Of a DNA stretch of 64,000 bases, positions 1 to 64,000 are shown piece by piece. The DNA is from Chloroflexota bacterium (GTDB lineage Bacteria; Chloroflexota; Anaerolineae; Anaerolineales; Villigracilaceae): NCBI GenBank assembly GCA_013388855.1, contig JACAEM010000011.1, positions 1 through 64,000 of the forward strand, written 5' to 3'. Within the stretch, counting starts at the first letter, position 1, and each line of letters opens with the position of its first letter. The notes beneath the pieces were generated by a model. The model made no database searches. It worked only from the letters and a program-made list of their open reading frames with translations, and had not been told where the DNA came from. The translations under genes and the position numbers were made by a program.

Positions 1-2584
1 GCGCATGATACAAGGCGGAAATATTGTTGAGCGTCGTCCCCTCCCCCGCTTTATCGCCGATTTGCCGCATGATGTCCAGCGATTGTTTCAGGTAGGCGAG
101 CGCGGTCTCGTAATCGCCGATATGAATGTAGAGTTTGCCCGTTTGACCGATGGCTTCGGCTTGCGTCTTTTTATCGGCAGAGTTACGCACTTCGGGCAGC
201 CAGCGCGCCAGCAGTTCGGCGTAGCGGCCGTCGAGGGTATAGCGCCCCACCAGCACGTCGAGGGTGAGGCGGTCGGCTTCGGCGTGGCGTTCGGCGCGGC
301 GCAGGGCTTCGATGGTCAGGGTGAGGTGGGAGTAGGTATTGCGCTCGTACGCCATCAGCCACAGCAGGTAATCGGCGGCGGCGTAGTAAGCGCGCAGATC
401 GTGGTCGAGCAAATTTTTTTCCCGCAGGTAGCCGTGCAGGGCAGGTTCAAGCTGGTATTCGAGGGTTTCGTATTCCGTATTTTCGGTGACTTCCAGCAGG
501 GAAAAAGCCAGCAGTTGCTCCAATGCGGCTTCGAGGGTGGATCCCCTCACCCCTGTCCCCTCTCCCGAAGGGAGAGGGGAATCGAACCCGGAGAAAGGGA
601 TGGCTAATTTAATCATCCCTTCGGCGGGGATGGGCGCGGCATAAACGTGGGCGCGGCGAACAAGAGCATACGCCTCGGGGCTGAGGCGGCGGAGGGTTTC
701 TGCGAGAGACATGTTCTGGCGCAGGTCGGCGCGGGTTTGCGCCAGTTTTTCGGCAAAGGCTTGTTCCTCCTGCGCGTTCATGGTGAACGTGGCGGCGGCG
801 AGCCATTCCAGCCCGCGCGGGTTGTGACCGAGCGTTTCATAGGCGCGGTTCAGCCGTTCGCGTTCCATGAGCAGGAGCGGGTTCATCTGCCCGCGTTCCG
901 CCAGGTCTTGGGCAAGGCGCAAAAAGTCGCCCTTGTTCATCCCCGCCAGCGGCAAATGCTCGCCGTTCCAATCGGGGAGAATCCAGCGCGAGGTGGCGAG
1001 TACGACGAAACTCATTTCGTCATTGCACGCGGCTTTCAGCCAGATTTCCGCCTGCGGGTCGGCGAGTCGGAAGGTTTTCTCATCCTGAATCGCTTCGAGG
1101 TTATCGAAGAGCAGAACGACTTTCCCGTCATACTGTTTGGCGAGCAGTTCAAACAACTTTTCCGCCACTTTTTCGGGCTGGTCTTTCATGCGAATGGCAA
1201 ACCGGTCGTAGGAACCGCCCAAATCCTTGTCCAATGCGAGTTCCAATGTTTGTTGAAAATCGCGCCAGGGAGAATCGGCGCGCCACTCGAAAAAGGCATA
1301 GCCGCGCTCTTCCAACTCGCGGGCAAGTTTGCGGGCGAGGGTCGTCTTGCCGTGTCCGCCCGCGCCGCTGATGAACAGGCGCGCCAGCGCGCCCGTCAGC
1401 AGGCGGTGTTTGACCTTCCGCAATTCCCTGCGCCTGCCAATGAAGCGCATCTTTTTCCCTCTCCCCCTGGGAGAGGGAGGGGTGAGGGCTGCGCGTTCCC
1501 AATCCGCCGCGGGCTGGGCGGGGTTGGGCGAGAGCAACATGGGCAGGCACCACTGTCCGCGCAGGCGTTCCGTCGAGACGTTCACTCCCGCTTCGCGGCG
1601 GGAGATGCCAGAGACGGGAATGAACATGGAAGCGCGCGCGGCTTGAATCGCCACATCGGCGCGCTCGCCATTTGCCAGGGCTTTGCAGAGCGCGTCGGCA
1701 AACAGGATGCCCGCCGCGTCCAGCACCGATTCGCGCATCCCGATCACATGAGGGATGCCGAGCACAGCCAGCCGCCGCGCCAGCCCGTGACTCAAGTCAT
1801 CCGAAGCGGCTTTTCCGCTCTCGCAGGCGGAGAGTACAACCATCTGCACGCCGCTCCCCGTCAGCGCCGCCGCGAGTTCGTCCTCGGTCACAGGGTCGCT
1901 TGCGCCTGTTTCGCTTTCAAAGAGGAAGACGCCAAACGGCTCGCGGTCTCCCCCGGGCGGATGCACAAATTTCCCATGCCCGCTCAGGTACAACACATGA
2001 GGCTCGAAGCGGCGGAGGAGGTCTTTGAGGGTTTCCAGCCGTCCGTCATCGGGCATTTCCAGTTGGACTTTCCCCTCCATAACGAAGGGCAGCAGCGCCT
2101 CCTGCACGCGCTCCTGTTCCTTTTCCACGTCCAGCCGTTCTTTTTCCGGGTTGAGGTCATCGGGCAGGGATGTGAATAGCAACACCTTCAACGGCGCAGG
2201 GCGCGGCTGAGCGGATTCGCCTTGAGGCGGGGCGAATCGGCGCGAGAAGGTGAACGAGGGGCTGCGGGCAAGGAATCCACGCTCGGGGTGGAACAACGTC
2301 TCCCACGGCAGGGCTTGCACGGCGGGAATCGGGTTTTCCATGATGATGGGCAGGATGTTTGCGCCCGCGGCTTTGACCGCCTCTTCCAAACGGCTGGAGG
2401 TGTCCGCTGGCAGGGCGCGCCACAACGCCGACCCCATCGCCTGCAAGTCCGCTTCGGTGATTACACGTCCATCGGCGAAATCGTTCGCCAATTTCACGCT
2501 GGCATGCCGCAAGTGCGGTTGTTTATCCACGAGGTCGTCTTCGGGATGGATGATGAAAGGGACGGGATGAACGAATTTTGGCAT
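1..2584 (-). CDS. CHAT protease - NTPase - TPR protein (partial, C-terminus off the left edge)
   Basis: Reading the minus strand from the ATG at 2582-2584 gives at least 861 codons with no stop before the window edge. The first ~330 residues match a CHAT (caspase-like) peptidase: His203 in YLSGHGKF and Cys254 in LSACESGKA form the expected dyad. A STAND/AAA-type NTPase follows, opening with FIGRRRELRKVK and a Walker A GGHGKTT (Lys413). A winged-helix-like region comes next, then TPR repeats (IGDYETALAYLKQSL) that run off the edge. Such proteins are typically sensor-activated proteases, with TPRs as sensor and CHAT as effector. The zinc-ribbon and membrane genes upstream are co-directional. 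Two palindromic GC-rich repeats lie in frame at domain junctions (about 543-580 and 1452-1488). No good ribosome binding site precedes the ATG, so the start is provisional. The natural substrate cannot be inferred. Confidence 0.85.
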   Translation of the reverse strand, partial: MPKFVHPVPFIIHPEDDLVDKQPHLRHASVKLANDFADGRVITEADLQAMGSALWRALPADTSSRLEEAVKAAGANILPIIMENPIPAVQALPWETLFHPERGFLARSPSFTFSRRFAPPQGESAQPRPAPLKVLLFTSLPDDLNPEKERLDVEKEQERVQEALLPFVMEGKVQLEMPDDGRLETLKDLLRRFEPHVLYLSGHGKFVHPPGGDREPFGVFLFESETGASDPVTEDELAAALTGSGVQMVVLSACESGKAASDDLSHGLARRLAVLGIPHVIGMRESVLDAAGILFADALCKALANGERADVAIQAARASMFIPVSGISRREAGVNVSTERLRGQWCLPMLLSPNPAQPAADWERAALTPPSPRGRGKKMRFIGRRRELRKVKHRLLTGALARLFISGAGGHGKTTLARKLARELEERGYAFFEWRADSPWRDFQQTLELALDKDLGGSYDRFAIRMKDQPEKVAEKLFELLAKQYDGKVVLLFDNLEAIQDEKTFRLADPQAEIWLKAACNDEMSFVVLATSRWILPDWNGEHLPLAGMNKGDFLRLAQDLAERGQMNPLLLMERERLNRAYETLGHNPRGLEWLAAATFTMNAQEEQAFAEKLAQTRADLRQNMSLAETLRRLSPEAYALVRRAHVYAAPIPAEGMIKLAIPFSGFDSPLPSGEGTGVRGSTLEAALEQLLAFSLLEVTENTEYETLEYQLEPALHGYLREKNLLDHDLRAYYAAADYLLWLMAYERNTYSHLTLTIEALRRAERHAEADRLTLDVLVGRYTLDGRYAELLARWLPEVRNSADKKTQAEAIGQTGKLYIHIGDYETALAYLKQSLDIMRQIGDKAGEGTTLNNISALYHA
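543..580. repeat. Palindromic GC-rich repeat inside the CHAT gene, copy 1
   Basis: The arms CCCCTCTCCC and GGGAGAGGGG surround a short GAA-centred loop, preceded by CCCTCACCCCTG. The element is read in frame as a Ser/Pro/Gly-rich insert (SPLPSGEGTGVRG) between the winged-helix region and the TPRs. The same sequence type occurs at 1452-1488, 2608-2652 and 36538-36630. Confidence 0.7.
1452..1488. repeat. Palindromic GC-rich repeat inside the CHAT gene, copy 2
   Basis: CCCTCTCCCCCTGGGAGAGGGAGGGGTGAGGG-type repeat. It is translated in frame as ALTPPSPRGRGKK, exactly at the junction between the CHAT domain and the NTPase domain. An interdomain linker would tolerate such an insert. Confidence 0.7.
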
Positions 2585-2607
2585 GGCTGTTAATTGGGTG
2601 GTATGTG

Positions 2608-2652
2608 CCCTCATCCCCAACCCTTCCCCCGCGGGAGAGAGTAGGGTGAGGG
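2608..2652. repeat. Palindromic GC-rich repeat, intergenic copy
   Basis: CCCTCATCCCC...CCCCGCGGG...GTAGGGTGAGGG, a degenerate copy of the repeat found in the neighbouring gene. It lies between the zinc-ribbon gene and the CHAT gene, where it could also fold as an RNA hairpin in the shared transcript. Confidence 0.6.
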
Positions 2653-2657
2653 AAAAA

Positions 2658-2900
2658 TCAGCGCACTTCCGTTTCAATGACTTCAGGGAAGACGTACTCC
2701 CACTCGGCGGAATCGCCTTCCATCCCCTCGCCGCGATGGACGTTTGTCGGTTTCTTCTTCTTGAACGGCTCCAGTTTCAGAAGCAGTTCCGCCCCGCAAT
2801 ACGGGCAGGTGAAGAACCATTCCTGCTCGGGGGTGATTTCCTTCTGGAAGGAAAAATTACGCAGGCACTTGCCACATTTGAAAGTCAATCGTTTTTTCAT
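2658..2900 (-). CDS. Small zinc-ribbon protein
   Basis: 80 residues. Two Cys pairs (CGKC near residue 9 and CPYC near residue 33) form a likely four-Cys zinc ribbon. A basic stretch (EPFKKKKP) and an acidic C-terminus follow. AGGAAA precedes the ATG at a normal distance. It begins 6 bases after the upstream membrane-protein gene and is followed by the CHAT gene on the same strand, so the three are probably co-transcribed. I do not recognise a specific family; a small adaptor or nucleic-acid-binding role is only a guess. Confidence 0.7.
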   Translation of the reverse strand: MKKRLTFKCGKCLRNFSFQKEITPEQEWFFTCPYCGAELLLKLEPFKKKKPTNVHRGEGMEGDSAEWEYVFPEVIETEVR

Positions 2901-2906
2901 GATTTC

Positions 2907-3353
2907 CTATCCCAGTGTGAACACGGCGCTGAAAATTCCCGCAAAGAACAAAACGCTGGAAATAACAATGAGCCGCCGCTTGTACAGCGCCGACTGCTCG
3001 AAGAAATCCACAATTCCCAACCCTTCCGAAAACTTGCTGGGGTCTTGCTTGAGAAGGTCTTCGTCCACTTTCCACTTTTTGGGGGTCAATGCCAACAGGG
3101 TCAAAATGAGGGCGATCAACCAGAGGACAAACGCCAGGTTCAACGCGGCATTGATGGGAAGCGTGGCGTCCTCGCCGCGGGTCAATTTCAAAACGGTGGC
3201 GAACAAACCGGGAATGCCCAGTTCCAGCGTCAATAATCGCTCCCCCAATTTGTCCATCAAATCGCTCTGCGCGGCAATGTTCTCATAGAACTTTTTGCGC
3301 AATAGGCTTTCGTTCTCACTCACGGGTCGGGTCGGTATCATTTTGCTTGGCAT
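2907..3353 (-). CDS. Small membrane protein upstream of the CHAT gene
   Basis: 148 residues. A soluble N-terminal helix region (about residues 10-45) is followed by hydrophobic segments near 46-58, 72-92 and 126-147. The first is weak, so there are two or three membrane passes with a charged loop (PKKWKVDEDLLKQDPSKF) between the last two. TGGAGC lies just upstream of the ATG. It is the first gene of the putative zinc-ribbon/CHAT operon. The size and layout resemble small membrane effectors found beside NTPase sensors, but no specific family can be assigned by eye. Confidence 0.65.
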   Translation of the reverse strand: MPSKMIPTRPVSENESLLRKKFYENIAAQSDLMDKLGERLLTLELGIPGLFATVLKLTRGEDATLPINAALNLAFVLWLIALILTLLALTPKKWKVDEDLLKQDPSKFSEGLGIVDFFEQSALYKRRLIVISSVLFFAGIFSAVFTLG

Positions 3354-3525
3354 TTTGCTCCATTTTTACACCGGTCACCTCTCCCCTTCTCGTGCGGGGC
3401 TACCCCTATTGTAGAGACAGTCTTCCCAAAACACAAGTGATTTTTTGTTACATTTTCTCCACAAAATCCCCGCAAGGAAGACTGGCGCCTACTGTCGCCG
3501 GTCCTCTGTCTTCCAACTCAAAAAC

Positions 3526-3554
3526 TTGCAAAATTAGAACATATGTACTACAAT
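3526..3554 (+). promoter_or_regulatory. Promoter giving a probably leaderless transcript of the radical SAM gene
   Basis: TTGCAA (3526-3531), a 17-base spacer and TACAAT (3549-3554). The ATG at 3562 is only 7 bases beyond the -10 box, so transcription should start at or next to the start codon. No Shine-Dalgarno sequence is present. This supports 3562, rather than the ATG at 3543 that overlaps the promoter, as the true start. Confidence 0.6.
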
Positions 3555-3561
3555 CCTCGTC

Positions 3562-4694
3562 ATGGACGCGCTCAGCACGCTCAAGATGCTTTCCAGCCAG
3601 ATGGAACTCGAACATGCGGAGGAGACAAGACCCGCCTGCTTTTGCGGGATGCCGCCTTCGTCCACCCGGCGCAGCTGCCGAACGGCAGGCAGATCATGCT
3701 GCTCAAAACTCTGCTCACGTCGGCGTGCGAGCGGGACTGCTACTACTGTCCCTTCCGGGCGGGACGCGACTTCCGCCGCGCCACCTTCCAGCCGCAGGAA
3801 TTCGCCGGGTTGTTCATGAAACTGCATCAAGCCCGAGCCGCCGAGGGCATCTTCCTCAGTTCGGGCATCGCGGCGGGCGGTGCGAACACACAGAATAAAA
3901 TTCTCGACACGGCGGAAATCCTCCGCAAGCGGATGGGGTTTCGCGGCTACATCCATCTCAAGATCATGCCCGGCGCCGAGAAGGGGCAGGTCGAGCGCGC
4001 CATGCAACTGGCGGACCGTGTCTCGATCAACCTCGAAGCGCCCAACACGGAGCGGCTGGCGCGGCTTGCCCCGCACAAGGTCTTTCTCGAAGAGTTATTG
4101 CAACCTTTGAGGTGGGTCGAAGAGATTCGCCGCACTCAGCCCGCCTGGAAATTCTGGAACGGCCGCCATCCCTCCACGGTGACGCAGTTCGTGGCGGGCG
4201 GCGCAGATGAAAGCGACTTGGAATTGTTGACCACGACCGACTGGCTGATGAAGAACGTCCGCCTCAAACGCGCCTATTTCTCGGCGTTCCATCCCATTCG
4301 CGATACGCCGCTGGAAAACAAGGCGGCGGTCGATCCGTTGCGGGAACATCGCCTGTACCAGGCGTCGTTCCTGCTGCGCGATTATGGATTCGACCTCGAA
4401 GAAATGCCCTTCACGCCGGACGGCAACCTCCCCCTCCCCACCGACCCGAAACTGGCGTGGGCGCAGTCCAATCTGGTTGAACGACCGGTGGAGGTCAACC
4501 GGGCGGAAAAACGCGACCTGTTGCGTGTGCCGGGTATCGGCTTGCGAGGCGCCGAGGCAATCCTCTCTGCCAGACGAACCGGCAAACTGCGTGACCTGTC
4601 CGCGCTGCGGAAACTGGGCATCGCGGTGGCGCGTGCCGCCCCCTTCCTGCTGCTGGATGGAAGACGGGCGGAACGCCAGATAGCGATGTTTTAG
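3562..4694 (+). CDS. Radical SAM protein with helix-hairpin-helix domain (apparent frameshift near the N-terminus)
   Basis: The main body carries a radical SAM cluster motif CERDCYYC, conserved blocks such as IFLSSGIAAGG and SINLEAPNTERL, and a C-terminal helix-hairpin-helix (RVPGIGLRGAEAIL). This layout matches the putative DNA modification/repair radical SAM family; the reaction is unknown. The expected N-terminus (MDALSTLKMLSSQMELEHAEE) is read from 3562, but the rest (RLLLRDAAFVHPAQLPNG onward) is in the frame starting one base earlier. A one-base loss around 3620-3645 is implied. An uninterrupted reading from ATG 3543 exists, but it would begin inside the promoter and give an atypical N-terminus. 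It ends in a 4-base convergent overlap with the LuxR gene. Confidence 0.75.
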
Positions 4695-5269
4695 AGCGCG
4701 ATCCACCCGCCGCGCAGTCCCTCGCGCACGGCTTCGGTGCGATTGGTCACACCCAGCTTTTGATAGATGGAAGAAACGTGAAACTTCACAGTGTGGTCGC
4801 TGATCCCCAATTCGACAGCAATCTGTTTGTTCGCCAGCCCTTTTGCCAATAACCCCAACACTTCGGATTCCCGTTCGGTGAGCGGGCCACGTTCAAGCGG
4901 TCCGTTTTCTGATTCGAACAACAACGCCGGCGCGCCGACGATCAGCCCCTGGGAAAGTGCGTGGACGGCGGCGGTCAACTCTTCGGCGGACGCGTCGGCA
5001 GGCAGGATGCCCCAGACGTGGGGGAAACGCCTCCTTTCGCGGACGTTGACCGGACCGTCGCTCAGGAACAGAGTCGCCGCCGAAACGGGACCCTCTTCGA
5101 GGCTCGAAACAGAAGCGGTCGAAGCCGATGTGATGACCACATCCGCTTCGGCTTCATCGTCCATCGAATCGGGCGAAGCCACCACCTTGATCGTCTTGTC
5201 AGACGAGAGCAGAGCGCGCAAGCCTGCGCGCAACGCCGGTGAGGAAACATCCAACAGGACTCGAATCAC
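4691..5269 (-). CDS. LuxR/NarL-type regulator with a degenerate receiver domain
   Basis: 192 residues. The N-terminal ~115 residues look like a response-regulator fold (MIRVLLDVSSPALRAGLRALL), but the usual phosphoacceptor segment reads ADVVITSAST, without the expected Asp. Phosphorylation-independent control is therefore likely. The C-terminal GerE/LuxR helix-turn-helix is clear: LTERESEVLGLLAKGLANKQIA...SDHTVKFHVSSIYQKLGV. It starts with GTG, supported by AGGA eight bases upstream. It lies downstream of the HtrA-like gene on the same strand, separated by a large inverted repeat. Target genes are unknown. Confidence 0.8.
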   Translation of the reverse strand: MIRVLLDVSSPALRAGLRALLSSDKTIKVVASPDSMDDEAEADVVITSASTASVSSLEEGPVSAATLFLSDGPVNVRERRRFPHVWGILPADASAEELTAAVHALSQGLIVGAPALLFESENGPLERGPLTERESEVLGLLAKGLANKQIAVELGISDHTVKFHVSSIYQKLGVTNRTEAVREGLRGGWIAL

Positions 5270-5284
5270 TGTAGTGTCCTAAAC

Positions 5285-5340
5285 CGTCCCGCAGGTCTGG
5301 TTGTATCTGCTTTGTTCTTTCCACCAGACACCCTGCGGGA
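5285..5340. repeat. Inverted repeat between the htrA-like and luxR-like genes
   Basis: GTCCCGCAGGTCTGGT at 5285-5300 pairs with ACCAGACACCCTGCGGGAC at 5322-5340, with a small bulge and a ~21-base loop. There is no T-run on the minus strand after it, so it looks more like a dispersed palindrome or an intercistronic RNA structure than a classical terminator. Confidence 0.6.
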
Positions 5341-5357
5341 CAATGTGATGGTACAAA

Positions 5358-6254
5358 TCACTTTCTCTCCCCCACTGTCACTGTGACGGTTTCGGGGCGT
5401 CCGCCGCGCAGCACCTCCACCGCAATGGACTTGCCGACGGTATCGCTGTTGAGCGCCGAGAAAAGATCGTCGGGGTCGCCGACCGGCTGACCGCCAATGG
5501 CGACAATTGTATCGCCGACGAACAAGCCGCCCTGCTGTGCCGGTCCGTTCTCCTCCAGCCACAGGATCAACAATCCGCTGGTTTGTTCGCGCCGCAGGGA
5601 GTTGCGCCCCGCTTCGGGAATTTCCACCGGCTGTGTGCGGACTCCGAGGTAACCGCGTTTAACTGAGCCATGTTTTGCCAGCGCCTCTGCAATACGCCAC
5701 GCCACCCTCACCGGGATGGTCAATGATGAGCCGCGCGTCAGACCGGAGGTGTTCAATCCAAGTACTTCGCCTTCGGTGTTGACAAGCGGTCCGCCGGAGA
5801 AGCCGGGGTACGGCGTCGTTTCGGTGGAGATGTATTCATCGAGCAAACCGCCGCGGAAGGTGCGGGCGGGACCGTTGATGGCAGTGACGATGCCCCAGGA
5901 GGCCTGCATCCCCGCGCGGGCGGGACGAGCCAGCGCCAGGACAAGCTGTCCAACCTTCACATCGCTCGAGGTCTTCGCGGGGGAAAGAACAGTTTCAGCC
6001 AGCCGCAACAGGGCAAGGTCGGACCCAGGATCGCGCCCGGCGAGCGCCGCGTTGAGCAGCCTGCCATCGGGCAGAACGACCTTGATGTCGTCTTCGCGTG
6101 TGACAACATGATCGGCGGTGAGGACGAGGTCTGCGGCATAAGCAATGCCGCTGGCGGGATAGCGCTTGCGCGCATCCACAAGGATCGTGCTGGCGCCGCC
6201 CTTTTCGACGGCGGAGGTCAGTCCGTTCGAAAAATCGGTCAGAGGGTTGGTCAT
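5358..6254 (-). CDS. HtrA/DegP-like trypsin-type serine protease with PDZ domain
   Basis: 298 residues. The chymotrypsin-fold protease (about 15-190) has the full triad: His in TADHVV, Asp in DPGSDLALLR, Ser in GFSGGPL. A PDZ domain follows (about 200-295; GYLGVRTQPV, GGLFVGDTIVAIGGQPV). There is no signal peptide or membrane anchor at the N-terminus (MTNPLTDFSNG), so unlike most DegP/HtrA proteins it is predicted to be cytoplasmic or exported by an unusual route. GGAG precedes the ATG. The LuxR-like regulator downstream may be co-transcribed with it. Confidence 0.85.
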   Translation of the reverse strand: MTNPLTDFSNGLTSAVEKGGASTILVDARKRYPASGIAYAADLVLTADHVVTREDDIKVVLPDGRLLNAALAGRDPGSDLALLRLAETVLSPAKTSSDVKVGQLVLALARPARAGMQASWGIVTAINGPARTFRGGLLDEYISTETTPYPGFSGGPLVNTEGEVLGLNTSGLTRGSSLTIPVRVAWRIAEALAKHGSVKRGYLGVRTQPVEIPEAGRNSLRREQTSGLLILWLEENGPAQQGGLFVGDTIVAIGGQPVGDPDDLFSALNSDTVGKSIAVEVLRGGRPETVTVTVGERK

Positions 6255-6642
6255 GGATACTCCTTTTTATAACACAATGTTCCTGTAAGAAACATTTCCA
6301 TTTGTGGCGACATGAGTGTACCGTCCATCGATCTTCAACGCATCGGGCGGATGGGTGGTCGAATACCTGGACGTTTGGGGAGGATCAGTTCGATGATACT
6401 GACGGATAAACGAAGCAGTTTGCCTTTGTTGAAATGATGTTCATCAAATGGGAATTTGCCTGGCCATATTAGACTCGTAATGACATGTATGCAACCTTAA
6501 AGTTTTTCATTTGACCCCATCAAACTCTTGAAATTATTTTTATTATCGTTATACTAATACGAAGTTATCAGGATGTGATGATCACCAATCATGATGTCAT
6601 ATCCAGTGAATGTTTTCAGAACATTTCGAAAGGAAACGGACA
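6255..6642. other. Intergenic region between divergent htrA-like and SET genes
   Basis: 388 bases without a convincing gene. It holds the upstream region of the htrA-like gene on the left and the SET-gene promoter (6528-6555) on the right. Nothing recognisable lies in the central part. Confidence 0.6.
6528..6555 (+). promoter_or_regulatory. Promoter of the SET-domain gene
   Basis: TTGAAA (6528-6533), a 16-base spacer and TATACT (6550-6555) in an AT-rich stretch. The start codon lies about 88 bases downstream, leaving a leader of roughly 80 bases. Confidence 0.5.
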
Positions 6643-7125
6643 ATGGCTTCGATGGATACATTGACGATCAAAACAGAAAACAAGTTTCGCAGTTTAATCT
6701 CAAAGCAGGCTTACAAGAAAGGGGAAGTGATCTGTGAAATCCCGACCGAAAAAGTGGTGAACAAACCCAATCGCTACACCGTCCAGATAGGACGCGACCG
6801 GCACACCAATGTCGGCAAGCTGGCGGCGTTGAATCATTCATGCGACCCCAATGTGATTCTCGATACAGAAAATCTTCTCATGTACGCCTGCAAGGACATC
6901 GAGAAGGGTGATGAACTCTCGTTCTTCTATCCTGCCACGGAATGGGAGATGGACGCACCGTTCATCTGCTTGTGCGGCGCATCGAACTGCATCCACGTGG
7001 TGGCGGGCGCGCGCTTCCTGCCTCTCTCCACGCTGGAGCATCACTTCCTCAACAAGCACATCCGCGAGATGATGATTGAACTGCTGGAGAACACCGAGCA
7101 GCACCTGGTGAAGTTGAAGGGTTGA
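6643..7125 (+). CDS. SET-domain protein (putative protein-lysine methyltransferase)
   Basis: 160 residues from the ATG at 6643, chosen because AAAGGAAA precedes it; an ATG at 6610 would add 11 residues. The SET signature NHSCDPNV is present, followed by KGDELSFFYPATEW and a post-SET-like Cys cluster (CLCGASNC). Such small bacterial SET proteins are predicted SAM-dependent lysine methyltransferases; the substrate cannot be read from sequence. It stands alone with its own promoter and a strong hairpin terminator. An acquired origin is possible, as for other bacterial SET proteins, but is not demonstrated here. Confidence 0.8.
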   Translation: MASMDTLTIKTENKFRSLISKQAYKKGEVICEIPTEKVVNKPNRYTVQIGRDRHTNVGKLAALNHSCDPNVILDTENLLMYACKDIEKGDELSFFYPATEWEMDAPFICLCGASNCIHVVAGARFLPLSTLEHHFLNKHIREMMIELLENTEQHLVKLKG

Positions 7126-7144
7126 TGTCGAAGGTTGGAAAGTC

Positions 7145-7186
7145 ACGTCCCGAAGGTTTCAAACTTTCGGGACGTTTTTGTTTTAT
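7145..7186. terminator. Bidirectional intrinsic terminator
   Basis: CGTCCCGAAGGTTT pairs with AAACTTTCGGGACG, followed on the plus strand by TTTTTG and further T-rich sequence. It ends the SET gene and, on the other strand, lies just past the end of the convergent gene. Confidence 0.85.
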
Positions 7187-7490
7187 TTTGCCAGTAGATT
7201 CCGGTCTTTGAAATAATCCGAGACCGCCAAATCGAAAGGGCGTTTCTTTTTTTTGCGGCTTCTTTTTCGTATTGAGCGCGTGCAGCGGGTTCTGCCATGG
7301 CGGCCTTGGCATACGCTACCGCCTGTTTGAAACGCAAGCGATGGTCTTTTTGCGCCTTGCTCCATTTCACCTTGGACATATCGGCGAGCTTGATGAGGGT
7401 CATTTGTCCGTTATGGGCGCGACGGAGGACGAGGGTATCCAGTTTCCCGCTGGCGGAGGTAAAAGCGGCATTGAGCCTTAATTTTGCCAT
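7183..7490 (-). CDS. Conserved hypothetical protein with a frame break at an A8 tract
   Basis: The first ~84 residues (MAKLRLNAAFTSASGKLDTLVL...DMSKVKWSKAQKDHRLRFKQAVAYAKAAM) resemble a small protein family of unknown function whose members end in a motif like AxSDYF. Here the frame breaks at eight A residues (7247-7254, T on the plus strand). Unshifted, it ends in unrelated sequence at 7143. With a -1 shift it continues as KKKKRPFDLAVSDYFKDRNLLAK and stops at 7183, which fits the family. Either programmed or transcriptional slippage, or an indel in the sequence, would explain this. Upstream there is an 11-bp tandem repeat array. Confidence 0.65.
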
Positions 7491-7549
7491 ACTATATATT
7501 CCTTCAACCTAAATAATGCGTAATAGGTTGCGTATCACTGGCAATCAGT

Positions 7550-7604
7550 ATCCTGTACTGATCCTATAGTTATCCTGTACTTGTCCTGTAGTAGTCCTCC
7601 AATA
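7550..7604. repeat. Array of 11-bp imperfect tandem repeats
   Basis: Five consecutive 11-mers: ATCCTGTACTG, ATCCTATAGTT, ATCCTGTACTT, GTCCTGTAGTA, GTCCTCCAATA. The period is close to one helical turn, so a protein bound to each copy would lie on one DNA face. It starts 60 bp upstream of the minus-strand gene ending its start codon at 7490, which fits an operator. Confidence 0.65.
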
Positions 7605-7799
7605 TGACGACTGATAAATATATGATACCATCCTGCCGCCAAAGGGACGCCCTACAGGAAGCTTTCAAGTTACTGCCCCATGTCGTTTTTATTTTTATAG
7701 CATCTCACAATGTTGCAGAAATTTAATACCGGTTCAATTTACCGATACCTTGAATCCTGGGTAGGCCAAGGGACATTACAGAAAACAGAGGATTTCCTG

Positions 7800-7828
7800 T
7801 TGTATATTCCCACCAAAAGCACTATAAT
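7800..7828 (+). promoter_or_regulatory. Promoter of the proline-rich/membrane-protein gene pair
   Basis: TTGTAT (7800-7805), a 17-base spacer and a perfect TATAAT (7823-7828). The first start codon (7859) lies ~24 bases after the expected transcription start and has GAGG in front of it. Confidence 0.6.
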
Positions 7829-7858
7829 TTTCCTCAAGACGACGAAAAGCGAGGCTAT

Positions 7859-8077
7859 ATGATATGGTTGGGAATGTCGATCCCTACGTTGCCTGGTGGC
7901 TCAAAAAGACCGCGTCGCAGGCATCCGGGCGCTGAAAATATCGAACGGGAACAGGAAAAGCCCCCTGTTTCGCCGAGAACCCCGCAAAAACCGGAGGAAA
8001 AACCTCCGGCTCAACCCATGCCCAAACCGCAATTTCCAAAAATCCTTCCCAGAAAACCCCTGATTAGGGGCAACTAA
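7859..8077 (+). CDS. Small proline-rich protein
   Basis: 72 residues, rich in Pro, Lys, Arg and Glu (EKPPVSPRTPQKPEEKPPAQPMP) and probably disordered. It is supported by its own promoter, a GAGG ribosome binding site and an 18-base gap to the following membrane-protein gene. No family is recognised. It could be a disordered partner of the downstream membrane protein. Confidence 0.45.
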   Translation: MIWLGMSIPTLPGGSKRPRRRHPGAENIEREQEKPPVSPRTPQKPEEKPPAQPMPKPQFPKILPRKPLIRGN

Positions 8078-8095
8078 CCGGAATAATTTTCCAGC

Positions 8096-9130
8096 ATGAA
8101 TGCCTTTGCGAGCTACCTCGAAAAGCTGGGCAATAATTTCATCGTTGCATCCATGGTGCCCTCCCTGGCGTTTGTCATTGCCTGTCTGATGGCGTTCGAC
8201 CCCGGCCTGGCGATCCTTACCATGTTTAAGGGTATGGGGGATACCGCCCGGCTGATTGCCCTTGGGGTGCTGGTGTTCATCCTGACTGTCATCATAGGCT
8301 TTACCCTGACTGCCCTAAATACCTTCTTGCTCAAAATGCTTGAAGGGTATGTTATTCCCCCTCCTGTACGCTTTTTATACAACAAGAGTCATAGAATTCA
8401 TCGGCAAAAGGCGTTCAATCAGAGACGTCATCGGGATATTTTGAAGAGCAAGGTCCGCGAACTGGAAAAGTTCGCTGGTGGCGATTCCCTGCGTGAGGCG
8501 GAATTGGATGAGTTGGGAGACCGGTATTACAAAGCCGCGGCTGATTACGGGCTGGCATATCCCGAAGACCAGGCGGATGTGATGCCTTCCCGGTTCGGAA
8601 ATGCGCTCAAGGCAGCGGAGAATTATCCCGGTGAACGATACGGCTTCGATGGTGTCCAATTCTGGCCCCGGCTGGTGCATGTCATCCCCATCGAATACAA
8701 GATGACCATCGACGGCGTACGGAACGAACTGTCGTTCCTTGTGAACATGTCCATCCTCTCCATGACTTTTTCGTTCTGTTGCGTGCTGGCGGTCTTTTTC
8801 TCCATGTGGGCTGTCCCAGGAGCAGGAACCAGCCCAAGCGTGTATCTTGACTTCTTATGGGTTGTTTTCAAATTCCTATCCCTTGCCGCGTTGGGATTTG
8901 CCGGTGGTTTTTTCTTTTACAACGCTTCGATCTTCTCGGTCGGCTCCTTTGGGCTGGTGATCCGTTCCGCTTTTGATCTTTTCCGGCTGGACCTAATGAA
9001 GAAGCTTGGATTGGAAAGACCCAAGGACTCTGCCGAGGAATTCGACAAGTGGCAAAACCTGAATGAATTGATCGCTCTTGGCAGCCATTCCCTGACTTTC
9101 AAAAAACTCGACTACCGGAAAGAGGAGTAG
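8096..9130 (+). CDS. Four-TM membrane protein of unknown function
   Basis: 344 residues. Two N-terminal hydrophobic segments (about 18-38 and 50-78), a ~150-residue soluble middle region, then two further segments (about 218-242 and 252-285). The middle holds a conserved-looking block, DVMPSRFGNALKAAENYPGERYGFDGVQFWPRL, which I associate with uncharacterised bacterial membrane proteins. It ends with an amphipathic charged tail. It forms an apparent two-gene unit with the proline-rich protein. No enzymatic motif was seen. Confidence 0.75.
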   Translation: MNAFASYLEKLGNNFIVASMVPSLAFVIACLMAFDPGLAILTMFKGMGDTARLIALGVLVFILTVIIGFTLTALNTFLLKMLEGYVIPPPVRFLYNKSHRIHRQKAFNQRRHRDILKSKVRELEKFAGGDSLREAELDELGDRYYKAAADYGLAYPEDQADVMPSRFGNALKAAENYPGERYGFDGVQFWPRLVHVIPIEYKMTIDGVRNELSFLVNMSILSMTFSFCCVLAVFFSMWAVPGAGTSPSVYLDFLWVVFKFLSLAALGFAGGFFFYNASIFSVGSFGLVIRSAFDLFRLDLMKKLGLERPKDSAEEFDKWQNLNELIALGSHSLTFKKLDYRKEE

Positions 9131-9208
9131 TATCTTTTCGCAAAGAAGGGTCAGTGGAAGTAGATTTTTATGAAAAGGGGGAGCATTCATCCCAACGACA
9201 TGAAAACT

Positions 9209-10117
9209 CTACCGATTCCCAAACTCTTTTGGCGGGAGGGACATTAAGTATAGATACACTGCCTTGAGTTCATCGTCATTCATGAACCGATAGGACTTCC
9301 ACGGCATGTAAAGGGAGTTGATGCGTAAGCCGTGTTTTTCACCATCACGAAGGATGTCGATAAAACCCTTCTCGCCCCATGTGGGTAACCGACCGCCTGC
9401 ACCCGAGGTCAGGTTGGGTGCGGAGGGCCACTCGGCTGGGAAGCCGGGGATTTCGCCGCCGGAGAGAGTCAATCCATGGCAGACTTTGCAGGAGAGGGAA
9501 AGGTATTCGCCATAGGCAGCTGTCACAGCAGGTTTCGGCGCGGGGGGAGGCGGCTGATCGTGCGGGATGAGTTCGGCAGGCAGAAAGGTGATGCTCTTCA
9601 CCACGTTCATGGCGATAAACCCGCTAAAGGACAAGGCGCTGGGGCGCGGTTCGTTATCCACGGGCGGCAGGCTGCGGATATATGCCAGCACTTTTCCCAG
9701 GTCTTCATCGCTCAGGAAGTAGAACTCCGTTGACGGCATGAACAATAACGGTGTCCCGTCTGGGCGGAGGCCATGCTTGATGGCGCGGATCAGGTCCAGG
9801 TCCGTGCGTTGAGAGCCGATGCCTCCGCGTCCGGAGGTCAGATTGGGTGTGATGACCTGTCCCAGCGCGGGGTTGTCGAGGTAGACTACCCCCTGCAAAT
9901 GCTCGCCATGGCACGCCTCACAACCGCGATATTGGAAGATACGTTTACCTTCATCCAAAGCCTCCGCATCGGTTGGGATGGGAACGCCCTGTACTACGAC
10001 TTCATATTTTTTATACAGCCGCGACCTGCCAGTTCCATACAAGAGCAACATGCCAAGGAGGAGCACGCCGGTCAGCGTGCCCAGAATTATCCCCGTCCAC
10101 TTTAGTGCGGATTTCAT
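9209..10117 (-). CDS. Membrane-anchored diheme cytochrome c
   Basis: 302 residues. One N-terminal membrane anchor (about 7-28) and two cytochrome c domains with c-heme motifs CEACH (66-70) and CKVCH (210-214). Distal Met candidates lie in LLFMPSTEF and SLYMPWKSY. It is the last gene of the cytochrome b fusion/Rieske/cytochrome c operon, 6 bases after the Rieske stop codon. This placement suggests it is the electron-accepting c-type subunit of an unusual bc-type quinol-oxidising complex, acting on the outer face of the membrane. Confidence 0.88.
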   Translation of the reverse strand: MKSALKWTGIILGTLTGVLLLGMLLLYGTGRSRLYKKYEVVVQGVPIPTDAEALDEGKRIFQYRGCEACHGEHLQGVVYLDNPALGQVITPNLTSGRGGIGSQRTDLDLIRAIKHGLRPDGTPLLFMPSTEFYFLSDEDLGKVLAYIRSLPPVDNEPRPSALSFSGFIAMNVVKSITFLPAELIPHDQPPPPAPKPAVTAAYGEYLSLSCKVCHGLTLSGGEIPGFPAEWPSAPNLTSGAGGRLPTWGEKGFIDILRDGEKHGLRINSLYMPWKSYRFMNDDELKAVYLYLMSLPPKEFGNR

Positions 10118-10123
10118 TTATGC

Positions 10124-10543
10124 CTACTCCCTTGTGGATAGGCGCAAAGATTGGTCTTCGAGTATCTCAACATGGAGCTTTTGCAGCGGCTCCTGTGCGG
10201 GACCTTTGACGACGCTGCCCTCCGCATCATACCGGGACCCGTGGCATGGGCACGTGAACCCATCGCCATCCTCCTCGACAGTGCAGCCCAAGTGAGTACA
10301 GACCAGGCTGTACGCGGTAACGTGTCCATCCCGATTGCAGATCGCCGCCGGAATGTCACTGCGGATGATGCGCGACCCAGGCGGGAAACTGGCGCTATCT
10401 CCCAAGTCGAACTCGGTAGGCGTTTCAGGAGGAGGCAAATAACTGAAGTATCGGATCAATCCTCCCAAGCCCAGCAACCCACCCAGCCCGAACAAAACCC
10501 GGCTGGATACTCCAAGGAAATCGCGGCGAGTTAATTTGTCCAT
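10124..10543 (-). CDS. Rieske iron-sulfur protein of a bc-type complex
   Basis: 139 residues from the ATG at 10541-10543, which overlaps the end of the cytochrome b gene by 13 bases. The N-terminus has a twin-arginine signal (TRRDFLG) and a hydrophobic anchor. The 2Fe-2S ligands are clear: CTHLGC and CPCHGS, with two Cys and two His, plus the two disulfide-forming Cys. It is the high-potential electron carrier between quinol at cytochrome b and cytochrome c. Confidence 0.93.
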
Positions 10544-12249
10544 TTGGGTATCGCTCCCAGTATTGTCAGGATGAGAATCGAGAGAAGAATCGCGGCAGTA
10601 ATGACCTGAGCAAGCCTGTTTCCGCGCGGGAACCAGCGGCCCAATTCCTCCGGCTTTGCCGCGGGCAGCAAATAGGGCACCAGCCCCAAAGCAATAACGA
10701 CCAGTATCGGCGTCAGCACACCGAACAGGAACGGATCGCCCCATTGAAGGAGCTGTTGAATCCAGAGAAAGAACCAGGGCGCCTGCGAGTCGCCTGTAAT
10801 GCTTCCTACACTTGAAATGGGTTGCTTAATCGGCGCAGGAACAAACAGGGAAAAGAGCAATAACAAGGCGATGCTAACGACCATGGCAAACGCTTCGCGA
10901 TTCAACAATTCGAATCGCGTGATGCGTTCCCTGTCCTTGCGGATCGAGGATGGCGGCACCGCGATCCCCCCGTCGCGGCGGACGCGGAAGGCATGCCAAA
11001 AGATCAGCACAGTACCACAGATCGTCAACCCGATAATATGCCAGGCGTAAAAGCGCGTCAGTGTCGCCGCGCCCGGCTCGCTCCCGCCGACTACAAATCG
11101 ATACAGACCTTCCCCGATCCAGGGAATGGTTTTCAGCAGATTGGCGCCCACCACCAGCGCCCAATGTATCCCCACATCCCAGCGCAGGATGTACCCGGTG
11201 AAGTCAAGCAAGAGGATGATAACCAGCAATCCCAGACCGAGCAGGTGATTGAAGCGGCGGTGGCCGGAACAGGCTCCGGTCAGGACGACGCGCAGAAGGT
11301 GGATGGTCGTCACGACGACAAGGAATTGCGCCGACCAAAAGTGCAGATTACGGATCAGCCTTCCAAACGGGACGAGGGTGCTGATGGTTTCTACGGAAAT
11401 CGCCGCTTCATCCGGTGTGGGGACATAGTAATACATCTCCAATAAACCGGTGATGAACAGGACCAGTGACAGGAAAACGGCCAATCCGCCCGCGGCAAGA
11501 GTGTACCGGAAGCGGGATTGTCCTGCCGGGATGGCGGGCGGGTGCAGGTGATGGAAAAAATTCGGTCTCGGAGGTTTGTCTGTCGATCGTCTGGCGTTCC
11601 ATCCGATTGCCGTCAAAGCGAGGATGCCGACCAGGAGCAACGCGGCGGGAACCTCGTTCTCCGGGAGTCTGACGCGGTGATGGACCGGAATCGCAGAGCC
11701 GTTGACTTCATCTAGCGTGAAATTTTTGATTTCCTTCTCATTCAGCCTCAGGAGATAGGCGGTCAGCGCCCAGGCATCGTCAGAGGTCAACGAACCCGTC
11801 CGGAAGTATGGCATGTTCTGTTGAATGTACGTGAATAATTCGAAGGAATTGGAGAAGCGCGCCAATCGCCCTGCGCCACGGAGCGCTGGAACGCCCGCCT
11901 GTGGAATCTCGAAACTATTGAGAGGCGCGTCGCTCCCATGACAGCCGGATTGCCAACAATCGCTTTCTTCCACCCCAAACGACGCGCGCCATTCGTCAGT
12001 CAGCCCCTGTCCATGATCGCCGTGACAGGAGATGCACATCCCCCAGTAGGCTTGCGCACCATTATCCGCTTGGGCGGGCGGATAAACCGTCGGCGGCTGC
12101 GCCAGGCGATTCATATCGAATGTAGGTGTGGCTTGAGAGGTAAGAACGATGGTTGGTTGCGATGCCAAGGCAAAGGTGGAGTTGAAGGCAAACAATATGA
12201 TCCCAACTGCCAGAACGCTGCGAATGATGAGATGTCGGGAACGGGACAT
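10531..12249 (-). CDS. Cytochrome c - cytochrome b fusion (quinol-oxidising bc complex)
   Basis: 572 residues from the ATG at 12247-12249, chosen for its AGGGAG ribosome binding site and following signal peptide (residues 1-30). The extracytoplasmic N-terminal domain has one normal heme motif CISCH (72-76) and a nearby CWQSGCH (98-104), a CX4CH motif. A TM helix follows, then a cytochrome b core with paired heme ligands: LHFW...TIHLL with 13 residues between the two His, and WHIIG...FWHAF with 14 between, the second being b6-like. The Qo-site region reads [11 protein letters not shown] in place of PEWY, as in some menaquinol complexes. The C-terminal subunit-IV-like helices are included, so c, b6 and subunit IV parts form one chain. 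Confidence 0.88.
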
Positions 12250-12354
12250 GGCTCCCTGATTATACACACTTGTGACGCATTTCACGTTCACCCGAAGCCA
12301 AAAAATCCCCGAACATTCTTCGGAGATTTTCATCTTCCATACTCTTCAACAGTC

Positions 12355-12801
12355 TCAGAGCAAACCCTCTGTTTTCATTCTTTCAAACGCCCCCACCCAC
12401 GGCTTGCCCAACCGGTGATTATCGGAGACCACGACCTTGCTGAATTTCTGTGCAATCTGCGGCATAAGCATGGCAATGGTGCCCCAATCGTTGGTAAAGA
12501 TAGCCACTTTCATCTTATCTGCATATTGCCCCGACCACATCCACTCCATGCGGAAACGGTCCGCTTTGACCCAGTAATCGCGCTTCTCCCATGCCGCGAC
12601 GGATTCATCGATCCCATCGGCGATGGTCCGCAATGCTAGAGCGATGAACGCCGCCAGGTCTTTCGCTTCGTCGGTGACTTCCTTTTGCTTTGCCAGTTCA
12701 CGCACTGCTAATACGATGGCTTTCGATAAACGGGTTCGGTTTTTTCCAACGGATTCGGGGTTGATGAGGCGGCTCAATGGATTCTCCGGTTGCGGGCTCA
12801 A
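12355..12801 (-). CDS. Conserved hypothetical protein
   Basis: 148 residues, apparently starting at TTG (12801). Helical N-terminal half (SKAIVLAVRELAKQKEVTDEAKDLAAFIALALRTI), then a WEKRDYWVKADRFRMEW block and a C-terminal part that could be alpha/beta. No membrane segment or known catalytic motif. It is followed by the respiratory operon on the same strand, ~100 bases away, but has no obvious functional link. No Shine-Dalgarno sequence supports the start, so it could be a few residues off. Confidence 0.65.
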   Translation of the reverse strand: MSPQPENPLSRLINPESVGKNRTRLSKAIVLAVRELAKQKEVTDEAKDLAAFIALALRTIADGIDESVAAWEKRDYWVKADRFRMEWMWSGQYADKMKVAIFTNDWGTIAMLMPQIAQKFSKVVVSDNHRLGKPWVGAFERMKTEGLL

Positions 12802-12922
12802 GGTTTAATGTGAGTTCAAGTGCGGGATTATACACGCCGAACGAAAATCGTCAACCAGTGTAAGTCTTATCCTTTGGGTGTTCGGGAGCGATAAATTATG
12901 GTGAGAAAATCAATACCTGCGG

Positions 12923-12928
12923 TATAAT
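12923..12928 (+). promoter_or_regulatory. -10 box upstream of tRNA-Leu
   Basis: Perfect TATAAT preceded by GG, 54 bases upstream of the tRNA 5' end. No convincing -35 hexamer was found at 16-18 bases. Confidence 0.4.
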
Positions 12929-12981
12929 TTCGCCGCCTCACACTTGCCCGGTACCTGAGCAAGTGCAAGAAGAAACAGCAC

Positions 12982-13063
12982 GGGGACGTGCTGGAACTGG
13001 CAGACAGGCATGACTTAGGATCATGTGCCGAAAGGCGTGAGGGTTCGACCCCCTCCGTCCCCA
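12982..13063 (+). tRNA. tRNA-Leu (anticodon UAG)
   Basis: GGGGACG pairs with CGTCCCC to form the acceptor stem, with discriminator A at 13063. The anticodon stem CATGA/TCATG holds loop CTTAGGA with anticodon TAG (13016-13018), which reads CUA/CUN leucine codons. A variable arm and the T-arm GAGGGTTCGACCCCCTC follow. CCA is not encoded. It lies just upstream of tig on the same strand. Confidence 0.95.
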
Positions 13064-13072
13064 TATAATCTT

Positions 13073-13106
13073 AACCCCTAAGGATACTCAAAACCCTTTA
13101 GGGTCT
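13073..13106 (+). terminator. Hairpin between tRNA-Leu and tig
   Basis: CCCCTAAGG and CCTTTAGGG form a stem with one mismatch around an A-rich loop. It has a weak T content afterwards. It may end the tRNA transcript or attenuate read-through into tig. Confidence 0.45.
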
Positions 13107-13122
13107 CTTATGGAGAAATACC

Positions 13123-14565
13123 TTGAAAATCGAAAAACTGATCGAAGAAGGACATCAGGCAAAACTGATCGTCGAAGTGGAACCCGAAACGATGGAGCAA
13201 TATAAACGCCGCGCAGCGCGCAAGATTTCGGAACGCGGCAAAATCCCTGGCTTCCGCCCGGGCAAGGCTCCCTATCACATGGTGGTGTTGAATTACGGTG
13301 AGCAAGCCATCGTTGAACAGGCGATTGACTTGTTTGTCGATGCGGAATACTCGAACATCCTCAAGGAAGCGGATGTCAACCCTGGCGCGTCCGGTTCACT
13401 GGAATCCATCGACTCCCTCGAGCCGCCGAAGATGACCTTCCGCGTGCCGCTTGCCCCCGAAGTGGACCTGGGCGACTATCTCTCGATTCGCATGCCGTAT
13501 GAGTGGTCTGGTCCCGAAGAGGGCGCCGTGGAGAAAGCGATTGAGGACCTTCGCCAAATGTACGCCACAACCGAAAACGTGGAACGCGAGGCACAGGTCG
13601 GCGATTACGTGCTTGTGGATGTCAAATCCGAGATATCCGAAGTCAACCGCACCGGCTTTGCCGCTTTCATCCGCCAGGAACCGCGCGATACAGAATGGCC
13701 CTACAATGGCTTCTCACATGAACTGATCGGTATGAAACCGGGCGATACAAAGACGGTTAAACATACCTTCCCCGATGATTGGGATGTAGAAGAATTGAAA
13801 GGCAAGGAGGTCGAAATGCAGGTCACCGTCAAGACCGTCCGCTCGGTGACCCTGCCCGAACTCGACGACGAATTTGCCAAGATGGTCGGCGCAGGCGAAA
13901 CGCTCGAAGAATTGCGCAAGGCTGTGGCCAAGGATGTGGAAGCGCGTTCCAAAGCCGACTACGATGACAAGTATTTCGTCGACTTGATTGAAAAGGTCAA
14001 GGAAGGCGCGGTCTTCAAATACCACGAGCACTCTCTTGAACATGAAGGCGAGCATGTGCTCGAAGACTTGAGTCGGCGCCTCGCCCAACAGGGCATGGAC
14101 CTTGAAACGTATTTCAAGGTTCGCAACACAACCCGTGAGCAATTCATCGAAGAGGAAGTCAAACCGGTCGCCAAGAAACGACTGGAGCGATCCCTCATTT
14201 TGGATGAAATCGTCCGCAGGGAAAAACTGGAAGTGGATAACGCCTCCCTCGATGCCGAGTTCAACAACACCCTCTCTGCGTTGAGCATGCAGGGATTGGA
14301 CCTGGCCAAGATTCGCGGCGGCAGAAAGGGACAGCAGCAGCTTGCCCAGGCCGTGGCGATGGAATCCGCCAACCGCGTGCTTACCCGCAGTGCCTTGGAT
14401 ATGTTGAAGTCCATCGCGACCGGCGAATATAAGACTCCCGAAGAGCGCGCCGCGGCGAAAGAGGAAGCTGCAAAGGCGGTGGAAGCAGAGTCTGCTTCCG
14501 GTGAAGAAAAGGCTCCTGAGACGGAGGCAGCTTCCCCTGAGACCGAATCGGGTGAAGTTTCCTGA
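13123..14565 (+). CDS. tig: Trigger factor, ribosome-associated chaperone/PPIase
   Basis: 480 residues. The N-terminal ribosome-binding domain holds the signature GKIPGFRPGKAP (residues 39-50). A central FKBP-like PPIase region (about 150-250, VGDYVLVDVKSE...DWDVEELKGKEVEMQVTVKTV) and an alpha-helical C-terminal chaperone domain follow. The last ~45 residues are an Ala/Glu-rich low-complexity tail, longer than usual. It starts with TTG, with GGAG seven bases upstream. It precedes clpP, the common bacterial order, but no clpX follows here. Confidence 0.95.
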   Translation: MKIEKLIEEGHQAKLIVEVEPETMEQYKRRAARKISERGKIPGFRPGKAPYHMVVLNYGEQAIVEQAIDLFVDAEYSNILKEADVNPGASGSLESIDSLEPPKMTFRVPLAPEVDLGDYLSIRMPYEWSGPEEGAVEKAIEDLRQMYATTENVEREAQVGDYVLVDVKSEISEVNRTGFAAFIRQEPRDTEWPYNGFSHELIGMKPGDTKTVKHTFPDDWDVEELKGKEVEMQVTVKTVRSVTLPELDDEFAKMVGAGETLEELRKAVAKDVEARSKADYDDKYFVDLIEKVKEGAVFKYHEHSLEHEGEHVLEDLSRRLAQQGMDLETYFKVRNTTREQFIEEEVKPVAKKRLERSLILDEIVRREKLEVDNASLDAEFNNTLSALSMQGLDLAKIRGGRKGQQQLAQAVAMESANRVLTRSALDMLKSIATGEYKTPEERAAAKEEAAKAVEAESASGEEKAPETEAASPETESGEVS

Positions 14566-14637
14566 AAATTCCTGATAAAGCGTTAATGCAATTCCAATAC
14601 GGAAACAGTATGATTGACGAAATATAAGGAGTGAATA

Positions 14638-15246
14638 ATGATCCCTACCGTCAAAAATATAACCAGAGAAGTAATCGAGTCGACCAATTATGGCGAGCGT
14701 TCTTACGATGTTTTTTCCCGCCTGCTCAAGGAGCGTATCATCTTTGTTGGCACGCCGATTGATGATCAAATCGCGAATTTGATTGTTGCGCAGTTGTTGT
14801 TTCTGAACCATGAAGACCCTGAGCGCGAAATTTTCATGTACATCAACTCGCCCGGCGGTGTGATCTATGCGGGACTTGCCATCTATGACACGATGCAGAT
14901 GATTTCGAACCCAATCAGCACTGTGGCAGTCGGTGTAACCGCCTCTTTTGGAACCGTGTTGCTGACCGCTGGTACGAAAGGACGCCGCTTTGCCCTGCCG
15001 AATGCGACCATCCACATGCACCAGCCGCTCGGCGGTGCGCAAGGACAGGCGACTGATATCGAAATTCAAGCCAAGCAAATCCTGCGCCTGAAGAGTCTGT
15101 TACTTGGCATTATGGCAAAACATACCGGCCAGCCGCTCGAAGTGATCGAACGCGATAGCGACCGTGACTATTACCTCGACGCCAAGGGCGCGGTGGAATA
15201 CGGTTTGGTGGATGAGGTTTTGACCTCTGCTGAGAAAGCCAAGTAA
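14638..15246 (+). CDS. clpP: ATP-dependent Clp protease proteolytic subunit
   Basis: 202 residues, usual length. Catalytic Ser in VTASFGTVL, where most ClpPs have QAASMGA; His in IHMHQPLGG, where most have MIHQP; Asp in [22 protein letters not shown]. The surrounding signature ([33 protein letters not shown]) is typical. AAGGAG precedes the ATG. It is co-directional with tig, 72 bases upstream. It would work with a Clp/ClpX ATPase encoded elsewhere. The altered residues next to the nucleophile suggest one of several ClpP paralogues. Confidence 0.92.
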
Positions 15247-15275
15247 GTAGTTCGACAGTGTATAGGTTGTTGTTG

Positions 15276-15306
15276 AAGCCTGCTGAAAATCGGCAGGCTT
15301 TTATTT
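15276..15306 (+). terminator. Intrinsic terminator after clpP
   Basis: AAGCCTGC (15276-15283) pairs with GCAGGCTT (15293-15300), followed by TTATTTT. Confidence 0.9.
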
Positions 15307-15310
15307 TGGG

Positions 15311-15316
15311 TATAAT
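15311..15316 (+). promoter_or_regulatory. -10 box upstream of the DUF1028 gene
   Basis: TATAAT directly after the clpP terminator, 24 bases before the DUF1028 start codon, whose ribosome binding site is GAAAGGAA. No clear -35 element. Confidence 0.45.
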
Positions 15317-15340
15317 CGCCACGCGAAAGGAATCTATGCC

Positions 15341-16180
15341 ATGACTTTCTCCATCGTTGCCTGTGACCTCGAACAACAATGCTGGGGAGTGGCAGTCGCG
15401 TCGAAGTTCCCTGCGGTAGGAGCCGTTGTCCCTTGGGCGCAGGCGGGGGTTGGCGCGGTGGCAACCCAGTCGTTTGCCAACACCTCATTCGGGCCACGCG
15501 GACTGGCGCTAATGGGAGCGGGTCTATCTGCCCAGGAGACTCTGGGACGGTTACTGGAAGATGATCCTGACAAGGAGCTCAGACAGGTTGGCTTGGTGGA
15601 TGCCAGGGGAGGCTCGGCGACTTTTTCAGGAAATGGGTGCTTTGAGTGGGCAGGCGGAATCGCTGGGAAAGGATATGCCATTCAGGGAAACATTCTGGCA
15701 GGTGTGAAAGTCGTCCCAGCCATGGAGAAGGCATTCCTGAAGACAAAAGGAAACCTGCCAAAACGTCTCCACGCTGCACTATTGGCTGGCGACCGCGCCG
15801 GTGGTGATAAACGCGGCAGACAATCCGCGGCAATTTACGTGGTCAAGCCGAAAGGTGGTTATGGCGGTTTCATTGACCGCTGGATCGATTATCGTGTGGA
15901 TGACCATGATGACCCGGTTCCACGGCTTGGTGAATTGCTGGATATGCACGAGCTGTATTTCGGCAAAAGCCCCGAGACAGATCGCGTGATTCTCAAAGGC
16001 AAATCACTGGCGCAAATCATGGAGATTCTCCGGCGGGAAGGTTACCTGAAAAAAGGAAAAGACTTCCGTGATGCGTTCAACGAGTTCATTGGAAATGAGA
16101 ACTTTGAAGAACGCGCCGATCCCGAAGCGAAGTGGATTGATAAACCGGTATTGAAATATCTGGTGAAGAAATTCAAATAA
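15341..16180 (+). CDS. DUF1028 family protein (Ntn-hydrolase-like)
   Basis: 279 residues. The first ~220 match DUF1028: MTFSIVACDLEQQCWGVAVAS, GAVVPWAQAGVGAVATQS, and GDKRGRQSAAIYVV near 160. The family is predicted to share the Ntn-hydrolase fold but has no established reaction. The C-terminal ~65 residues (LAQIMEILRREGYLKKGKDFRDAFNEFIGNENFEER) form a small helical module often appended to this family and sometimes described as peptidoglycan-binding-like. No signal peptide. It is followed by a HAD phosphatase gene on the same strand. Confidence 0.85.
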   Translation: MTFSIVACDLEQQCWGVAVASKFPAVGAVVPWAQAGVGAVATQSFANTSFGPRGLALMGAGLSAQETLGRLLEDDPDKELRQVGLVDARGGSATFSGNGCFEWAGGIAGKGYAIQGNILAGVKVVPAMEKAFLKTKGNLPKRLHAALLAGDRAGGDKRGRQSAAIYVVKPKGGYGGFIDRWIDYRVDDHDDPVPRLGELLDMHELYFGKSPETDRVILKGKSLAQIMEILRREGYLKKGKDFRDAFNEFIGNENFEERADPEAKWIDKPVLKYLVKKFK

Positions 16181-16319
16181 CGACTCGCTGTAACGACTCG
16201 CTGGTTGAATGCCCCCGCTGATTTTCACGGATGTGCCAACGCCAGCATTACAAAAAAGGATATGTGATCCCGATACATGGCATCAATGAAAAACGCTCTT
16301 ATTCGACCATCATCTTAAT

Positions 16320-17105
16320 ATGCTTCCCTCACACATCAAGGCCCTTATTCTCGATATGGATGGCGTCATCTGGCGCTCGGATACACCCATTGGCGATTTG
16401 CCAGCCATCTTCAAGCGGATTGAGGAACGCGGCATGAAATATGTTTTCGCCACCAACAACGGGACGAAAACCCCCGATCAATATGTATCCACGCTGGCAA
16501 ACCTTGGCGTGAACGTGAATGCCAGCCAGGTGGTTACCTCTGCATTGGGCGTGGCGCACATGCTGGCACAGAGATTCCCGCGCGGCAGTAAAGCCTTTAT
16601 GATTGGCGAAGATGGTATCCGCCAGGCGCTGGAGGAAAAGGGATTTGAAATCCTTTTCACAGAGAACGCTCAGGAAGCGGAGTTTTTTGTCATCGGGATC
16701 GACCGCCAGATTAATTTCGAGAAGATGCGGGAAGCAACCCTCCTCGTGCGGCGCGGAGTGCCGTTTTATGCCACTAACCCCGACAAAACCTTCCCCACCC
16801 CGCGTGGGGAAATCCCCGGTGCAGGCGCGTGGATCTCAGTCATCACCACGGCAACAAATATCGAACCCATTTATGCAGGCAAGCCATTTCCCTACTTGAT
16901 GGAACTGTCGTTGGAGAGACTTGGCGCCAAAAAGGAAGAGACGCTCGTTGTTGGTGACCGGCTTGAAACCGATATTGCTGCCGGGCAGGCAATGGGATGC
17001 CTGACCGCGCTGGTGCTGAGTGGTGTCTCCACACGGGAGCAGTCGGAGGCGTGGAAACCAAAGATCGATTTTATTGCAAATGACCTGTCAGATTTGATCG
17101 GATAA
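16320..17105 (+). CDS. HAD-superfamily phosphatase (NagD/p-nitrophenylphosphatase type)
   Basis: 261 residues. HAD motifs are complete: ILDMDGVIW (nucleophile Asp15 and acid/base), ATNNGT (motif II), GKPFPYL (motif III Lys) and VGDRLETDIAAG (motif IV). The C2-type cap and spacing match NagD-like phosphatases, which hydrolyse small sugar or glycolate phosphates; the exact substrate is not inferable. It ends 2 bases before the rlmN start, so the two are probably co-transcribed. Confidence 0.9.
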   Translation: MLPSHIKALILDMDGVIWRSDTPIGDLPAIFKRIEERGMKYVFATNNGTKTPDQYVSTLANLGVNVNASQVVTSALGVAHMLAQRFPRGSKAFMIGEDGIRQALEEKGFEILFTENAQEAEFFVIGIDRQINFEKMREATLLVRRGVPFYATNPDKTFPTPRGEIPGAGAWISVITTATNIEPIYAGKPFPYLMELSLERLGAKKEETLVVGDRLETDIAAGQAMGCLTALVLSGVSTREQSEAWKPKIDFIANDLSDLIG

Positions 17106-17107
17106 AA

Positions 17108-18214
17108 GTGACCCAACTCATTTATGACCTCACCCTGGAGGAGATCGCCAATCTACTTAAAGATTGGAAAGAACCTGCTTACCGTGCCAAGCAAATTTGG
17201 CAGGGGGTGTATCAGCATCTCTACGAATCGCCCGACGAATTTTCAAACCTCCCTATATCTCTTCGTAAAAAGCTTGCGGAAGAATTTACCTTTACCCCAT
17301 TCCAGGTGAGAACCTATCTCGACTCAGCCGATGGGTTTACGCGCAAAACACTTTTTGAACTGCCTGATGGGAATTTAATCGAAGCGGTACTTATGCGGTA
17401 TGGCGACCCGGCGGATAATCCGCAGATCAAAACTGCTGCTCCATACAGTAAAAATTTGCGTGGGGCAAGGAAGCGGCGCACGCTGTGCATCTCCACGCAA
17501 GCAGGATGCGCGATGGGTTGTGTTTTCTGTGCTACAGGGCAGATGGGATTCAAGCGTCATCTTTCCAGCGGCGAGATTATCGCGCAAGTGCTGTATTATG
17601 CACGGATACTCAAAGAAGCGAACGAATTGGTCACGAATATCGTCCTTATGGGAATGGGCGAGCCTTTCCACAACTACGACAACACGATGACAGCAATCGA
17701 CCGCCTCAACGACCAGGACGGATTCAACTTCGGCGCCCGCCGCTTCACCATCTCGACCGTGGGGCTGGTTCCACAAATACGGCGTTTTGCCGACGAGAAG
17801 CGGCAGGTCAATCTGGCAATCTCGCTTCACGCTGCGGATGATGATGAGCGCCTTGCCATCATGCCGGTCAATAAGCGTTACAAAATAGAGGACATCATCG
17901 AGGCTTGTAAATATTATGTTGAACAGACCGGGCGCCGCGTCACTTTTGAGTGGGCGTTGATCAACGGCGTCAATGACACGCCCCAGGTCGCAAAGAAACT
18001 AGCCAGCCGCCTCAAGGGATTACTGTGTCATGTCAATGCCATTCCCCTCAACCCCACTGCCGGTTATGCAGGTCGCGCTACAAACCACGAGAGAGCGATA
18101 CTCTTCAAAGAATCGCTGGAGCAGGCTGGAATTCCTTGTACGATTCGCATGAGGCGGGGAATTGATATCCAGGCAGGGTGCGGTCAGCTTGCTGGGGGGT
18201 CTTTATCAGCTTGA
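17108..18214 (+). CDS. rlmN: Dual-specificity 23S rRNA (A2503)/tRNA (A37) C2-methyltransferase RlmN
   Basis: 368 residues, starting with GTG two bases after the HAD gene. The N-terminal helical domain (YRAKQIWQGVYQ) is followed by the radical SAM core with CAMGCVFC, and by the conserved GMGEPFHNY and RRFTISTVGLVP. The C-terminal GIDIQAGCGQL contains the methyl-carrying Cys. Length and motifs are standard for RlmN, so the assignment is secure. Confidence 0.96.
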   Translation: MTQLIYDLTLEEIANLLKDWKEPAYRAKQIWQGVYQHLYESPDEFSNLPISLRKKLAEEFTFTPFQVRTYLDSADGFTRKTLFELPDGNLIEAVLMRYGDPADNPQIKTAAPYSKNLRGARKRRTLCISTQAGCAMGCVFCATGQMGFKRHLSSGEIIAQVLYYARILKEANELVTNIVLMGMGEPFHNYDNTMTAIDRLNDQDGFNFGARRFTISTVGLVPQIRRFADEKRQVNLAISLHAADDDERLAIMPVNKRYKIEDIIEACKYYVEQTGRRVTFEWALINGVNDTPQVAKKLASRLKGLLCHVNAIPLNPTAGYAGRATNHERAILFKESLEQAGIPCTIRMRRGIDIQAGCGQLAGGSLSA

Positions 18215-18336
18215 TGTTGATGGTCTGTTTTTTGTGAGTGATGTGGATATGATACATTGCCTATGCGCAGTTAAATTAAAAGCAAAATACATCCGTGAAG
18301 ATTTTCAACTCCTCCAGCGTTAACTTCTCAGAACGC

Positions 18337-18933
18337 ATGAATGTCTCTGAATCGTCGCGGCTCATCTCCGAGTGTATCGCTGGTAATCACGCCGCGGCTG
18401 GTAATCACGCCGCGATTGAGATGCTTATACGCCAGTATGAAACTGGCGTGTTCAGGCTCGCCCTATCCATTGTAGGCGATGAAGCGGATGCAAACGAGAT
18501 CACACAGGAAACGTTCATTGCGGCGCTAAAATCGCTCAGGTCATATCAGGAAAGGAAAACCTTCAAGGCGTGGCTCTACACAATCGCTCTCAATCTCAGT
18601 CGGAGCCACCTGCGGAAACGGAAGGTGATCGAACGACTTAAGACAACGATTGGCGGCATTCTCCGGGTTGAGACGCAGAACCAAGTGACACCGGAAGACC
18701 GGGTGATTCAGACCGAGAAAGAAACTATCCTCTGGAATGAACTCAGCAAACTGGATGAACGCTACCGGACAGTTGTTGTCCTGCGATATCTCCACGAACT
18801 GCCAATCTCCGAAATCGCGGAGATCATGGGCATCAGCGAAGGTACCATCCACTCCCGATTGCATACCGCCCGCGAACGATTGAGGGATGCGTTGCATTCC
18901 TTACACGGAGAACAAAATGCAAATCTCACATGA
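18337..18933 (+). CDS. ECF-type RNA polymerase sigma factor
   Basis: 198 residues from the ATG at 18337; an upstream ATG-less extension to 18295 is possible. Sigma region 2 (IRQYETGVFRLALSIVGDEADANEITQETFIAALKSL) and region 4 (LSKLDERYRTVVVLRYLHELPISEIAEIMGISEGTIHSRLHTARERL) are clear. A perfect 18-bp tandem duplication adds GNHAAA just before region 2. The gene overlaps the next one by 17 bases, so sigma and anti-sigma are translationally coupled. The regulon may include the large membrane protein downstream, but no promoter motif proves this. Confidence 0.93.
   Translation: MNVSESSRLISECIAGNHAAAGNHAAIEMLIRQYETGVFRLALSIVGDEADANEITQETFIAALKSLRSYQERKTFKAWLYTIALNLSRSHLRKRKVIERLKTTIGGILRVETQNQVTPEDRVIQTEKETILWNELSKLDERYRTVVVLRYLHELPISEIAEIMGISEGTIHSRLHTARERLRDALHSLHGEQNANLT
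18379..18414 (+). repeat. Perfect 18-bp tandem duplication in the sigma factor gene
   Basis: GCTGGTAATCACGCCGCG occurs twice back to back (18379-18396 and 18397-18414), keeping the frame and giving AGNHAAAGNHAAIE. The single-copy form would read CIAGNHAAIEML, which is more typical of ECF factors. Confidence 0.95.
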
Positions 18934-19573
18934 AGAGGCCCGCAGGCTGATTCACTTCAAAGCAGATAACGGGCTCAACTCGCTGCACGAAGAGGCGCTC
19001 GACTCACACCTGCAGGTCTGCATGGAGTGCAAAAAATATTCAGAAATGATTAAAGACACTGAAGTTGTTCTGCAACAGACTCTGCGCAAGCATTGGAACA
19101 TCCATCCCCTGCCCCTTCAGGTTGACGCGATTTATGCAAGAATAAGTTCTGGAGGAATTGGGAGTATTATATTGGCTATACGCAAAACAGCAATTGGTAT
19201 TGCCGTTGCGACATTTGTACTCTTTATATGGCAGTTCACGAACATCAGAGAGCTTTCATCGCAGCAGACACCGCAGGGTATGGTGCTGCTCGCCCCAACC
19301 CCCTTAACACACACAGCGACAGACACGTTACAAAGTGAGTGCAACGAGATCAGGTATATCGTCCAGTCAGGAGATACATTGGACGGTATCGCCCGCCAAT
19401 TCTCGATCACCCGTGAATCGATCTTGCGCGCCAATCGAATAACAGTTGAAACGCTCACACCCAGCCGGGAATTGATCCTGCCCATTTGTACATTGCCCCC
19501 TACCAAAACGACTCACCCACCCACCTTCACGATCACGCCGGTCTTCGAGTCCATTTCCACCACCCCAGGGTAA
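18917..19573 (+). CDS. Anti-sigma factor with extracytoplasmic LysM domain
   Basis: 218 residues from the ATG at 18917, which overlaps the sigma gene; GGAG precedes it. The cytoplasmic N-terminus has a zinc-binding anti-sigma pattern (HLQVCMECKKY, with an upstream His). A single TM helix (about 88-107) follows, then a LysM module (IRYIVQSGDTLDGIARQFSITRESILRANRI) and a Thr/Pro-rich tail. The architecture suggests that binding of peptidoglycan or another glycan outside the cell controls release of the ECF factor. Confidence 0.85.
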   Translation: MQISHEEARRLIHFKADNGLNSLHEEALDSHLQVCMECKKYSEMIKDTEVVLQQTLRKHWNIHPLPLQVDAIYARISSGGIGSIILAIRKTAIGIAVATFVLFIWQFTNIRELSSQQTPQGMVLLAPTPLTHTATDTLQSECNEIRYIVQSGDTLDGIARQFSITRESILRANRITVETLTPSRELILPICTLPPTKTTHPPTFTITPVFESISTTPG

Positions 19574-19663
19574 ATTTACATTAATTGTAAATAAAACTAC
19601 TAACTTGCCAGAACATTCAGAATGATGTATAAGTCATCCCATTCTCTACGATAAAAGAGCATT

Positions 19664-22600
19664 ATGAACAGCGAAAAAACCTCCTGGCTTCAAAAGCCCA
19701 TTCATTCCTCCCTGCCCGCGGTGACCAACGAAATTGCCCTGTTTGCCGGTATCATCCTGCTGGCAATCGTCACAAGGTTTTACGACCTTGGCACACGCGT
19801 CATGAGTCATGACGAAAGCCTGCACACTTACTTTTCCTGGCTGCTGTATCGCGGCCAAGGGTACCAGCATACCCCAATGATGCATGGACCGCATCAATTT
19901 CATATCATCGCGTTGACCTACTTCCTGTTCGGTGTCTCGGACTTCACAGCGCGCATCCCGGCGGTATTATTTAGTATTGCCACCGTGTGGATGGTCTGGT
20001 ATTGGCGGAGATACATCGGCGCATGGGGCATGATCGTCGCAGCGTTTTTGATGGTCATTTCACCGTATATGCTCTATTACGGCAGATATGTCCGCAACGA
20101 GTCGTTTGTTGGTTTTTCAGGAATACTTTTACTGTATGCCATACTGCGCTATCTGGAGATTGGCGAGAAGAAATATATCTACATGGCAACCGCAGCGACG
20201 GTTCTGCACTTCACATCAAAGGAAACCTCGTTCATTTATACAGCGCAGGCGCTGGTTTTTTTGGGGATTTACTTCATTACCCAGATTACAAAAATACCTT
20301 GGGAAAACAAGGCGTCTGCATATCGAGCATTTATCATCCTTTTGGCGGCAGGGATTGTTTTATTCAGTGTCGGAGGCATCGCCTATACGGTCACGCATGG
20401 GACAGGCGAAACCATTTCTGTAACAGAGACTGCTGCACCGGCTAACCCCTTGGATGGTGCAGCAACACCATCCGCCAATGCCACAGACACGGGTGGGATG
20501 TCGTTGACAAACATTCTTTTTGCTCTGGGTGGACTGGGTATCGTGATTGCGGGAGTCATCTATTTCTATCTTGCCTATGTCAAACATGAGGCTCCCAAAA
20601 ACCGGGCATTTGATCTGCTCATCGTCATTTTTACGTTCGTTCTTCCCCAACTGACCGCCTTTATCCTTGAATTCCTCAAGGAATTGGGGCTTACCAATGT
20701 GGTCATCCCTACGGAATCTTCCGCAGTTGCCGCGCTGGACGCGTATTCCATGACGGTCATGGGCATTGTGGTCTTGGTACTGTTCGCAATCTCTATTGCG
20801 GTCGGACTATTTTGGAACCGTGAGTGGTGGAAGTATGGCGCGCTATTTTGGGGTGTGTATACGATCCTATACACAACGGTGTTCACAAACCCGGCGGGGT
20901 TCTTTTCAGGCGTGGTCGGATCGCTTGGTTACTGGTTGGTGCAGCAGGGTGTGGAACGCGGCAGTCAGCCGGAATATTATTATGTGCTGATCCAGATCCC
21001 GATGTACGAGTTTCTCCCCGCGATTGGGACACTGGTGGCAATCGTCCTGGGTTTGAAAAAACTGTTCGGACAGAAGCCTGCCATCCCTGAGGGAGAAGCG
21101 AATGGGGCAGGTGAAAGTCAATCCGAATCCACTTCGTCCAATTTCGGCGCATTCTTTGGTTTGATGGTATTCTGGTCCATCGCAAGCGTAGCCGCCTTCA
21201 CCATCGCAGGAGAGCGTATGCCGTGGCTCACGTACCACATGGCATGGCCGATGGTGCTGGTCACCGGCTGGGCAGTCGGGCAGATCATCGAGTTGGTTAC
21301 CCCATACGTAATCAACGAGAAACCCGGGAAGACCGTGGTTTCCATCCTTGTGCTGATCGTTTTCGTAATAGCAATCTTCAATATCCTTCGATCCATTTCA
21401 GGGACAACACCGCCATTTCAAGGCACGGAATTGGGACAACTCCAGGCAACAGCGGGTTTCATTTTCCCGTTCGTCACCGCGATCGCGTCAGGCGTATTGC
21501 TGGCGTACTTAATGAACAGGGACTTTGTCAGCCTCGGTATGACCACGCTGCTGCTTCTTGCAATCGTTGCCCTTGGCTCAAGCGTTATCAATGGCGCGTC
21601 AGTGATGATGCTGTCATCCTCGGAAGGCATCGACCCAGCCTCGCTGACAGTCAGCCAGTTGAAATTCGGGGCGGCGCTGGTGGTATTGATCGGAAGTATC
21701 ACCGGCACCGTTTTGATGTCCAAAATGCAGCGCACCAGCGCATTCTTCCATTTTGTCACGCTGACCATTTTCGGATTGCTTGCAGTTCAGACTGCGCGTA
21801 CAGCCTTCCGGGCGAATTACATTAACTACGATGATGCCACGGAGTACCTTGTATATGCCCATGGGGCAACAGGCGTCAAAGATGTCATGGCGCAAGTGGA
21901 GGAAATTTCAAGACGCGTCTCAGGCGGACTGAATGCAGTCATCGCCTATGACGCCAGCGCGCCGGACACCGGTGTATCATGGCCTGTAGTTTGGTATCTG
22001 CGTGATTACACCAGCCTGCGTTCCTTCGACCAGCCCACCCGCTCCCTGCGTGAGGCCGTAGCGGTGATCGTCGACCAAAAGAATTTCGACAAGATCGAGC
22101 CCGCTTTGGGCGATGGTTTCTATCGTTTCGATTATATCCGCATGTGGTGGCCCAATCAGGATTACTTCAACCTAGACAGGAGTCGCGTCCTGAATGCCAT
22201 CACGAACCCTGCAATACGCAATGGGATCTTCGACATCTGGTTCGACCGCGATTACACTCAGTACGCCCAGGCAGTCGGAAGTACCACCATGACTCTGACA
22301 ACCTGGCAGCCCGCCGACCAAATGCGACTCTACATCCGCAAGGACATCGCTTCCCAAGTCTGGAACTATGGCGTTGGGCCATCCGCCGCACCCGTCGCTG
22401 TCGATCCATACGAGGCTGGTACCGTCATGATTCCGGCGGATCTAATCTTTAACAGTGATCGCTATCCGTCGGGACTCAACGCGCCGCGCGCAATCGCTGC
22501 CGGACTTGATAATGATTTCTACGTTGCTGATTCAAGGAATCATCGAATCCTGCACATCTCATCCAACGGAACGCTTCTTCATGAGTGGGGAACTTTTGCC

Positions 22601-23365
22601 GCCATTGATTACTTCAGCGGCGCTGTCGTCTCAGAGTCGGAGGCGTTGAAGCAGGCACCGCTTGGAACATTCAATGAGCCTTGGGGGGTTGCCGTAGGAC
22701 CGGACGGTTCAGTCTATGTGACTGATACCTGGAACCACCGTGTGCAAAAATTCTCGGCGGACGGCAAACCGATTAAACTTTGGGGACAATACGGTCAGCC
22801 TGTGCCTGAAGTACCCGAGTCAAGCAGTTCGTTCTGGGGTCCACGCGGGGTTGCGGTCGACTCGCAGGGTCACGTACTGGTCGCCGATACGGGTAATAAG
22901 CGGATCGTCATTTTCGATTCGGATGGGAATTACATTTCGGAGTTCGGCACTGGCGGTTTTGATCCGGGTCAATTTGATGAACCGGTTGGTGTAGCCGTCG
23001 CGCGCGATGGAACCGTCTTTGTAACTGACACATGGAATCAACGCGTGCAGTCCTTCATCCCTGATCAGACCGGCACATTTTATACTCCCTATCAACAATG
23101 GGATGTGAATGCCTGGATCGGGCAGTCATTGGACAATAAGCCGTTCCTCGCCGTCGGAACAAACAACCACGTTTTCATCACCGACCCGGAAGGTTATCGC
23201 ATTATCGAATTTACAGCGAGTGGCGAATTTGTCCGCACGTGGGGAGATTTCGGCAGCGGCGACTCAGAAATCGGGCTTGCGGCGGGAGTCGCGGTCGACC
23301 GGTTCGGTTATGTCTGGGTTACCGACGCGGGCAACAATCGCATTCTGAGATACAAACTGCCGTAG
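19664..23365 (+). CDS. Agl23-like polytopic membrane transferase fused to an NHL beta-propeller
   Basis: 1233 residues. The N-terminal ~720 residues form a many-pass GT39/PMT-like membrane region of the type called flippase-associated Agl23 (TIGR03663), with an early acidic motif SHDESLHTYFSWLLYRGQGYQHTPMMHGP expected at the active site. A soluble region (about 720-910) follows. The last ~300 residues are six NHL repeats, e.g. PWGVAVGPDGSVYVTDTWNHRVQKF and PRGVAVDSQGHVLVADTGNKRI, which would form an extracytoplasmic six-bladed propeller. The likely role is transfer of a lipid-linked sugar or handling of surface polysaccharide. The ECF/anti-sigma pair lies just upstream. Confidence 0.82.
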   Translation: MNSEKTSWLQKPIHSSLPAVTNEIALFAGIILLAIVTRFYDLGTRVMSHDESLHTYFSWLLYRGQGYQHTPMMHGPHQFHIIALTYFLFGVSDFTARIPAVLFSIATVWMVWYWRRYIGAWGMIVAAFLMVISPYMLYYGRYVRNESFVGFSGILLLYAILRYLEIGEKKYIYMATAATVLHFTSKETSFIYTAQALVFLGIYFITQITKIPWENKASAYRAFIILLAAGIVLFSVGGIAYTVTHGTGETISVTETAAPANPLDGAATPSANATDTGGMSLTNILFALGGLGIVIAGVIYFYLAYVKHEAPKNRAFDLLIVIFTFVLPQLTAFILEFLKELGLTNVVIPTESSAVAALDAYSMTVMGIVVLVLFAISIAVGLFWNREWWKYGALFWGVYTILYTTVFTNPAGFFSGVVGSLGYWLVQQGVERGSQPEYYYVLIQIPMYEFLPAIGTLVAIVLGLKKLFGQKPAIPEGEANGAGESQSESTSSNFGAFFGLMVFWSIASVAAFTIAGERMPWLTYHMAWPMVLVTGWAVGQIIELVTPYVINEKPGKTVVSILVLIVFVIAIFNILRSISGTTPPFQGTELGQLQATAGFIFPFVTAIASGVLLAYLMNRDFVSLGMTTLLLLAIVALGSSVINGASVMMLSSSEGIDPASLTVSQLKFGAALVVLIGSITGTVLMSKMQRTSAFFHFVTLTIFGLLAVQTARTAFRANYINYDDATEYLVYAHGATGVKDVMAQVEEISRRVSGGLNAVIAYDASAPDTGVSWPVVWYLRDYTSLRSFDQPTRSLREAVAVIVDQKNFDKIEPALGDGFYRFDYIRMWWPNQDYFNLDRSRVLNAITNPAIRNGIFDIWFDRDYTQYAQAVGSTTMTLTTWQPADQMRLYIRKDIASQVWNYGVGPSAAPVAVDPYEAGTVMIPADLIFNSDRYPSGLNAPRAIAAGLDNDFYVADSRNHRILHISSNGTLLHEWGTFAAIDYFSGAVVSESEALKQAPLGTFNEPWGVAVGPDGSVYVTDTWNHRVQKFSADGKPIKLWGQYGQPVPEVPESSSSFWGPRGVAVDSQGHVLVADTGNKRIVIFDSDGNYISEFGTGGFDPGQFDEPVGVAVARDGTVFVTDTWNQRVQSFIPDQTGTFYTPYQQWDVNAWIGQSLDNKPFLAVGTNNHVFITDPEGYRIIEFTASGEFVRTWGDFGSGDSEIGLAAGVAVDRFGYVWVTDAGNNRILRYKLP

Positions 23366-23377
23366 CAAACAACTGGA

Positions 23378-23418
23378 ACACCCCTCCCATGTCACACAGG
23401 CGAGGGGTGTGTCTTTTT
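23378..23418 (+). terminator. Intrinsic terminator after the Agl23-NHL gene
   Basis: ACACCCCTC (23378-23386) pairs with GAGGGGTGT (23402-23410), followed by GTCTTTTT. Confidence 0.85.
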
Positions 23419-23423
23419 AAACG

Positions 23424-23657
23424 CTAGAAATCGACGGCAATACAGGTAAGAGTCTGTTCCACGCCGGAGATAGGCTGAATGGATGATGCAACAAGTGTCC
23501 CCAGGCTGCTGATATCAGGGGATTCGATGACCGCCACAACATCGTATGGACCAAACGTCATCGTCGCATCAACCACATTTTCGATCTTGCGCAGCTCGCT
23601 GACAACCGTCTTCACTTCCCCACTGCGGACCTTTATCAAAACATATGCCTTCATCAT
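23424..23657 (-). CDS. Stand-alone RAM/AsnC-type ligand-binding domain protein
   Basis: 77 residues from the first of two adjacent ATGs (23655-23657), preceded by GAGAGGAG. The sequence MKAYVLIKVRSGEVKTVVSELRKIENVVDATMTFGPYDVVAVIE is a complete Lrp/AsnC effector-binding (RAM) domain with no DNA-binding part. Such proteins bind small molecules, often amino acids, as oligomers. It starts 11 bases after the FNT-channel gene on the same strand, so it may sense or regulate a transported metabolite. Confidence 0.88.
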   Translation of the reverse strand: MMKAYVLIKVRSGEVKTVVSELRKIENVVDATMTFGPYDVVAVIESPDISSLGTLVASSIQPISGVEQTLTCIAVDF

Positions 23658-23668
23658 TCGCTCCTCTC

Positions 23669-24556
23669 TCAAGCCTTCTCGGGTCGCAGGAAAATTGCCC
23701 AATACACAATTGCCACCAGCACCGCTCCACCAATGATATTCCCAATTGTCACAGGAATCAGATTGTTCAGCAGGAACGCCTGCCAGGTCAAGCGGTCAAG
23801 GTTGGAGACCATCCCCTCCACTGCTGAGGTAAAACCGGGATCGAACATTTTAATGAACAGAGCATAAGGAATGAAATACATGTTTGCGACACTATGTTCG
23901 AACCCGGCCGCCACAAAGGCAGTGATTGGGAAGATGATCGCCAGAATCTTGTCGGTGGTGCTGCGCGCACTGTACGTGAGCCAAACCGCGAGGCAAACCA
24001 GAGCGTTGCACAGGATCCCAAGCGCAACCGCCTGTATAAAGGTCAACTCACATTTTGCCACCCCCGTCCGAAGAGCGGCAATTCCCACGGCATTTGCTCC
24101 GAAAGTATATTGTTTGGTCAGGAACATCAGGATTACCGTTCCGATGGAACCGACAAAATTTCCCACATAGACGATGACCCAATTGCGGAGCAGAGCCGCA
24201 GCTTTCACCTTACCGCTCGCCCATGCCATCACGATCAGGTTGTTACCGGTGAACAATTCTGCGCCGCCGATAACCACAAGAATTAGCCCCAGGCAAAAGA
24301 CCACTCCAGCAAGCAGGCGCGTCACCCCAAAAGGCAGTATGGCATTAAAAGCAACCGTTCCGTTTGGGTCCACAACCGGCATTCCGCCCGCGCTGACCGT
24401 AGTCGCAAAGATCGCTCCCAAGGATATGAATGCGCCAGCCAGTATGGCCAACATGAACATTTTGAGAAAAGGCATCTCCGCTTTGCGTACCCCCAACAAC
24501 TCGGCGCGCGCCGCCATTTCCTGCGGCAACAATGCATCGATTCGAACTTCAGCCAT
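23669..24556 (-). CDS. Formate/nitrite transporter (FNT) family channel
   Basis: 295 residues from the ATG at 24554-24556, supported by AGAGGAG. Six TM helices are visible. FNT signatures include GGAELFTGNN (about 98-107), CELTFIQAVALGILCNALVCLAVWLTY, and GFEHSVANMY with the central His, followed by NNLIPVTIGNIIGGA. FNT channels pass formate, nitrite or hydrosulfide; the subtype cannot be fixed by eye. It is followed by the small RAM-domain gene. Confidence 0.92.
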   Translation of the reverse strand: MAEVRIDALLPQEMAARAELLGVRKAEMPFLKMFMLAILAGAFISLGAIFATTVSAGGMPVVDPNGTVAFNAILPFGVTRLLAGVVFCLGLILVVIGGAELFTGNNLIVMAWASGKVKAAALLRNWVIVYVGNFVGSIGTVILMFLTKQYTFGANAVGIAALRTGVAKCELTFIQAVALGILCNALVCLAVWLTYSARSTTDKILAIIFPITAFVAAGFEHSVANMYFIPYALFIKMFDPGFTSAVEGMVSNLDRLTWQAFLLNNLIPVTIGNIIGGAVLVAIVYWAIFLRPEKA

Positions 24557-24668
24557 GGAATCTCCTCTTTCAACAAGGATGTTCACGCCACAGTGAAGTA
24601 TAGCACCCATCAGATGCCGGGCAAAGAAGAGATAATACCCTGTTCACTGTGGTGTTCTTCCAAAATCC

Positions 24669-25712
24669 TTACGCCGGTTCCTTCTTGGAACTTCCCAACC
24701 AAGTGATGATCCCGCCACCCAACAGAGCAATTACAATAATCCCAATCACAACACCCGCGATGGATGAAGTATCACTGCCTGGTGAGGTGAAAGAAATCGG
24801 AGTGAAGGAAGCGAGATGCAACGTCGAAGTCAATTGAGACATCAGAGTATTTGTTGGCAACACCGGGGGAACTGTTGACATTGCCATACTCACAGACGTT
24901 GTTGCCTCAGTTGGAGAAGGCGCAGAGGCAGCGATACCTGTTCGAATCAGCAACATGTCCCCGGGGTAAATGTCATTACCCGAAAGGTTGTTCAGGCGTT
25001 TGATTTCGTCGATTTTCGTCTCATAAGTGACGGCGATCTGCCAAAGTGTTTGACCATATTGCACTTCATGGACGACGTTCCCATCCGCGTTCGGCGTACT
25101 GACAACCACGGGCAGGATCGGCGCCTCAACCACCACGGGGACGGATGTCCCCATCCCCACTGCGGGAGTCGGCACCTGAGGCGCCCCGGCGGCCGTTGGG
25201 CGGGCACAGTCAACGACATAGTACACCCTGCCATTCGCCACTGCGACCCCTGCGCCGATCTCCGTCAGGTTTGAGGAAAGCATTGTATTCAGGTGCGGCG
25301 CGTCACCCGTCCACTGATTGACCGCAGCTTGCGCCGTCATGGTTTCACTACCACTTGTGATATTCTCAGCACGGAAACCGCCGAGTGAAAGGTCGCCTGC
25401 CAACGGATACCCCGCTGCAAGGAGTCTGTCCGTCAAACCAATCCCGCCCGGGCCCGAATGCGTGACATTACCGGTCGCCGCCATAAAATCGGCTTGAGAT
25501 TGAGCAGTGTACATCAAAATTGAATTGATTGCATACGGTGGAAGCCCATTGGCGGTGCGGAGGGCATTGACCGCGTTTACGAGATCATAAACCGTGTCGG
25601 CAAAGTCGGGTATGGCCGGTGATTCCGCGCGCGATGAAGATGGGATGAAAAAAGCCGGCAGAGTCACGCTGGTTATGACAATGAGAAGTATCAAAACGCG
25701 GGGTAGCGTCAT
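24669..25712 (-). CDS. Secreted CAP/SCP-domain protein with LysM and C-terminal anchor
   Basis: 347 residues. Signal peptide (1-29), a CAP/SCP-like domain (about 40-170, with LVNAVNALRTANGLPPYAIN, VTHSGPGG and AENITSGSE), a linker, a LysM module (HEVQYGQTLWQIAVTYETKIDEIKRLN) and a C-terminal TM segment (about 318-338) ending KKEPA. A cell-wall-bound surface protein is likely. CAP domains have no single established activity. A TATAAT box 6 bases from the ATG suggests a leaderless mRNA. Confidence 0.85.
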   Translation of the reverse strand: MTLPRVLILLIVITSVTLPAFFIPSSSRAESPAIPDFADTVYDLVNAVNALRTANGLPPYAINSILMYTAQSQADFMAATGNVTHSGPGGIGLTDRLLAAGYPLAGDLSLGGFRAENITSGSETMTAQAAVNQWTGDAPHLNTMLSSNLTEIGAGVAVANGRVYYVVDCARPTAAGAPQVPTPAVGMGTSVPVVVEAPILPVVVSTPNADGNVVHEVQYGQTLWQIAVTYETKIDEIKRLNNLSGNDIYPGDMLLIRTGIAASAPSPTEATTSVSMAMSTVPPVLPTNTLMSQLTSTLHLASFTPISFTSPGSDTSSIAGVVIGIIVIALLGGGIITWLGSSKKEPA

Positions 25713-25718
25713 GAAATG

Positions 25719-25724
25719 ATTATA
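25719..25724 (-). promoter_or_regulatory. -10 box immediately before the CAP/LysM start codon
   Basis: TATAAT on the minus strand with exactly 6 bases between it and the ATG at 25712; there is no Shine-Dalgarno. This arrangement predicts a transcript starting at the AUG. Confidence 0.5.
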
Positions 25725-25730
25725 CTGGCA

Positions 25731-26288
25731 TTATTTTTTTAGCAAACGAATCTCATTTGGAGTTAAATCACGCCATTCACCGGGTTGGAGCGCGCCGATT
25801 TTCACCCCATCGATTGCCACACGGACAAGACGCAAGGTTGGCAAGCCCACCGCCGCGGTCATGTGACGGATTTGACGTTTCTTCCCCTCGCGCAATTTGA
25901 TTTCGATCCACGCGGTAGGCCCGTGAGGAGTCACCGGTTTGGAACGCGGAGGCAGGTTCGGGTCCGGGAGGAGGCGAATCTTTGCTGGAAGCGTCCGATA
26001 ATCCTTGAGTTGAATCCCGCGTTCGAGTTGTGATAGTTTGCTCGGCGTTGGGCTTCCTTCCACCATCACCCAGTATGTCTTTTCGATGTGATGACGGAGG
26101 TCGGTCAGACGTTTGATCAGCCCGCCATCGTCGGTCAGCAACAAGAGGCCTTCACTGTCACGATCCAGCCGCCCTGCCGCGTAGACATCGGGCACATCGA
26201 TGAATTGCTTGAGGGTGGGATGTCCTGTCCCCTCATCGGTAAATTGCGACAACATTCCAAACGGCTTATGGAAGAGGATATAACGCAT
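25731..26288 (-). CDS. rluE: 23S rRNA pseudouridine synthase (RsuA/RluE type)
   Basis: 185 residues. The catalytic Asp lies in AAGRLDRDSEGLLLLTDDG (about 38-56). EKTYWVMVEG and REGKKRQIRHMTAAVGLPTLRLVRVAIDG are typical of this family. There is no N-terminal S4 domain, which fits the short RluE branch (pseudouridine near position 2457 of 23S rRNA). The -10-like TATACT box lies 6 bases before the ATG. The subfamily is inferred from length and the missing S4 domain. Confidence 0.85.
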   Translation of the reverse strand: MRYILFHKPFGMLSQFTDEGTGHPTLKQFIDVPDVYAAGRLDRDSEGLLLLTDDGGLIKRLTDLRHHIEKTYWVMVEGSPTPSKLSQLERGIQLKDYRTLPAKIRLLPDPNLPPRSKPVTPHGPTAWIEIKLREGKKRQIRHMTAAVGLPTLRLVRVAIDGVKIGALQPGEWRDLTPNEIRLLKK

Positions 26289-26294
26289 TTCATG

Positions 26295-26300
26295 AGTATA
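26295..26300 (-). promoter_or_regulatory. -10 box immediately before rluE
   Basis: TATACT on the minus strand, 6 bases before the start codon, with no Shine-Dalgarno; consistent with a leaderless transcript. Confidence 0.4.
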
Positions 26301-26331
26301 ATTATTTTAAAGAGAAAATGGAGGATTGGAT

Positions 26332-26730
26332 ATGGCAAATCAAAATAAAGATGTCATCAAGGGGAAAGTTCAAAAACTCGGTAATAGAAAGTTCAAGATC
26401 GAGAAGGGCAAGGATTCAGAAGTCGATATCGACATTGACATCCTGGAAGATGGTGAATACGAGGTGGAGAAACTCAGCCTCGTTGGACTCCCTGATACAA
26501 TGTACGACGGCAATCGCATTACCTGGTTCAATAACTTTGCCATCAAAAAGAACGGACAATATATCAACCAAAAGTTCAAGGTTACGATCTCCGGTCTCTT
26601 GAACATATTGGGAAAGTCGCGGCTGGTGATCTTCGACGGCAATGGCGACCCTTACTACTACACCGGCTCCATCATCAACGACACATTCGAGTTGACAGAC
26701 GGAGATCCCGCCACCGGCAAGGCTCCCTAA
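26332..26730 (+). CDS. Hypothetical soluble protein
   Basis: 132 residues from the ATG at 26332, which has GGAGG upstream. A charged N-terminal third (KGKVQKLGNRKFKIEKGKDSEVDIDIDILEDGEYEVEKL) is followed by a beta-rich region (ITWFNNFAIKKNGQYINQKFKVTISGL, RLVIFDGNGDPYYYTG). No signal peptide or family signature was recognised. Its end overlaps the end of the convergent cyclase gene by 4 bases. Confidence 0.65.
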   Translation: MANQNKDVIKGKVQKLGNRKFKIEKGKDSEVDIDIDILEDGEYEVEKLSLVGLPDTMYDGNRITWFNNFAIKKNGQYINQKFKVTISGLLNILGKSRLVIFDGNGDPYYYTGSIINDTFELTDGDPATGKAP

Positions 26731-29700
26731 CCCGACAGTTTCTGTGACAATTGATGGATGGCACGCCGCCACGGTGCGGCTTCAATGTAGCGCGCGCGTT
26801 CCGATTCGTCAGTGAAGCTTGAGACCCGTCTTTCCAGGAGGCGGGTCGCGCTTTGCAGAATCTGCCGGGAACGCGGATCATTGACTGCTTCAAGGAAGAG
26901 ATAACACGTGAAATAGACGCGCAATGGTTCGTCCGTTCCGTCGAAGTTCGAGCTGCGCCCGAGAAATTCGAGGATTTTTTCCGCTTCCTCACCTGCCGAT
27001 TTAAGATCCCCAACCCGCACAAAGCAATCAACAAGCCCGGCATGCGCCTCCATGGACAGGGAAATCTGCTCCAGATCATCCCGGATGGATACTGAAGTCC
27101 GGTACGCTTCCTGCGCCATTTCATATCTGCCCAACATCAGATAGGCGTGCCCAAGGTACAGGTACGCCCACCCTTCGCCATTTTTCTCAGATATGCTTTG
27201 CGCCAATTCCCTGGCTTGCTGTGCGTATTGAAGGGACTCCTCTGCCATGGCCTGCATCCCGCTGAGAGCGCTCAGATTGATCAGGATGAAAACCGCCTGA
27301 ATCATATCGCCGATTTCCTTTGAGATAGCCAGGGCTTGTTCATGATAGGCGCGGGCGTTTATAAAATCGCCCTGCAAGCCCGCAACAAAGGCCATATTGG
27401 ACAACGCTCCATCCTCCATGTAGCGGTCACCGATTTCACGGGCGATTTGATAGGATTTCCTGTAATAATCGCGGGCAAATGTCAAATTTCCGCCGAAGTC
27501 AGTCTCAAGTTTTGCGAGATGATTCAGGATACGCGCCTCCAGACCCGGGTCTTTGATTCGGTGCGTAATGTCCAGAGCCTCTTCGAGATAACGCCGGGCG
27601 TCGGCAGGCAGACCTTGTTCCATGGCGATCCATCCCATTGTATTGAGAATCCGCGCCTGTTCTTTTTGATTTCCCACCCGACGGTCATTTTCCAGGGTCT
27701 TATTGGCGCGTTGCATCGCCTCGTCCAGCCGCCCCAGATGAAGCAGCGCTGTAGCCCAGACAACCTGTGTGTACAGCGCCAGTTCGGACTCCGCCAACGA
27801 TTGGGAACAATTCTCAGCCAGTTTGGCGTATTCGATTGCTTCCTGATATTCACCAATAAAAAAGTGATAGGCAGAACGAAACATTCTTACCATTGCCCGG
27901 CGGTCTGCATCATCCAGGCGGATGACCCATTGCTCCAGAGATTCCAGGTCTTTCAACTGCATCGCGCGGTTGCCCATGCGTGAGAACAATTCCACACGTT
28001 CTGCAACGATATCGAATTGGGCGGCCAGGTCGCCAGCCGGAACGAATGCCAAGGCACGGGTGAAATAATCCACCGCCTGACTGTTCTGATACAAATTGGA
28101 AGCAGTCCTTGCCGCATGGCGCAGGTAATAAAGAGCTTTTTCCCGCGATCCAGAGTATTCCGCATGGTACGCCAATTCGCCGTAATGGTGCGCCAATTCG
28201 TCGGGATAAAGTTGTTCCAACGCGGCGACTGCCGAGGCGTGCAGTTCCATTCTCCGTGCTTGAATCTGCATGGCATACGCGGCGTCGCGAAGTAGACCAT
28301 GGGTGAAAACGTATCGATAGGGTTGGGTTGGCACCCAAATATCCGCCTGTTCCGCCTCAGAGACCTCCCTATCGGGCGGATTCCGCCCCTTTAGCATCCC
28401 GGCAAGCACCTGCACATCGAACTCGCGTCCGATCACGGCGGCAGTGAGCACCACATCCCGGACCCGGCGCGGCAATTGATCGAGGCGAGCCACCAACAGG
28501 ACAAGAATGTCAGCGGGCAGGGAGGATTCCTGCAAAAACCGAGTCGCCTTCCATCCCTTGCTACTGATTTCCAAAAGGTTCTCCTCCTGCAAGTAGACCA
28601 AAATCTGCTCCGCAAAATAGGGATTCCCTTCTGAACGGGCTTCCAGCAATTCCACCAACTCAGGTGATGGTGTGCCGCCAAGGTAGATCTCCGCCAGGCT
28701 GGCAAGCGCCTCAGTGGACAACGCATCCAGTTCGAGGAAGCTGTCAATCAGGGGTTCCTCAAGAAAAGACTGGATGCCGGCGGGGCGTGAGGAAATGAGC
28801 ACCGAGACCGGGTAACTGGAATCATCGGCTATCAATGCCCGTTTCAAACGAGCAAGGAAAACCTTTGAATCGGAATCGATGAATTGAACATCCTCGAAAA
28901 ACATCAACAGGGGTTGACGGAGACTTTCCGCCTTGATCAGAGTGATTAGAGCAAGAATTGTGTTGTTATAACGGCCTTCTGCATCCAGCTGGCTGAATAG
29001 GGAATCCGCCCAGGCAATATCCAACAGCCCGGCAAGGATGGAACGAGTCCTGTTCAACTCCCGGGCAAGCTCGGGGTCCGGTACCGAGGCGATCAAGTCG
29101 TCCAGCCGCGAGTTCAGGGCAGACCTGCGTTCCTCAAGCCCCTGCCGCGGCGAAATGTCAAAATAACGGAACAGCCACCTCCGCAATGGGTTGAAGGGCT
29201 GCCGCAGGATTTGGTCGGTCATGCAGATGGCGCGCAGAGTCTTTCTCTCTTCGAAGAGGTCCGACAGCATGAACTCACGGATCAAGCGGCTCTTGCCGAT
29301 ACCGGCGTCGCCCGTCACGGCGAGGACGCCGGTGAATTTTCCCTGCCAGAGGGGTGACACAAATTCCTTCAGCCGCTTTAGTTCAGCCTCCCGCCCCACC
29401 ATCTCCCCGCGATACATGTTTTCGGATTCCCGCTTCCGCCCGCGCAACACATGAACCTTTTGCTCGGCGGCAAATCCCTTGAAGCTTTGGGAGCCGACGT
29501 ACTCAAAATCGAACCGGCGGGAGAGACGACGCGCCACCCGCTCGTCCACCCAGATCTCGCCGACGGGAGCGGTCATCATGAAACGAGAGGCCAGGTTCAC
29601 TCCCCAGCCATAGCAGGTGTAGTCCTCACATAGTTCACTGCCAAGGTAACCGGCATGGGCGATGTAATAGGTCACCCCGGCGGTGATGGGGAATTTCATC

Positions 29701-30641
29701 GTCTCCTTCAACTCAAGGACAAAGTTCAAGGCGCGGCCAATATCGTTCTCGTAAGCGACCGGCGCTCCCCAAAGCAGAAGCATATTACAGCCCTTGTCGC
29801 CGAAATCCAGCCGCGTCAACAACCCGCCATATCGTTTCCTCAACCCGAACACCACGCGCATAAAAGAATGCAGTTGGTCATCGGGCAAATCCGGAAACCG
29901 CATGAATAAATTGACAATTTGCCGGAACTCCCCGCGGGCCCCGCGGGTGACGACTTCCTCCGGCATAAAAATTTTGGAAACCTCCAGATCGACCGGGGGT
30001 AGTACAACCGGAATCGGGTTGGGGATTTCTGTCTGGAAGCCCTCAAAACGATGCAAGGAGGCATTAATCGGCTGAGTCTTGATCGCGCCACGCATTAACT
30101 GACTCACGCCATCGGAAAGTATGATTTCGCCAGCGCGGGCGCGATGTTCCGCATGGGCAGAATCATCCACCGCCGCGCCGCGGAAATAATATGTGGCTTG
30201 CTCACCATCCTCCGAACGGAGAATCGCCCACGACACATTCCCCAAAGCCAGTCCCACCTTGATGGAAAAAACGAACCTGCCATAAATCGTCTGGCGCACG
30301 ACATCTGCGCTCACACCCTGCTGAATGATCCAGGCGGAGGTGAGCGCACGCAGGGCCGCATCCTTTTCATCGCCGGTAATCGGATACAACACCATGACGC
30401 CATCTCCCGCAAAACTGACGATTTTCCCGCCGTAATCAAGGATGCTCTTCACCAATGGGTCGAACACATCGCGCATCAAGCCCGCCAGCACCTCCGCGCC
30501 GTGTTGCCCATGCTGCATGAGTGTGTCGGTCATGGTGGAAAAGCCCGACAGGTCCATGAACATGCCCACGGCGGGGAATGCGCCGCTATAACGCCCCGCG
30601 CGATAATTCTCCAGGATGAGTTCAGGCACAATGCGATGCAT
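26727..30641 (-). CDS. Class III cyclase-domain / STAND ATPase / TPR regulator
   Basis: 1304 residues from the ATG at 30639-30641. The first cyclase domain (about 20-190) has a metal Asp in MFMDLSGFS (Asp30) and FAGDGVMVL. A second, degenerate cyclase-like domain (about 240-410; TRLDFGDKGCNMLLLWG) follows. Then comes an AAA/STAND ATPase with Walker A GDAGIGKS near 445 and LMFFEDVQFIDSD as Walker B, and about 10 TPRs over the last ~500 residues. This is the large cyclase-ATPase-TPR architecture. Whether it makes cyclic nucleotide is uncertain, since only the first domain keeps plausible metal ligands. Confidence 0.88.
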   Translation of the reverse strand: MHRIVPELILENYRAGRYSGAFPAVGMFMDLSGFSTMTDTLMQHGQHGAEVLAGLMRDVFDPLVKSILDYGGKIVSFAGDGVMVLYPITGDEKDAALRALTSAWIIQQGVSADVVRQTIYGRFVFSIKVGLALGNVSWAILRSEDGEQATYYFRGAAVDDSAHAEHRARAGEIILSDGVSQLMRGAIKTQPINASLHRFEGFQTEIPNPIPVVLPPVDLEVSKIFMPEEVVTRGARGEFRQIVNLFMRFPDLPDDQLHSFMRVVFGLRKRYGGLLTRLDFGDKGCNMLLLWGAPVAYENDIGRALNFVLELKETMKFPITAGVTYYIAHAGYLGSELCEDYTCYGWGVNLASRFMMTAPVGEIWVDERVARRLSRRFDFEYVGSQSFKGFAAEQKVHVLRGRKRESENMYRGEMVGREAELKRLKEFVSPLWQGKFTGVLAVTGDAGIGKSRLIREFMLSDLFEERKTLRAICMTDQILRQPFNPLRRWLFRYFDISPRQGLEERRSALNSRLDDLIASVPDPELARELNRTRSILAGLLDIAWADSLFSQLDAEGRYNNTILALITLIKAESLRQPLLMFFEDVQFIDSDSKVFLARLKRALIADDSSYPVSVLISSRPAGIQSFLEEPLIDSFLELDALSTEALASLAEIYLGGTPSPELVELLEARSEGNPYFAEQILVYLQEENLLEISSKGWKATRFLQESSLPADILVLLVARLDQLPRRVRDVVLTAAVIGREFDVQVLAGMLKGRNPPDREVSEAEQADIWVPTQPYRYVFTHGLLRDAAYAMQIQARRMELHASAVAALEQLYPDELAHHYGELAYHAEYSGSREKALYYLRHAARTASNLYQNSQAVDYFTRALAFVPAGDLAAQFDIVAERVELFSRMGNRAMQLKDLESLEQWVIRLDDADRRAMVRMFRSAYHFFIGEYQEAIEYAKLAENCSQSLAESELALYTQVVWATALLHLGRLDEAMQRANKTLENDRRVGNQKEQARILNTMGWIAMEQGLPADARRYLEEALDITHRIKDPGLEARILNHLAKLETDFGGNLTFARDYYRKSYQIAREIGDRYMEDGALSNMAFVAGLQGDFINARAYHEQALAISKEIGDMIQAVFILINLSALSGMQAMAEESLQYAQQARELAQSISEKNGEGWAYLYLGHAYLMLGRYEMAQEAYRTSVSIRDDLEQISLSMEAHAGLVDCFVRVGDLKSAGEEAEKILEFLGRSSNFDGTDEPLRVYFTCYLFLEAVNDPRSRQILQSATRLLERRVSSFTDESERARYIEAAPWRRAIHQLSQKLSG

Positions 30642-30658
30642 GAACAAATTGTAGCATG

Positions 30659-30664
30659 TATAAT
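30659..30664 (+). promoter_or_regulatory. -10 box immediately before the SpoU-family gene
   Basis: TATAAT with exactly 6 bases to the ATG at 30671 and no Shine-Dalgarno, predicting a leaderless mRNA. It lies in the 29-base gap between divergent genes. Confidence 0.5.
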
Positions 30665-30670
30665 CACCCC

Positions 30671-31318
30671 ATGACAAAAAGGCTGTTCGAGATCAGGCTG
30701 TGCGAGTCGTGCGGATTGAGATACCCGCTGGTGCAGGAACATCCGCATGGGACGCGGTGCCCGGTCTGTGCAGGCGGGACACGCGTCATTCTCAGCCGCG
30801 AGTTGCTCCTTGAGCCGGAGCATGACCGCCGCCCCACCTCATCGCCCAAAGAGCAAAGGGATTTTTCCGTCCTGCTGGATAACATCCGTTCGGCGTGGAA
30901 TGTCGGTTCGATCTTTCGAAGCGCGGACGGCTTCGGCTTTGCTCACGCCTATTTGTGCGGGATCACGCCCACTCCTGAGAATGAGGCGGTCACCAAGACT
31001 TCGCTCGGCGCGGAGGATTCGGTCACCTGGTCGTATCACAAGGATGCCGTAAAACTCGTCAAGGGGCTGAAATCGGAGGGCTGGAAGGTGTACGCGCTCG
31101 AAGAAAGTACAGATTCGGTTCCCATCTCTCAATTTTCTGCCGACAAGTCACCCGCGGTTCTGATTGTCGGCAGTGAAGTGACCGGCGTGGATCCTGACCT
31201 GCTCGCCCTGTGTGAACGCGTCTTTCACATCCCAATGCGCGGGGACAAGAAATCATACAATGTGGCGATGGCGTTCAGTATTGCGGCGTACGCCATCACA
31301 GACCGCCGCTCTTCCTGA
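30671..31318 (+). CDS. SpoU/TrmH-family RNA 2'-O-methyltransferase with N-terminal zinc ribbon
   Basis: 215 residues from the ATG at 30671. A zinc ribbon (CESCGLRYP...CPVC) precedes the SPOUT domain. All three SpoU motifs are intact: LDNIRSAWNVGSIFRSADGFG with catalytic Asn and Arg, VLIVGSEVTGVDPDLL, and IPMRGDKKSYNVAMAFSIAAYAI. SAM-dependent ribose methylation of tRNA or rRNA is expected; the target is unknown. A paralogue with the same layout but lost catalytic residues lies at 57329-58036. Confidence 0.9.
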   Translation: MTKRLFEIRLCESCGLRYPLVQEHPHGTRCPVCAGGTRVILSRELLLEPEHDRRPTSSPKEQRDFSVLLDNIRSAWNVGSIFRSADGFGFAHAYLCGITPTPENEAVTKTSLGAEDSVTWSYHKDAVKLVKGLKSEGWKVYALEESTDSVPISQFSADKSPAVLIVGSEVTGVDPDLLALCERVFHIPMRGDKKSYNVAMAFSIAAYAITDRRSS

Positions 31319-31391
31319 CCCGGGCGCGAAAATCGGACCGTTGTTGTGATATTATAGTTACAAGAATAACCCGCAAAGAGAGGAGAGAATC

Positions 31392-32078
31392 ATGGCTATC
31401 AAATTGATCGTCCCCGTGAATGGCCCCATCACCCAGTTGTTCGGCGAAAATCCTCAGATTTACAAGAAGTGGGGGTTCCCCGGTCATAACGGCGTGGACT
31501 ACGGCATCGCCAACGGGACGCCCGTGGGGGCCGCTGCGGCGGGCTTTGTTGCCGCCGTTTCGTTCGAGAATGGCGGCTATGGAAATTACGTCAAGCTCAG
31601 CCACAAGGATGGCGCGAAGACCTTTTACACGTATTACGCTCATCTTGCCAGCGCGGCTGTCTCACCGGGGCAGAAGGTGAAAGCAGGCGATACGGTCGGG
31701 TTCAGCAACAACACCGGCGCAAGCACGGGACCGCACCTGCATTTTGGGCTGAGGATCGACGGTGAGAATCCATCCTACAAAGGCTATGTGGACCCCATGC
31801 CCTATTTTATGGGCGGAGCACCGGATACCGAGGAACCAGCGACCGGTGCGGATATGCCCGACGCGGTCAAGCTCCCGAATCTGTCCTTTGAGGTGGCTTC
31901 CGAGGTGTTGAATGTGCGTAACGGTCCGGGCGTGGAATTCCCCATTGTGGGACAACTGCAAAAAGGCGCCAAGATTACGGGCAAACGGCTGCATTCGAAG
32001 AGTGTGTGGATCGAGTATGAACCCGGAAAGTGGTGCGCGCTTGCCTTCAACGGCATCGTCAATTTGAAGATCAAGTAA
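31392..32078 (+). CDS. M23 (lysostaphin-type) metallopeptidase with SH3b domain, no signal peptide
   Basis: 228 residues. The M23 domain (about 1-140) has zinc ligands in GHNGVDYG and HLHFG. An SH3b module (about 165-225; EVLNVRNGPGVEFPIVGQLQKG) could bind cell wall. The ATG has AGAGGAGAG upstream. The N-terminus (MAIKLIVPVNGPITQLFG) lacks a signal peptide, so export is unexplained; phage-derived or lysis-dependent release is possible. A strong terminator follows. Confidence 0.88.
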   Translation: MAIKLIVPVNGPITQLFGENPQIYKKWGFPGHNGVDYGIANGTPVGAAAAGFVAAVSFENGGYGNYVKLSHKDGAKTFYTYYAHLASAAVSPGQKVKAGDTVGFSNNTGASTGPHLHFGLRIDGENPSYKGYVDPMPYFMGGAPDTEEPATGADMPDAVKLPNLSFEVASEVLNVRNGPGVEFPIVGQLQKGAKITGKRLHSKSVWIEYEPGKWCALAFNGIVNLKIK

Positions 32079-32091
32079 ATCCGTTGGAAAT

Positions 32092-32126
32092 AAAACGTCC
32101 CAAAGGCATCGCCTTTGGGACGTTTT
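32092..32126. terminator. Strong bidirectional terminator
   Basis: AAACGTCCCAAAGGC pairs with GCCTTTGGGACGTTT around a 3-base loop, flanked by A and T runs. It ends the M23 gene and the convergent 75-aa gene. Confidence 0.93.
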
Positions 32127-32130
32127 GGAT

Positions 32131-32358
32131 TCAATGCCAGCCGCCTGTCTTGATGCGGTTTCGGATCTCGTCCTGCAGGGCGGAGAGCATCTCGAGGTAG
32201 GCTTCCTTGTTCGAGGGGTTCTCATCGGTGGCTTTTTCCTCCAGCCGCGCCAGCAAAAAGACCACCCATGACAACCACGTGCGGGGGTTGTCCTGCGCGG
32301 AGGCGACTTCCTGCACCGCGGCACGGAGGACATCCCGAATCTCGTCTTCTCTACTCAT
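32131..32358 (-). CDS. Small helical hypothetical protein
   Basis: 75 residues, highly charged and likely all-helical (MSREDEIRDVLRAAVQEVASAQDN...EAYLEMLSALQDEIRNRIKTGGW). No motif was recognised. It uses the terminator at 32092-32126. Confidence 0.55.
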   Translation of the reverse strand: MSREDEIRDVLRAAVQEVASAQDNPRTWLSWVVFLLARLEEKATDENPSNKEAYLEMLSALQDEIRNRIKTGGWH

Positions 32359-32456
32359 GGTTCAAACTCCTGTTGCAGATTCGGCCCTATTGTATCACCG
32401 CGCCGCCTGCATTCAAGCCGACAGGATGGGTTTCAAATACTCTTCGCATACTGCGC

Positions 32457-32945
32457 CTATCGAACTGTGAAACCTGCGCTTGCAATAACGCCATTGTCGG
32501 CATTTAGACGAAACTCCAATTTGTAATCTCCAGCCACAAGCCCTTTCTGATAGCTGACATACGTATAATCCGTTTCTCCATCTGCCCCCCATTTCTGATC
32601 TGGACGTGTAAGGTTATCGAGATATACGCCATTGCCATACCATCTTCTTGTGTATTCTCCCGAATAGTTTCCCTTATACGTCCAACTCACATAAATAATG
32701 CTTGTTCCTTGCGGAATCACTTCCTGCGAGACGCTGCATACATCATGAGTGTCGTCAAAAAATTGACTTTCGCAAAACGCAATATTTTCGATGGACAAAT
32801 CCGCAGAGAGGGAAGGAGCCGGCGAAATCTCCACGATGGGAGGGCGGATGCTTTGTTTACCGGTAACAAATGAATAAATTGCGATTATCGATGCCAGCAA
32901 GCCAATTACAATAACAATTGGGTTTTCAGCAAGTTTCTTTCCCAT
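32457..32945 (-). CDS. Hypothetical membrane-anchored surface protein
   Basis: 162 residues. One N-terminal TM segment (about 9-27) is followed by a beta-rich extracytoplasmic domain. Two Cys (CESQFFDDTHDVC) could form a disulfide. The C-terminal block YQKGLVAGDYKLEFRLNADNGVIASAGFTV resembles an Ig-like or beta-sandwich edge. It lies at the 3' end of the restriction-modification island, on the same strand. No family was recognised. Confidence 0.6.
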   Translation of the reverse strand: MGKKLAENPIVIVIGLLASIIAIYSFVTGKQSIRPPIVEISPAPSLSADLSIENIAFCESQFFDDTHDVCSVSQEVIPQGTSIIYVSWTYKGNYSGEYTRRWYGNGVYLDNLTRPDQKWGADGETDYTYVSYQKGLVAGDYKLEFRLNADNGVIASAGFTVR

Positions 32946-32999
32946 CGAGCACCTCGCTCAAATGATCTCAGACAGCCAAATGACGCCGCGCCAGTGATC

Positions 33000-33290
33000 T
33001 CATCCACTGATCAGAAACACGGTTCCCTCCTCCCACTTCAACGTGGACGATGGCGCTTGTTTTTTTCGCACCTGCTCCGCCATGTCTTTGACGATTTCCA
33101 TGCGCCGCCCCACCGCCCAGGGATATTTTGCATCCCACTCAGCATCGCTTTTCGGGAACCAGATGATGGCAACTGCATCGGCTCCGCCGAATTCCCAGTA
33201 AAACTCGCAGGTGTTCTTTTTGAACAACGAGCCTTCGATGTATTGAATCGTGCCAGAACGCCCTTTGGTGATGATGTTGACCCTTGCCAT
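33000..33290 (-). CDS. Hypothetical protein next to the DUF559 nuclease gene
   Basis: 96 residues, apparently soluble: MARVNIITKGRSGTIQYIEG, then EFYWEFGGADAVAIIWFPKSDAEWDAKYPWAVGRRMEIVKDMAEQV. No known motif was recognised. It starts 12 bases after the DUF559 gene on the same strand, so the two may be co-expressed. Confidence 0.6.
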   Translation of the reverse strand: MARVNIITKGRSGTIQYIEGSLFKKNTCEFYWEFGGADAVAIIWFPKSDAEWDAKYPWAVGRRMEIVKDMAEQVRKKQAPSSTLKWEEGTVFLISG

Positions 33291-33302
33291 GCGATATGCT
33301 CC

Positions 33303-33665
33303 TCAAAAATTGGTATTGTCTTCCAATGACTGCATGATGGCGAGTATAACGCCATCCATGTTCTTCATCACCTCGTTATTCCGAAAGCGGAGGACTTTGT
33401 AGCCCAGCGATTCCAAGTATTGCGTTCTTTCTTCGTCGTACGCGACCTGCTCCAAATGCTGACCCCCGTCCAGTTCGATGATGAGTTTCTTTTTGACGCA
33501 GCAAAAATCGGCAATGTAGTGCCCGATGGCGTGCTGCCTTCTGAAGTTGACTCCCAATTGATCGCCGCGCAGGCGCGCCCAGAGTTTGCGCTCGGCGGGG
33601 GTGAGGGATTTGCGTAACTGGCGGGCTTTTTGGTAGCCTTGCGGGGTGGTTCTGCGTGGGGGCAT
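33303..33665 (-). CDS. DUF559 / very-short-patch-repair-like endonuclease domain protein
   Basis: 120 residues. It has the family pattern LRKSLTPAERKLWARLRGDQLGVNFRRQHAIGHYIADFCC followed by KLIIELDGGQH and KVLRFRNNEV. Asp in IADF and Glu/Asp in IELDG form a PD-(D/E)XK nuclease core. DUF559 proteins are common near restriction-modification loci. It follows hsdS by about 10 bases on the same strand. Its substrate is unknown. Confidence 0.85.
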   Translation of the reverse strand: MPPRRTTPQGYQKARQLRKSLTPAERKLWARLRGDQLGVNFRRQHAIGHYIADFCCVKKKLIIELDGGQHLEQVAYDEERTQYLESLGYKVLRFRNNEVMKNMDGVILAIMQSLEDNTNF

Positions 33666-33674
33666 GAGCAGATT

Positions 33675-34817
33675 TTACCCCCACCCAGCCTCCACCAAAT
33701 CCTTTGGATTTGGGGGAGGTGTCCGAAGGACGGAGGGGGTGAAACTCAGCGCCAGCAGACCCTCGACCCGCGCCACCACACCCGCAAATTCATCTTGCAG
33801 GCTCAGCGGTGGGACAGGGATAACCAGTTCTTTGAGTTTTTCACCAGTCAAATGGGCAATCGTAACTTGTGAAGTAAAGTCGCCCAAGCCGCCAGTTTGT
33901 GCCAGCCACCAAAATAGATGAACAAGATATTCTGATTTCACCAATTCGGCATTTGGGCGAACTCGATGTAATGCCTTCTGAAAATAGCATTCTTCGATTT
34001 GATTTTTCCAAATAGCACAGCGACCCACTTCCCCGCCTTCGCACATCAAAATATCGCCATATTGAAGCCGAAATTCTTTTCGGTCTTTCTCGTCGAAATC
34101 CATTTCGGCAATATCAGACAAATCAAAGCGAAACCATTGAACATTGAAGTTTCGCAAATATTGGCGTTTATGTTTGCCAGTTTGCTTTTTGTCATCAAGC
34201 ATTTTGCCGAGTCGCGACTGGCAAACATCTTCAAACTTTGCTAATTCCCATTTTTTATCATTTACTCTTACGTGCCCAAACATCTCCAAAAACACGGACT
34301 GGAGCAGGGACTCGCCGAGTTCGTGCGCTGTCCGCCGCAGGTGGCGCAGATAGTCGGCGCGCGCCAGCAGGGACGCAATCCGCTTTTGCTCGGTCAGCGG
34401 GGGAAGGGGAATTTTTATGGTTTCAAGGTCTTCGCGTGCAATGGCAGCAAATGTTGAGCCTGTTCCTGCTTTTGCTAATTCAGGTTCGTAAAACCGCAAA
34501 AAGTAAAGCAGAAAATCACGGTCAAGTTTTTCACCAACTCGAATAACCGACAAACCACGTCCAATCGCAGATTTTTCTCGGCTTATATTTGTTGGACCCA
34601 CTGGCGCACGAACAGAAATCAAAATATCGCCAGCCTCAGCAATGCGGCTTGGTTCTGTGCAATAAACTCTTGGCGTTGGGTACATATCGCCAAAATCAGT
34701 TTTGCCTTGATAAAACGGCAGACCTTCTCCAACTGTGTTGTATGTTGAAGAAGGCGGGCTTTGTCCCATGATGACTTGGGCGACATCGGCAAGATACTTC
34801 CAATTCGAATCAAGCAT
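33675..34817 (-). CDS. hsdS: Type I restriction-modification specificity subunit
   Basis: 380 residues. Two target-recognition domains: the first opens with DVAQVIMGQSPPSSTYN, and each ends with the typical conserved-region block, LETIKIPLPPLTEQKRIASLL and LKELVIPVPPLSLQDEFAGVV. It would dictate the DNA sequence recognised by the HsdM methyltransferase. The C-terminal 20 or so residues are encoded by a dispersed GC-rich palindrome (33678-33741). It follows the membrane/TPR gene by 6 bases. The gene is intact although hsdM and hsdR are not. Confidence 0.92.
   Translation of the reverse strand: MLDSNWKYLADVAQVIMGQSPPSSTYNTVGEGLPFYQGKTDFGDMYPTPRVYCTEPSRIAEAGDILISVRAPVGPTNISREKSAIGRGLSVIRVGEKLDRDFLLYFLRFYEPELAKAGTGSTFAAIAREDLETIKIPLPPLTEQKRIASLLARADYLRHLRRTAHELGESLLQSVFLEMFGHVRVNDKKWELAKFEDVCQSRLGKMLDDKKQTGKHKRQYLRNFNVQWFRFDLSDIAEMDFDEKDRKEFRLQYGDILMCEGGEVGRCAIWKNQIEECYFQKALHRVRPNAELVKSEYLVHLFWWLAQTGGLGDFTSQVTIAHLTGEKLKELVIPVPPLSLQDEFAGVVARVEGLLALSFTPSVLRTPPPNPKDLVEAGWG
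33678..33741. repeat. Palindromic repeat forming the end of hsdS
   Basis: CCACCAAATCC pairs with GGATTTGGGGGAGG-type sequence, followed by GTCCGAAGGACGGAGGGGGTG. It supplies the final hsdS codons and its stop region, suggesting insertion into an older C-terminus. Confidence 0.6.
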
Positions 34818-34823
34818 GTGAAC

Positions 34824-36276
34824 CTATGGGGGTGGAATATACGCTGCAGTTGGGGTAGCAAAAACAGGCGGATTATCTGTATAAGGCGGTTTAGATCCTC
34901 TTTTAATTTCTGCTATTGTTCTCAAAGCATCATCTTTTTGCTCACTAGAAGCCAGTTTGGAATCAACGACCTCGTATAAACATTGAATTGCAAGTAAATC
35001 GTTATTGACCATCCAATACGCTTTAGCCAGCGCAAGTTTTATACCATTTGGGTTTCCACCCTCAGCTTCTACAAGGCTAATAGCCATACCAAAGAAATCA
35101 ATACTTTGAGAGTAATTACCTAAGAAAAAGTATACATTTCCCAACCCCGTGTAGGCAGATGCTGTCTCTTTTTTTTTGTAGGGATTTTTCGTAGCTATAT
35201 CTTGCTTGCTCATATTGTTTATTAGAATAGAAGTAATTCCCCATCGCTATATATGTTGCATAATAATCGGGGTCGATTTCCACTGCCTTATCATAGTCGT
35301 TCAAGGCTAAATCACCTTGAGAAATTGAAGCGTAAGCACGACCACGCATTACATATAAAACAGCCAACGTTCTTCGTAACGCCAAATCCTGCTCAGTTAA
35401 AGCTGGCGCGGGCTTCAGTTCTGGCTCCAACGTTTTTATTGCGACAGAAAACTCATTTATGGCAGATGTAAATCCCTGCGGGGTTTGATCTTTAGTTAAA
35501 TAGATATATCCTAACGCAAAAGTAGAAAGAGCAGTTGTACGAACAGAAAATTGGGTTGGCAGATTGCTGAGTTCCACATTTTGGAAATCAGCCTGAATAA
35601 CGTCTTCGTCTACCGAGTTTGGTAAAATCTCAGATTTTGTAAAAATTAGGTAAGGTCGAATATTTTCTGGTGAAGACTTGTTGACATCTCCCCAAATAAC
35701 AAGCATCGCATTGTTTTTCTGCCCAACTCTTATTGCTTCCGTTTTGTCTTTAAGACCACAGATTCTTTCAACAACAATTCTTTCATGAGTATTGGAAAGA
35801 TCAATTCTTGTTCTTAAATTACGAGCCGCCTGATCTGCAAGATCTTTGCTGTTTTCGGTCAATATTCCGCCTTCTCTAAAATCTGCGACAAGGATTCCGA
35901 ATTGATCATCTGAAAAAGGTTGTGGAAGATGCAAGCAAGGTTTAGTTATTAGAATTATCCCGATGTAAATATATGCGACAATATTTAAGCTTAACAGAAT
36001 AGTTGCCCCATTTCTTTGTGTTGAAGAATAAGCATACCTAATTATTTTTTTCTCGTCCTCAACCTTCTCCTTTTTCTTTGTCAACACATAAATACAAATT
36101 ATCACGACAAGTATAGAAACTAAGTAAAAAATAACTGAAATTACAGATTTTAGATTGGACAACAACGCAATTTGGCTTATAAAAACAACGACCTGTAATA
36201 TTGCTACTACAATAGTTGCCAAGGATGACCATTCCTCAAAACGATTCTTTGGTTGTTGACCATTTGACGAAGTCAT
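34824..36276 (-). CDS. Membrane protein with TPR repeats, embedded between hsdM and hsdS (frame break at an A9 tract)
   Basis: The ATG at 36274-36276 overlaps the hsdM stop codon (ATGA). Three or four TM segments occupy the first ~125 residues. A FlgO/TolB-like alpha/beta region (FGILVADFREGG...AMLVIWGDVNKS) and TPRs (DLALNDYDKAVEIDPDYYATYIAMGNYFYSNKQYEQARYSYEKSL) follow. The frame then breaks at nine A residues (35169-35177, T on the plus strand). Unshifted, it stops at 35116. Reading one A fewer continues as QKKETASAYTGLGNVYFFLGNYSQSIDFF and on to 34824. The gene is AT-richer than hsdM and hsdS. Its position suggests accessory cargo of the RM operon. Confidence 0.7.
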
Positions 36277-38042
36277 ATTAGCCTCCGTAATTCTTTTATC
36301 TCGTCCAACATCACACTCTCCAACCGCGCCAAACGTTCCAGCGTTACAGCGGGCCTCTCGTGATAGGCGGCGTCCGCGTCCACCTGGCGGTAGCGGCTGG
36401 CGGAGAGGTCGTATTTATTCGCTTTCACCTGCTCCTTCGCCACCCAAAACTGGCGGGTCAGGCGGTCGAGTTCGGATTGTGGATTGGAGATTTGAGATTC
36501 GAGTTCAGATAATCGCGCCTGCGCGGCGGAGAGTTCGCCCTCACCCGACCCTTCGGGTCGACCTCTCCCGAGGGGAGAGGTGGTATTGCTCCCTTCTCCC
36601 TGCGGGAGAAGGGCTGGGGATGAGGGAGAAACCACCGACTCAAACATCAACCGATTGATTTCTTCATGTAATTTCAGCCGTTCGGCTTTGAGCGGAGTCA
36701 ACTGTCGGCGTAGGTCAGCGATCCGTTTGGCGCGAGCAGATTGAAAGTCCGCGTTGAAGCGGTTCTTCCAACATTCCAAAATATCGGGGATGTCATTCTC
36801 ATCCACTTTCGTCCGCTTATCGTCCAGCGAAAAACCATCGTGCTCCATGTCGTAGAACCAGATGTCCTTGGTCTGCGCGCCCTTTGTAAAAAGAAGCACC
36901 GCCGTGCTCACACCCGCATACGGCTTGAAGACGCCCGAAGGCATCGAGACCACACCGTCCAGCCGATTCTCTTCGATGATGCGCTTGCGCACCTCCACAT
37001 GGGCGCGGCTCGAACCGAACAACACGCCATCGGGCACGATCACCGCCGCCCGTCCGCCCATATCCAGCGCGCGCAGGATCAAATGCAGGAAGAGCAGTTC
37101 GCTTTTGGTGGTGTCCGATGGCAGATCGGGGTGGACATCGCCCTTATCCACGGCGCCTTTGAAGGGCGGGTTCATCAAAATGACATCGAACTCGCCCGCG
37201 CCGTCATAGCCCTTGGACAAGGTGTCCATATAAAAGAACTGCGGCGACTGAATGCCGTGCAGCATCAGGTTCATCGAGCCGATGCGCAGCATGGTCATAC
37301 CTGAGTCGTTGTCGAAGCCGCGCAGGTATTTTTTGCCCTTCATGAACTTGCGCGCGTCGTCCTGCAACTGGTCGCCGATGAGATGATGCGCCATGCCGTC
37401 CGCGTCATATTCAAGGATGTTTTTGGACGTGGCTTTCTCCAAAATGTGCTGATGCGCGTTGATCAGAAATCCGCCCGTGCCCGCGGCAAGGTCGCCGATG
37501 CGTTCCTTCGGCTTCGGGTCGAGCATCTGCACCATCATGCGGATGATGTGGCGCGGCGTGCGGAACTGTCCATTGCGTCCCGCGATGCTCAAATGACTGA
37601 GCAGGTACTCGTACAGGTCGCCCTGCACATCCTAGTTCTGCTGGCTGATCTCCATCTGGTCGATCAACTTACACGCCTCGATCAACAGACTGGGCTTGTT
37701 GATCTTGTACTCGGCGGTCTTCATGTACTCGCCGAAGGAATTCTCCTCATCTGCCAATTTGGATAGATTGGGGAAGACCTCTTTCTTAAGATGACTCAGC
37801 GCCTCCTCCGCCTTGAACTGAGTCCAATGACTCCAACGCATCTCCTTCGGGATTTTGGGCTGGTACCGTTCCCCGCGGCGCTTTGCCTGTCTTTCGGCGG
37901 CATTCTCACGGTCATCCAACCGCTTCAGAAACAACAAATACGAAAACTGCTCGATCGCATCGAGCGGGTTGGTCAATCCCCCCGTCCAGAACTTATCCCA
38001 GAGGGCATCTACTTGTGATCGGAGTTTAGGGTCGGTGAGCAT
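36273..38042 (-). pseudogene. hsdM: Type I DNA methyltransferase subunit hsdM interrupted by an in-frame TAG
   Basis: From the ATG at 38040-38042 (GAGGAT upstream) the frame runs through an HsdM N-terminal helical domain, hits TAG at 37632-37634 after ISQQN, and continues in the same frame as DVQGDLYEYLLSHLSIAGRNGQF. The methyltransferase core is otherwise complete: DLAAGTGGFLI (SAM binding) and MNPPF (catalytic). A CAG to TAG change would explain the break. Translation would yield a 136-aa N-terminal fragment and, if restarted, a ~450-aa C-terminal part. Two palindromic repeats add a Ser/Gly/Pro-rich insert near 36538-36630. Confidence 0.85.
36538..36630. repeat. Two adjacent palindromic repeats read in frame inside hsdM
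   Basis: GACCTCTCCCGAGGGGAGAGG and CTCCCTTCTCCCTGCGGGAGAAGG palindromes sit side by side, flanked by GCCCTCACCCGACCCTTCGGGTC and GGGGATGAGGG. They encode SPSSPALLPQGEGSNTTSPL and following residues, between the methyltransferase core and the C-terminal helical region. Confidence 0.7.
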
Positions 38043-38054
38043 GAATATCCTCAA

Positions 38055-38083
38055 CAGCCTACAAGCCTTAATCTTGTAGGCTG
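38055..38083 (-). promoter_or_regulatory. Hairpin directly upstream of hsdM
   Basis: CAGCCTACAAG (38055-38065) pairs with CTTGTAGGCTG (38073-38083) around a 7-base loop. On the hsdM strand it lies 2 bases before the GAGGAT ribosome binding site and is not followed by a T-run. It could limit read-through from the upstream cassette or hsdM translation. Confidence 0.6.
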
Positions 38084-38124
38084 TTTCTAAAAAAATAATG
38101 AACTTATTATAAAGAAACTTTAAC

Positions 38125-38409
38125 TTAGCCTATCGGTCGCTTAAGCATAATAAGGACTTGATCAGTTATAGAATTACCAGCACCAGCGTGCTTTGAACTA
38201 TCTAACACTACCAAGCTTCTTGTAAGTGCAACCATAGAAACCGGTTCCCATCCATCCTTTGCCAACTTAGAAACTTCTTCCCATGCCTTTCCCCATGAGT
38301 TACCAAGTTTGCCATAATTCATAGTGATAATCATTGAACCTCTTGTTCCTGATGTATCCGTATCAAGGTCAAGAGGAAGAACGATATATTTTGTTTCCCA
38401 TTTTTGCAT
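38125..38409 (-). CDS. DUF4177-like small protein
   Basis: 94 residues. The pattern KWETKYIVLPLD near the start and KLAKDGWEPVSMVAL in the middle resembles DUF4177-type proteins (WEYKVI...LGKEGWELV). AAAGGAG precedes the ATG. It is the last gene of the compact five-gene cassette between hsdR and hsdM, 16 bases after the Nudix gene. Function is unknown; assignment to DUF4177 is tentative. Confidence 0.7.
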   Translation of the reverse strand: MQKWETKYIVLPLDLDTDTSGTRGSMIITMNYGKLGNSWGKAWEEVSKLAKDGWEPVSMVALTRSLVVLDSSKHAGAGNSITDQVLIMLKRPIG

Positions 38410-38425
38410 GGCAATTGCTCCTTTG

Positions 38426-39115
38426 TTAGATTAACCCGTTGAGTTTGGCTCTGGTGTATGCGGCAACAGTGAAGCCATCGGTGATCTCGCCGTCAGCGAT
38501 CATTTTTTCGAGTTCGGGGACAGAAACCCACATCGGATTCTCAATGCCTTCTTCAACCTGCATTTCTCCAACAGAAGCCATACGAGCAAGAAAGAGATTG
38601 ATGGGATTTCCTTCTAGTCCTGTATTGTTATACACAATGCCAAGTTCAAAAATCTCTTCTACTTCGCCGTTAATTTCCTCCCTCACTTCTGTTATTGCAT
38701 GAGTTTTTGCGCTAACACCTGACTTTCCGAAACCGCGTGGAATTTCCCAATGTCGCATACGAGTCGCGTGGCGATAGTGTTGAAAGAGAAGAATTTTTCC
38801 ATCTTTTTCTGGGAGAACAACTACACCTGCGGCACCTCCTTCTAGGTAAGCACGGTTGTATATCCGAATATAACCGTTACGATATCCACCAGGAAATTCG
38901 ACAAGATCCCGCAGCACCAACAAGCTAGGGTCGTCAAGGATAAGACCAATATCTGCCCACGCTTCTGATCCTCCAATCTCTTGAAGGGCTAAACGGCGTT
39001 GTTCTTGCCATTGTGAAACCTCATTCTTATCACCGATAATCTTTATTAGTGCATTGGAATTATCGAAAAGCTCTGGCAGAGAATCTTTGATGGTTTCATA
39101 AGTTTTCATTTTCAT
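38426..39115 (-). CDS. Nudix hydrolase, second of two in the cassette
   Basis: 229 residues from the ATG at 39113-39115 (AGGAG upstream); an ATG at 39145 would overlap the upstream gene. A ~90-residue N-terminal region shared with the other Nudix protein (WADIGLILDDPSLLVLRDLVEFPGG) precedes the Nudix fold. The Nudix box near 128-151 (PRGFGKSGVSAKTHAITEVREEING) keeps the EVxEE metal ligands. Nudix enzymes cleave nucleoside diphosphates linked to another moiety; the substrate here is unknown. The pair of paralogues flanks the 500-aa gene. Confidence 0.85.
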   Translation of the reverse strand: MKMKTYETIKDSLPELFDNSNALIKIIGDKNEVSQWQEQRRLALQEIGGSEAWADIGLILDDPSLLVLRDLVEFPGGYRNGYIRIYNRAYLEGGAAGVVVLPEKDGKILLFQHYRHATRMRHWEIPRGFGKSGVSAKTHAITEVREEINGEVEEIFELGIVYNNTGLEGNPINLFLARMASVGEMQVEEGIENPMWVSVPELEKMIADGEITDGFTVAAYTRAKLNGLI

Positions 39116-39128
39116 GATAAGGGTGCTC

Positions 39129-40631
39129 CTATCCGAGAACTTCATTCCAGTCTATTTCCTTTTTGCTTTGATCGGCATCTCGTGCTATCCCCAGGTCTTG
39201 TTCTTCCAAGAATTTGAAGTGTGGGTCGTCCTTAAGCGCACCTTGGACTTCTCTCCAAATCTCTCTACCATTATTTACCTTGCTTCTCATGAAATTTACA
39301 CTGATACCTAAATCAACATATTCACTAGCCGATATTCTCAGATTTATCGCTATTGGTGCAAGTCCGATAGATACAGGTCCCGATAATGTTTGCACCAAAA
39401 TTCTGGAGGCGTCTGTAGGATCAAGCATAAGTTGCATTAAAGCACCGCCAATGGCTACAACAATCATCATATTCGGCTGCAATCGAGACACTAGTTCACC
39501 AGCACTCTTTTTGGTGTTCGCAATTTTCATATCAGTGATCTTCCGATTTAACTTATTAAATCTTGTTGCGACATCATCGATTTTTTCCGCAAATTCCATA
39601 GGATGTCGTAATAGCGAATTTAGGCTTTGAGTATATTGCTCCCATTCATCGGTATTCCTAATAGTAAGCACATCTGCTAAAGACAAAATATCAAGACCTT
39701 TTAAGTACAAGGCATCATTGAGAATTGCAAACTGCATTCTTTTCAAAGAATCAATAAAATCCTTCACACGATTGTCTCTAAGCAAATTTTGCATGGTGGC
39801 TTGATTTACATCGCCAAGAACCGTTCGATCTGGTGAACCTTTTGGCGTAAATGCATACCGTCCAAATGCGTCTGGCACATTTACGGTATATCGAAGGTCG
39901 AATATCTCTTTCAATTCAGCTGCAAATGGTTTGTTCTTATCGTAATACCCATCGTCGATCTTTGAATTGTCAACACAAACAAACTTCTTATAAAGCTCGT
40001 TACGGACGACATTCTTACCTTGCGATGCAATATCGAAAGTGTAACTTGCAACTTCTATAAGTTTTTTTCTAAAAGCTTCACGATGTCTCTTCGGGATTCT
40101 AAATGCGTTAGTAAGATGCTCTGTTCGATCTGGCATGTTCAAGTTTTGTACATAACTGTGAAATACAGCAGCGATATTCTTAAAATCATCTTCTTGTTTG
40201 CCCCAGTCGAGCCGAACACAAGCAAGTTTTGTATCCTGAATTACATCCATCCACCTATTCCATTTTTCATCACCAATCTCAAAGGTTGGTCTTTGGTCAG
40301 GAGACTCTTCCGTCAGCAAATAGTCAACAATTACTTTTCTTCTCAGCAACTCCTGAAAATTTTTCTTATCATTACCTGAATAGTCATCAACAACTATGGA
40401 GTTATTAAACAAAGCCACGCGATTAACAACCACTTGTGGAGCATAGATAAGAGCACGTCGCCATTCACTTAAGACCGCCTTTTTTCTTCCTTTCCACGAA
40501 ATTAATGGCTTTGCTTGCTTGATCATTCGCCTTAGCGCATTGGTCGGAGCCCATTGGTTATCCAATCCTTGTGGAACAATCGCGCCTGGATTCAATTTAC
40601 CAGCTGTAAGTTTTTCAAATTCGACAGACAT
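39129..40631 (-). CDS. Unknown 500-aa protein, core of the Nudix-flanked cassette
   Basis: 500 residues, no recognised family. Visible features: a basic N-terminal third, a WNRWMDVIQDTKLACVRLDWGK block (about 122-145), Lys/Arg-rich stretches (IPKRHREAFRKKLIEV), a likely helical region around 300-370, and one hydrophobic stretch (about 388-440, MMIVVAIGGALMQLML and SIGLAPIAINLRI) that could be membrane-associated or a buried core. GGAGGATAAC precedes the ATG. The gene is AT-rich relative to the window. Tight spacing to a Nudix gene on each side argues that the three proteins work together. Confidence 0.75.
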   Translation of the reverse strand: MSVEFEKLTAGKLNPGAIVPQGLDNQWAPTNALRRMIKQAKPLISWKGRKKAVLSEWRRALIYAPQVVVNRVALFNNSIVVDDYSGNDKKNFQELLRRKVIVDYLLTEESPDQRPTFEIGDEKWNRWMDVIQDTKLACVRLDWGKQEDDFKNIAAVFHSYVQNLNMPDRTEHLTNAFRIPKRHREAFRKKLIEVASYTFDIASQGKNVVRNELYKKFVCVDNSKIDDGYYDKNKPFAAELKEIFDLRYTVNVPDAFGRYAFTPKGSPDRTVLGDVNQATMQNLLRDNRVKDFIDSLKRMQFAILNDALYLKGLDILSLADVLTIRNTDEWEQYTQSLNSLLRHPMEFAEKIDDVATRFNKLNRKITDMKIANTKKSAGELVSRLQPNMMIVVAIGGALMQLMLDPTDASRILVQTLSGPVSIGLAPIAINLRISASEYVDLGISVNFMRSKVNNGREIWREVQGALKDDPHFKFLEEQDLGIARDADQSKKEIDWNEVLG

Positions 40632-40649
40632 GTTATCCTCCAGATTATG

Positions 40650-41351
40650 CTACATGTTTTTGTACAATGAATATGCCCACAGCGAAAACCAATCGCTGAG
40701 TTGACCCTTTTTCACAATTTGTTCCAACTTCGACATCTTAACCCATCTGTATTTCGATAAACCCTCACCTTTTTCGAGCTTAATTTTCTGTCTATCAGGA
40801 ATTTCAACCAAAAAAACCGCCGTTCCACCTTTCCCTTCTTTGATCTTTGTAAGTAAGGTCAGTTTTGCATTGGAGACTCCTACTTCTTCCTCTAATTCAG
40901 CCCTTGCATTTTTCTCTGCCGATAGACCTGGCTCTCCAAACCCACGTGGGAACTCCCAACTCCAATTTCGGTCTTCATGTCGAAATTTGCGAATCATCAA
41001 AACCTTATCACCTTGAACACACATTAGAACTGAGTTAATTCCTCCACCTTCTGAGCTTTTACGATTGATCCAGCGAATATATCCACCTACCCTTCCATTG
41101 GGAAATTTCTCATCGGGAGGAAACTCGACCATATCGCGTAAAACATAGAACCATTGATCTTCTGCAAGAACTCCAATATCAATCCAACAAGTAGGATTTC
41201 CTTTTTTCTTGAGTTCAGTACGAATTTTTTTCTGTTCAGCAAGGATACGCTTCTTGTCAGTGATAATTTTGATTTCACCCTTTTCACCCTTATTTTCAAA
41301 CAAACCAGGGTTTTGTAACATTAGTTCAAAGTATTTGCCGAGAGAGTTCAT
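40650..41351 (-). CDS. Nudix hydrolase, first of two in the cassette
   Basis: 233 residues. The N-terminal region (CWIDIGVLAEDQWFYVLRDMVEFPPD) is clearly related to that of the second Nudix protein. The Nudix box (PRGFGEPGLSAEKNARAELEEEVGV, about 135-159) retains ELEEEVG. The canonical Arg preceding EL is replaced by Ala. AGGTAGG precedes the ATG. It follows the small membrane gene by 7 bases and precedes the 500-aa gene by 18. Two divergent Nudix enzymes in one operon suggest recognition of, or clearance of, a specific nucleotide derivative. Confidence 0.85.
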   Translation of the reverse strand: MNSLGKYFELMLQNPGLFENKGEKGEIKIITDKKRILAEQKKIRTELKKKGNPTCWIDIGVLAEDQWFYVLRDMVEFPPDEKFPNGRVGGYIRWINRKSSEGGGINSVLMCVQGDKVLMIRKFRHEDRNWSWEFPRGFGEPGLSAEKNARAELEEEVGVSNAKLTLLTKIKEGKGGTAVFLVEIPDRQKIKLEKGEGLSKYRWVKMSKLEQIVKKGQLSDWFSLWAYSLYKNM

Positions 41352-41358
41352 TGAAAAC

Positions 41359-41589
41359 CTACCTTTGTCTATTGTTGAAGGCTTTTTTGCCCAGATGCCA
41401 TAAGAAACTGATTAATACAAAACCGAGAATAACAAAAGGCGAAAATCCCCATATTACAATATTGAATCCCATAACGATAAACCCATCTTTCTCGTTCTGG
41501 GTAATCGTTCTGACTGTTTCTTGCAGAAATGAAACAGCTTTTGATACTGCTCCCCATGGTGTCCATTCTTCCTCGTTTGAATATCTCAT
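41359..41589 (-). CDS. Small single-pass membrane protein at the head of the cassette
   Basis: 76 residues from the second of two adjacent ATGs, placed 5 bases after AGGAGG. A charged N-terminus (MRYSNEEEWTPWGAVSKAVSFL) and an amphipathic helix precede one long hydrophobic segment (about 38-62, GFNIVIWGFSPFVILGFVLISFLW) and a basic tail. It starts just past the hsdR remnant and leads the AT-rich cassette. In defence-type operons such proteins often act at the membrane, but nothing here proves that. Confidence 0.65.
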   Translation of the reverse strand: MRYSNEEEWTPWGAVSKAVSFLQETVRTITQNEKDGFIVMGFNIVIWGFSPFVILGFVLISFLWHLGKKAFNNRQR

Positions 41590-41602
41590 CATATCCTCCT
41601 CA

Positions 41603-41942
41603 TTATATTTTATTACCAATTTCCATAGTCTTCACAAACTCAACCACTTCTTCCACTTCCTTATCCGTAAACCACCGTTCCACCGCATCCGCGCCAAACA
41701 TATCCAGCGGCGGCTCGTACAGGTCGGCGGGGTCGAGATGGCGCTTTTGCAGGAAGACGCTTTGCACCGCGCGCAGGAAGCGAATCTGGTCGGCGGTGTA
41801 GCGATAGTCGGCGATGTAACGCTCGAATTGGCGACGCGCCAATTTTGACCTTGCTGTGGTCGCTCAAGTACCAGCCCGCGCGCTCCAGTTGCGGGTCAAT
41901 CAGTTGTTTGCGGGTTTGGTCTTCGGAGAGTTTGCGGGGCAT
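41603..41942 (-). pseudogene. hsdR: Remnant of the type I restriction subunit hsdR (internal deletion)
   Basis: The ATG at 41940-41942 opens MPRKLSEDQTRKQLIDPQLERAGWYLSDHSKVKI, the usual HsdR N-terminus. It then shifts out of frame at about 41842-41850 and is joined to an HsdR C-terminus: RRQFERYIADYRYTADQIRFLRAVQSVFLQKRHL...LDMFGADAVERWFTDKEVEEVVEFVKTM, ending at 41603. About 34 N-terminal and 79 C-terminal codons remain of an expected ~900. The nuclease and helicase domains are gone, so the system cannot restrict DNA through this gene. Confidence 0.8.
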
Positions 41943-42167
41943 GATCCGATTCCCATTTACAATCGTCCTGCCAATACAACAAGAATACAAGAAAATAACG
42001 CTATACGCAAGGTGCTTTGTGTTACAAAATTGATGTCAAAACCCCTCCACAAAAGAAGGTCTTCCACCTCGCCCTTTTCACCCTGCCTATCTGTAAATCA
42101 AACCTTGCTATTTGATCGGCTCCTCCATTATATATTGGCTATACGATAAAGTAGACCTGCCTTGCGC
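41943..42167. other. Intergenic boundary of the RM island
   Basis: 225 bases between the hsdR remnant and the YgjV/GNAT gene, moderately AT-rich. I see no gene, tRNA or clear attachment site here. Confidence 0.5.
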
Positions 42168-42815
42168 CTACAACTTCTTATCCTGCAAAACCTGCGGCAG
42201 GACATCCCGGGTGTAGTGCGTGCCGTTCAGTCGGAATCCCATCCTCTTCAGGTAAGACTCGTGTCTTGCATTACCCGCATCCGAGACAAAGCGCCGAATG
42301 CCGCGTCGATGGAAGAAGTCCGCGCTTTCATCGAACAGGAACTTTCCCGCGCGAAAATCGCGGTAACCGGGGATCACAAAATCAAGGAAGATATCTGCCT
42401 CCTCGCCACGCGGACGTACAATCAACACCCCCGCCGGGACCATGTTCCGCAGAACAAAGACGACCAGTTGGTCCTCCTTCGGTTTGAACAAATAACTGGG
42501 GAAAAACTCCGCAATCTCTTTCCGATAAAACTCCGCGAAATTCTTCAAGTAACGACTGTCGTGGGAAACCTCCAGCAATTGAAAATAATCCTTTTGAGTC
42601 GTCATCTGCCAAAGATAGTAGATGTCAATGCCGACGATCAAAGTGTTCAATCCCGCCACGGGCGCCGCCCCAATCAGCAAGCCATAGACGGTGAAAAACG
42701 ACGCGCCGATCAGATTGATGATGCGCAAACGCCACAATGACTTCATCATCAGCGAGATCGCCACCAGGATAGAACCGGCATACCCCATCATCTCGAACCA
42801 AAATTGAGTGCCCAT
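42168..42815 (-). CDS. YgjV-like membrane domain fused to a GNAT-like domain
   Basis: 215 residues from the ATG at 42813-42815 (GGGAGG upstream). Three TM segments in the first ~75 residues (MMGYAGSILVAISLMMKSLWRLRIINLIGASFFTVYGLLIGAAP) resemble the YgjV inner-membrane family. The C-terminal ~130 residues are GNAT-like (VPAGVLIVRP, FLDFVIPGYRDFRAGKFLF, GNARHESYLKRMGFRL). Such fusions are uncommon; the acceptor is unknown. It ends about 45 bases away from nothing recognisable downstream and overlaps no other gene. Confidence 0.75.
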   Translation of the reverse strand: MGTQFWFEMMGYAGSILVAISLMMKSLWRLRIINLIGASFFTVYGLLIGAAPVAGLNTLIVGIDIYYLWQMTTQKDYFQLLEVSHDSRYLKNFAEFYRKEIAEFFPSYLFKPKEDQLVVFVLRNMVPAGVLIVRPRGEEADIFLDFVIPGYRDFRAGKFLFDESADFFHRRGIRRFVSDAGNARHESYLKRMGFRLNGTHYTRDVLPQVLQDKKL

Positions 42816-42834
42816 GCAGCCTCCCGATACCTGC

Positions 42835-45741
42835 TCAATGACCCAACAAGACATTTGCAATCAACTCGGCAGGATGCACCGCTTCCATCCCTGCCCCCTG
42901 CCGGATTTGCATCCGACACGCCGCCCCAGTCCCCGCGACCACACTCCGCTTTCCGCCTTCTGTGTTCTGCAATTCCCTGAATACCCGCTTCCCCACATTC
43001 ATCGAAAGCTCGTAATGCTCCGCTTCATATCCGAAGGTGCCCGCCATACCGCAACAACCTGAGTCCAACACTTCGACATCATAGCCGCACAAACGCAACA
43101 CCTCCACGGTCGCATTCGCCCCGCTTGCCAGACCATCGGAGGCAAGTCCCTCGGCTCGCTGATGACAATGCGGCTGAAATTTGACCTTTGGCATGTCACC
43201 GCGAGGGAGGGCGTTGCCCGAAGCAAGTTCCAAGAAACTATCGGAGCGGAGCAGAAACTCGTCGAGGAACCAAGTCCGGGCGGTGCGGGAGGCGATCTCA
43301 TCCCGGCGACTCGGCAATAGGTCGGCGTAATCGTTTTTCAAGCAATATATGTCCGGCGGCTCGATACCAACAATCGCCGCTTCGCGCGCCGGGTCCAGGT
43401 GATTCAGCGCATCCAGCACTCTCCCAGCGTGACGCTTTGCCGCGTCCACAAAACCCTTCGAGAGCAGCGAAGCCCCCGCCCCAATAACCCGCAGCGCACG
43501 GACATCGTAGCCGCACGCTGCCAGCACGTCGAACGCCGCCTGTTCCACGCGCGGCTCGACATACCGCCCGAATGGGTCGGATAAGAAAATTACTGTCTCT
43601 CTGTGCATTCGCGACTCATCGGCTCGGGCTTTTGCTCTTTGCATCGAAAACTTCGGAAACGGACGTTTCTCTGTGATACCAAATGCTTTCGCGATTGCTC
43701 TTCTGAATAGCGGCATACTTGTTACGGCATTCGTCAGCGGTGCAATCGATGAAGCCAGTTTTGCGGTAACGTCGAAATACCCAAATACATAATCCCGCAG
43801 CGGACGGGAATGAGTCTTGAAATACTCGTTCTCGAACTCGTATTTCAACTTCGCCATGTCCACGCCGCTGGGACATTCGGCTTTGCACCCCTTGCAGGCG
43901 AGGCAAAGATCGAGGGCGGAAAAAACTGCGGTTTCGAGTTTAGGTCGTGGGGCAATTGGTAATTGGGAATTGGTAATTAACGCTCTCAACAAATTCGCTC
44001 TCCCCCGCGTGGAGTTTTGCTCTTCGCGCGTTGCCTGAAAAGACGGGCACATCACGCCGGTTGTCTTGCGGCAGACACCCTGCCCGTTGCATTGCTCAAT
44101 GGCGCCAGCCAGTCCGCGCTCGTGATTAAAATGCAAAGATGAGACCCAAGCCTTTGCCTGATACTTATCGCCGTAACGTAAATGTGTATCCATTGGCGGC
44201 GCGTCGAATAATTTCTTCGGGTTCAATAAGTTATCCGGGTCGGCGGCACGCTTCAACATACGCATTGCTTCGGTCACTTCGGCGCCATACGTCTTTTCGA
44301 TCCACTCTCCGCCAACGATTCCGTCGCCGTGTTCACTGCTCATCGAACCGCCAAGCCGCATCGTCAACGCAAAAACCTGTTCACCGATGCTCCGCAACGC
44401 CCGCACGCCCTCCCCGGTCTGTAAATTCAATATCGGGCGGATGTGCAAACACCCTGCAGAGGCATGCGCGTAAATCCCGCCCTCGGTGCCATGCTCCGAC
44501 ATAATCCGCTCCACTTCGCGCACGAACCCGCCCAATTTTTTTACCGGGATGGCACAATCTTCGATGAACGCGGCGGGTCGCGCTGACTGGGGGCGGGAAT
44601 CCAAAATGCCCAGACCCGCCTTGCGGATGTCCCAGATGCGCGCCTGCTCCTCTTTGGATTCGGCAATGACAAGGATGTCGCCGATTCGGCGCACCGCCTC
44701 TTTCAACGCCGACGGCTGGTCACCGCTAAATTCAACGACCAGCACGGCCACGGGATCGCCTGCCACCCACCCCATCTGACGCGCATACGCCGGGACGCTC
44801 CGCGCCAGCCGCAGGATCATCTGTGGGATCAACTCGATGGCGCTCGGCCGGAATTCCAACAGGCGCGGCACATCATCACATGCAGAGGAAATACTTTGAT
44901 AGGCAAGCACCCCCAGGATGGTGTGTTTCGGCTTCGCTATCAATTTAACCGTCGCGCGGCGCATGATCGCGAGGGTTCCTTCACTGCCAGCCAGAAGAAC
45001 TGCCAGGTTCCAGGTTCCAGGTTTCAAGCCGGCGGGATAGGCTCCCCCCATCCAAAGAGGCGGGGAGGAGGGGCTCCACGGCAACAAATAATTCAAGCGA
45101 TAGCCCGCTGAATTGCGCCACGTCTTCGGAAAGTTTTGCCTGATGGCTTCCGCATATCTTTCCCGGATGAGTTGGATGGTCGGTGTGAGTTTTGAGTTTC
45201 CGTTCTCTTCCCACGTTTCCAACGTCCCGTCGCCGAGGATGACATCGGCAGAGACAAGATGGTCGGCAGTCATGCCATACAAAATGGAGTGTGCGCCGGT
45301 GGCGTTGTTACCGATCACGCCGCCCATCGTGGCGCGTTCTGCGGAGGCAGGGTCGGGACCAAAGGTCAGGCCCTGTTTGGCGGCAGCCGCGTTGAGCGCG
45401 GCAAGAACGACTCCCGGTTCCACGGTGGCAGTCATCGATTCAGCGTCGATCCCTATGATGGAATCCAGCCAGCGCGAGCAATCCAGAATAAGCGCCTCGC
45501 CGATTGCCTGTCCACCCAACGAGGAACCAGCGCCGCGCGGCAAAATGGGAACTTTATGCTTCGCGGCAAGTTCTGCTACAGACTGGAGATCGTCCTGCAT
45601 TTTGGGAATGACGACGCCGAGCGGCTCAATTTGATACATGGAAGCGTCGGTGCTGTAGAGGATACGGGAGGCAGGATCAAGGCGAATATCGCCGGTGAAG
45701 TGCTTGCGGAGTTCATTGATGAAATCGGGGTGAAGGGACAT
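42835..45741 (-). CDS. GlcD/YdiJ-like FAD-linked oxidoreductase with Fe-S and CCG domains
   Basis: 968 residues. FAD_binding_4 (about 30-210: PILPRGAGSSLGGQAIG, GPDPASAERATMGGVIGNNATGAHS), FAD-oxidase C-terminal domain (to about 520), then Cys clusters for 4Fe-4S centres (CNGQGVCRKTTGVMC, and CLACKGCKAECPSGVDM), and a heterodisulfide-reductase-like CCG module near the end (DSGCCGMAGTFGYE). Such single-chain proteins oxidise 2-hydroxy acids (D-lactate, glycolate or D-2-hydroxyglutarate) and pass electrons to a carrier. The substrate cannot be fixed by sequence. It ends 19 bases before the YgjV/GNAT start. Confidence 0.9.
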   Translation of the reverse strand: MSLHPDFINELRKHFTGDIRLDPASRILYSTDASMYQIEPLGVVIPKMQDDLQSVAELAAKHKVPILPRGAGSSLGGQAIGEALILDCSRWLDSIIGIDAESMTATVEPGVVLAALNAAAAKQGLTFGPDPASAERATMGGVIGNNATGAHSILYGMTADHLVSADVILGDGTLETWEENGNSKLTPTIQLIRERYAEAIRQNFPKTWRNSAGYRLNYLLPWSPSSPPLWMGGAYPAGLKPGTWNLAVLLAGSEGTLAIMRRATVKLIAKPKHTILGVLAYQSISSACDDVPRLLEFRPSAIELIPQMILRLARSVPAYARQMGWVAGDPVAVLVVEFSGDQPSALKEAVRRIGDILVIAESKEEQARIWDIRKAGLGILDSRPQSARPAAFIEDCAIPVKKLGGFVREVERIMSEHGTEGGIYAHASAGCLHIRPILNLQTGEGVRALRSIGEQVFALTMRLGGSMSSEHGDGIVGGEWIEKTYGAEVTEAMRMLKRAADPDNLLNPKKLFDAPPMDTHLRYGDKYQAKAWVSSLHFNHERGLAGAIEQCNGQGVCRKTTGVMCPSFQATREEQNSTRGRANLLRALITNSQLPIAPRPKLETAVFSALDLCLACKGCKAECPSGVDMAKLKYEFENEYFKTHSRPLRDYVFGYFDVTAKLASSIAPLTNAVTSMPLFRRAIAKAFGITEKRPFPKFSMQRAKARADESRMHRETVIFLSDPFGRYVEPRVEQAAFDVLAACGYDVRALRVIGAGASLLSKGFVDAAKRHAGRVLDALNHLDPAREAAIVGIEPPDIYCLKNDYADLLPSRRDEIASRTARTWFLDEFLLRSDSFLELASGNALPRGDMPKVKFQPHCHQRAEGLASDGLASGANATVEVLRLCGYDVEVLDSGCCGMAGTFGYEAEHYELSMNVGKRVFRELQNTEGGKRSVVAGTGAACRMQIRQGAGMEAVHPAELIANVLLGH

Positions 45742-45761
45742 GCTTGGGATTTTACCAATGA

Positions 45762-45796
45762 AAACATCCCGAGGGTTTGAAGCCTTCGGGATGTTT
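45762..45796 (-). terminator. Hairpin upstream of the FAD-oxidoreductase gene
   Basis: AAACATCCCGA and TCGGGATGTTT form a stem with additional GGG/CC pairs. On the minus strand it is followed by a short T-run and lies between the 421-aa gene and the oxidoreductase gene, so it probably ends the panB transcript. Confidence 0.75.
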
Positions 45797-45854
45797 CTCT
45801 TATTTGCCCCTTTTCCGCTTCCCTCACAAATGCCGGTTTTCTCTTCTAAGAATA

Positions 45855-45883
45855 AACCGCCGAGAAACTATTACCCGGCGGCG
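45855..45883 (-). terminator. Hairpin after the unknown 421-aa gene
   Basis: CCGCCG (45857-45862) pairs with CGGCGG (45876-45881); on the minus strand it is followed by TTTATTCTT. It lies 18 bases past the stop codon of the 421-aa gene. Confidence 0.6.
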
Positions 45884-45898
45884 GGAAAGCCAAGGAAG

Positions 45899-47164
45899 TT
45901 ATTTGTGCAGTTTCCGTGCAGCGATAAAGGATAACCCGTTTTCCGTCAATGCCCGGGCGGTGTGATTTGCCGCAGCGACCTTTTCCATGAAATTGCGTTG
46001 CAGGTGCTCCCAGTCACCGCTTTCGATGACCTCTTTTTTCTCGCGGAAGTAATCCAGGATGTCGGAGGGGTGAGGCAATGTAGGTTCGATTTCCGGGTCG
46101 CCGCCCTCATGTTTGGCGGCAATATTTGCCACATGGTCGGCAATCTGAACCAGTTCAGCGCGGCGATCATACGGCTGGATCACAATACTTTTCCATGTCT
46201 CGACAATGTGATGCTCGAAGCGGATTACCTTCTCGAAATCAAGCGCCTTTCTAAACTGGGCAGTCAGTTCCATAGTCTCGTTGTTGATCGAGTTTGACCA
46301 GTTGAAGCCGATAAGCGGGGAGGTCCCGTCATCCCGGCTGAACAGTTTTGCCATGGTCATGATCCACAAGGCATGGTAGGGATTATCGCTTCCAAAGTAC
46401 ACAGAGATTTTAAATTGGATGTCCACGCCGAGTTTGTACAGCATGAACCCCAGCAGGATCGTCCCGGCATTGAAATTCAGCACATGCTGGACGCCAAAAT
46501 TGGTATAGTAGTACAGGAACTCATCCAGCCATTGCAGGGCGTGCTCGTTCGGTTGCCCGATGCCGCCAAAGTAACCGGTGATGGTCGCCGGTCCGCCCAG
46601 ATGCGGATTGGAGCCGTCCGTGCCTTTGGTGTCCAGCGTTTCGACGAACGACGCGCCGATGATATCCAACGCGGCGACGATGGCGGGCAGGTCGCCATCT
46701 GCTTCGGATTCTTTCATCTTGCGGACAGCGATAAAGCGACCCGGCACGAGTGATTTCTCTTCAATTGCCCGCTCCATCATCGGGCGTATCCACGGGAAAT
46801 ATTGTAACGCCGAGACCTCAAGCGTTACGGCATACTTATCCTTGAATTTCATCTTCTTTGCAGCATCACCCAGCACCTTGCGACGATAGTCAGCTACAGA
46901 AATGAAAGCGCCCCTGTCACGCTGTTCAATTAACCAGTTCAAGTCATCGATGTAAGCAGGATTCCTTTCCTCCACCAGTTTGAAGAGGTTGGACATCTTT
47001 CGAGAGGCGCGATGTTTGCGATTGATCTCCTCCGGTGTGCCGTACTTTGCCACCACATCCAGGAAAGCGTTCATGACTGCCATGTCGGGGGCAAGTAAGA
47101 CTTCGTTAATGGTTTTAAGACGATCATTGGGGATTTTGAGCAGTTTGCGGTATTTGTTGTCCAT
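45899..47164 (-). CDS. Unknown 421-aa protein downstream of panB
   Basis: 421 residues from the ATG at 47162-47164 (AAAGGAA upstream). No TM segments. Helix-rich N-terminus, then a region suggestive of a beta/alpha barrel: VPGRFIAVRKMKESEADGDLPAIVAALDIIGASFVETLDTKGTDG, LNFNAGTILLGFMLYKLGVDIQFKISVYFGSDN, and IRFEHHIVETWKSIVIQPYDRRAELVQIADH. The paired His and acidic residues suggest an enzyme, but I do not recognise the family. It begins 56 bases after the panB homologue, on the same strand, so a linked reaction is plausible. Confidence 0.7.
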   Translation of the reverse strand: MDNKYRKLLKIPNDRLKTINEVLLAPDMAVMNAFLDVVAKYGTPEEINRKHRASRKMSNLFKLVEERNPAYIDDLNWLIEQRDRGAFISVADYRRKVLGDAAKKMKFKDKYAVTLEVSALQYFPWIRPMMERAIEEKSLVPGRFIAVRKMKESEADGDLPAIVAALDIIGASFVETLDTKGTDGSNPHLGGPATITGYFGGIGQPNEHALQWLDEFLYYYTNFGVQHVLNFNAGTILLGFMLYKLGVDIQFKISVYFGSDNPYHALWIMTMAKLFSRDDGTSPLIGFNWSNSINNETMELTAQFRKALDFEKVIRFEHHIVETWKSIVIQPYDRRAELVQIADHVANIAAKHEGGDPEIEPTLPHPSDILDYFREKKEVIESGDWEHLQRNFMEKVAAANHTARALTENGLSFIAARKLHK

Positions 47165-47220
47165 TTTTGATTCCTTTGAATCATGTGTGGGCAAGTCGGC
47201 GACCTGTCCACACAAAGGTA

Positions 47221-48078
47221 TTAATCCAACATCTTTACCAGCTCGTCGTACTCTTCATCTTTCATGCCGAACCAATTCTCCGCAGCCGGAAATTGCCTGC
47301 CGATTACTTCGTCATGATAACCCTTTAATCCATTCAAGATGACTTCGCCGGCATTCCCGAAAACCTTTGCCATTTTCGGCTTGAATCTCGGATATAGGCC
47401 AAACATATCGTGATAGATCAGCAACTGCCCGTGTGCGTGTGGACCTGACCCGAGACTCATGATGATGCAGTTCTCCGCGCGCTCAGTAATGAGCTTGCAT
47501 ACCCGGTCAGGGACCATCTCCAGCAGGATCATGAATGCGCCAGCTTTTTCGAGCGCCTTGGCATCGTCGATGATCCTCTTGGCAAGGTGGGCGTCCTTGC
47601 CCTGGACGTGGAAACCGCCCAAAGCCGAGACGGATTGCGGTGTCAGACCGAGATGCCCAATCGCCGGGATGCCTGCATCCACAATGCCTTTGATGCGATC
47701 CGCCATGGCGGCGCCCCCCTCCAATTTAATGGCATCGGTCGCGGCTTCGGACATGAAGCGTCCGGCGTTCCGAATCGCGGTCTCCACCGACGGCTGGTAC
47801 GTCATGTAGGGCATATCCCCCACGATGAAAGCGGTCGGCGCCCCCCGGCGGACGGCTTGGGTGTGCCGGATCATATCGTCCATGGTTACGGGCAGGGTGG
47901 ATTCGTAGCCAAGCATGGTCATACCAAGGCTATCGCCCACCAGGATCATCTCAATGCCCGCCTGCTCCTGCAAATAGGCGGTCGGATAATCGTAGCAGGT
48001 GAGCCAGGTGATGGGTTCGCCATCGGCAACCTTCTTGAACAAGTATGGCAGGGTGATCTTCTTGCGCGGCTCGCTCAT
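47221..48078 (-). CDS. panB: 3-methyl-2-oxobutanoate hydroxymethyltransferase (ketopantoate hydroxymethyltransferase)
   Basis: 285 residues from the ATG at 48076-48078, with a strong AAAGGAGGAAGC leader. PanB fold and motifs: ITWLTCYDYPTAYLQEQAGIEMILVGDSLGM (metal Asp), FIVGDMPYMTYQ, DAIKLEGG, GHLGLTPQSVSALGGF and LLEMVPD with the catalytic Glu. It makes ketopantoate from 2-ketoisovalerate and 5,10-methylene-THF in pantothenate synthesis. No panC or panD is nearby. Its partner here is the unknown 421-aa gene, so a role outside pantothenate synthesis is possible. Confidence 0.88.
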   Translation of the reverse strand: MSEPRKKITLPYLFKKVADGEPITWLTCYDYPTAYLQEQAGIEMILVGDSLGMTMLGYESTLPVTMDDMIRHTQAVRRGAPTAFIVGDMPYMTYQPSVETAIRNAGRFMSEAATDAIKLEGGAAMADRIKGIVDAGIPAIGHLGLTPQSVSALGGFHVQGKDAHLAKRIIDDAKALEKAGAFMILLEMVPDRVCKLITERAENCIIMSLGSGPHAHGQLLIYHDMFGLYPRFKPKMAKVFGNAGEVILNGLKGYHDEVIGRQFPAAENWFGMKDEEYDELVKMLD

Positions 48079-48192
48079 GCTTCCTCCTTTATTGGGATGA
48101 ATCCAGCATAGGTCGAAACAAAGGCCAAGACAATTGACGAAAATCACAGGATATGAAGGGAAATTGTAATGTGGGCGGCTCTGTCTCCCCGC

Positions 48193-48198
48193 TATAAT
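48193..48198 (+). promoter_or_regulatory. -10 box upstream of the peptide-binding lipoprotein gene
   Basis: Perfect TATAAT, 22 bases before the start codon, with AAGGAGA as ribosome binding site in between. A convincing -35 element was not found. Confidence 0.4.
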
Positions 48199-48220
48199 TT
48201 TATGAAACAAGGAGATAGAA

Positions 48221-49870
48221 ATGCGGAAAATTCAATCCCTGCTGGCAATGTTTCTCATTGCCTCAGTTATCGTTTCGGCATGTGGAATTGGCGGGCCTAC
48301 AGCGGTCGTCAGGGTGGGCTGGAATAATGGTCCCGATACGCTCAATCCCGGCATGGCTTTATTGCTGGAATCCTTCAGCATTTTCAGCATGATCTACGAC
48401 ACGATCTACGAACAGACGCCTGACGGGGCGTTTCGTCTGTCCCTGGCGGAAAGCGTTGACGTATCCGATGATAACAAGGTATGGACGTTTAAGATCCGGG
48501 ATGGAATGACTTTTCACGATGGCGAGGCGCTCACCGCCGACGATGTCGCTTTCTCGTTCAATTACTATATTGACCATGGAGATGATTTTGTCTTTCTTCC
48601 GTCATATACGGCATACTTCGAAAGTGTTACCGCCGCACCCGGGAATGAGGTCGTGATCACCCTGACCGAGGCGATTCCCAATATGGAAAGCCAGTTGTAC
48701 AGTTTGTATGTGCTTCCGAAACACATCTGGGAAGCTGTGGAAGATCCAACTGAGATGGACATCCCGCTTTCGCAACTGGTCGGAAGCGGTCCCTTCAAGA
48801 TCACGGAATATATTCCCAATCAATTGATCCGCCTCGAATCGGTTCAGACCCATCATTTCTATCGTCCTCATGTTGGCGCAGTGGAATTTCATATCTATTC
48901 CAATGTCTCTTCGATGATCCAGGCGCTTCAAAACAGGGAACTCGATGTCATTGCGAATGTCCCATTGTCAGCCGTTTCCGCCTTGAACGACCAGGCGGGG
49001 ATCCGGGTGGTTGCCGGTCCGCCCTTCGCGCCGAACGTTTCGGATATCATTCTCAATCAAATCGCGCCGGAGGATTGCCCTGTCGAGGAAGGCGGATTGT
49101 GTACGGGTCACCCTGCCCTGCGGGATCGGAATGTCCGTCTCGCCATGGCGCACGCCATCGACAAACAGCGCCTGATCGACGAAGTTCTCTACGGGCTGGC
49201 GGATCCCGGTCTGACGCTGATTCCCAAAGGTTTGAGTCCGTTTTATAACTCCTCCATCAAGGATTTCGACCACGATGTCGAAAAGGCAAATCAAATCCTG
49301 GAAGATGCCGGGTACCTCGACACAGATTCGAACGGCATCCGAGAAATGCCCGATGGCGGCCGGGAACTTTCCTTCCGGCTGGAATGGCCCGACAGCATCG
49401 CCTATGCCGAGACGGAGGCAGAACTGCTGAGAAATATGTGGTCTCAAATCGGCATCGATGTCAAAATGCGGGCGACCAATTCCGAGGAAGTGACCGAACG
49501 CTGCTGCCCCGCCTTCGATTACGACATCCTCCTCTGGGAATGGGGCTCGGACCCCGACCCGAACTTCCTTCTGAGCGTCATGTTGTCCAGCGAGGTCTCC
49601 ACCGGCCTGAACGAGACGGGCTATTCCAACCCAACCTATGACAGACTCTTCGAAAGGCAGGCCACGGAAATGGATGATGAGACGCGCCTGGGAATCATCT
49701 GGCAGATGCAGGATCTTGTACATCGGGACGTGGTATATATCATCCCGTTTTACCAGAGAGCAGTGCAAGCCTATCGCACAGATACGTTCCGCGGCTGGCT
49801 GACGGAGGAGAAAAACCTCGACCTCGACGCGGTCTCCTCTCTGGCGATCATCGAACCGATACGACAGTAA
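48221..49870 (+). CDS. Extracellular solute-binding protein family 5 (oligopeptide/dipeptide-binding lipoprotein)
   Basis: 549 residues. Lipoprotein signal peptide with lipobox VSACG (Cys21). Family-5 blocks are clear: DTLNPGMALLLESFSIFSMIYDTIYEQTPDG, TFKIRDGMTFHDGEALTADDVAFSFNY, GSGPFKITEYIPNQLIRLE, and RNVRLAMAHAIDKQRLIDEVLYG. It should bind peptides or similar ligands for an ABC importer, but no cognate permease genes are adjacent. A strong terminator follows, so it is transcribed alone. Confidence 0.92.
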   Translation: MRKIQSLLAMFLIASVIVSACGIGGPTAVVRVGWNNGPDTLNPGMALLLESFSIFSMIYDTIYEQTPDGAFRLSLAESVDVSDDNKVWTFKIRDGMTFHDGEALTADDVAFSFNYYIDHGDDFVFLPSYTAYFESVTAAPGNEVVITLTEAIPNMESQLYSLYVLPKHIWEAVEDPTEMDIPLSQLVGSGPFKITEYIPNQLIRLESVQTHHFYRPHVGAVEFHIYSNVSSMIQALQNRELDVIANVPLSAVSALNDQAGIRVVAGPPFAPNVSDIILNQIAPEDCPVEEGGLCTGHPALRDRNVRLAMAHAIDKQRLIDEVLYGLADPGLTLIPKGLSPFYNSSIKDFDHDVEKANQILEDAGYLDTDSNGIREMPDGGRELSFRLEWPDSIAYAETEAELLRNMWSQIGIDVKMRATNSEEVTERCCPAFDYDILLWEWGSDPDPNFLLSVMLSSEVSTGLNETGYSNPTYDRLFERQATEMDDETRLGIIWQMQDLVHRDVVYIIPFYQRAVQAYRTDTFRGWLTEEKNLDLDAVSSLAIIEPIRQ

Positions 49871-49892
49871 GATATCTCTCGTACTCCCAAAG

Positions 49893-49921
49893 GCTTCCGA
49901 TTTTTTTCGGAAGCTTTTTTT
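49893..49921 (+). terminator. Intrinsic terminator after the solute-binding gene
   Basis: GCTTCCGA (49893-49900) pairs with TCGGAAGC (49907-49914), followed by seven T residues. Confidence 0.93.
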
Positions 49922-49942
49922 ATGGTATCCTAACCCTTCCCT

Positions 49943-51742
49943 ATGAAACATCTGCTGCGAATACGTGTGTTCTTAAAGCCATATTTCTGGCAAATATTGG
50001 CGACTTTGTTACTGTTGCTAAGTCTCACCGGACTCAATCTGCTGGTACCGCGCATCATTCGTTCTGTGATCGACGAAGGACTGTGGCACGGACAAATAGG
50101 ATTCCTCATCCGCTCTTCGCTTCTTCTGCTGGGACTTGGGCTTGTCTCCGCCATCTTGAATTTGGGTAACCGCTACTGGTCCGAGTGGATCGCGGCACAT
50201 GTAGGCTATGACCTGCGGAATCGCATGTACGATCACATCCAGTATCTGCCCTTCACATATCATGACCACGCCCAAAGCGGACAACTGATCTCGCGTTGCA
50301 TCGAAGATGTCCGTGCCATTGAGCGGTTTGCAGGCGGCGCAGTAGCGGACCTGGTCAGGTTCATCATTCTCTCGGTGGGAATTTTGTGGATCATGCTGGC
50401 AGATAACGCCCGGCTGGCAGTGATCGCCCTCCTGCCGATGATCCCGCTGATTCTGATGACCGCCGGTTTCGGGACGAAGATCGGCAAGTTGTTTTTCGCC
50501 GTGGATAATGCCGTCGGCGAAGTGTCCAACCGTCTGCAGGAAAACGTTGTTGGCGTGCAGGTCGTGCGCGCGTTCGCACGGGAGGAATACGAAATCAAGC
50601 GTTTCGATACCGCAAACAAGGAAGTTTTCAAAACCTGGGTGTATGTTATCGACGAGTGGTCCAAAATCATGCCAACCACCAACTGGCTGACCGCGGTGAG
50701 TGTTATTCTGATCCTATGGTTCGGCGGGCAAATGGTCATGGAGGGCACCCTAACCATCGGGGCCATTGTGGCGTTCAACGCCTACATCCTGATGCTGGCG
50801 GAGCCGGCGCAGGCGCTGACAGGGCTCGTCAACGCGGGTGGAGAAGCTGCGGCGGGCGCACAGCGCGTCTTCGAAGTGCTGGACACAAAGCCTGAGATCC
50901 AGTCGCGGCACAAAGCGGTCACCTTGAACGAATTGCGCGGCGAAGTGGAATTCCGGGATGTGGGGTTGAAATATCAGAATGAGAAGACTGCCTCCTTGAG
51001 CGGAATCAGCCTCCGGGTTGAGCCGAACCGCATCGTCGCCCTGATCGGTCCCACCGGCTCGGGCAAAACGTCGTTTGTGAATCTCATCCCGCGCTTCTAC
51101 GATGCAACCGAGGGTAGCGTGCTTGTGGACGGCGTGGATGTCCGCGAGCTGGACCTGACCGCTCTGCGAAAGCAGATCGGCATCGTATTGCAGACATCGT
51201 TGCTGTTTTCGGATACGATCAAGGCAAACATCGCTTATGGTCGCCCCGACGCGACGATGGAGGAAATTGTCGCCGCCGCCAAAGCCGCGCAAGCGCATGA
51301 GTTCATCGAAGGGTTTGCACACAAGTACGACACGATTGTCGGCGAACGCGGCGTGACGCTTTCGGGCGGGCAACGTCAGCGTGTGGCAATTGCGCGCGCC
51401 CTGTTGATGAATCCGCGTATCTTGATCCTGGACGACTCGACGTCATCGGTGGATACGCAGACCGAAAAATTGATCCAGTCTGCGCTGGACACCCTGATGG
51501 AGGGACGCACCACCTTTGTGATTGCGCACAGGCTCTCCACCGTGCGCCGGGCGGATATGATCCTGGTGATGGACAAGGGTCGCATCGTCGAACGCGGTAC
51601 GCATGACGAACTGCTCAGGCTGGATGGACTTTATAAACAGATCCATGATCTGCAATTGGCCGACCAGGCTGGTTTTACCGAGGAAGTGGAAGAAATACAG
51701 GAAGAATCCATTGAGCAAATGAAAGAGCACGATGAAATGTAG
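49943..51742 (+). CDS. ABC exporter half-transporter A (degenerate catalytic site)
   Basis: 599 residues. An N-terminal six-TM domain (to about 310) precedes the nucleotide-binding domain. Walker A GPTGSGKTS (~369-377), canonical signature LSGGQRQR, and Walker B LILDDSTSSVD, in which the catalytic Glu is Asp. H-loop is IAHRLSTV. Loss of the Glu pairs with the degenerate signature in the neighbouring protein, the pattern of heterodimeric exporters such as TM287/288. It is followed by the second half-transporter after 31 bases. Substrate unknown. Confidence 0.93.
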   Translation: MKHLLRIRVFLKPYFWQILATLLLLLSLTGLNLLVPRIIRSVIDEGLWHGQIGFLIRSSLLLLGLGLVSAILNLGNRYWSEWIAAHVGYDLRNRMYDHIQYLPFTYHDHAQSGQLISRCIEDVRAIERFAGGAVADLVRFIILSVGILWIMLADNARLAVIALLPMIPLILMTAGFGTKIGKLFFAVDNAVGEVSNRLQENVVGVQVVRAFAREEYEIKRFDTANKEVFKTWVYVIDEWSKIMPTTNWLTAVSVILILWFGGQMVMEGTLTIGAIVAFNAYILMLAEPAQALTGLVNAGGEAAAGAQRVFEVLDTKPEIQSRHKAVTLNELRGEVEFRDVGLKYQNEKTASLSGISLRVEPNRIVALIGPTGSGKTSFVNLIPRFYDATEGSVLVDGVDVRELDLTALRKQIGIVLQTSLLFSDTIKANIAYGRPDATMEEIVAAAKAAQAHEFIEGFAHKYDTIVGERGVTLSGGQRQRVAIARALLMNPRILILDDSTSSVDTQTEKLIQSALDTLMEGRTTFVIAHRLSTVRRADMILVMDKGRIVERGTHDELLRLDGLYKQIHDLQLADQAGFTEEVEEIQEESIEQMKEHDEM

Positions 51743-51773
51743 CCGCCACGCCGCATGAAATGTATCTGACAGT

Positions 51774-53570
51774 ATGACAACCAAAATCATTCCACCCGCG
51801 TTTATCACCCAATCCGAGGAGCAGCTGGACAAAGGCTATGACCCCAAGGTCGCTCGCGGATTGCTGCAATTCCTCAAGCCTTATTACGGGCAGATGCTGC
51901 TTTCCCTGTTCTTCATGATCATTGTCACAGCCGCGGCAGTGTCGGGGCCCTATTTTGTCAAACTGGCAATTGATGAGGGGATTGAAAAAAACGACCCGGT
52001 CGCCCTTCGGAACATTGTGCTAATATATCTGGTCGTGTCAATCATCCAGCTGGTGACGAACATCGCGCGCGTGCGCATGATGTCCCGCGTGGGACAGCAT
52101 GTGCTATACGACGTGCGTACGGCGATGTTCGGTCATTTGCAGAAATTGTCGCTCAGTTTCTACAACCGGTACAGCGTGGGGCGCGTCATCACGCGCGTCA
52201 TCAACGATGTGGGGACACTGCGTGAGTTCATTACCTGGGCGGTGCTGGCAATCGTCCGCAACCTGCTGGCGATCATCGGGACACTCGTTGCGATGTTGTC
52301 GCTCAACCTGCGGCTCTCCCTGCTGACTTTTGCAGTCATCCCGCTCATGATCCTCGCGACGGTCCTGTTCCGGCGGGCAGCGCGGCGCAACTATCGGAAG
52401 GTGCGCGCAGCCGTCTCGTGGACCAACTCCGTGCTGGCGGAAAATGTCAATGGCGTACGTGTCGTGCAGGCATTCTCACGGCAGTCGCACAACTACAGAA
52501 ACTTCAAGGAGTACGTCAATCGTTACTTTCTGGAAACCAGCATGGACGCGGCAAAACTTGCCTCGTTATTCACGCCTGTGGTGGACGTACTCGGCGCGCT
52601 CGCGACCGCAGTGGTCGTGTACATTGGCGGGACGGCGGTACTCGGCGAGACAATGACTGCGGGCGTGTTGATCGCGTTCGTCCTCTACATCGACCGCCTC
52701 TTCGACCCCATCCGTGACCTGAGCCGCCGCTTCGATACGCTTCAATCCACGATGGCCGGCGGAGAGCGCATCCTTGAACTGCTCAACACTCCGGTCGAGG
52801 TACGGGATGCGGACGACGCGCGTGAAATGGGACCCATTACCGGCGATGTCCGATTCGAGCGCGTTTCCTTCCACTATTCCGATGACCCGGCCCTCGTCCT
52901 GGATGGCATCGATCTGGATGTCCGCGCCGGGCAGACGGTCGCACTGGTGGGAGAGACTGGCGCCGGGAAAACGACCATCGTCAAACTGTTGACACGTTTC
53001 CATGACCCGACCTCGGGCTGCGTCCGCGTGGACGGCGTTGACCTGCGGACAGTGACTCAGCAATCCCTGCGGCGGCAAATGGGCATGGTACTGCAAGACC
53101 CGTTTCTGTTCAATGGCTCGGTCAAAGAAAATATCCTGTTTGGCAGACTCGATGCGAGTGACGAAGAAGTGATCGCCGCCGCGAAAGCCGTTGGCGCGCA
53201 TGACTTCATCATGGGATTGAAAAATGGATATGAAACTTCAGCGGAGGAAGGCGGTGCGACGTTGAGCGTTGGGCAACGCCAGCTAATTTCGTTTGCACGC
53301 GCCCTGCTGGCAAATCCACGCATCTTGATTCTGGATGAAGCGACTTCCTCCGTGGATACCCAAACCGAGCAGACCATTCAAAAAGCGCTGGCGACTCTCT
53401 TGAAGGGGCGCACCTCCTTTGTGATCGCACATCGTCTTTCGACGATTACCAGCGCGGATAAAATTGTCGTCATCCATGATGGCAAGATCATCGAACAGGG
53501 AACGCATTCCGAATTGCTGGCAAATCAGGGGATGTATTATGATTTGTATCGAACCGGGTTTCGAATGTAG
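51774..53570 (+). CDS. ABC exporter half-transporter B (degenerate signature motif)
   Basis: 598 residues. Six-TM domain plus nucleotide-binding domain. Walker A GETGAGKTT (~393), signature LSVGQRQL, with Val in place of the second Gly of LSGGQ, Walker B LILDEATSSVD with an intact catalytic Glu, H-loop IAHRLSTI. Together with half-transporter A this makes one degenerate and one canonical ATP site. It ends 11 bases before the AOR-family gene, so transporter and enzyme are probably one transcript. Confidence 0.93.
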   Translation: MTTKIIPPAFITQSEEQLDKGYDPKVARGLLQFLKPYYGQMLLSLFFMIIVTAAAVSGPYFVKLAIDEGIEKNDPVALRNIVLIYLVVSIIQLVTNIARVRMMSRVGQHVLYDVRTAMFGHLQKLSLSFYNRYSVGRVITRVINDVGTLREFITWAVLAIVRNLLAIIGTLVAMLSLNLRLSLLTFAVIPLMILATVLFRRAARRNYRKVRAAVSWTNSVLAENVNGVRVVQAFSRQSHNYRNFKEYVNRYFLETSMDAAKLASLFTPVVDVLGALATAVVVYIGGTAVLGETMTAGVLIAFVLYIDRLFDPIRDLSRRFDTLQSTMAGGERILELLNTPVEVRDADDAREMGPITGDVRFERVSFHYSDDPALVLDGIDLDVRAGQTVALVGETGAGKTTIVKLLTRFHDPTSGCVRVDGVDLRTVTQQSLRRQMGMVLQDPFLFNGSVKENILFGRLDASDEEVIAAAKAVGAHDFIMGLKNGYETSAEEGGATLSVGQRQLISFARALLANPRILILDEATSSVDTQTEQTIQKALATLLKGRTSFVIAHRLSTITSADKIVVIHDGKIIEQGTHSELLANQGMYYDLYRTGFRM

Positions 53571-53581
53571 GAGAAATTCCA

Positions 53582-55564
53582 ATGACCTATCCCATCATCC
53601 AACGCGAGCTGACCATCCATCTCCACAACAAGAATTGGTATCTGCGCCCCATCGAAGACGAAGAGAAGATTCTTGGTCCCGTGGATTACGGCTGGCATCG
53701 CTACAATTTATACCCCGATAGTTTCACCTTCGGCGAAGGATTACTGGCGGGCAGTTCCATCCCCGGCTCGCGGCGGCTGGTCTTCTGTTCGTGGAGTTCG
53801 CAATGGGATGGGTTCTTTGTCTCCAGCATGGGCGGCGCGGCATATACCTTCCACGGCGTGGGTGTCAACTACGTGGCGTTGCGCGGCATGGCTCACGAGC
53901 CAAGCGTGGTGTTGCTCAATCACAAGGCAGGAGAGATTCAGGTGCGCATCGAACCGGTCAATGCGGAGCCATTGTGGGCAGGCTACGCCAGTCCCGATGG
54001 CAGGCCGCTGCTCGGTTTCTTCGCGCTTCAACAGGCGCTGTTTGACCGCTATGCGGGGGAATATACAAAAGATAATTTTCGCATCTGCGCAGTGGGTCCG
54101 GCGGCAAAATATACGCGCGAAGGCGCCATCGGTTCCAGTCCCGTGCGCAACAGGGAATTCACTGCGGTCGTCGATTGGGCGGGGCGCGGCGGTTTGGGCA
54201 GTCGTTTGCTACAAAGACATAACATTGTTGGTATCGTCTTCGGCGGTGAATGGGATGACCCCGACCTGCGCGACTCGAAAGAGATCGATTCCTACTTCCT
54301 GGAGCATTTTGGCAAAAAAACCATCCAGACCGATCTGGCGGTCACGGAAAAATATCGCTATGTGCCGGAATTCGAGACTGGCGGAACATTCGGCGTCAAC
54401 ATGCGCGATCTGAATGAGCGTATCCTGAGTTTCAATTACACGTCCATCTACCAGCCGGTCGAGTCGCGGCTGAAGCAGCACGAGAATTTCATCCTCAACC
54501 ATTATCTCAAACAATTCAACGAAGAGACCATCAAAACCAAGAAGTTCCAGCATTGCGGCGAGCCGTGTCCAGTGGTCTGTAAGAAAATGCATGGTCAGTA
54601 CAAAAAGGATTACGAGCCGTATCACGCGCTCGGCCCGCAGGTGGGTGTCTTCGATCAGCGCGCGGCGGAACTGCTCAATGACTTTGTGGACGCGATGGGA
54701 TTCGACTCCATTCAATCGGGCGGAACCGTTGCCTGGATCATGGAACTGGTCCACGATGGACTGATCGATCCGACCGAGTTTGGGCTGCCTCCGTTAAATG
54801 AGATGCGCTTCGGCTGGGCAGATGATCCGTCAAGGTTTGACGTGGTCGCCGACAGCATGAAAAATGCCCAATATGCGATGAAGGTTGTCCAGGCGATCCT
54901 GTTCGAGCCGAAAGCGGAGGTCTTCCGCAAGAGCATCCGCGTCGCGGCGAAGGAAATCGACAAGAAACACGGCATCCGCAGTATCGACCGGGCGGTATTC
55001 ATCGGTCACGGGGATGAAGGCTGCATGGTGCCAAATCAATATTGGGTTCCGGGCATGCTGAGTCCCATGCCAATGATAGGCAAGTATTTTGTCCATTATG
55101 GAGTGGAATTTATGACCCCGGAAAAATTGGGACGCAAGAACGTCGAACGCATGACTTATGAACTGTTCAGCGAGAACAGCGGCATCTGCCGCTTCCACCG
55201 CAAATGGTCCGAGACCATCACCGATGAAATCCTGCGTGCCCACTATGCCGGGTTCGATGTCGATTACAAGGAGCATCAATTCCGATTAGCGCGGGAGATT
55301 TATGAACGAGAAGCGCCGAAGATCGTGTTCTGGGAAAGCAGGCGCGTCATGGACATGGTGATGGGTTATCTCGTCCAGTGGGAGAGCGATGGGTTGAGCA
55401 GCCCTGAATTGATGGAATGGCTGGGACGTTTCCGTGCCGACAGGACAACAGCGCTCAGAGAGTATTGGAATGCCGTGCGTAACGGGATCAATTCTGCATT
55501 CAAGGACGGAGCCGGGGCAATCCCCGATGTGCTCACGCCGGGACAACAGAAAAGGTTGCAGTAA
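53582..55564 (+). CDS. Aldehyde:ferredoxin oxidoreductase (AOR) family, tungsten/molybdopterin enzyme
   Basis: 660 residues. The N-terminal AOR-type pterin-binding domain (SMGGAAYTFHGVGVNYVALRGMA, GAIGSSPVRNREFTAVVDWAGRGGLGS) is followed by the helical domain. Fe-S ligands: Cys325, Cys329 and Cys333 (HCGEPCPVVCKK) and Cys536 (SGICRFH). The CX3CX3C spacing differs from the classic CX2CX3C. AOR enzymes oxidise aldehydes to acids or run the reverse reaction with ferredoxin. This member is divergent, so its substrate is unknown. It sits between the ABC exporter and an MttB-family gene. Confidence 0.85.
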   Translation: MTYPIIQRELTIHLHNKNWYLRPIEDEEKILGPVDYGWHRYNLYPDSFTFGEGLLAGSSIPGSRRLVFCSWSSQWDGFFVSSMGGAAYTFHGVGVNYVALRGMAHEPSVVLLNHKAGEIQVRIEPVNAEPLWAGYASPDGRPLLGFFALQQALFDRYAGEYTKDNFRICAVGPAAKYTREGAIGSSPVRNREFTAVVDWAGRGGLGSRLLQRHNIVGIVFGGEWDDPDLRDSKEIDSYFLEHFGKKTIQTDLAVTEKYRYVPEFETGGTFGVNMRDLNERILSFNYTSIYQPVESRLKQHENFILNHYLKQFNEETIKTKKFQHCGEPCPVVCKKMHGQYKKDYEPYHALGPQVGVFDQRAAELLNDFVDAMGFDSIQSGGTVAWIMELVHDGLIDPTEFGLPPLNEMRFGWADDPSRFDVVADSMKNAQYAMKVVQAILFEPKAEVFRKSIRVAAKEIDKKHGIRSIDRAVFIGHGDEGCMVPNQYWVPGMLSPMPMIGKYFVHYGVEFMTPEKLGRKNVERMTYELFSENSGICRFHRKWSETITDEILRAHYAGFDVDYKEHQFRLAREIYEREAPKIVFWESRRVMDMVMGYLVQWESDGLSSPELMEWLGRFRADRTTALREYWNAVRNGINSAFKDGAGAIPDVLTPGQQKRLQ

Positions 55565-55672
55565 AAAAACAATCCCCGGCTATCTTCGGTGTCCCGAGAA
55601 GATGGGACGTGGTCCAGTCCTGCCGGGTGCAATTGGAGATTCCTTCCTAATGGTGAAGGTTATTCGTTCAAT

Positions 55673-55717
55673 CCCGTTCCGTGGTTTGCGTTCATGGAAC
55701 GGGCTGGCAGTTTTTTT
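55673..55717 (+). terminator. Possible hairpin between the AOR and MttB-family genes
   Basis: CCCGTTCC (55673-55680) and GGAACGGG (55696-55703), followed by GCTGGCAG and seven T residues, 42 bases before the MttB start. The distance from stem to T-run weakens it as a terminator; an attenuator is possible. Confidence 0.35.
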
Positions 55718-55759
55718 GATGAGCATGCAAGAAACGCAAACTGGAGAGGAGCGGCTGTT

Positions 55760-57187
55760 ATGAACAATGTCCGACCACACTTAACCATGTTGACCGCAGA
55801 GCAAATCCACGAGATTCACAAGTACGCTTTGCAGGTATTGGAAAAGACTGGTGTGCGCGTGGATTCAGTCTCCGCGTTGAAAATGCTCGAGAAACGAGTC
55901 GGCAGTTCAAACGTCGATGGGAGAACCGTGCGGATTCCCGCAGAGATAGTCGAATGGGCAATCAAAGTCGCTCCGCGACAGATTCAGTTGTACGATCGGA
56001 GAGGCAATCCGCAATTCACCATTGGCGGCGAAGGGGACCGCACGCGCTTTGGCATCGGTGTCACGGCGTTGTATTACCAAGAACCGGAGACCGACACACC
56101 CGTGCTGTTCCAGCGCAAACATATGCAGGACATGGTGCGGGTCGGGAACAAACTTCCGCATTACGACATGGTTTCGACCGTGGGCATTGTGCGTGACGTG
56201 CCTGAACATCTGACCGATCTCTACGGCAGCCTGGAACATTTTGCCAATGGGATCAAGTCCATGGTGTTGTTGTGTTCGGACGAGAAAAAATTCGACGACG
56301 TCCTGCAGATGTTGGAAACGCTTCACGGCGCGGACCTCGGCGGGAAACCGTTCATCATGCCGTATTTCAATCCGGTTTCGCCTCTCGTAATGAACGAAGG
56401 CACTGTGGACAAGATGATGACCGCCATCGATCGCGGCCTACCGGTCATCGTGTCAAATTACAGCATGTCCGGCGCGACCACGCCCATCACTCCTGCCGGA
56501 ACGGTTGCCGTACTGCTGGCGGAACTGCTCGCGGGTCTAGTGATCGGGCAGTTGTATAAACCCGGCACGCCGATGTTGCTCGGTATGCTGCCAGTCTATT
56601 TCGATATGAAGACGTTGATGAATTTCTACGATCCGCAAAGTATTCTGGTCAGTCTGGCGTGCGCGGAAATGATGGCACATTACGGCATCCCGCACTGCGG
56701 CACGTCTGGTAGCGGCACCGGCTGGGGCATGGACCTGCTCGCTGCGGAGACCTACTGGATGAACACGCTGATGATGACACTGACAAAGGGCGGTATTGCT
56801 CCGTTCGTGGGCGATACGCTCGGCTCGAAAGCCATTTCGCCGCAGACGTTCGTGTATTGCCATGAGGTTATCGACCAGGCATTGCGCTTTGCCAATGGTT
56901 TTCAATTGGATGACATACACGTCGGGTTGGAAGAAATTCACAAGGTAGGTGCAGGCAAAAGTTACGTCTCCGCGCCGACCACGCTCAAAAAGTATAAGAC
57001 CGGTTACTACGTTAACCCCATTTTCCCGCGCTGGAGCATGGAAAAGTGGATGGAGGCCGGTCAGCCGCACGCGCAGGATAAACTGAGAGAGTACACAATC
57101 GCACTGTTAAGAAACCTCCCCGCTCCTGAAGATCACGAGGAGTTGATACGAAAAGGCGAGGAATTCATCAAGCGGCAGGCTACATAG
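55760..57187 (+). CDS. MttB/COG5598 family corrinoid methyltransferase (non-pyrrolysine type)
   Basis: 475 residues from the ATG at 55760, chosen for GAGAGGAG upstream; an earlier in-frame start would add 57 unrelated residues. It has the MttB-like barrel: YALQVLEKTGVRVDS, IPAEIVEWAIKVAPRQIQLYDR, GDRTRFGIGVT, PITPAGTVAVLLAELLAG, GTSGSGTGWGMDLLAAE and a conserved Pro/Trp-rich end. No in-frame TAG exists, so it is not a pyrrolysine enzyme. Members demethylate glycine betaine and similar N-methyl compounds. No corrinoid protein gene is adjacent. Confidence 0.85.
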   Translation: MNNVRPHLTMLTAEQIHEIHKYALQVLEKTGVRVDSVSALKMLEKRVGSSNVDGRTVRIPAEIVEWAIKVAPRQIQLYDRRGNPQFTIGGEGDRTRFGIGVTALYYQEPETDTPVLFQRKHMQDMVRVGNKLPHYDMVSTVGIVRDVPEHLTDLYGSLEHFANGIKSMVLLCSDEKKFDDVLQMLETLHGADLGGKPFIMPYFNPVSPLVMNEGTVDKMMTAIDRGLPVIVSNYSMSGATTPITPAGTVAVLLAELLAGLVIGQLYKPGTPMLLGMLPVYFDMKTLMNFYDPQSILVSLACAEMMAHYGIPHCGTSGSGTGWGMDLLAAETYWMNTLMMTLTKGGIAPFVGDTLGSKAISPQTFVYCHEVIDQALRFANGFQLDDIHVGLEEIHKVGAGKSYVSAPTTLKKYKTGYYVNPIFPRWSMEKWMEAGQPHAQDKLREYTIALLRNLPAPEDHEELIRKGEEFIKRQAT

Positions 57188-57328
57188 CGATGTGCGAAAA
57201 GGGAATCGTATCTTGAGCGATGGCGCAGTGTTTGAAATGAGAAGGTGATATCATCGGTAATCGATTTGGAGACAAATTACAACACTGTCGCGAATAAGCC
57301 GATTCAAACTCACCTCATTTGGCGGCGT

Positions 57329-58036
57329 ATGACAACTGACGCTTATCAAATTCGCTTGTGCCTTTCGTGCGGGCTCCGGTATCCACTTGACTTTAAGCAG
57401 TATTCAAAAAACCGTTGCCCTGCCTGCCGATCCAATACCCAATTGCTTGCTGAACATACGCTTCAAGCGGAGAGCTGGCTGCCAGCCGCGATTCCATCAT
57501 TTCACTTCGAGGTCATTCTCGATAACATCCGCTCAGCCGAAACTGTCGGGCTGATCTTTTGTGCCGCCCGGGAATTCGGAGGAAAACATCTTTATTTGTG
57601 CGGGCTCACCCCCACCCCAAGGCTTGAAGCGGTGCGAGGGGTCTCAAAGGAGTCCGAAAAATTCATCAGCTGGACATACCACAAGGATTCGGTTCTTACC
57701 TTGCGTGCGTTGAAGGAACAAGGCTGCAAAGCGTTTGCCCTTGGACATGCAACGGGCGCCATCTCAATCAAGGAGATTGCACTGGCGCGGAGGCGAAGGG
57801 CAAGCGATACGAAAAAGAAACCGATCAATGAAAAGGCTTCAATGCCGCCATTGAAGCATCGCTGGATAGGAGCCGGGGAAAAGATCGTCTTTGTCGTGGG
57901 TAATGGCAAAACAGGCGTGGACCCGGATTTGATCCATTTGTGCGATGACGTTGTCTTTATCCCTACGCTCGGTGAGAAGGATTCCCTCCATGAAGCCTTG
58001 GCATTCACAGTTGCCATTAGTCAGATAGCACTGTAA
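57329..58036 (+). CDS. SpoU-family paralogue with lost catalytic residues
   Basis: 235 residues from the ATG at 57329 (a GTG at 57245 is also in frame). The zinc-ribbon CLSCGLRYP...CPAC and the SPOUT layout match the intact protein at 30671-31318. Catalytic motifs are altered: Asn and Arg of motif 1 are lost (LDNIRSAETVGLIFCAAREFG), motif 2 reads FVVGNGKTGVDPDLI without the Glu, and motif 3 reads EKDSLHEALAFTVA without the Asn. A ~25-residue basic insert (RRRRASDTKKKPINEK) is present. It may bind RNA without methylating it. Confidence 0.8.
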   Translation: MTTDAYQIRLCLSCGLRYPLDFKQYSKNRCPACRSNTQLLAEHTLQAESWLPAAIPSFHFEVILDNIRSAETVGLIFCAAREFGGKHLYLCGLTPTPRLEAVRGVSKESEKFISWTYHKDSVLTLRALKEQGCKAFALGHATGAISIKEIALARRRRASDTKKKPINEKASMPPLKHRWIGAGEKIVFVVGNGKTGVDPDLIHLCDDVVFIPTLGEKDSLHEALAFTVAISQIAL

Positions 58037-58248
58037 TTTTAGGCATTGCATAAGCTGAAATGCCTGCCTTTGTGCCTATGCGCAGAGCCTACCAAATCCA
58101 GGGGCTGACGATGATAAGGGGAGTTCATGTTTTTTATACCGGATTGAGTCCCGGCTGGGGATGAACCGTGATCATCAAATCCACATGCAACCGCTAAGAA
58201 ATCAAATGTAACATCGAGGATGTGTCGCTTGCATAAAATGTCAGATGG

Positions 58249-58254
58249 TATAAT
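58249..58254 (+). promoter_or_regulatory. -10 box upstream of sucC
   Basis: TATAAT preceded by GG, 35 bases before the sucC start; AAAGGGAAC serves as ribosome binding site. The -35 region is weak (TTGCAT 14 bases upstream). Confidence 0.4.
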
Positions 58255-58288
58255 GCCGTTGCTCTCGATATCAATCAAAGGGAACTTC

Positions 58289-59419
58289 ATGAAACTCCAC
58301 GAATATCAATCCAAAACAATTTTTGCAAAGTATGGAATTCCCATCCCCAAGGGACGGGTGGCGGCTACCGCAGACGAAGCGAAACAGATCGCAGAAGAAC
58401 TCGGCGGCCGCGCTGTCATTAAAGCGCAGGTGTTGGTGGGCGGACGCGGCAAAGCCGGCGGCGTGAAAGTCGCAAAAAATTCAGACGAAGCGGCGGAATA
58501 TGCTGACCAGATCCTGTCGATGACCATCAAGGGACTGCGTGTCCGCAAAGTGCTGGTGGATGAAGCCGCGGCAATCGCACATGAGATCTACTTCTCCATC
58601 ACGAACGACCGCGCCGCGAGAAAACCGGTGATGATCGCTTCCGCAGCAGGCGGCGTGGACATCGAAGAAGTCGCCGCGACTACGCCGGAAAAGATCATCA
58701 AGGTGCACATCGATCCCCTGCTTGGATTGCGCGACTATCAGGCACGTGACATTGCCGCGTCCATCGACCTGCCCCGTGAGTTGTGGCGGGACTTCAGCAA
58801 GATTGCGACTTCCCTGTGGAATGTCTACCGTGAAAACGATGCCGAGCTGGCAGAGATCAATCCGCTTGTCGTTACCAAAGACAACAAACTGGTGGCGCTC
58901 GATGGCAAGATGCTGATCGACGACAATTCCCTGTTCCGACACCCAGACCTGGCAGAGATTCGCGACATCGATGAGGAGGCCCCTGCTGAAACGGACGCGC
59001 GTCGCCACGGACTCTCGTTCATCAAACTGGATGGCAGCATCGGTTGCATGGTGAATGGCGCCGGTCTGGCAATGACCAGCATGGATATCGTCAAGCTGTT
59101 CGGCGGCGAACCTGCCAACTTCCTGGATATTGGCGGCGGCGCCAAAGCGGACAAGGTCGCGGCGGCAATGCGCATCATCCTCTCCGACCCGAATGTAAAG
59201 GCTATCCTTTTCAACATCTTCGGCGGCATCACCCGCTGCGATGAAGTGGCGAAGGGAATTCTGGCCGCGATGGATGAAGTCAAACCGAAGGTGCCGATGG
59301 TCGTCCGACTCGTGGGAACGAATGCGGAGGAGGGACGCAAACTGCTCGAGAACGCGAACATGATCACAGCAGAGACTCTGGCTGATGCGGCAAAGAAGGC
59401 TGTCGCGGCGGCAAAATAA
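58289..59419 (+). CDS. sucC: Succinyl-CoA synthetase beta subunit
   Basis: 376 residues from the ATG at 58289. The N-terminal ATP-grasp domain opens [22 protein letters not shown] and carries [19 protein letters not shown]. The C-terminal ligase-CoA domain has [32 protein letters not shown] and [13 protein letters not shown]. With the alpha subunit it interconverts succinyl-CoA, ADP (or GDP) and Pi with succinate, CoA and ATP (or GTP) in the TCA cycle. sucD follows after 51 bases. Confidence 0.96.
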
Positions 59420-59425
59420 AAATCC

Positions 59426-59459
59426 AGACCTGACGGGTCTTCGAAAATCTGTCAGGTCT
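59426..59459 (+). promoter_or_regulatory. Hairpin between sucC and sucD
   Basis: AGACCTGAC (59426-59434) pairs perfectly with GTCAGGTCT (59451-59459) around a 16-base loop, without a T-run. It may tune or protect the 3' end of sucC mRNA, or be a dispersed palindrome. Confidence 0.6.
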
Positions 59460-59470
59460 CATGAGGAAAC

Positions 59471-60334
59471 ATGAGCATATTGATCAACAAAAATACCCGC
59501 CTTCTGGTGCAAGGCATTACCGGCAATGATGGTCTCTTCCACACCACTCAGATGGTCGCCTATGGCACCAACGTTGTCGCAGGCGTGACGCCCGGCAAAG
59601 GCGGCGAATGGGTTCTGGATGGAAAAGTTCCGGTGTTCGACTCGGTCAAATTAGCGGTGGACGCCACCGGCGCGAACGCGACCGTGATCTTTGTCCCGGC
59701 ACGCTTCGCCCCCGACGCGATGTTCGAAGCTGCGGATGCAGGTATCCCGCTGATCGTCTGCATCACCGAAGGCGTGCCCGTGCAGGATATGATGCGTGTC
59801 CGCAATTATCTTGACCATAAAAAGGTTCGCCTGGTCGGTCCAAACTGCCCCGGCTTATTGACCCCCGGTGAATCCAAGGTCGGCATCATCCCCGGCAACA
59901 TCGCCATCCCCGGTAATATCGGCGTGGTCTCCCGTTCCGGCACGTTGACCTACGAAGTGTTGTACGCCCTGATGCTTGAAGGTATGGGTGCATCCACTTG
60001 TGTAGGCATCGGCGGCGACCCCATCAATGGCACGAACTTCATTGATTGTCTCGACATGTTCGAGCATGATCCGCACACCGAGAAGGTCGTGTTGATCGGC
60101 GAAATCGGCGGCACCGATGAGGACAAAGCCGCGGAATTCATCGCCACCAAGATGACCAAGCCGGTCGTCTCGTTCATTGCCGGGCAGACCGCCCCTCCCG
60201 GAAAGCGCATGGGGCATGCTGGCGCCATCATCGAAGGTTCCGCCGGGACCGCCGCAGACAAGATCAAGGCGCTTCAAGCCGCAGGCGTCAAAGTCGCCAA
60301 ACACCCGGAAGAAATTCCGTCGCTGTTGAAATAA
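59471..60334 (+). CDS. sucD: Succinyl-CoA synthetase alpha subunit
   Basis: 287 residues. CoA-binding domain ([34 protein letters not shown]) followed by the ligase domain with the phosphorylated His in MGHAGAII, plus [12 protein letters not shown]. Length and motifs are standard. It pairs with sucC directly upstream. GAGGAAAC precedes the ATG. Confidence 0.96.
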
Positions 60335-60400
60335 ATAGTGTGTGATTGCCAGGGTCGGAAACTTGACAAAACAACGACACCACTAATAAGCTAAACGTAT

Positions 60401-60424
60401 AGAGCCGTCCTTTCGGACGGCTCT
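60401..60424. terminator. Hairpin between convergent sucD and acpP
   Basis: AGAGCCGTCC pairs with GGACGGCTCT around a 4-base loop. The T-run after it is poor, but its convergent position fits a shared transcription end. Confidence 0.6.
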
Positions 60425-60457
60425 ACGGTTATAATCGCTCCAATTCACTAGCGCAGA

Positions 60458-60694
60458 TTATTTCTTGTGCGAGTCAATATAGCTGACCGCGTCGCCCACC
60501 GTGACAATCTTCTGGGCATCCTCGTCTGAAATTTCGGCGCCGAATTTGTCTTCAAAAGCCATGATCAGTTCGACGAGGTCGAGAGAATCCGCCTCCAACT
60601 CCTCACGGAAACGGGCTTCGGGTGTGATCTTCGCCTCATCGGCACCGAGCAAGTCCTTGATAATCGCCTTCACTTCATTATATGTGTCAGACAT
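60458..60694 (-). CDS. acpP: Acyl carrier protein
   Basis: 78 residues from the ATG at 60692-60694, with GGAGG upstream. The phosphopantetheine attachment site is the Ser in [14 protein letters not shown]. Acidic and helical as expected ([43 protein letters not shown]). It carries growing fatty acyl chains. It stands alone, divergent from fni. Confidence 0.95.
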
Positions 60695-60787
60695 GACAAC
60701 CTCCTCATGGATTTTCCCATAACGGGACAATGTCGTGGCAATTGTACTCTCGAAAAGCCAGATTTACAATCACAGGAACACTACCCC

Positions 60788-61819
60788 ATGCCAAAAGTTG
60801 CGCCCATCGACCAGCGAAAAGCCGACCATATCAAGATCAATTTGGAGCAGGATGTCCGCTCCGCCCTCACAACAGGACTGGAGAACTACCACTTCACACA
60901 CGAAGCCCTCCCCGAACTGGACCTTAACCGCATCGACACAAGCCTGAGCCTGTTCGGCAGACGATTATCCGCGCCCATCCTAATCAGTTCCATGACTGGC
61001 GGGACGGAGGAAGCCGGTCAGATCAACCAGCGACTCGCCGAAGCCGCGCAGGAAGTCGGCGTCGCCATGGGAGTCGGCAGCCAGCGCGCCGCGCTCGAAC
61101 ACCCCGAGCAAATCCCCACTTTTTCAATCACACGCAAAGTCGCGCCCGATATTTTATTGTTCACCAACCTTGGAGCCGTGCAACTCAACTACGGCTACAC
61201 CATCAACCACTGCCGGCGCGCCGTGGATATGATCCAGGCGGATGCTCTCATCCTTCATCTGAATCCCTTGCAGGAAGCCGTTCAGGACGCCGGTGACACA
61301 AACTTTGCCGGTCTTGCCAGAAAGATCGAAGAAGTCTGCAAGCGGATCGAAGTGCCTGTCATCGCCAAGGAAGTGGGCTGGGGTATCTCCGAAAAGACCG
61401 CCAGACTGCTCGCCAATTGTGGAGTCTCCGCCATTGACGTGGCAGGCGCAGGCGGGACATCCTGGTCTCAAGTGGAAATGCACCGCGCCCCCGACGAATT
61501 CACCCGTCAACTCGCCGCGACCTTTGTCGGCTGGGGTATCCCCACTGCGGACTCGATCCTCAATGTCAAGAAAGTCGTCCCCGAAATGACCGTTTTTGCC
61601 AGCGGCGGCATCAAAGACGGGCTCGACATTGCCAAATGCATCGCTCTCGGGGCAACGCTGGGAGGCATGGCAGGGCAGTTCCTCAAAGCCGCGGCAATTT
61701 CGACAGAGAAAGCGGTTGAGATGATGAAGCTGACCAAGCGACAGATTGAGGTGACGATGTTCGCTTGCGGCGTTGAAAAGCTGGAAGATTTGAAAGTTGG
61801 AAAGTTAGTTAATCGATAA
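60788..61819 (+). CDS. fni: Type 2 isopentenyl-diphosphate isomerase (FMN-dependent)
   Basis: 343 residues from the ATG at 60788. FMN/IPP-binding motifs: [78 protein letters not shown] and [20 protein letters not shown]. It interconverts IPP and DMAPP for isoprenoids such as quinones. Divergently transcribed from acpP; a dispersed palindrome lies just after its stop codon. Confidence 0.95.
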
Positions 61820-61828
61820 TGGTATGTC

Positions 61829-61849
61829 ATGCTGAGCAAAGCGAAGCAT
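61829..61849. repeat. Small palindromic dispersed repeat
   Basis: ATGCTGAGC-AAA-GCGAAGCAT, an imperfect palindrome of the REP-like type seen in many genomes, nine bases after the fni stop codon. Confidence 0.5.
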
Positions 61850-61894
61850 CCCTACCACAGCGTGAGAGCAGCCTGTTTTGACTACCATTAGAAA

Positions 61895-62353
61895 TTACAA
61901 AATCGACATCCCAAACAACGTCACATTGAATCCCAACAAATACCCCGCCGCGACCAATAAGGTATTCCACACATACGCCCCGCTGAATGCCGCACCCAGG
62001 TATAAACCGAAATTCATACGTGTCATCCCCGCCGGCACGCTGATCAGTGTCCGCACGCCGGGTAGGACGCGCCCAAATATCACCAATCTCACACCCCAAC
62101 GCGTGAACAATGTCTCGGCGCGCTCAAAATGACGCATATCCACGCGCAGCCAGCGCGAGAAACGTTCCACGAGGGCGCGTCCACCGATCCGCGCCAGCCA
62201 GTAAGTGACGATCTCACTCACTACCGAACTGACCGCGATCAACAATCCGGTCATTAACACGAACAGGATGGGCTTGCCCATCACAAACGCCCGCAACCCC
62301 TCCCACACAATTTCCAACTGATCAAACAACATTACCTCAACTTGCTGCTTCAT
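61895..62353 (-). CDS. DedA/VTT-family membrane protein, possibly N-terminally shortened
   Basis: 152 residues from the ATG at 62351-62353. The DedA block is clear: EIVTYWLARIGGRALVERF, then VIFGRVLPGVRTLISVPAGMTRMNFGLYLGAAFSGAYVWN. The N-terminal re-entrant PGE-type motif expected before the first TM helix is missing, and no good ribosome binding site supports any start. DedA proteins are undecaprenyl-phosphate or phospholipid transporters. It could be a shortened but functional form or a truncated gene. Confidence 0.65.
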   Translation of the reverse strand: MKQQVEVMLFDQLEIVWEGLRAFVMGKPILFVLMTGLLIAVSSVVSEIVTYWLARIGGRALVERFSRWLRVDMRHFERAETLFTRWGVRLVIFGRVLPGVRTLISVPAGMTRMNFGLYLGAAFSGAYVWNTLLVAAGYLLGFNVTLFGMSIL

Positions 62354-62443
62354 TCGGATAACACACCTGAATTGCATCTGCAAACCCAAGCAGATTTGGC
62401 TGAAATAGTTTAGCATTGTAGCTGTGGTAAATTAGACAGGGAT

Positions 62444-62598
62444 TAGAGCCTGTTATGAACTACGATTTGCGTAGATTCTTATCGCTGTTTTCGAGCAAAA
62501 TAGTTCGTTTGTTGCAAGTTTTACAGGCTTTCATAGTCACTTTGGGCGAATTTTTGAACAGAATTCAAGCATTTTACCAAAGTGCATAACAGGCTCTA
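62444..62598. mobile_element. MITE-like element with 14-bp terminal inverted repeats
   Basis: TAGAGCCTGTTATG (62444-62457) is the exact reverse complement of CATAACAGGCTCTA (62585-62598). The 155-bp interior is non-coding and AT-rich. GGGA occurs next to both ends, as a possible short target duplication (offset by one base on the left). The termini resemble IS5-group ends that start with GAGCCTGT. No transposase is present, so it would have been mobilised in trans. Confidence 0.65.
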
Positions 62599-62605
62599 GG
62601 GAAGC

Positions 62606-62640
62606 AGAAAACCCGGCGTAATTCGCTTGACGCCGGGCCT
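62606..62640 (-). terminator. Intrinsic terminator of the amino-acid ABC operon
   Basis: CCCGGCGT (62612-62619) pairs with ACGCCGGG (62630-62637). On the minus strand the stem is followed by TTTTCTGCTT. It lies ~20 bases after the ATPase stop codon. Confidence 0.85.
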
Positions 62641-62658
62641 TGCCACGATCTTAAGCAC

Positions 62659-63402
62659 CTAATGCCTCAAAATTTGAGACAAAAATAATTTCGTCCGGTC
62701 ACTTTGGGGATTGTTGAAGATTTGTTCCGGCGTACCTTGCTCCACAATCTCGCCTTTGTCAAAAAAGACCATACGGTCCGCCACGGCGCGGGCGAAACCC
62801 ATTTCGTGCGTCACTGCCAGAATGGTCATACCGGACTTCGCCAATTCGATCATCACGTCCAGCACTTCCTTGATCATCTCCGGGTCGAGAGCGGATGTCG
62901 GTTCGTCGAACAGCATGATCTTGGGCTGCATTGCCAGCGAACGGGCAATGGCGACGCGTTGCTGCTGCCCACCCGAGAGTTGACCGGGGTACTTGTGCGC
63001 CTGTTCCGGGATACCCACGCGTTCCAACAGCTGCATGGCGATCTCCTCCGCCTTTTCTTTTTTCCACTTCCGCACCTGAATCGGCGCCAGCACGATATTC
63101 TGCATCACCGTCAGATGCGGGAACAGGTTGAACTGCTGAAAGACCATCCCCGTCTCACTGCGGATCTGCTCGATGTTGCGCACGTCATGACTCAGTTCGA
63201 TGCCATCCACAATGATTGTGCCGCGCTGATGCTCCTCGAGGCGGTTCAATGTGCGGATGAACGTTGATTTCCCCGACCCTGATGGACCGAAGATGACAAT
63301 TACCTCCCGCCGTTTCACTTCCATGTTAATGCCCTTCAAAGCATGGAAGTTCCCATACCACTTATGCACATCCTGCACTTTGATGATTGGTTCGTCTGCC
63401 AT
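62659..63402 (-). CDS. Polar amino-acid ABC transporter ATPase
   Basis: 247 residues. All ABC motifs are canonical: Walker [11 protein letters not shown]-loop in [12 protein letters not shown], signature LSGGQQQR, Walker [12 protein letters not shown] and H-loop [26 protein letters not shown]. The sequence is of the GlnQ/AapP type that imports glutamine, glutamate or other polar amino acids. It follows the permease gene by 19 bases and ends at a strong terminator. Confidence 0.95.
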
Positions 63403-63421
63403 GATACAAATCCTCTACAAT

Positions 63422-64000
63422 CTATCGTTTTCCTACACCGAGACGCTCTTCCAATTGCTGGCTCAGATACGACATGCCATAACTCAACACCCAGAAGATC
63501 AGGGAGATGAAAGCATACACTTCACGCTGCAACCCGAGAAACTCCGGCTGCGCCAACACGGTCTTGGCAATGCCTACCAGATCAAGCAAGCCGACGATTG
63601 CCACAAGCGATGTATCCTTGAACACTGCGATAAATTGCCCCACCAATATCGGGATAATCAAGCGCAACGCCTGTGGCAGGATGACAAATGTCATGGTCTG
63701 AAAGCCGTTCAAGCCCAACGCATGCGCGGCTTCAAACTGGCCGCGCGGAATTGCCTGCAAGCCGCCGCGCACGTTCTCCGCCAGGTACGCCGCGCTGAAG
63801 AGCGTAATCCCCACCATCGCACGGACGACGCGGTCCACGGTCCAACCGGTGGGCAGGAAAAGCGGAAGCATCAACTGCGCCATGAACAGGATTGTGATCA
63901 ACGGCACACCGCGCACGATCTCGATGTAGCCCACACTGAACCAGCGGATAATCGGCAATTCCGAACGCCGCCCTAACGCCAGCAACACACCAATGGGAAA
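63422..64000 (-). CDS. Polar amino-acid ABC transporter permease (partial, N-terminus off the right edge)
   Basis: At least 192 residues, open to the window edge. It carries the HisM/GlnP-type permease core: EIVRGVPLITILF near the left end, AYLAENVRGGLQAIPRGQFEAAHALGLNGFQTMTFVILPQALRLIIP with the EAA loop, and FKDTSLVAIVGLLDL. It forms the channel served by the ATPase downstream. Confidence 0.93.
   Translation of the reverse strand, partial: FPIGVLLALGRRSELPIIRWFSVGYIEIVRGVPLITILFMAQLMLPLFLPTGWTVDRVVRAMVGITLFSAAYLAENVRGGLQAIPRGQFEAAHALGLNGFQTMTFVILPQALRLIIPILVGQFIAVFKDTSLVAIVGLLDLVGIAKTVLAQPEFLGLQREVYAFISLIFWVLSYGMSYLSQQLEERLGVGKR

What the first reader, a model, noticed from the sequence alone, without database searches (positions are those of the whole stretch)
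38125..41589. Compact Nudix-unknown-Nudix cassette embedded in a type I RM locus
Five co-directional genes with strong ribosome binding sites and gaps of 7-18 bases lie between the hsdR remnant and hsdM: a small membrane protein, Nudix, an unrecognised 500-aa protein, a second Nudix with the same unusual N-terminal region, and a DUF4177-like protein. The block is visibly AT-richer than its surroundings. Genes inside RM operons are often defence cargo. Two Nudix enzymes flanking a large unknown protein suggests a signal nucleotide that is made and cleared, or a nucleotide-depletion system. Function is inference; the gene order and motifs are seen.
Basis: partly seen in the sequence, partly recalled or inferred. 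Interest (0 to 1): 0.78.

Follow-up and report, generated by a model that had tools for sequence, protein, structure and literature searches.

The report
Nudix-bracketed swappable cassette in restriction locus
Between two genes of a DNA-restriction system, this bacterium carries two related nucleotide-cutting (Nudix) enzymes around an unknown protein; in relatives the two enzymes stay while the protein between them is often replaced, which suggests an undescribed modular defence cassette whose function is untested.

Summary
In detail: five co-directional AT-rich genes (40.5% GC; window 53.0%) lie between an hsdR remnant and an hsdM with an in-frame stop. The 500-aa protein ("Big") has no family in Pfam, NCBIfam, PHROGs or PDB sequences; its fold was not identified. 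Comparison changed the picture. (1) In 26 of 26 loci from four phyla a Nudix gene lies beside Big. (2) In the window's family, 13 of 152 genomes carry NudA, and all 13 have a second Nudix beyond a centre that is Big in 9 and another protein set in 4. (3) Flanks and centre have separate histories: L026 and L206 share 83% NudA, 83% NudB, but 28% Big. (4) In 15 of 16 related type I RM loci the hsdR-hsdM gap holds cargo, including a CD-NTase and AAA-ATPase/UvrD pairs. Best reading: one occupant of an RM cargo slot, a Nudix-bracketed cassette with an exchangeable centre, probably a conflict or defence module. The chemistry (Nudix enzymes cutting an NDP-X compound, gated by the centre) is inference. 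Against it: outside Anaerolineales the pair lies among housekeeping genes, and a lone Big exists. The membrane and DUF4177-like proteins are not conserved parts.

The parts
41603..41990 (-). hsdR remnant (start of the gene joined to its end; about 820 codons missing against L018)
   Evidence: tblastn with L018 HsdR: residues 3-36 at 41942-41841 and 855-913 at 41833-41660; EcoEI_R_C Pfam hit
41359..41592 (-). small membrane protein (by eye), 77 aa; not conserved in relatives
   Evidence: ORF, RBS GAGGAGG; no tblastn hit outside the window's own genome among 217 held sequences
40650..41351 (-). NudA: Nudix hydrolase with an N-terminal extension of about 100 aa; constant part of the cassette
   Evidence: PF00293 48.5 bits; 13 of 152 family genomes (my count); 70-83% identity among eight cassettes; one clade, support 100
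39129..40631 (-). Big: 500-aa protein of an undescribed family; variable centre of the cassette
   Evidence: no Pfam/NCBIfam/PHROGs/PDB-sequence family; AF2 pLDDT 82.7 whole, 90.9 for residues 1-345; 26 relatives
38426..39145 (-). NudB: Nudix hydrolase like ADP-ribose pyrophosphatases; start may be 39115
   Evidence: PF00293 28.4 bits; PDB sequences 2yvm 1.8e-7 and ADPR pyrophosphatase 1mk1 1.5e-6; a relative lies beside Big in 26 of 26 loci
38125..38409 (-). DUF4177-like protein, 94 aa; family label below cut-off; not conserved in relatives
   Evidence: PF13783 17.1 bits against 25; no tblastn hit outside the window's own genome
36273..38054 (-). hsdM with an in-frame TAG at 37632-37634
   Evidence: translation, codon, PF12161 and PF02384 hits in the two pieces; uninterrupted 569-aa genes in L018 and L091
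35116..36276 (-). membrane plus TPR protein between hsdM and hsdS, GC 0.37: a second insertion
   Evidence: TPR hits, GC; found nowhere else among held sequences
33675..34817 (-). hsdS
   Evidence: 29-30% identity to L018 and L091 HsdS

Best explanation
The block is one occupant of a cargo slot between hsdR and hsdM of an Anaerolineales type I RM family. The occupant is a cassette: NudA - exchangeable centre - NudB. Shown by sequence: the frame, the exchange of the centre, and cargo of defence type in the same slot elsewhere. Inferred: it is a defence or other genetic-conflict module in which the variable central protein (here Big) senses the trigger or makes a nucleotide, and the two constant Nudix enzymes supply the shared chemistry by cutting the diphosphate of an NDP-X compound (ADP-ribose, a dinucleotide or an NDP-sugar). 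It travels with RM loci but does not need one: here the RM genes look dead and the cassette is open.
For: Slot: 22 of 251 genomes have this HsdM; I examined 18, of which 16 also have hsdR, and 15 of 16 hold genes in between, among them a CD-NTase (L175, E 1.5e-71 to a cGAS/DncV-like nucleotidyltransferase) and an AAA ATPase/UvrD-helicase pair (L166; L170 by eye; a plasmid relative of the L166 pair lies beside a type I RM M gene). Frame: 13 NudA genomes of 152; a second Nudix follows in 13 of 13; centre Big in 9, other in 4 (L165, L207, L208, L209); the Big HMM finds none of those four at E<=0.001. Exchange: L026 against L206 NudA 83, NudB 83, Big 28%; window against L026 NudA 79, NudB 47, Big 82%; the Big tree rejects window+L018 (AU p 0.0002), the NudB tree rejects window+L026 (p 0.0085). 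Among window, L018, L036, L091 and L026, NudA is 73-80% identical and Big 23-82%; HsdM in window, L018 and L091 is 77-81%. Position: 7 of 13 NudA cassettes stand before hsdM of this RM family (L036 a remnant; a transposase gene intervenes in L018 and L208), 2 more lie beside another type I RM (L206, L211). NudA dN/dS 0.04-0.09 in 9 of 10 pairs, with dS near saturation and one pair undefined.
Against: Four of 13 NudA cassettes show no RM neighbour (L026, L027 on a 4.8-kb contig, L209, L210). At 18 Big loci without this RM system (14 outside Anaerolineales) neighbours include ATP synthase, cysteinyl-tRNA synthetase, SpoU methylase and amidase genes, and PADLOC hits of 122 neighbours do not clearly exceed those of 119 control proteins. 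A lone Big (L083) and a truncated one (L082) lack a Nudix. No activity is shown; Big matches no known fold convincingly (best Z 4.6). HsdM dS is 0.64-0.93 while cassette dS is 1.5 or more wherever defined, so cassette and hsdM were not simply inherited together. Position does not prove function.
Confidence: 0.5

Rival explanations
1. The Nudix pair is the off-switch: the centre makes or releases a nucleotide signal and the Nudix enzymes destroy it, setting a threshold against self-activation.
For: In L208 and L215 the centre holds a protein that by eye has class III nucleotide-cyclase motifs plus a 169-aa membrane protein resembling Pycsar effectors, which would be a signal-effector pair needing only regulation. 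In L165, L208, L212 and L215 an SDR of NDP-sugar type is present (L165: E 1.2e-32 to a dTDP-glucose 4,6-dehydratase; the others by eye), i.e. a source of NDP-X substrate.
Against: The cyclase and membrane assignments were not confirmed (no match). Nudix enzymes cut diphosphates, not cyclic monophosphates (general knowledge). No enzymatic signature is known for Big.
Confidence: 0.25
2. Ordinary passengers: an accessory nucleotide- or NDP-sugar-metabolism pair that happened to enter RM loci in Anaerolineales.
For: Housekeeping neighbours at loci without the RM system; patchy chromosomal distribution (10 of 101 Streptomyces genomes including the query genome, two of them with split or truncated copies); no plasmid, phage or viral-contig copies found.
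Against: Repeated exchange of the centre between constant flanks and the strong divergence of Big are unusual for metabolism; same slot as a CD-NTase and AAA/UvrD cargo.
Confidence: 0.2
3. PrrC-like guard: Big is a nuclease held in check by the RM complex and released when a phage inhibits it.
For: Embedded in type I RM as PrrC is linked to one (PMC2610378, abstract). Weak structural rows for the N-terminal part include entries that I recall as PIN-domain nucleases (1w8i, Rrp44 in 5g06/5c0x/6lqs, 1y82, HARP 8kd9; Z 2.1-3.5, 6 of 14 entries).
Against: Profile comparison with 28 proteins from a PIN search gave probability 0.17, exceeded by 1 of 20 shuffles (some rows of that set were wrong; the cleaned repeat was also negative). 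Most relatives of Big are not in RM loci. In the window the RM looks dead, so an RM-restrained toxin would be free.
Confidence: 0.05

Closest known systems
TgvAB embedded in the type I RM of Vibrio cholerae VPI-2 (PMC11411939, passages read)
   Same: Defence module between genes of one type I RM system
   Different: GmrSD-type system; no Nudix and no exchangeable centre between constant flanks in the passages seen
DarTG2 embedded in a type I RM of E. coli, RptR island (PMC12255303, passages read)
   Different: DarTG2 toxin-antitoxin; no Nudix pair in the passages seen
PrrC/RloC anticodon nucleases (PMC2610378, abstract)
   Same: PrrC is genetically linked to a type I RM
   Different: Big has no ABC-ATPase hit in Pfam; no nuclease evidence; RloC is rarely linked to RM
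Nudix domains of NAD-ADP-ribose conflict systems (PMC9503650, PMC7159879; passages read)
   Same: ADP-ribose-type Nudix proteins in conflict settings
   Different: The Big family and the Nudix-centre-Nudix frame do not appear in the passages seen
CBASS and Pycsar (as other contents of the slot or frame)
   Same: A CD-NTase occupies the same slot (L175); a cyclase-like centre (by eye) lies between NudA and NudB in L208
   Different: The window cassette has neither enzyme

Membership tests
Nudix hydrolase superfamily | NUDIX domain above Pfam cut-off | tested here: met
   48.5 and 28.4 bits; cut-off 21.1
Nudix hydrolase superfamily | Nudix box GX5EX7REUXEEXGU | tested here: inconclusive
   Glutamates of the EUXEE part kept in nearly all of 33 aligned rows; the first Glu is mostly missing and the box Arg is replaced in NudA and Anaerolineales NudB (box recalled)
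ADP-ribose pyrophosphatase | subfamily assignment above a curated cut-off | tested here: inconclusive
   NCBIfam models far below cut-off; closest PDB sequences of NudB are a MutT/nudix protein and ADPR pyrophosphatases, of NudA RNA pyrophosphohydrolase at 2.5e-4
ADP-ribose pyrophosphatase | hydrolysis of ADP-ribose | not testable with these tools
   needs enzymology
PIN-domain nuclease (Big) | profile similarity to PIN domains | tested here: not met
   hhalign probability 0.17; 20 shuffles reach 0.22; cleaned set negative; no PIN family among Pfam hits of 25 members
PIN-domain nuclease (Big) | PIN fold | tested here: inconclusive
   no Foldseek hit at E<=0.001; PIN-type entries (recalled as such) only at Z 2.1-3.5
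RM-embedded defence cargo | genes lie between subunit genes of one RM system, recurrently | tested here: met
   between hsdR and hsdM in window, L018, L091, L165, L208; before hsdM in L207 (contig end upstream) and before a remnant in L036
RM-embedded defence cargo | anti-phage or anti-plasmid activity | not testable with these tools
   needs plaque assays
PrrC/RloC | ABC-ATPase domain | tested here: not met
   no such Pfam hit for Big or 24 relatives at E<=1
DUF4177 | Pfam score over cut-off | tested here: not met
   17.1 bits against 25
Pycsar (centre of L208, not of the window) | class III cyclase and Pycsar membrane effector | tested here: inconclusive

The most novel reading that the evidence does not exclude
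A modular immune platform: a constant pair of Nudix hydrolases brackets an exchangeable sensor/signal module (Big, other large proteins, or a cyclase-like plus NDP-sugar-dehydratase set), so that different triggers or signals feed one shared nucleotide-cleaving chemistry. Big may be a new nucleotide-acting or nucleotide-sensing fold, and other centres may be its very remote relatives (the L207 centre ranks directly behind the 31 Big proteins that trained the model and above 241 background proteins, E 0.012).
Probability: 0.25. Interest if true: 0.85.

Novelty: new variant of a known kind. Interest (0 to 1): 0.7.

Why it matters
Defence genes embedded in RM loci are a known kind, but a constant enzyme pair with an exchangeable centre was not found in my literature searches (open-licence PMC papers only, listings and passages). 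If it is a defence platform it links Nudix chemistry to immunity on the host side, gives a name to a protein family (Big) found in four phyla with no family in the libraries searched, and marks the hsdR-hsdM gap of Anaerolineales as a place to look for new systems.

Tried and rejected
PIN nuclease: suggested by weak structural rows and by motif spacing seen by eye, not supported by two profile tests. HUP/Rossmann folds (cyclodipeptide synthase, NAD synthetase, pantothenate synthetase) and a GT-B glycosyltransferase at Z 2.8-4.6: at the level the tool calls a common arrangement. Viral structure library: no match at E<=0.001. A match may have been missed; absence from those lists is no proof of a new fold. 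Phage, plasmid and viral-contig copies of Big: none found. My reading by eye that the L165 617-aa centre contains a Big-like stretch: the Big HMM does not list it among its best 20, and the family comparison is only slightly above shuffles (score 20.0 for three centres and 23.2 for five, probability 1-3%; best of 20 shuffles of the three-centre set 18.3; the five-centre set was not shuffled). Gabija label for L166/L170: no PDB match; only an AAA/UvrD gene pair is shown. PADLOC excess around Big loci without this RM system: not clear (the table is cut at 25 families, most of them models of type II or III methyltransferases matched by one member each, and tables do not map to loci; the RM loci were left out on purpose, and L206, L209-L211 were not yet known). 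Whole-genome surveys use a heuristic first look, so counts are lower bounds.
Full report
1. Observation. The five genes, their order, gaps and AT-richness are as described. The hsdR remnant is confirmed, and hsdM carries an in-frame stop, so the RM system looks dead while the cassette reading frames are open. The membrane protein and the DUF4177-like protein were found only in the window's own genome among all 217 held sequences.

2. The family of the 500-aa protein. Big has no hit above cut-off in Pfam or NCBIfam, none in PHROGs and none in PDB sequences; PADLOC gave only weak rows (best E 0.0012, one member of 25). Relatives: 9 of 400 genomes of the phylum including its own, and 26 loci in genome contigs (some are the same genomes as) from Anaerolineales and other Chloroflexota MAGs, Thermogemmatispora, Streptomyces, Streptacidiphilus, Streptomonospora, Actinomadura, a Verrucomicrobia MAG and Magnetospirillum. 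A Nudix like NudA/NudB lies beside Big in 26 of 26 of these, at most 908 bases between matched parts. In 11 further stretches (two repeat earlier loci) it is beside Big in 9; missing in L082 (Big truncated) and L083 (orphan copy in the genome of L026). Two remote HEAT-Big fusions (L024, L025) have none beside them. Frequency is low and patchy: 10 of 101 Streptomyces, 2 of 296 Actinomycetota, 5 of 251 in the order (each including the query genome), and only the query genome among 249 Pseudomonadota and 194 Verrucomicrobiota.

3. Structure. AF2 models are confident (mean pLDDT 82.7 for 500 residues, 90.9 for residues 1-345): an alpha/beta N-terminal part, helices, and a C-terminal beta region of lower confidence. 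No solved structure matches convincingly. Polar positions invariant in 25 members (D24, N25, Q26, E56, N70, R71, N76, R210, K241, D245; N25 only nearly invariant in the set) look like a functional site, but its chemistry is unknown.

4. The Nudix pair. NudA and NudB are homologous over nearly their full length. NudA forms one clade with support 100, placed beside Anaerolineales NudB, so it looks like a duplicate made there (quick tree). NudB is closest to a MutT/nudix protein and ADP-ribose pyrophosphatases in the PDB, NudA to RNA pyrophosphohydrolase and NudE, the latter weakly. Most catalytic glutamates of the box are kept.

5. The frame and its exchangeable centre. In 152 genomes of the window's family, 17 match NudA at E<=1e-25; by my reading of identities 13 have NudA itself and 4 only a NudB. 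All 13 have a second Nudix after the centre. Three of the 13 (G982, G1541, G1560) I equate with L027, L026 and L036 from matching contig numbers and coordinates. The centre is Big in 9 (window, L018, L026, L027, L036, L091, L206, L210, L211) and something else in 4: L165 (617-aa membrane protein plus NDP-sugar dehydratase-like SDR), L207 (468 aa), L208 (169-aa membrane protein, 529-aa protein with cyclase motifs by eye, SDR by eye), L209 (493 aa; its second Nudix matches NudB at only 28%). The Big HMM finds none of these at E<=0.001. L018 also has a 326-aa membrane/HEAT protein in the centre. In L211 NudA is interrupted by a stop. L212, L214 and L215 show related centres before a NudB without NudA; L213 is a lone NudB.

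6. Exchange. Identities: L026/L206 NudA 83, NudB 83, Big 28; window/L026 NudA 79, NudB 47, Big 82; window/L018 80, 78, 44. The Big tree rejects window+L018 and the NudB tree rejects window+L026 (AU p 0.0002 and 0.0085); Big of L026+L206 as a clade is rejected more weakly (p 0.033, with a long branch). The NudA tree does not resolve these rows (AU p 0.33). HsdM in three RM loci is 77-81% and HsdS 29-35%, so Big varies like the specificity subunit, not like the flanking genes.

7. The slot. HsdM of L091 found 22 of 251 genomes. I examined 18 (15 fetched plus the window, L018 and L091); 4 were not examined. In 16 both hsdR (whole or in part) and hsdM are present, and 15 of 16 hold genes between them. 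Besides the Nudix cassettes (4 of 16: window, L018, L091, L165) there are a CD-NTase with further genes (L175), AAA ATPase/UvrD pairs (L166, L170; L170 by eye), a NACHT protein (L163, partial matches), and by eye NB-ARC-like, KAP-like, DUF3800-like, GxxExxY, TPR and transposase genes; L171 is empty. L036 is a defence-type neighbourhood: hsdM remnant, a FokI-cleavage-domain hit below cut-off, a QatC-like protein (E 3e-62). L091 has a second copy of the hsdR 3' end beside the cassette, a possible trace of recombination.

8. Against. At 18 Big loci without this RM system (14 outside Anaerolineales) the neighbours include ATP synthase, cysteinyl-tRNA synthetase, SpoU methylase, amidase and, at the orphan, phosphoglycerate kinase, and PADLOC hits do not clearly exceed controls. 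dS of hsdM (0.64-0.93) is below that of the cassette genes (1.5 or more where defined, often saturated), so the present cassettes were not simply inherited with hsdM; this fits exchange but also other rates.

9. Reading. Position, exchange and company make a conflict module the best reading; I put it at 0.5 including the inferred division of labour (centre = trigger or signal, Nudix pair = shared cleavage of an NDP-X). The reverse roles (Nudix as off-switch) are the main rival. Literature: RM-embedded defence modules are known (PMC11411939 and PMC12255303, passages read; PMC2610378, abstract), Nudix proteins in NAD/ADP-ribose conflicts are known (PMC9503650, PMC7159879, passages read); a Nudix-centre-Nudix frame was not found in the searches named.

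Noticed in passing
window 35116-36276: A second AT-rich insertion (membrane plus TPR protein, GC 0.37) lies between hsdM and hsdS of the same RM locus.
   Followed up: no
L175:2646-3515 and following genes (G970): A CD-NTase with a small membrane protein (Cap15-like by eye) sits between a truncated hsdR and hsdM: CBASS-type genes embedded in a type I RM locus.
   Followed up: partly
L166:6218-9449, L170:4158-7341; relative on plasmid NZ_CP146692.1: AAA ATPase/UvrD-helicase pairs (Gabija-like by eye) in the hsdR-hsdM gap; a plasmid relative lies beside a type I RM M gene.
   Followed up: partly
L024:15187-17946, L025:1822-4641: Proteins of 919-939 aa with HEAT-like repeats (by eye) fused to a Big-like region, next to ATP synthase genes, without a Nudix neighbour.
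   Followed up: no
L164:6553-9507, L165:5522-7375, L212:10469-12343: Different large slot proteins begin with a similar membrane module (NB-ARC/TPR-like body in L164, unknown body in L165 and L212), as if one anchor is combined with different bodies.
   Followed up: no
L091:11424-11630: The 3' end of hsdR is duplicated next to the cassette, a possible trace of how cargo enters the slot.
   Followed up: no
L049:9956-11489 (Magnetospirillum) and L081: Big is split over two reading frames beside a Nudix gene (frameshift or sequencing error).
   Followed up: no
window 33303-33665; L091:5047-5481, L172:350-739, L208:2578-2970: A small DUF559-like (by eye) endonuclease-type gene recurs close to hsdS in these RM loci.
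   Followed up: no
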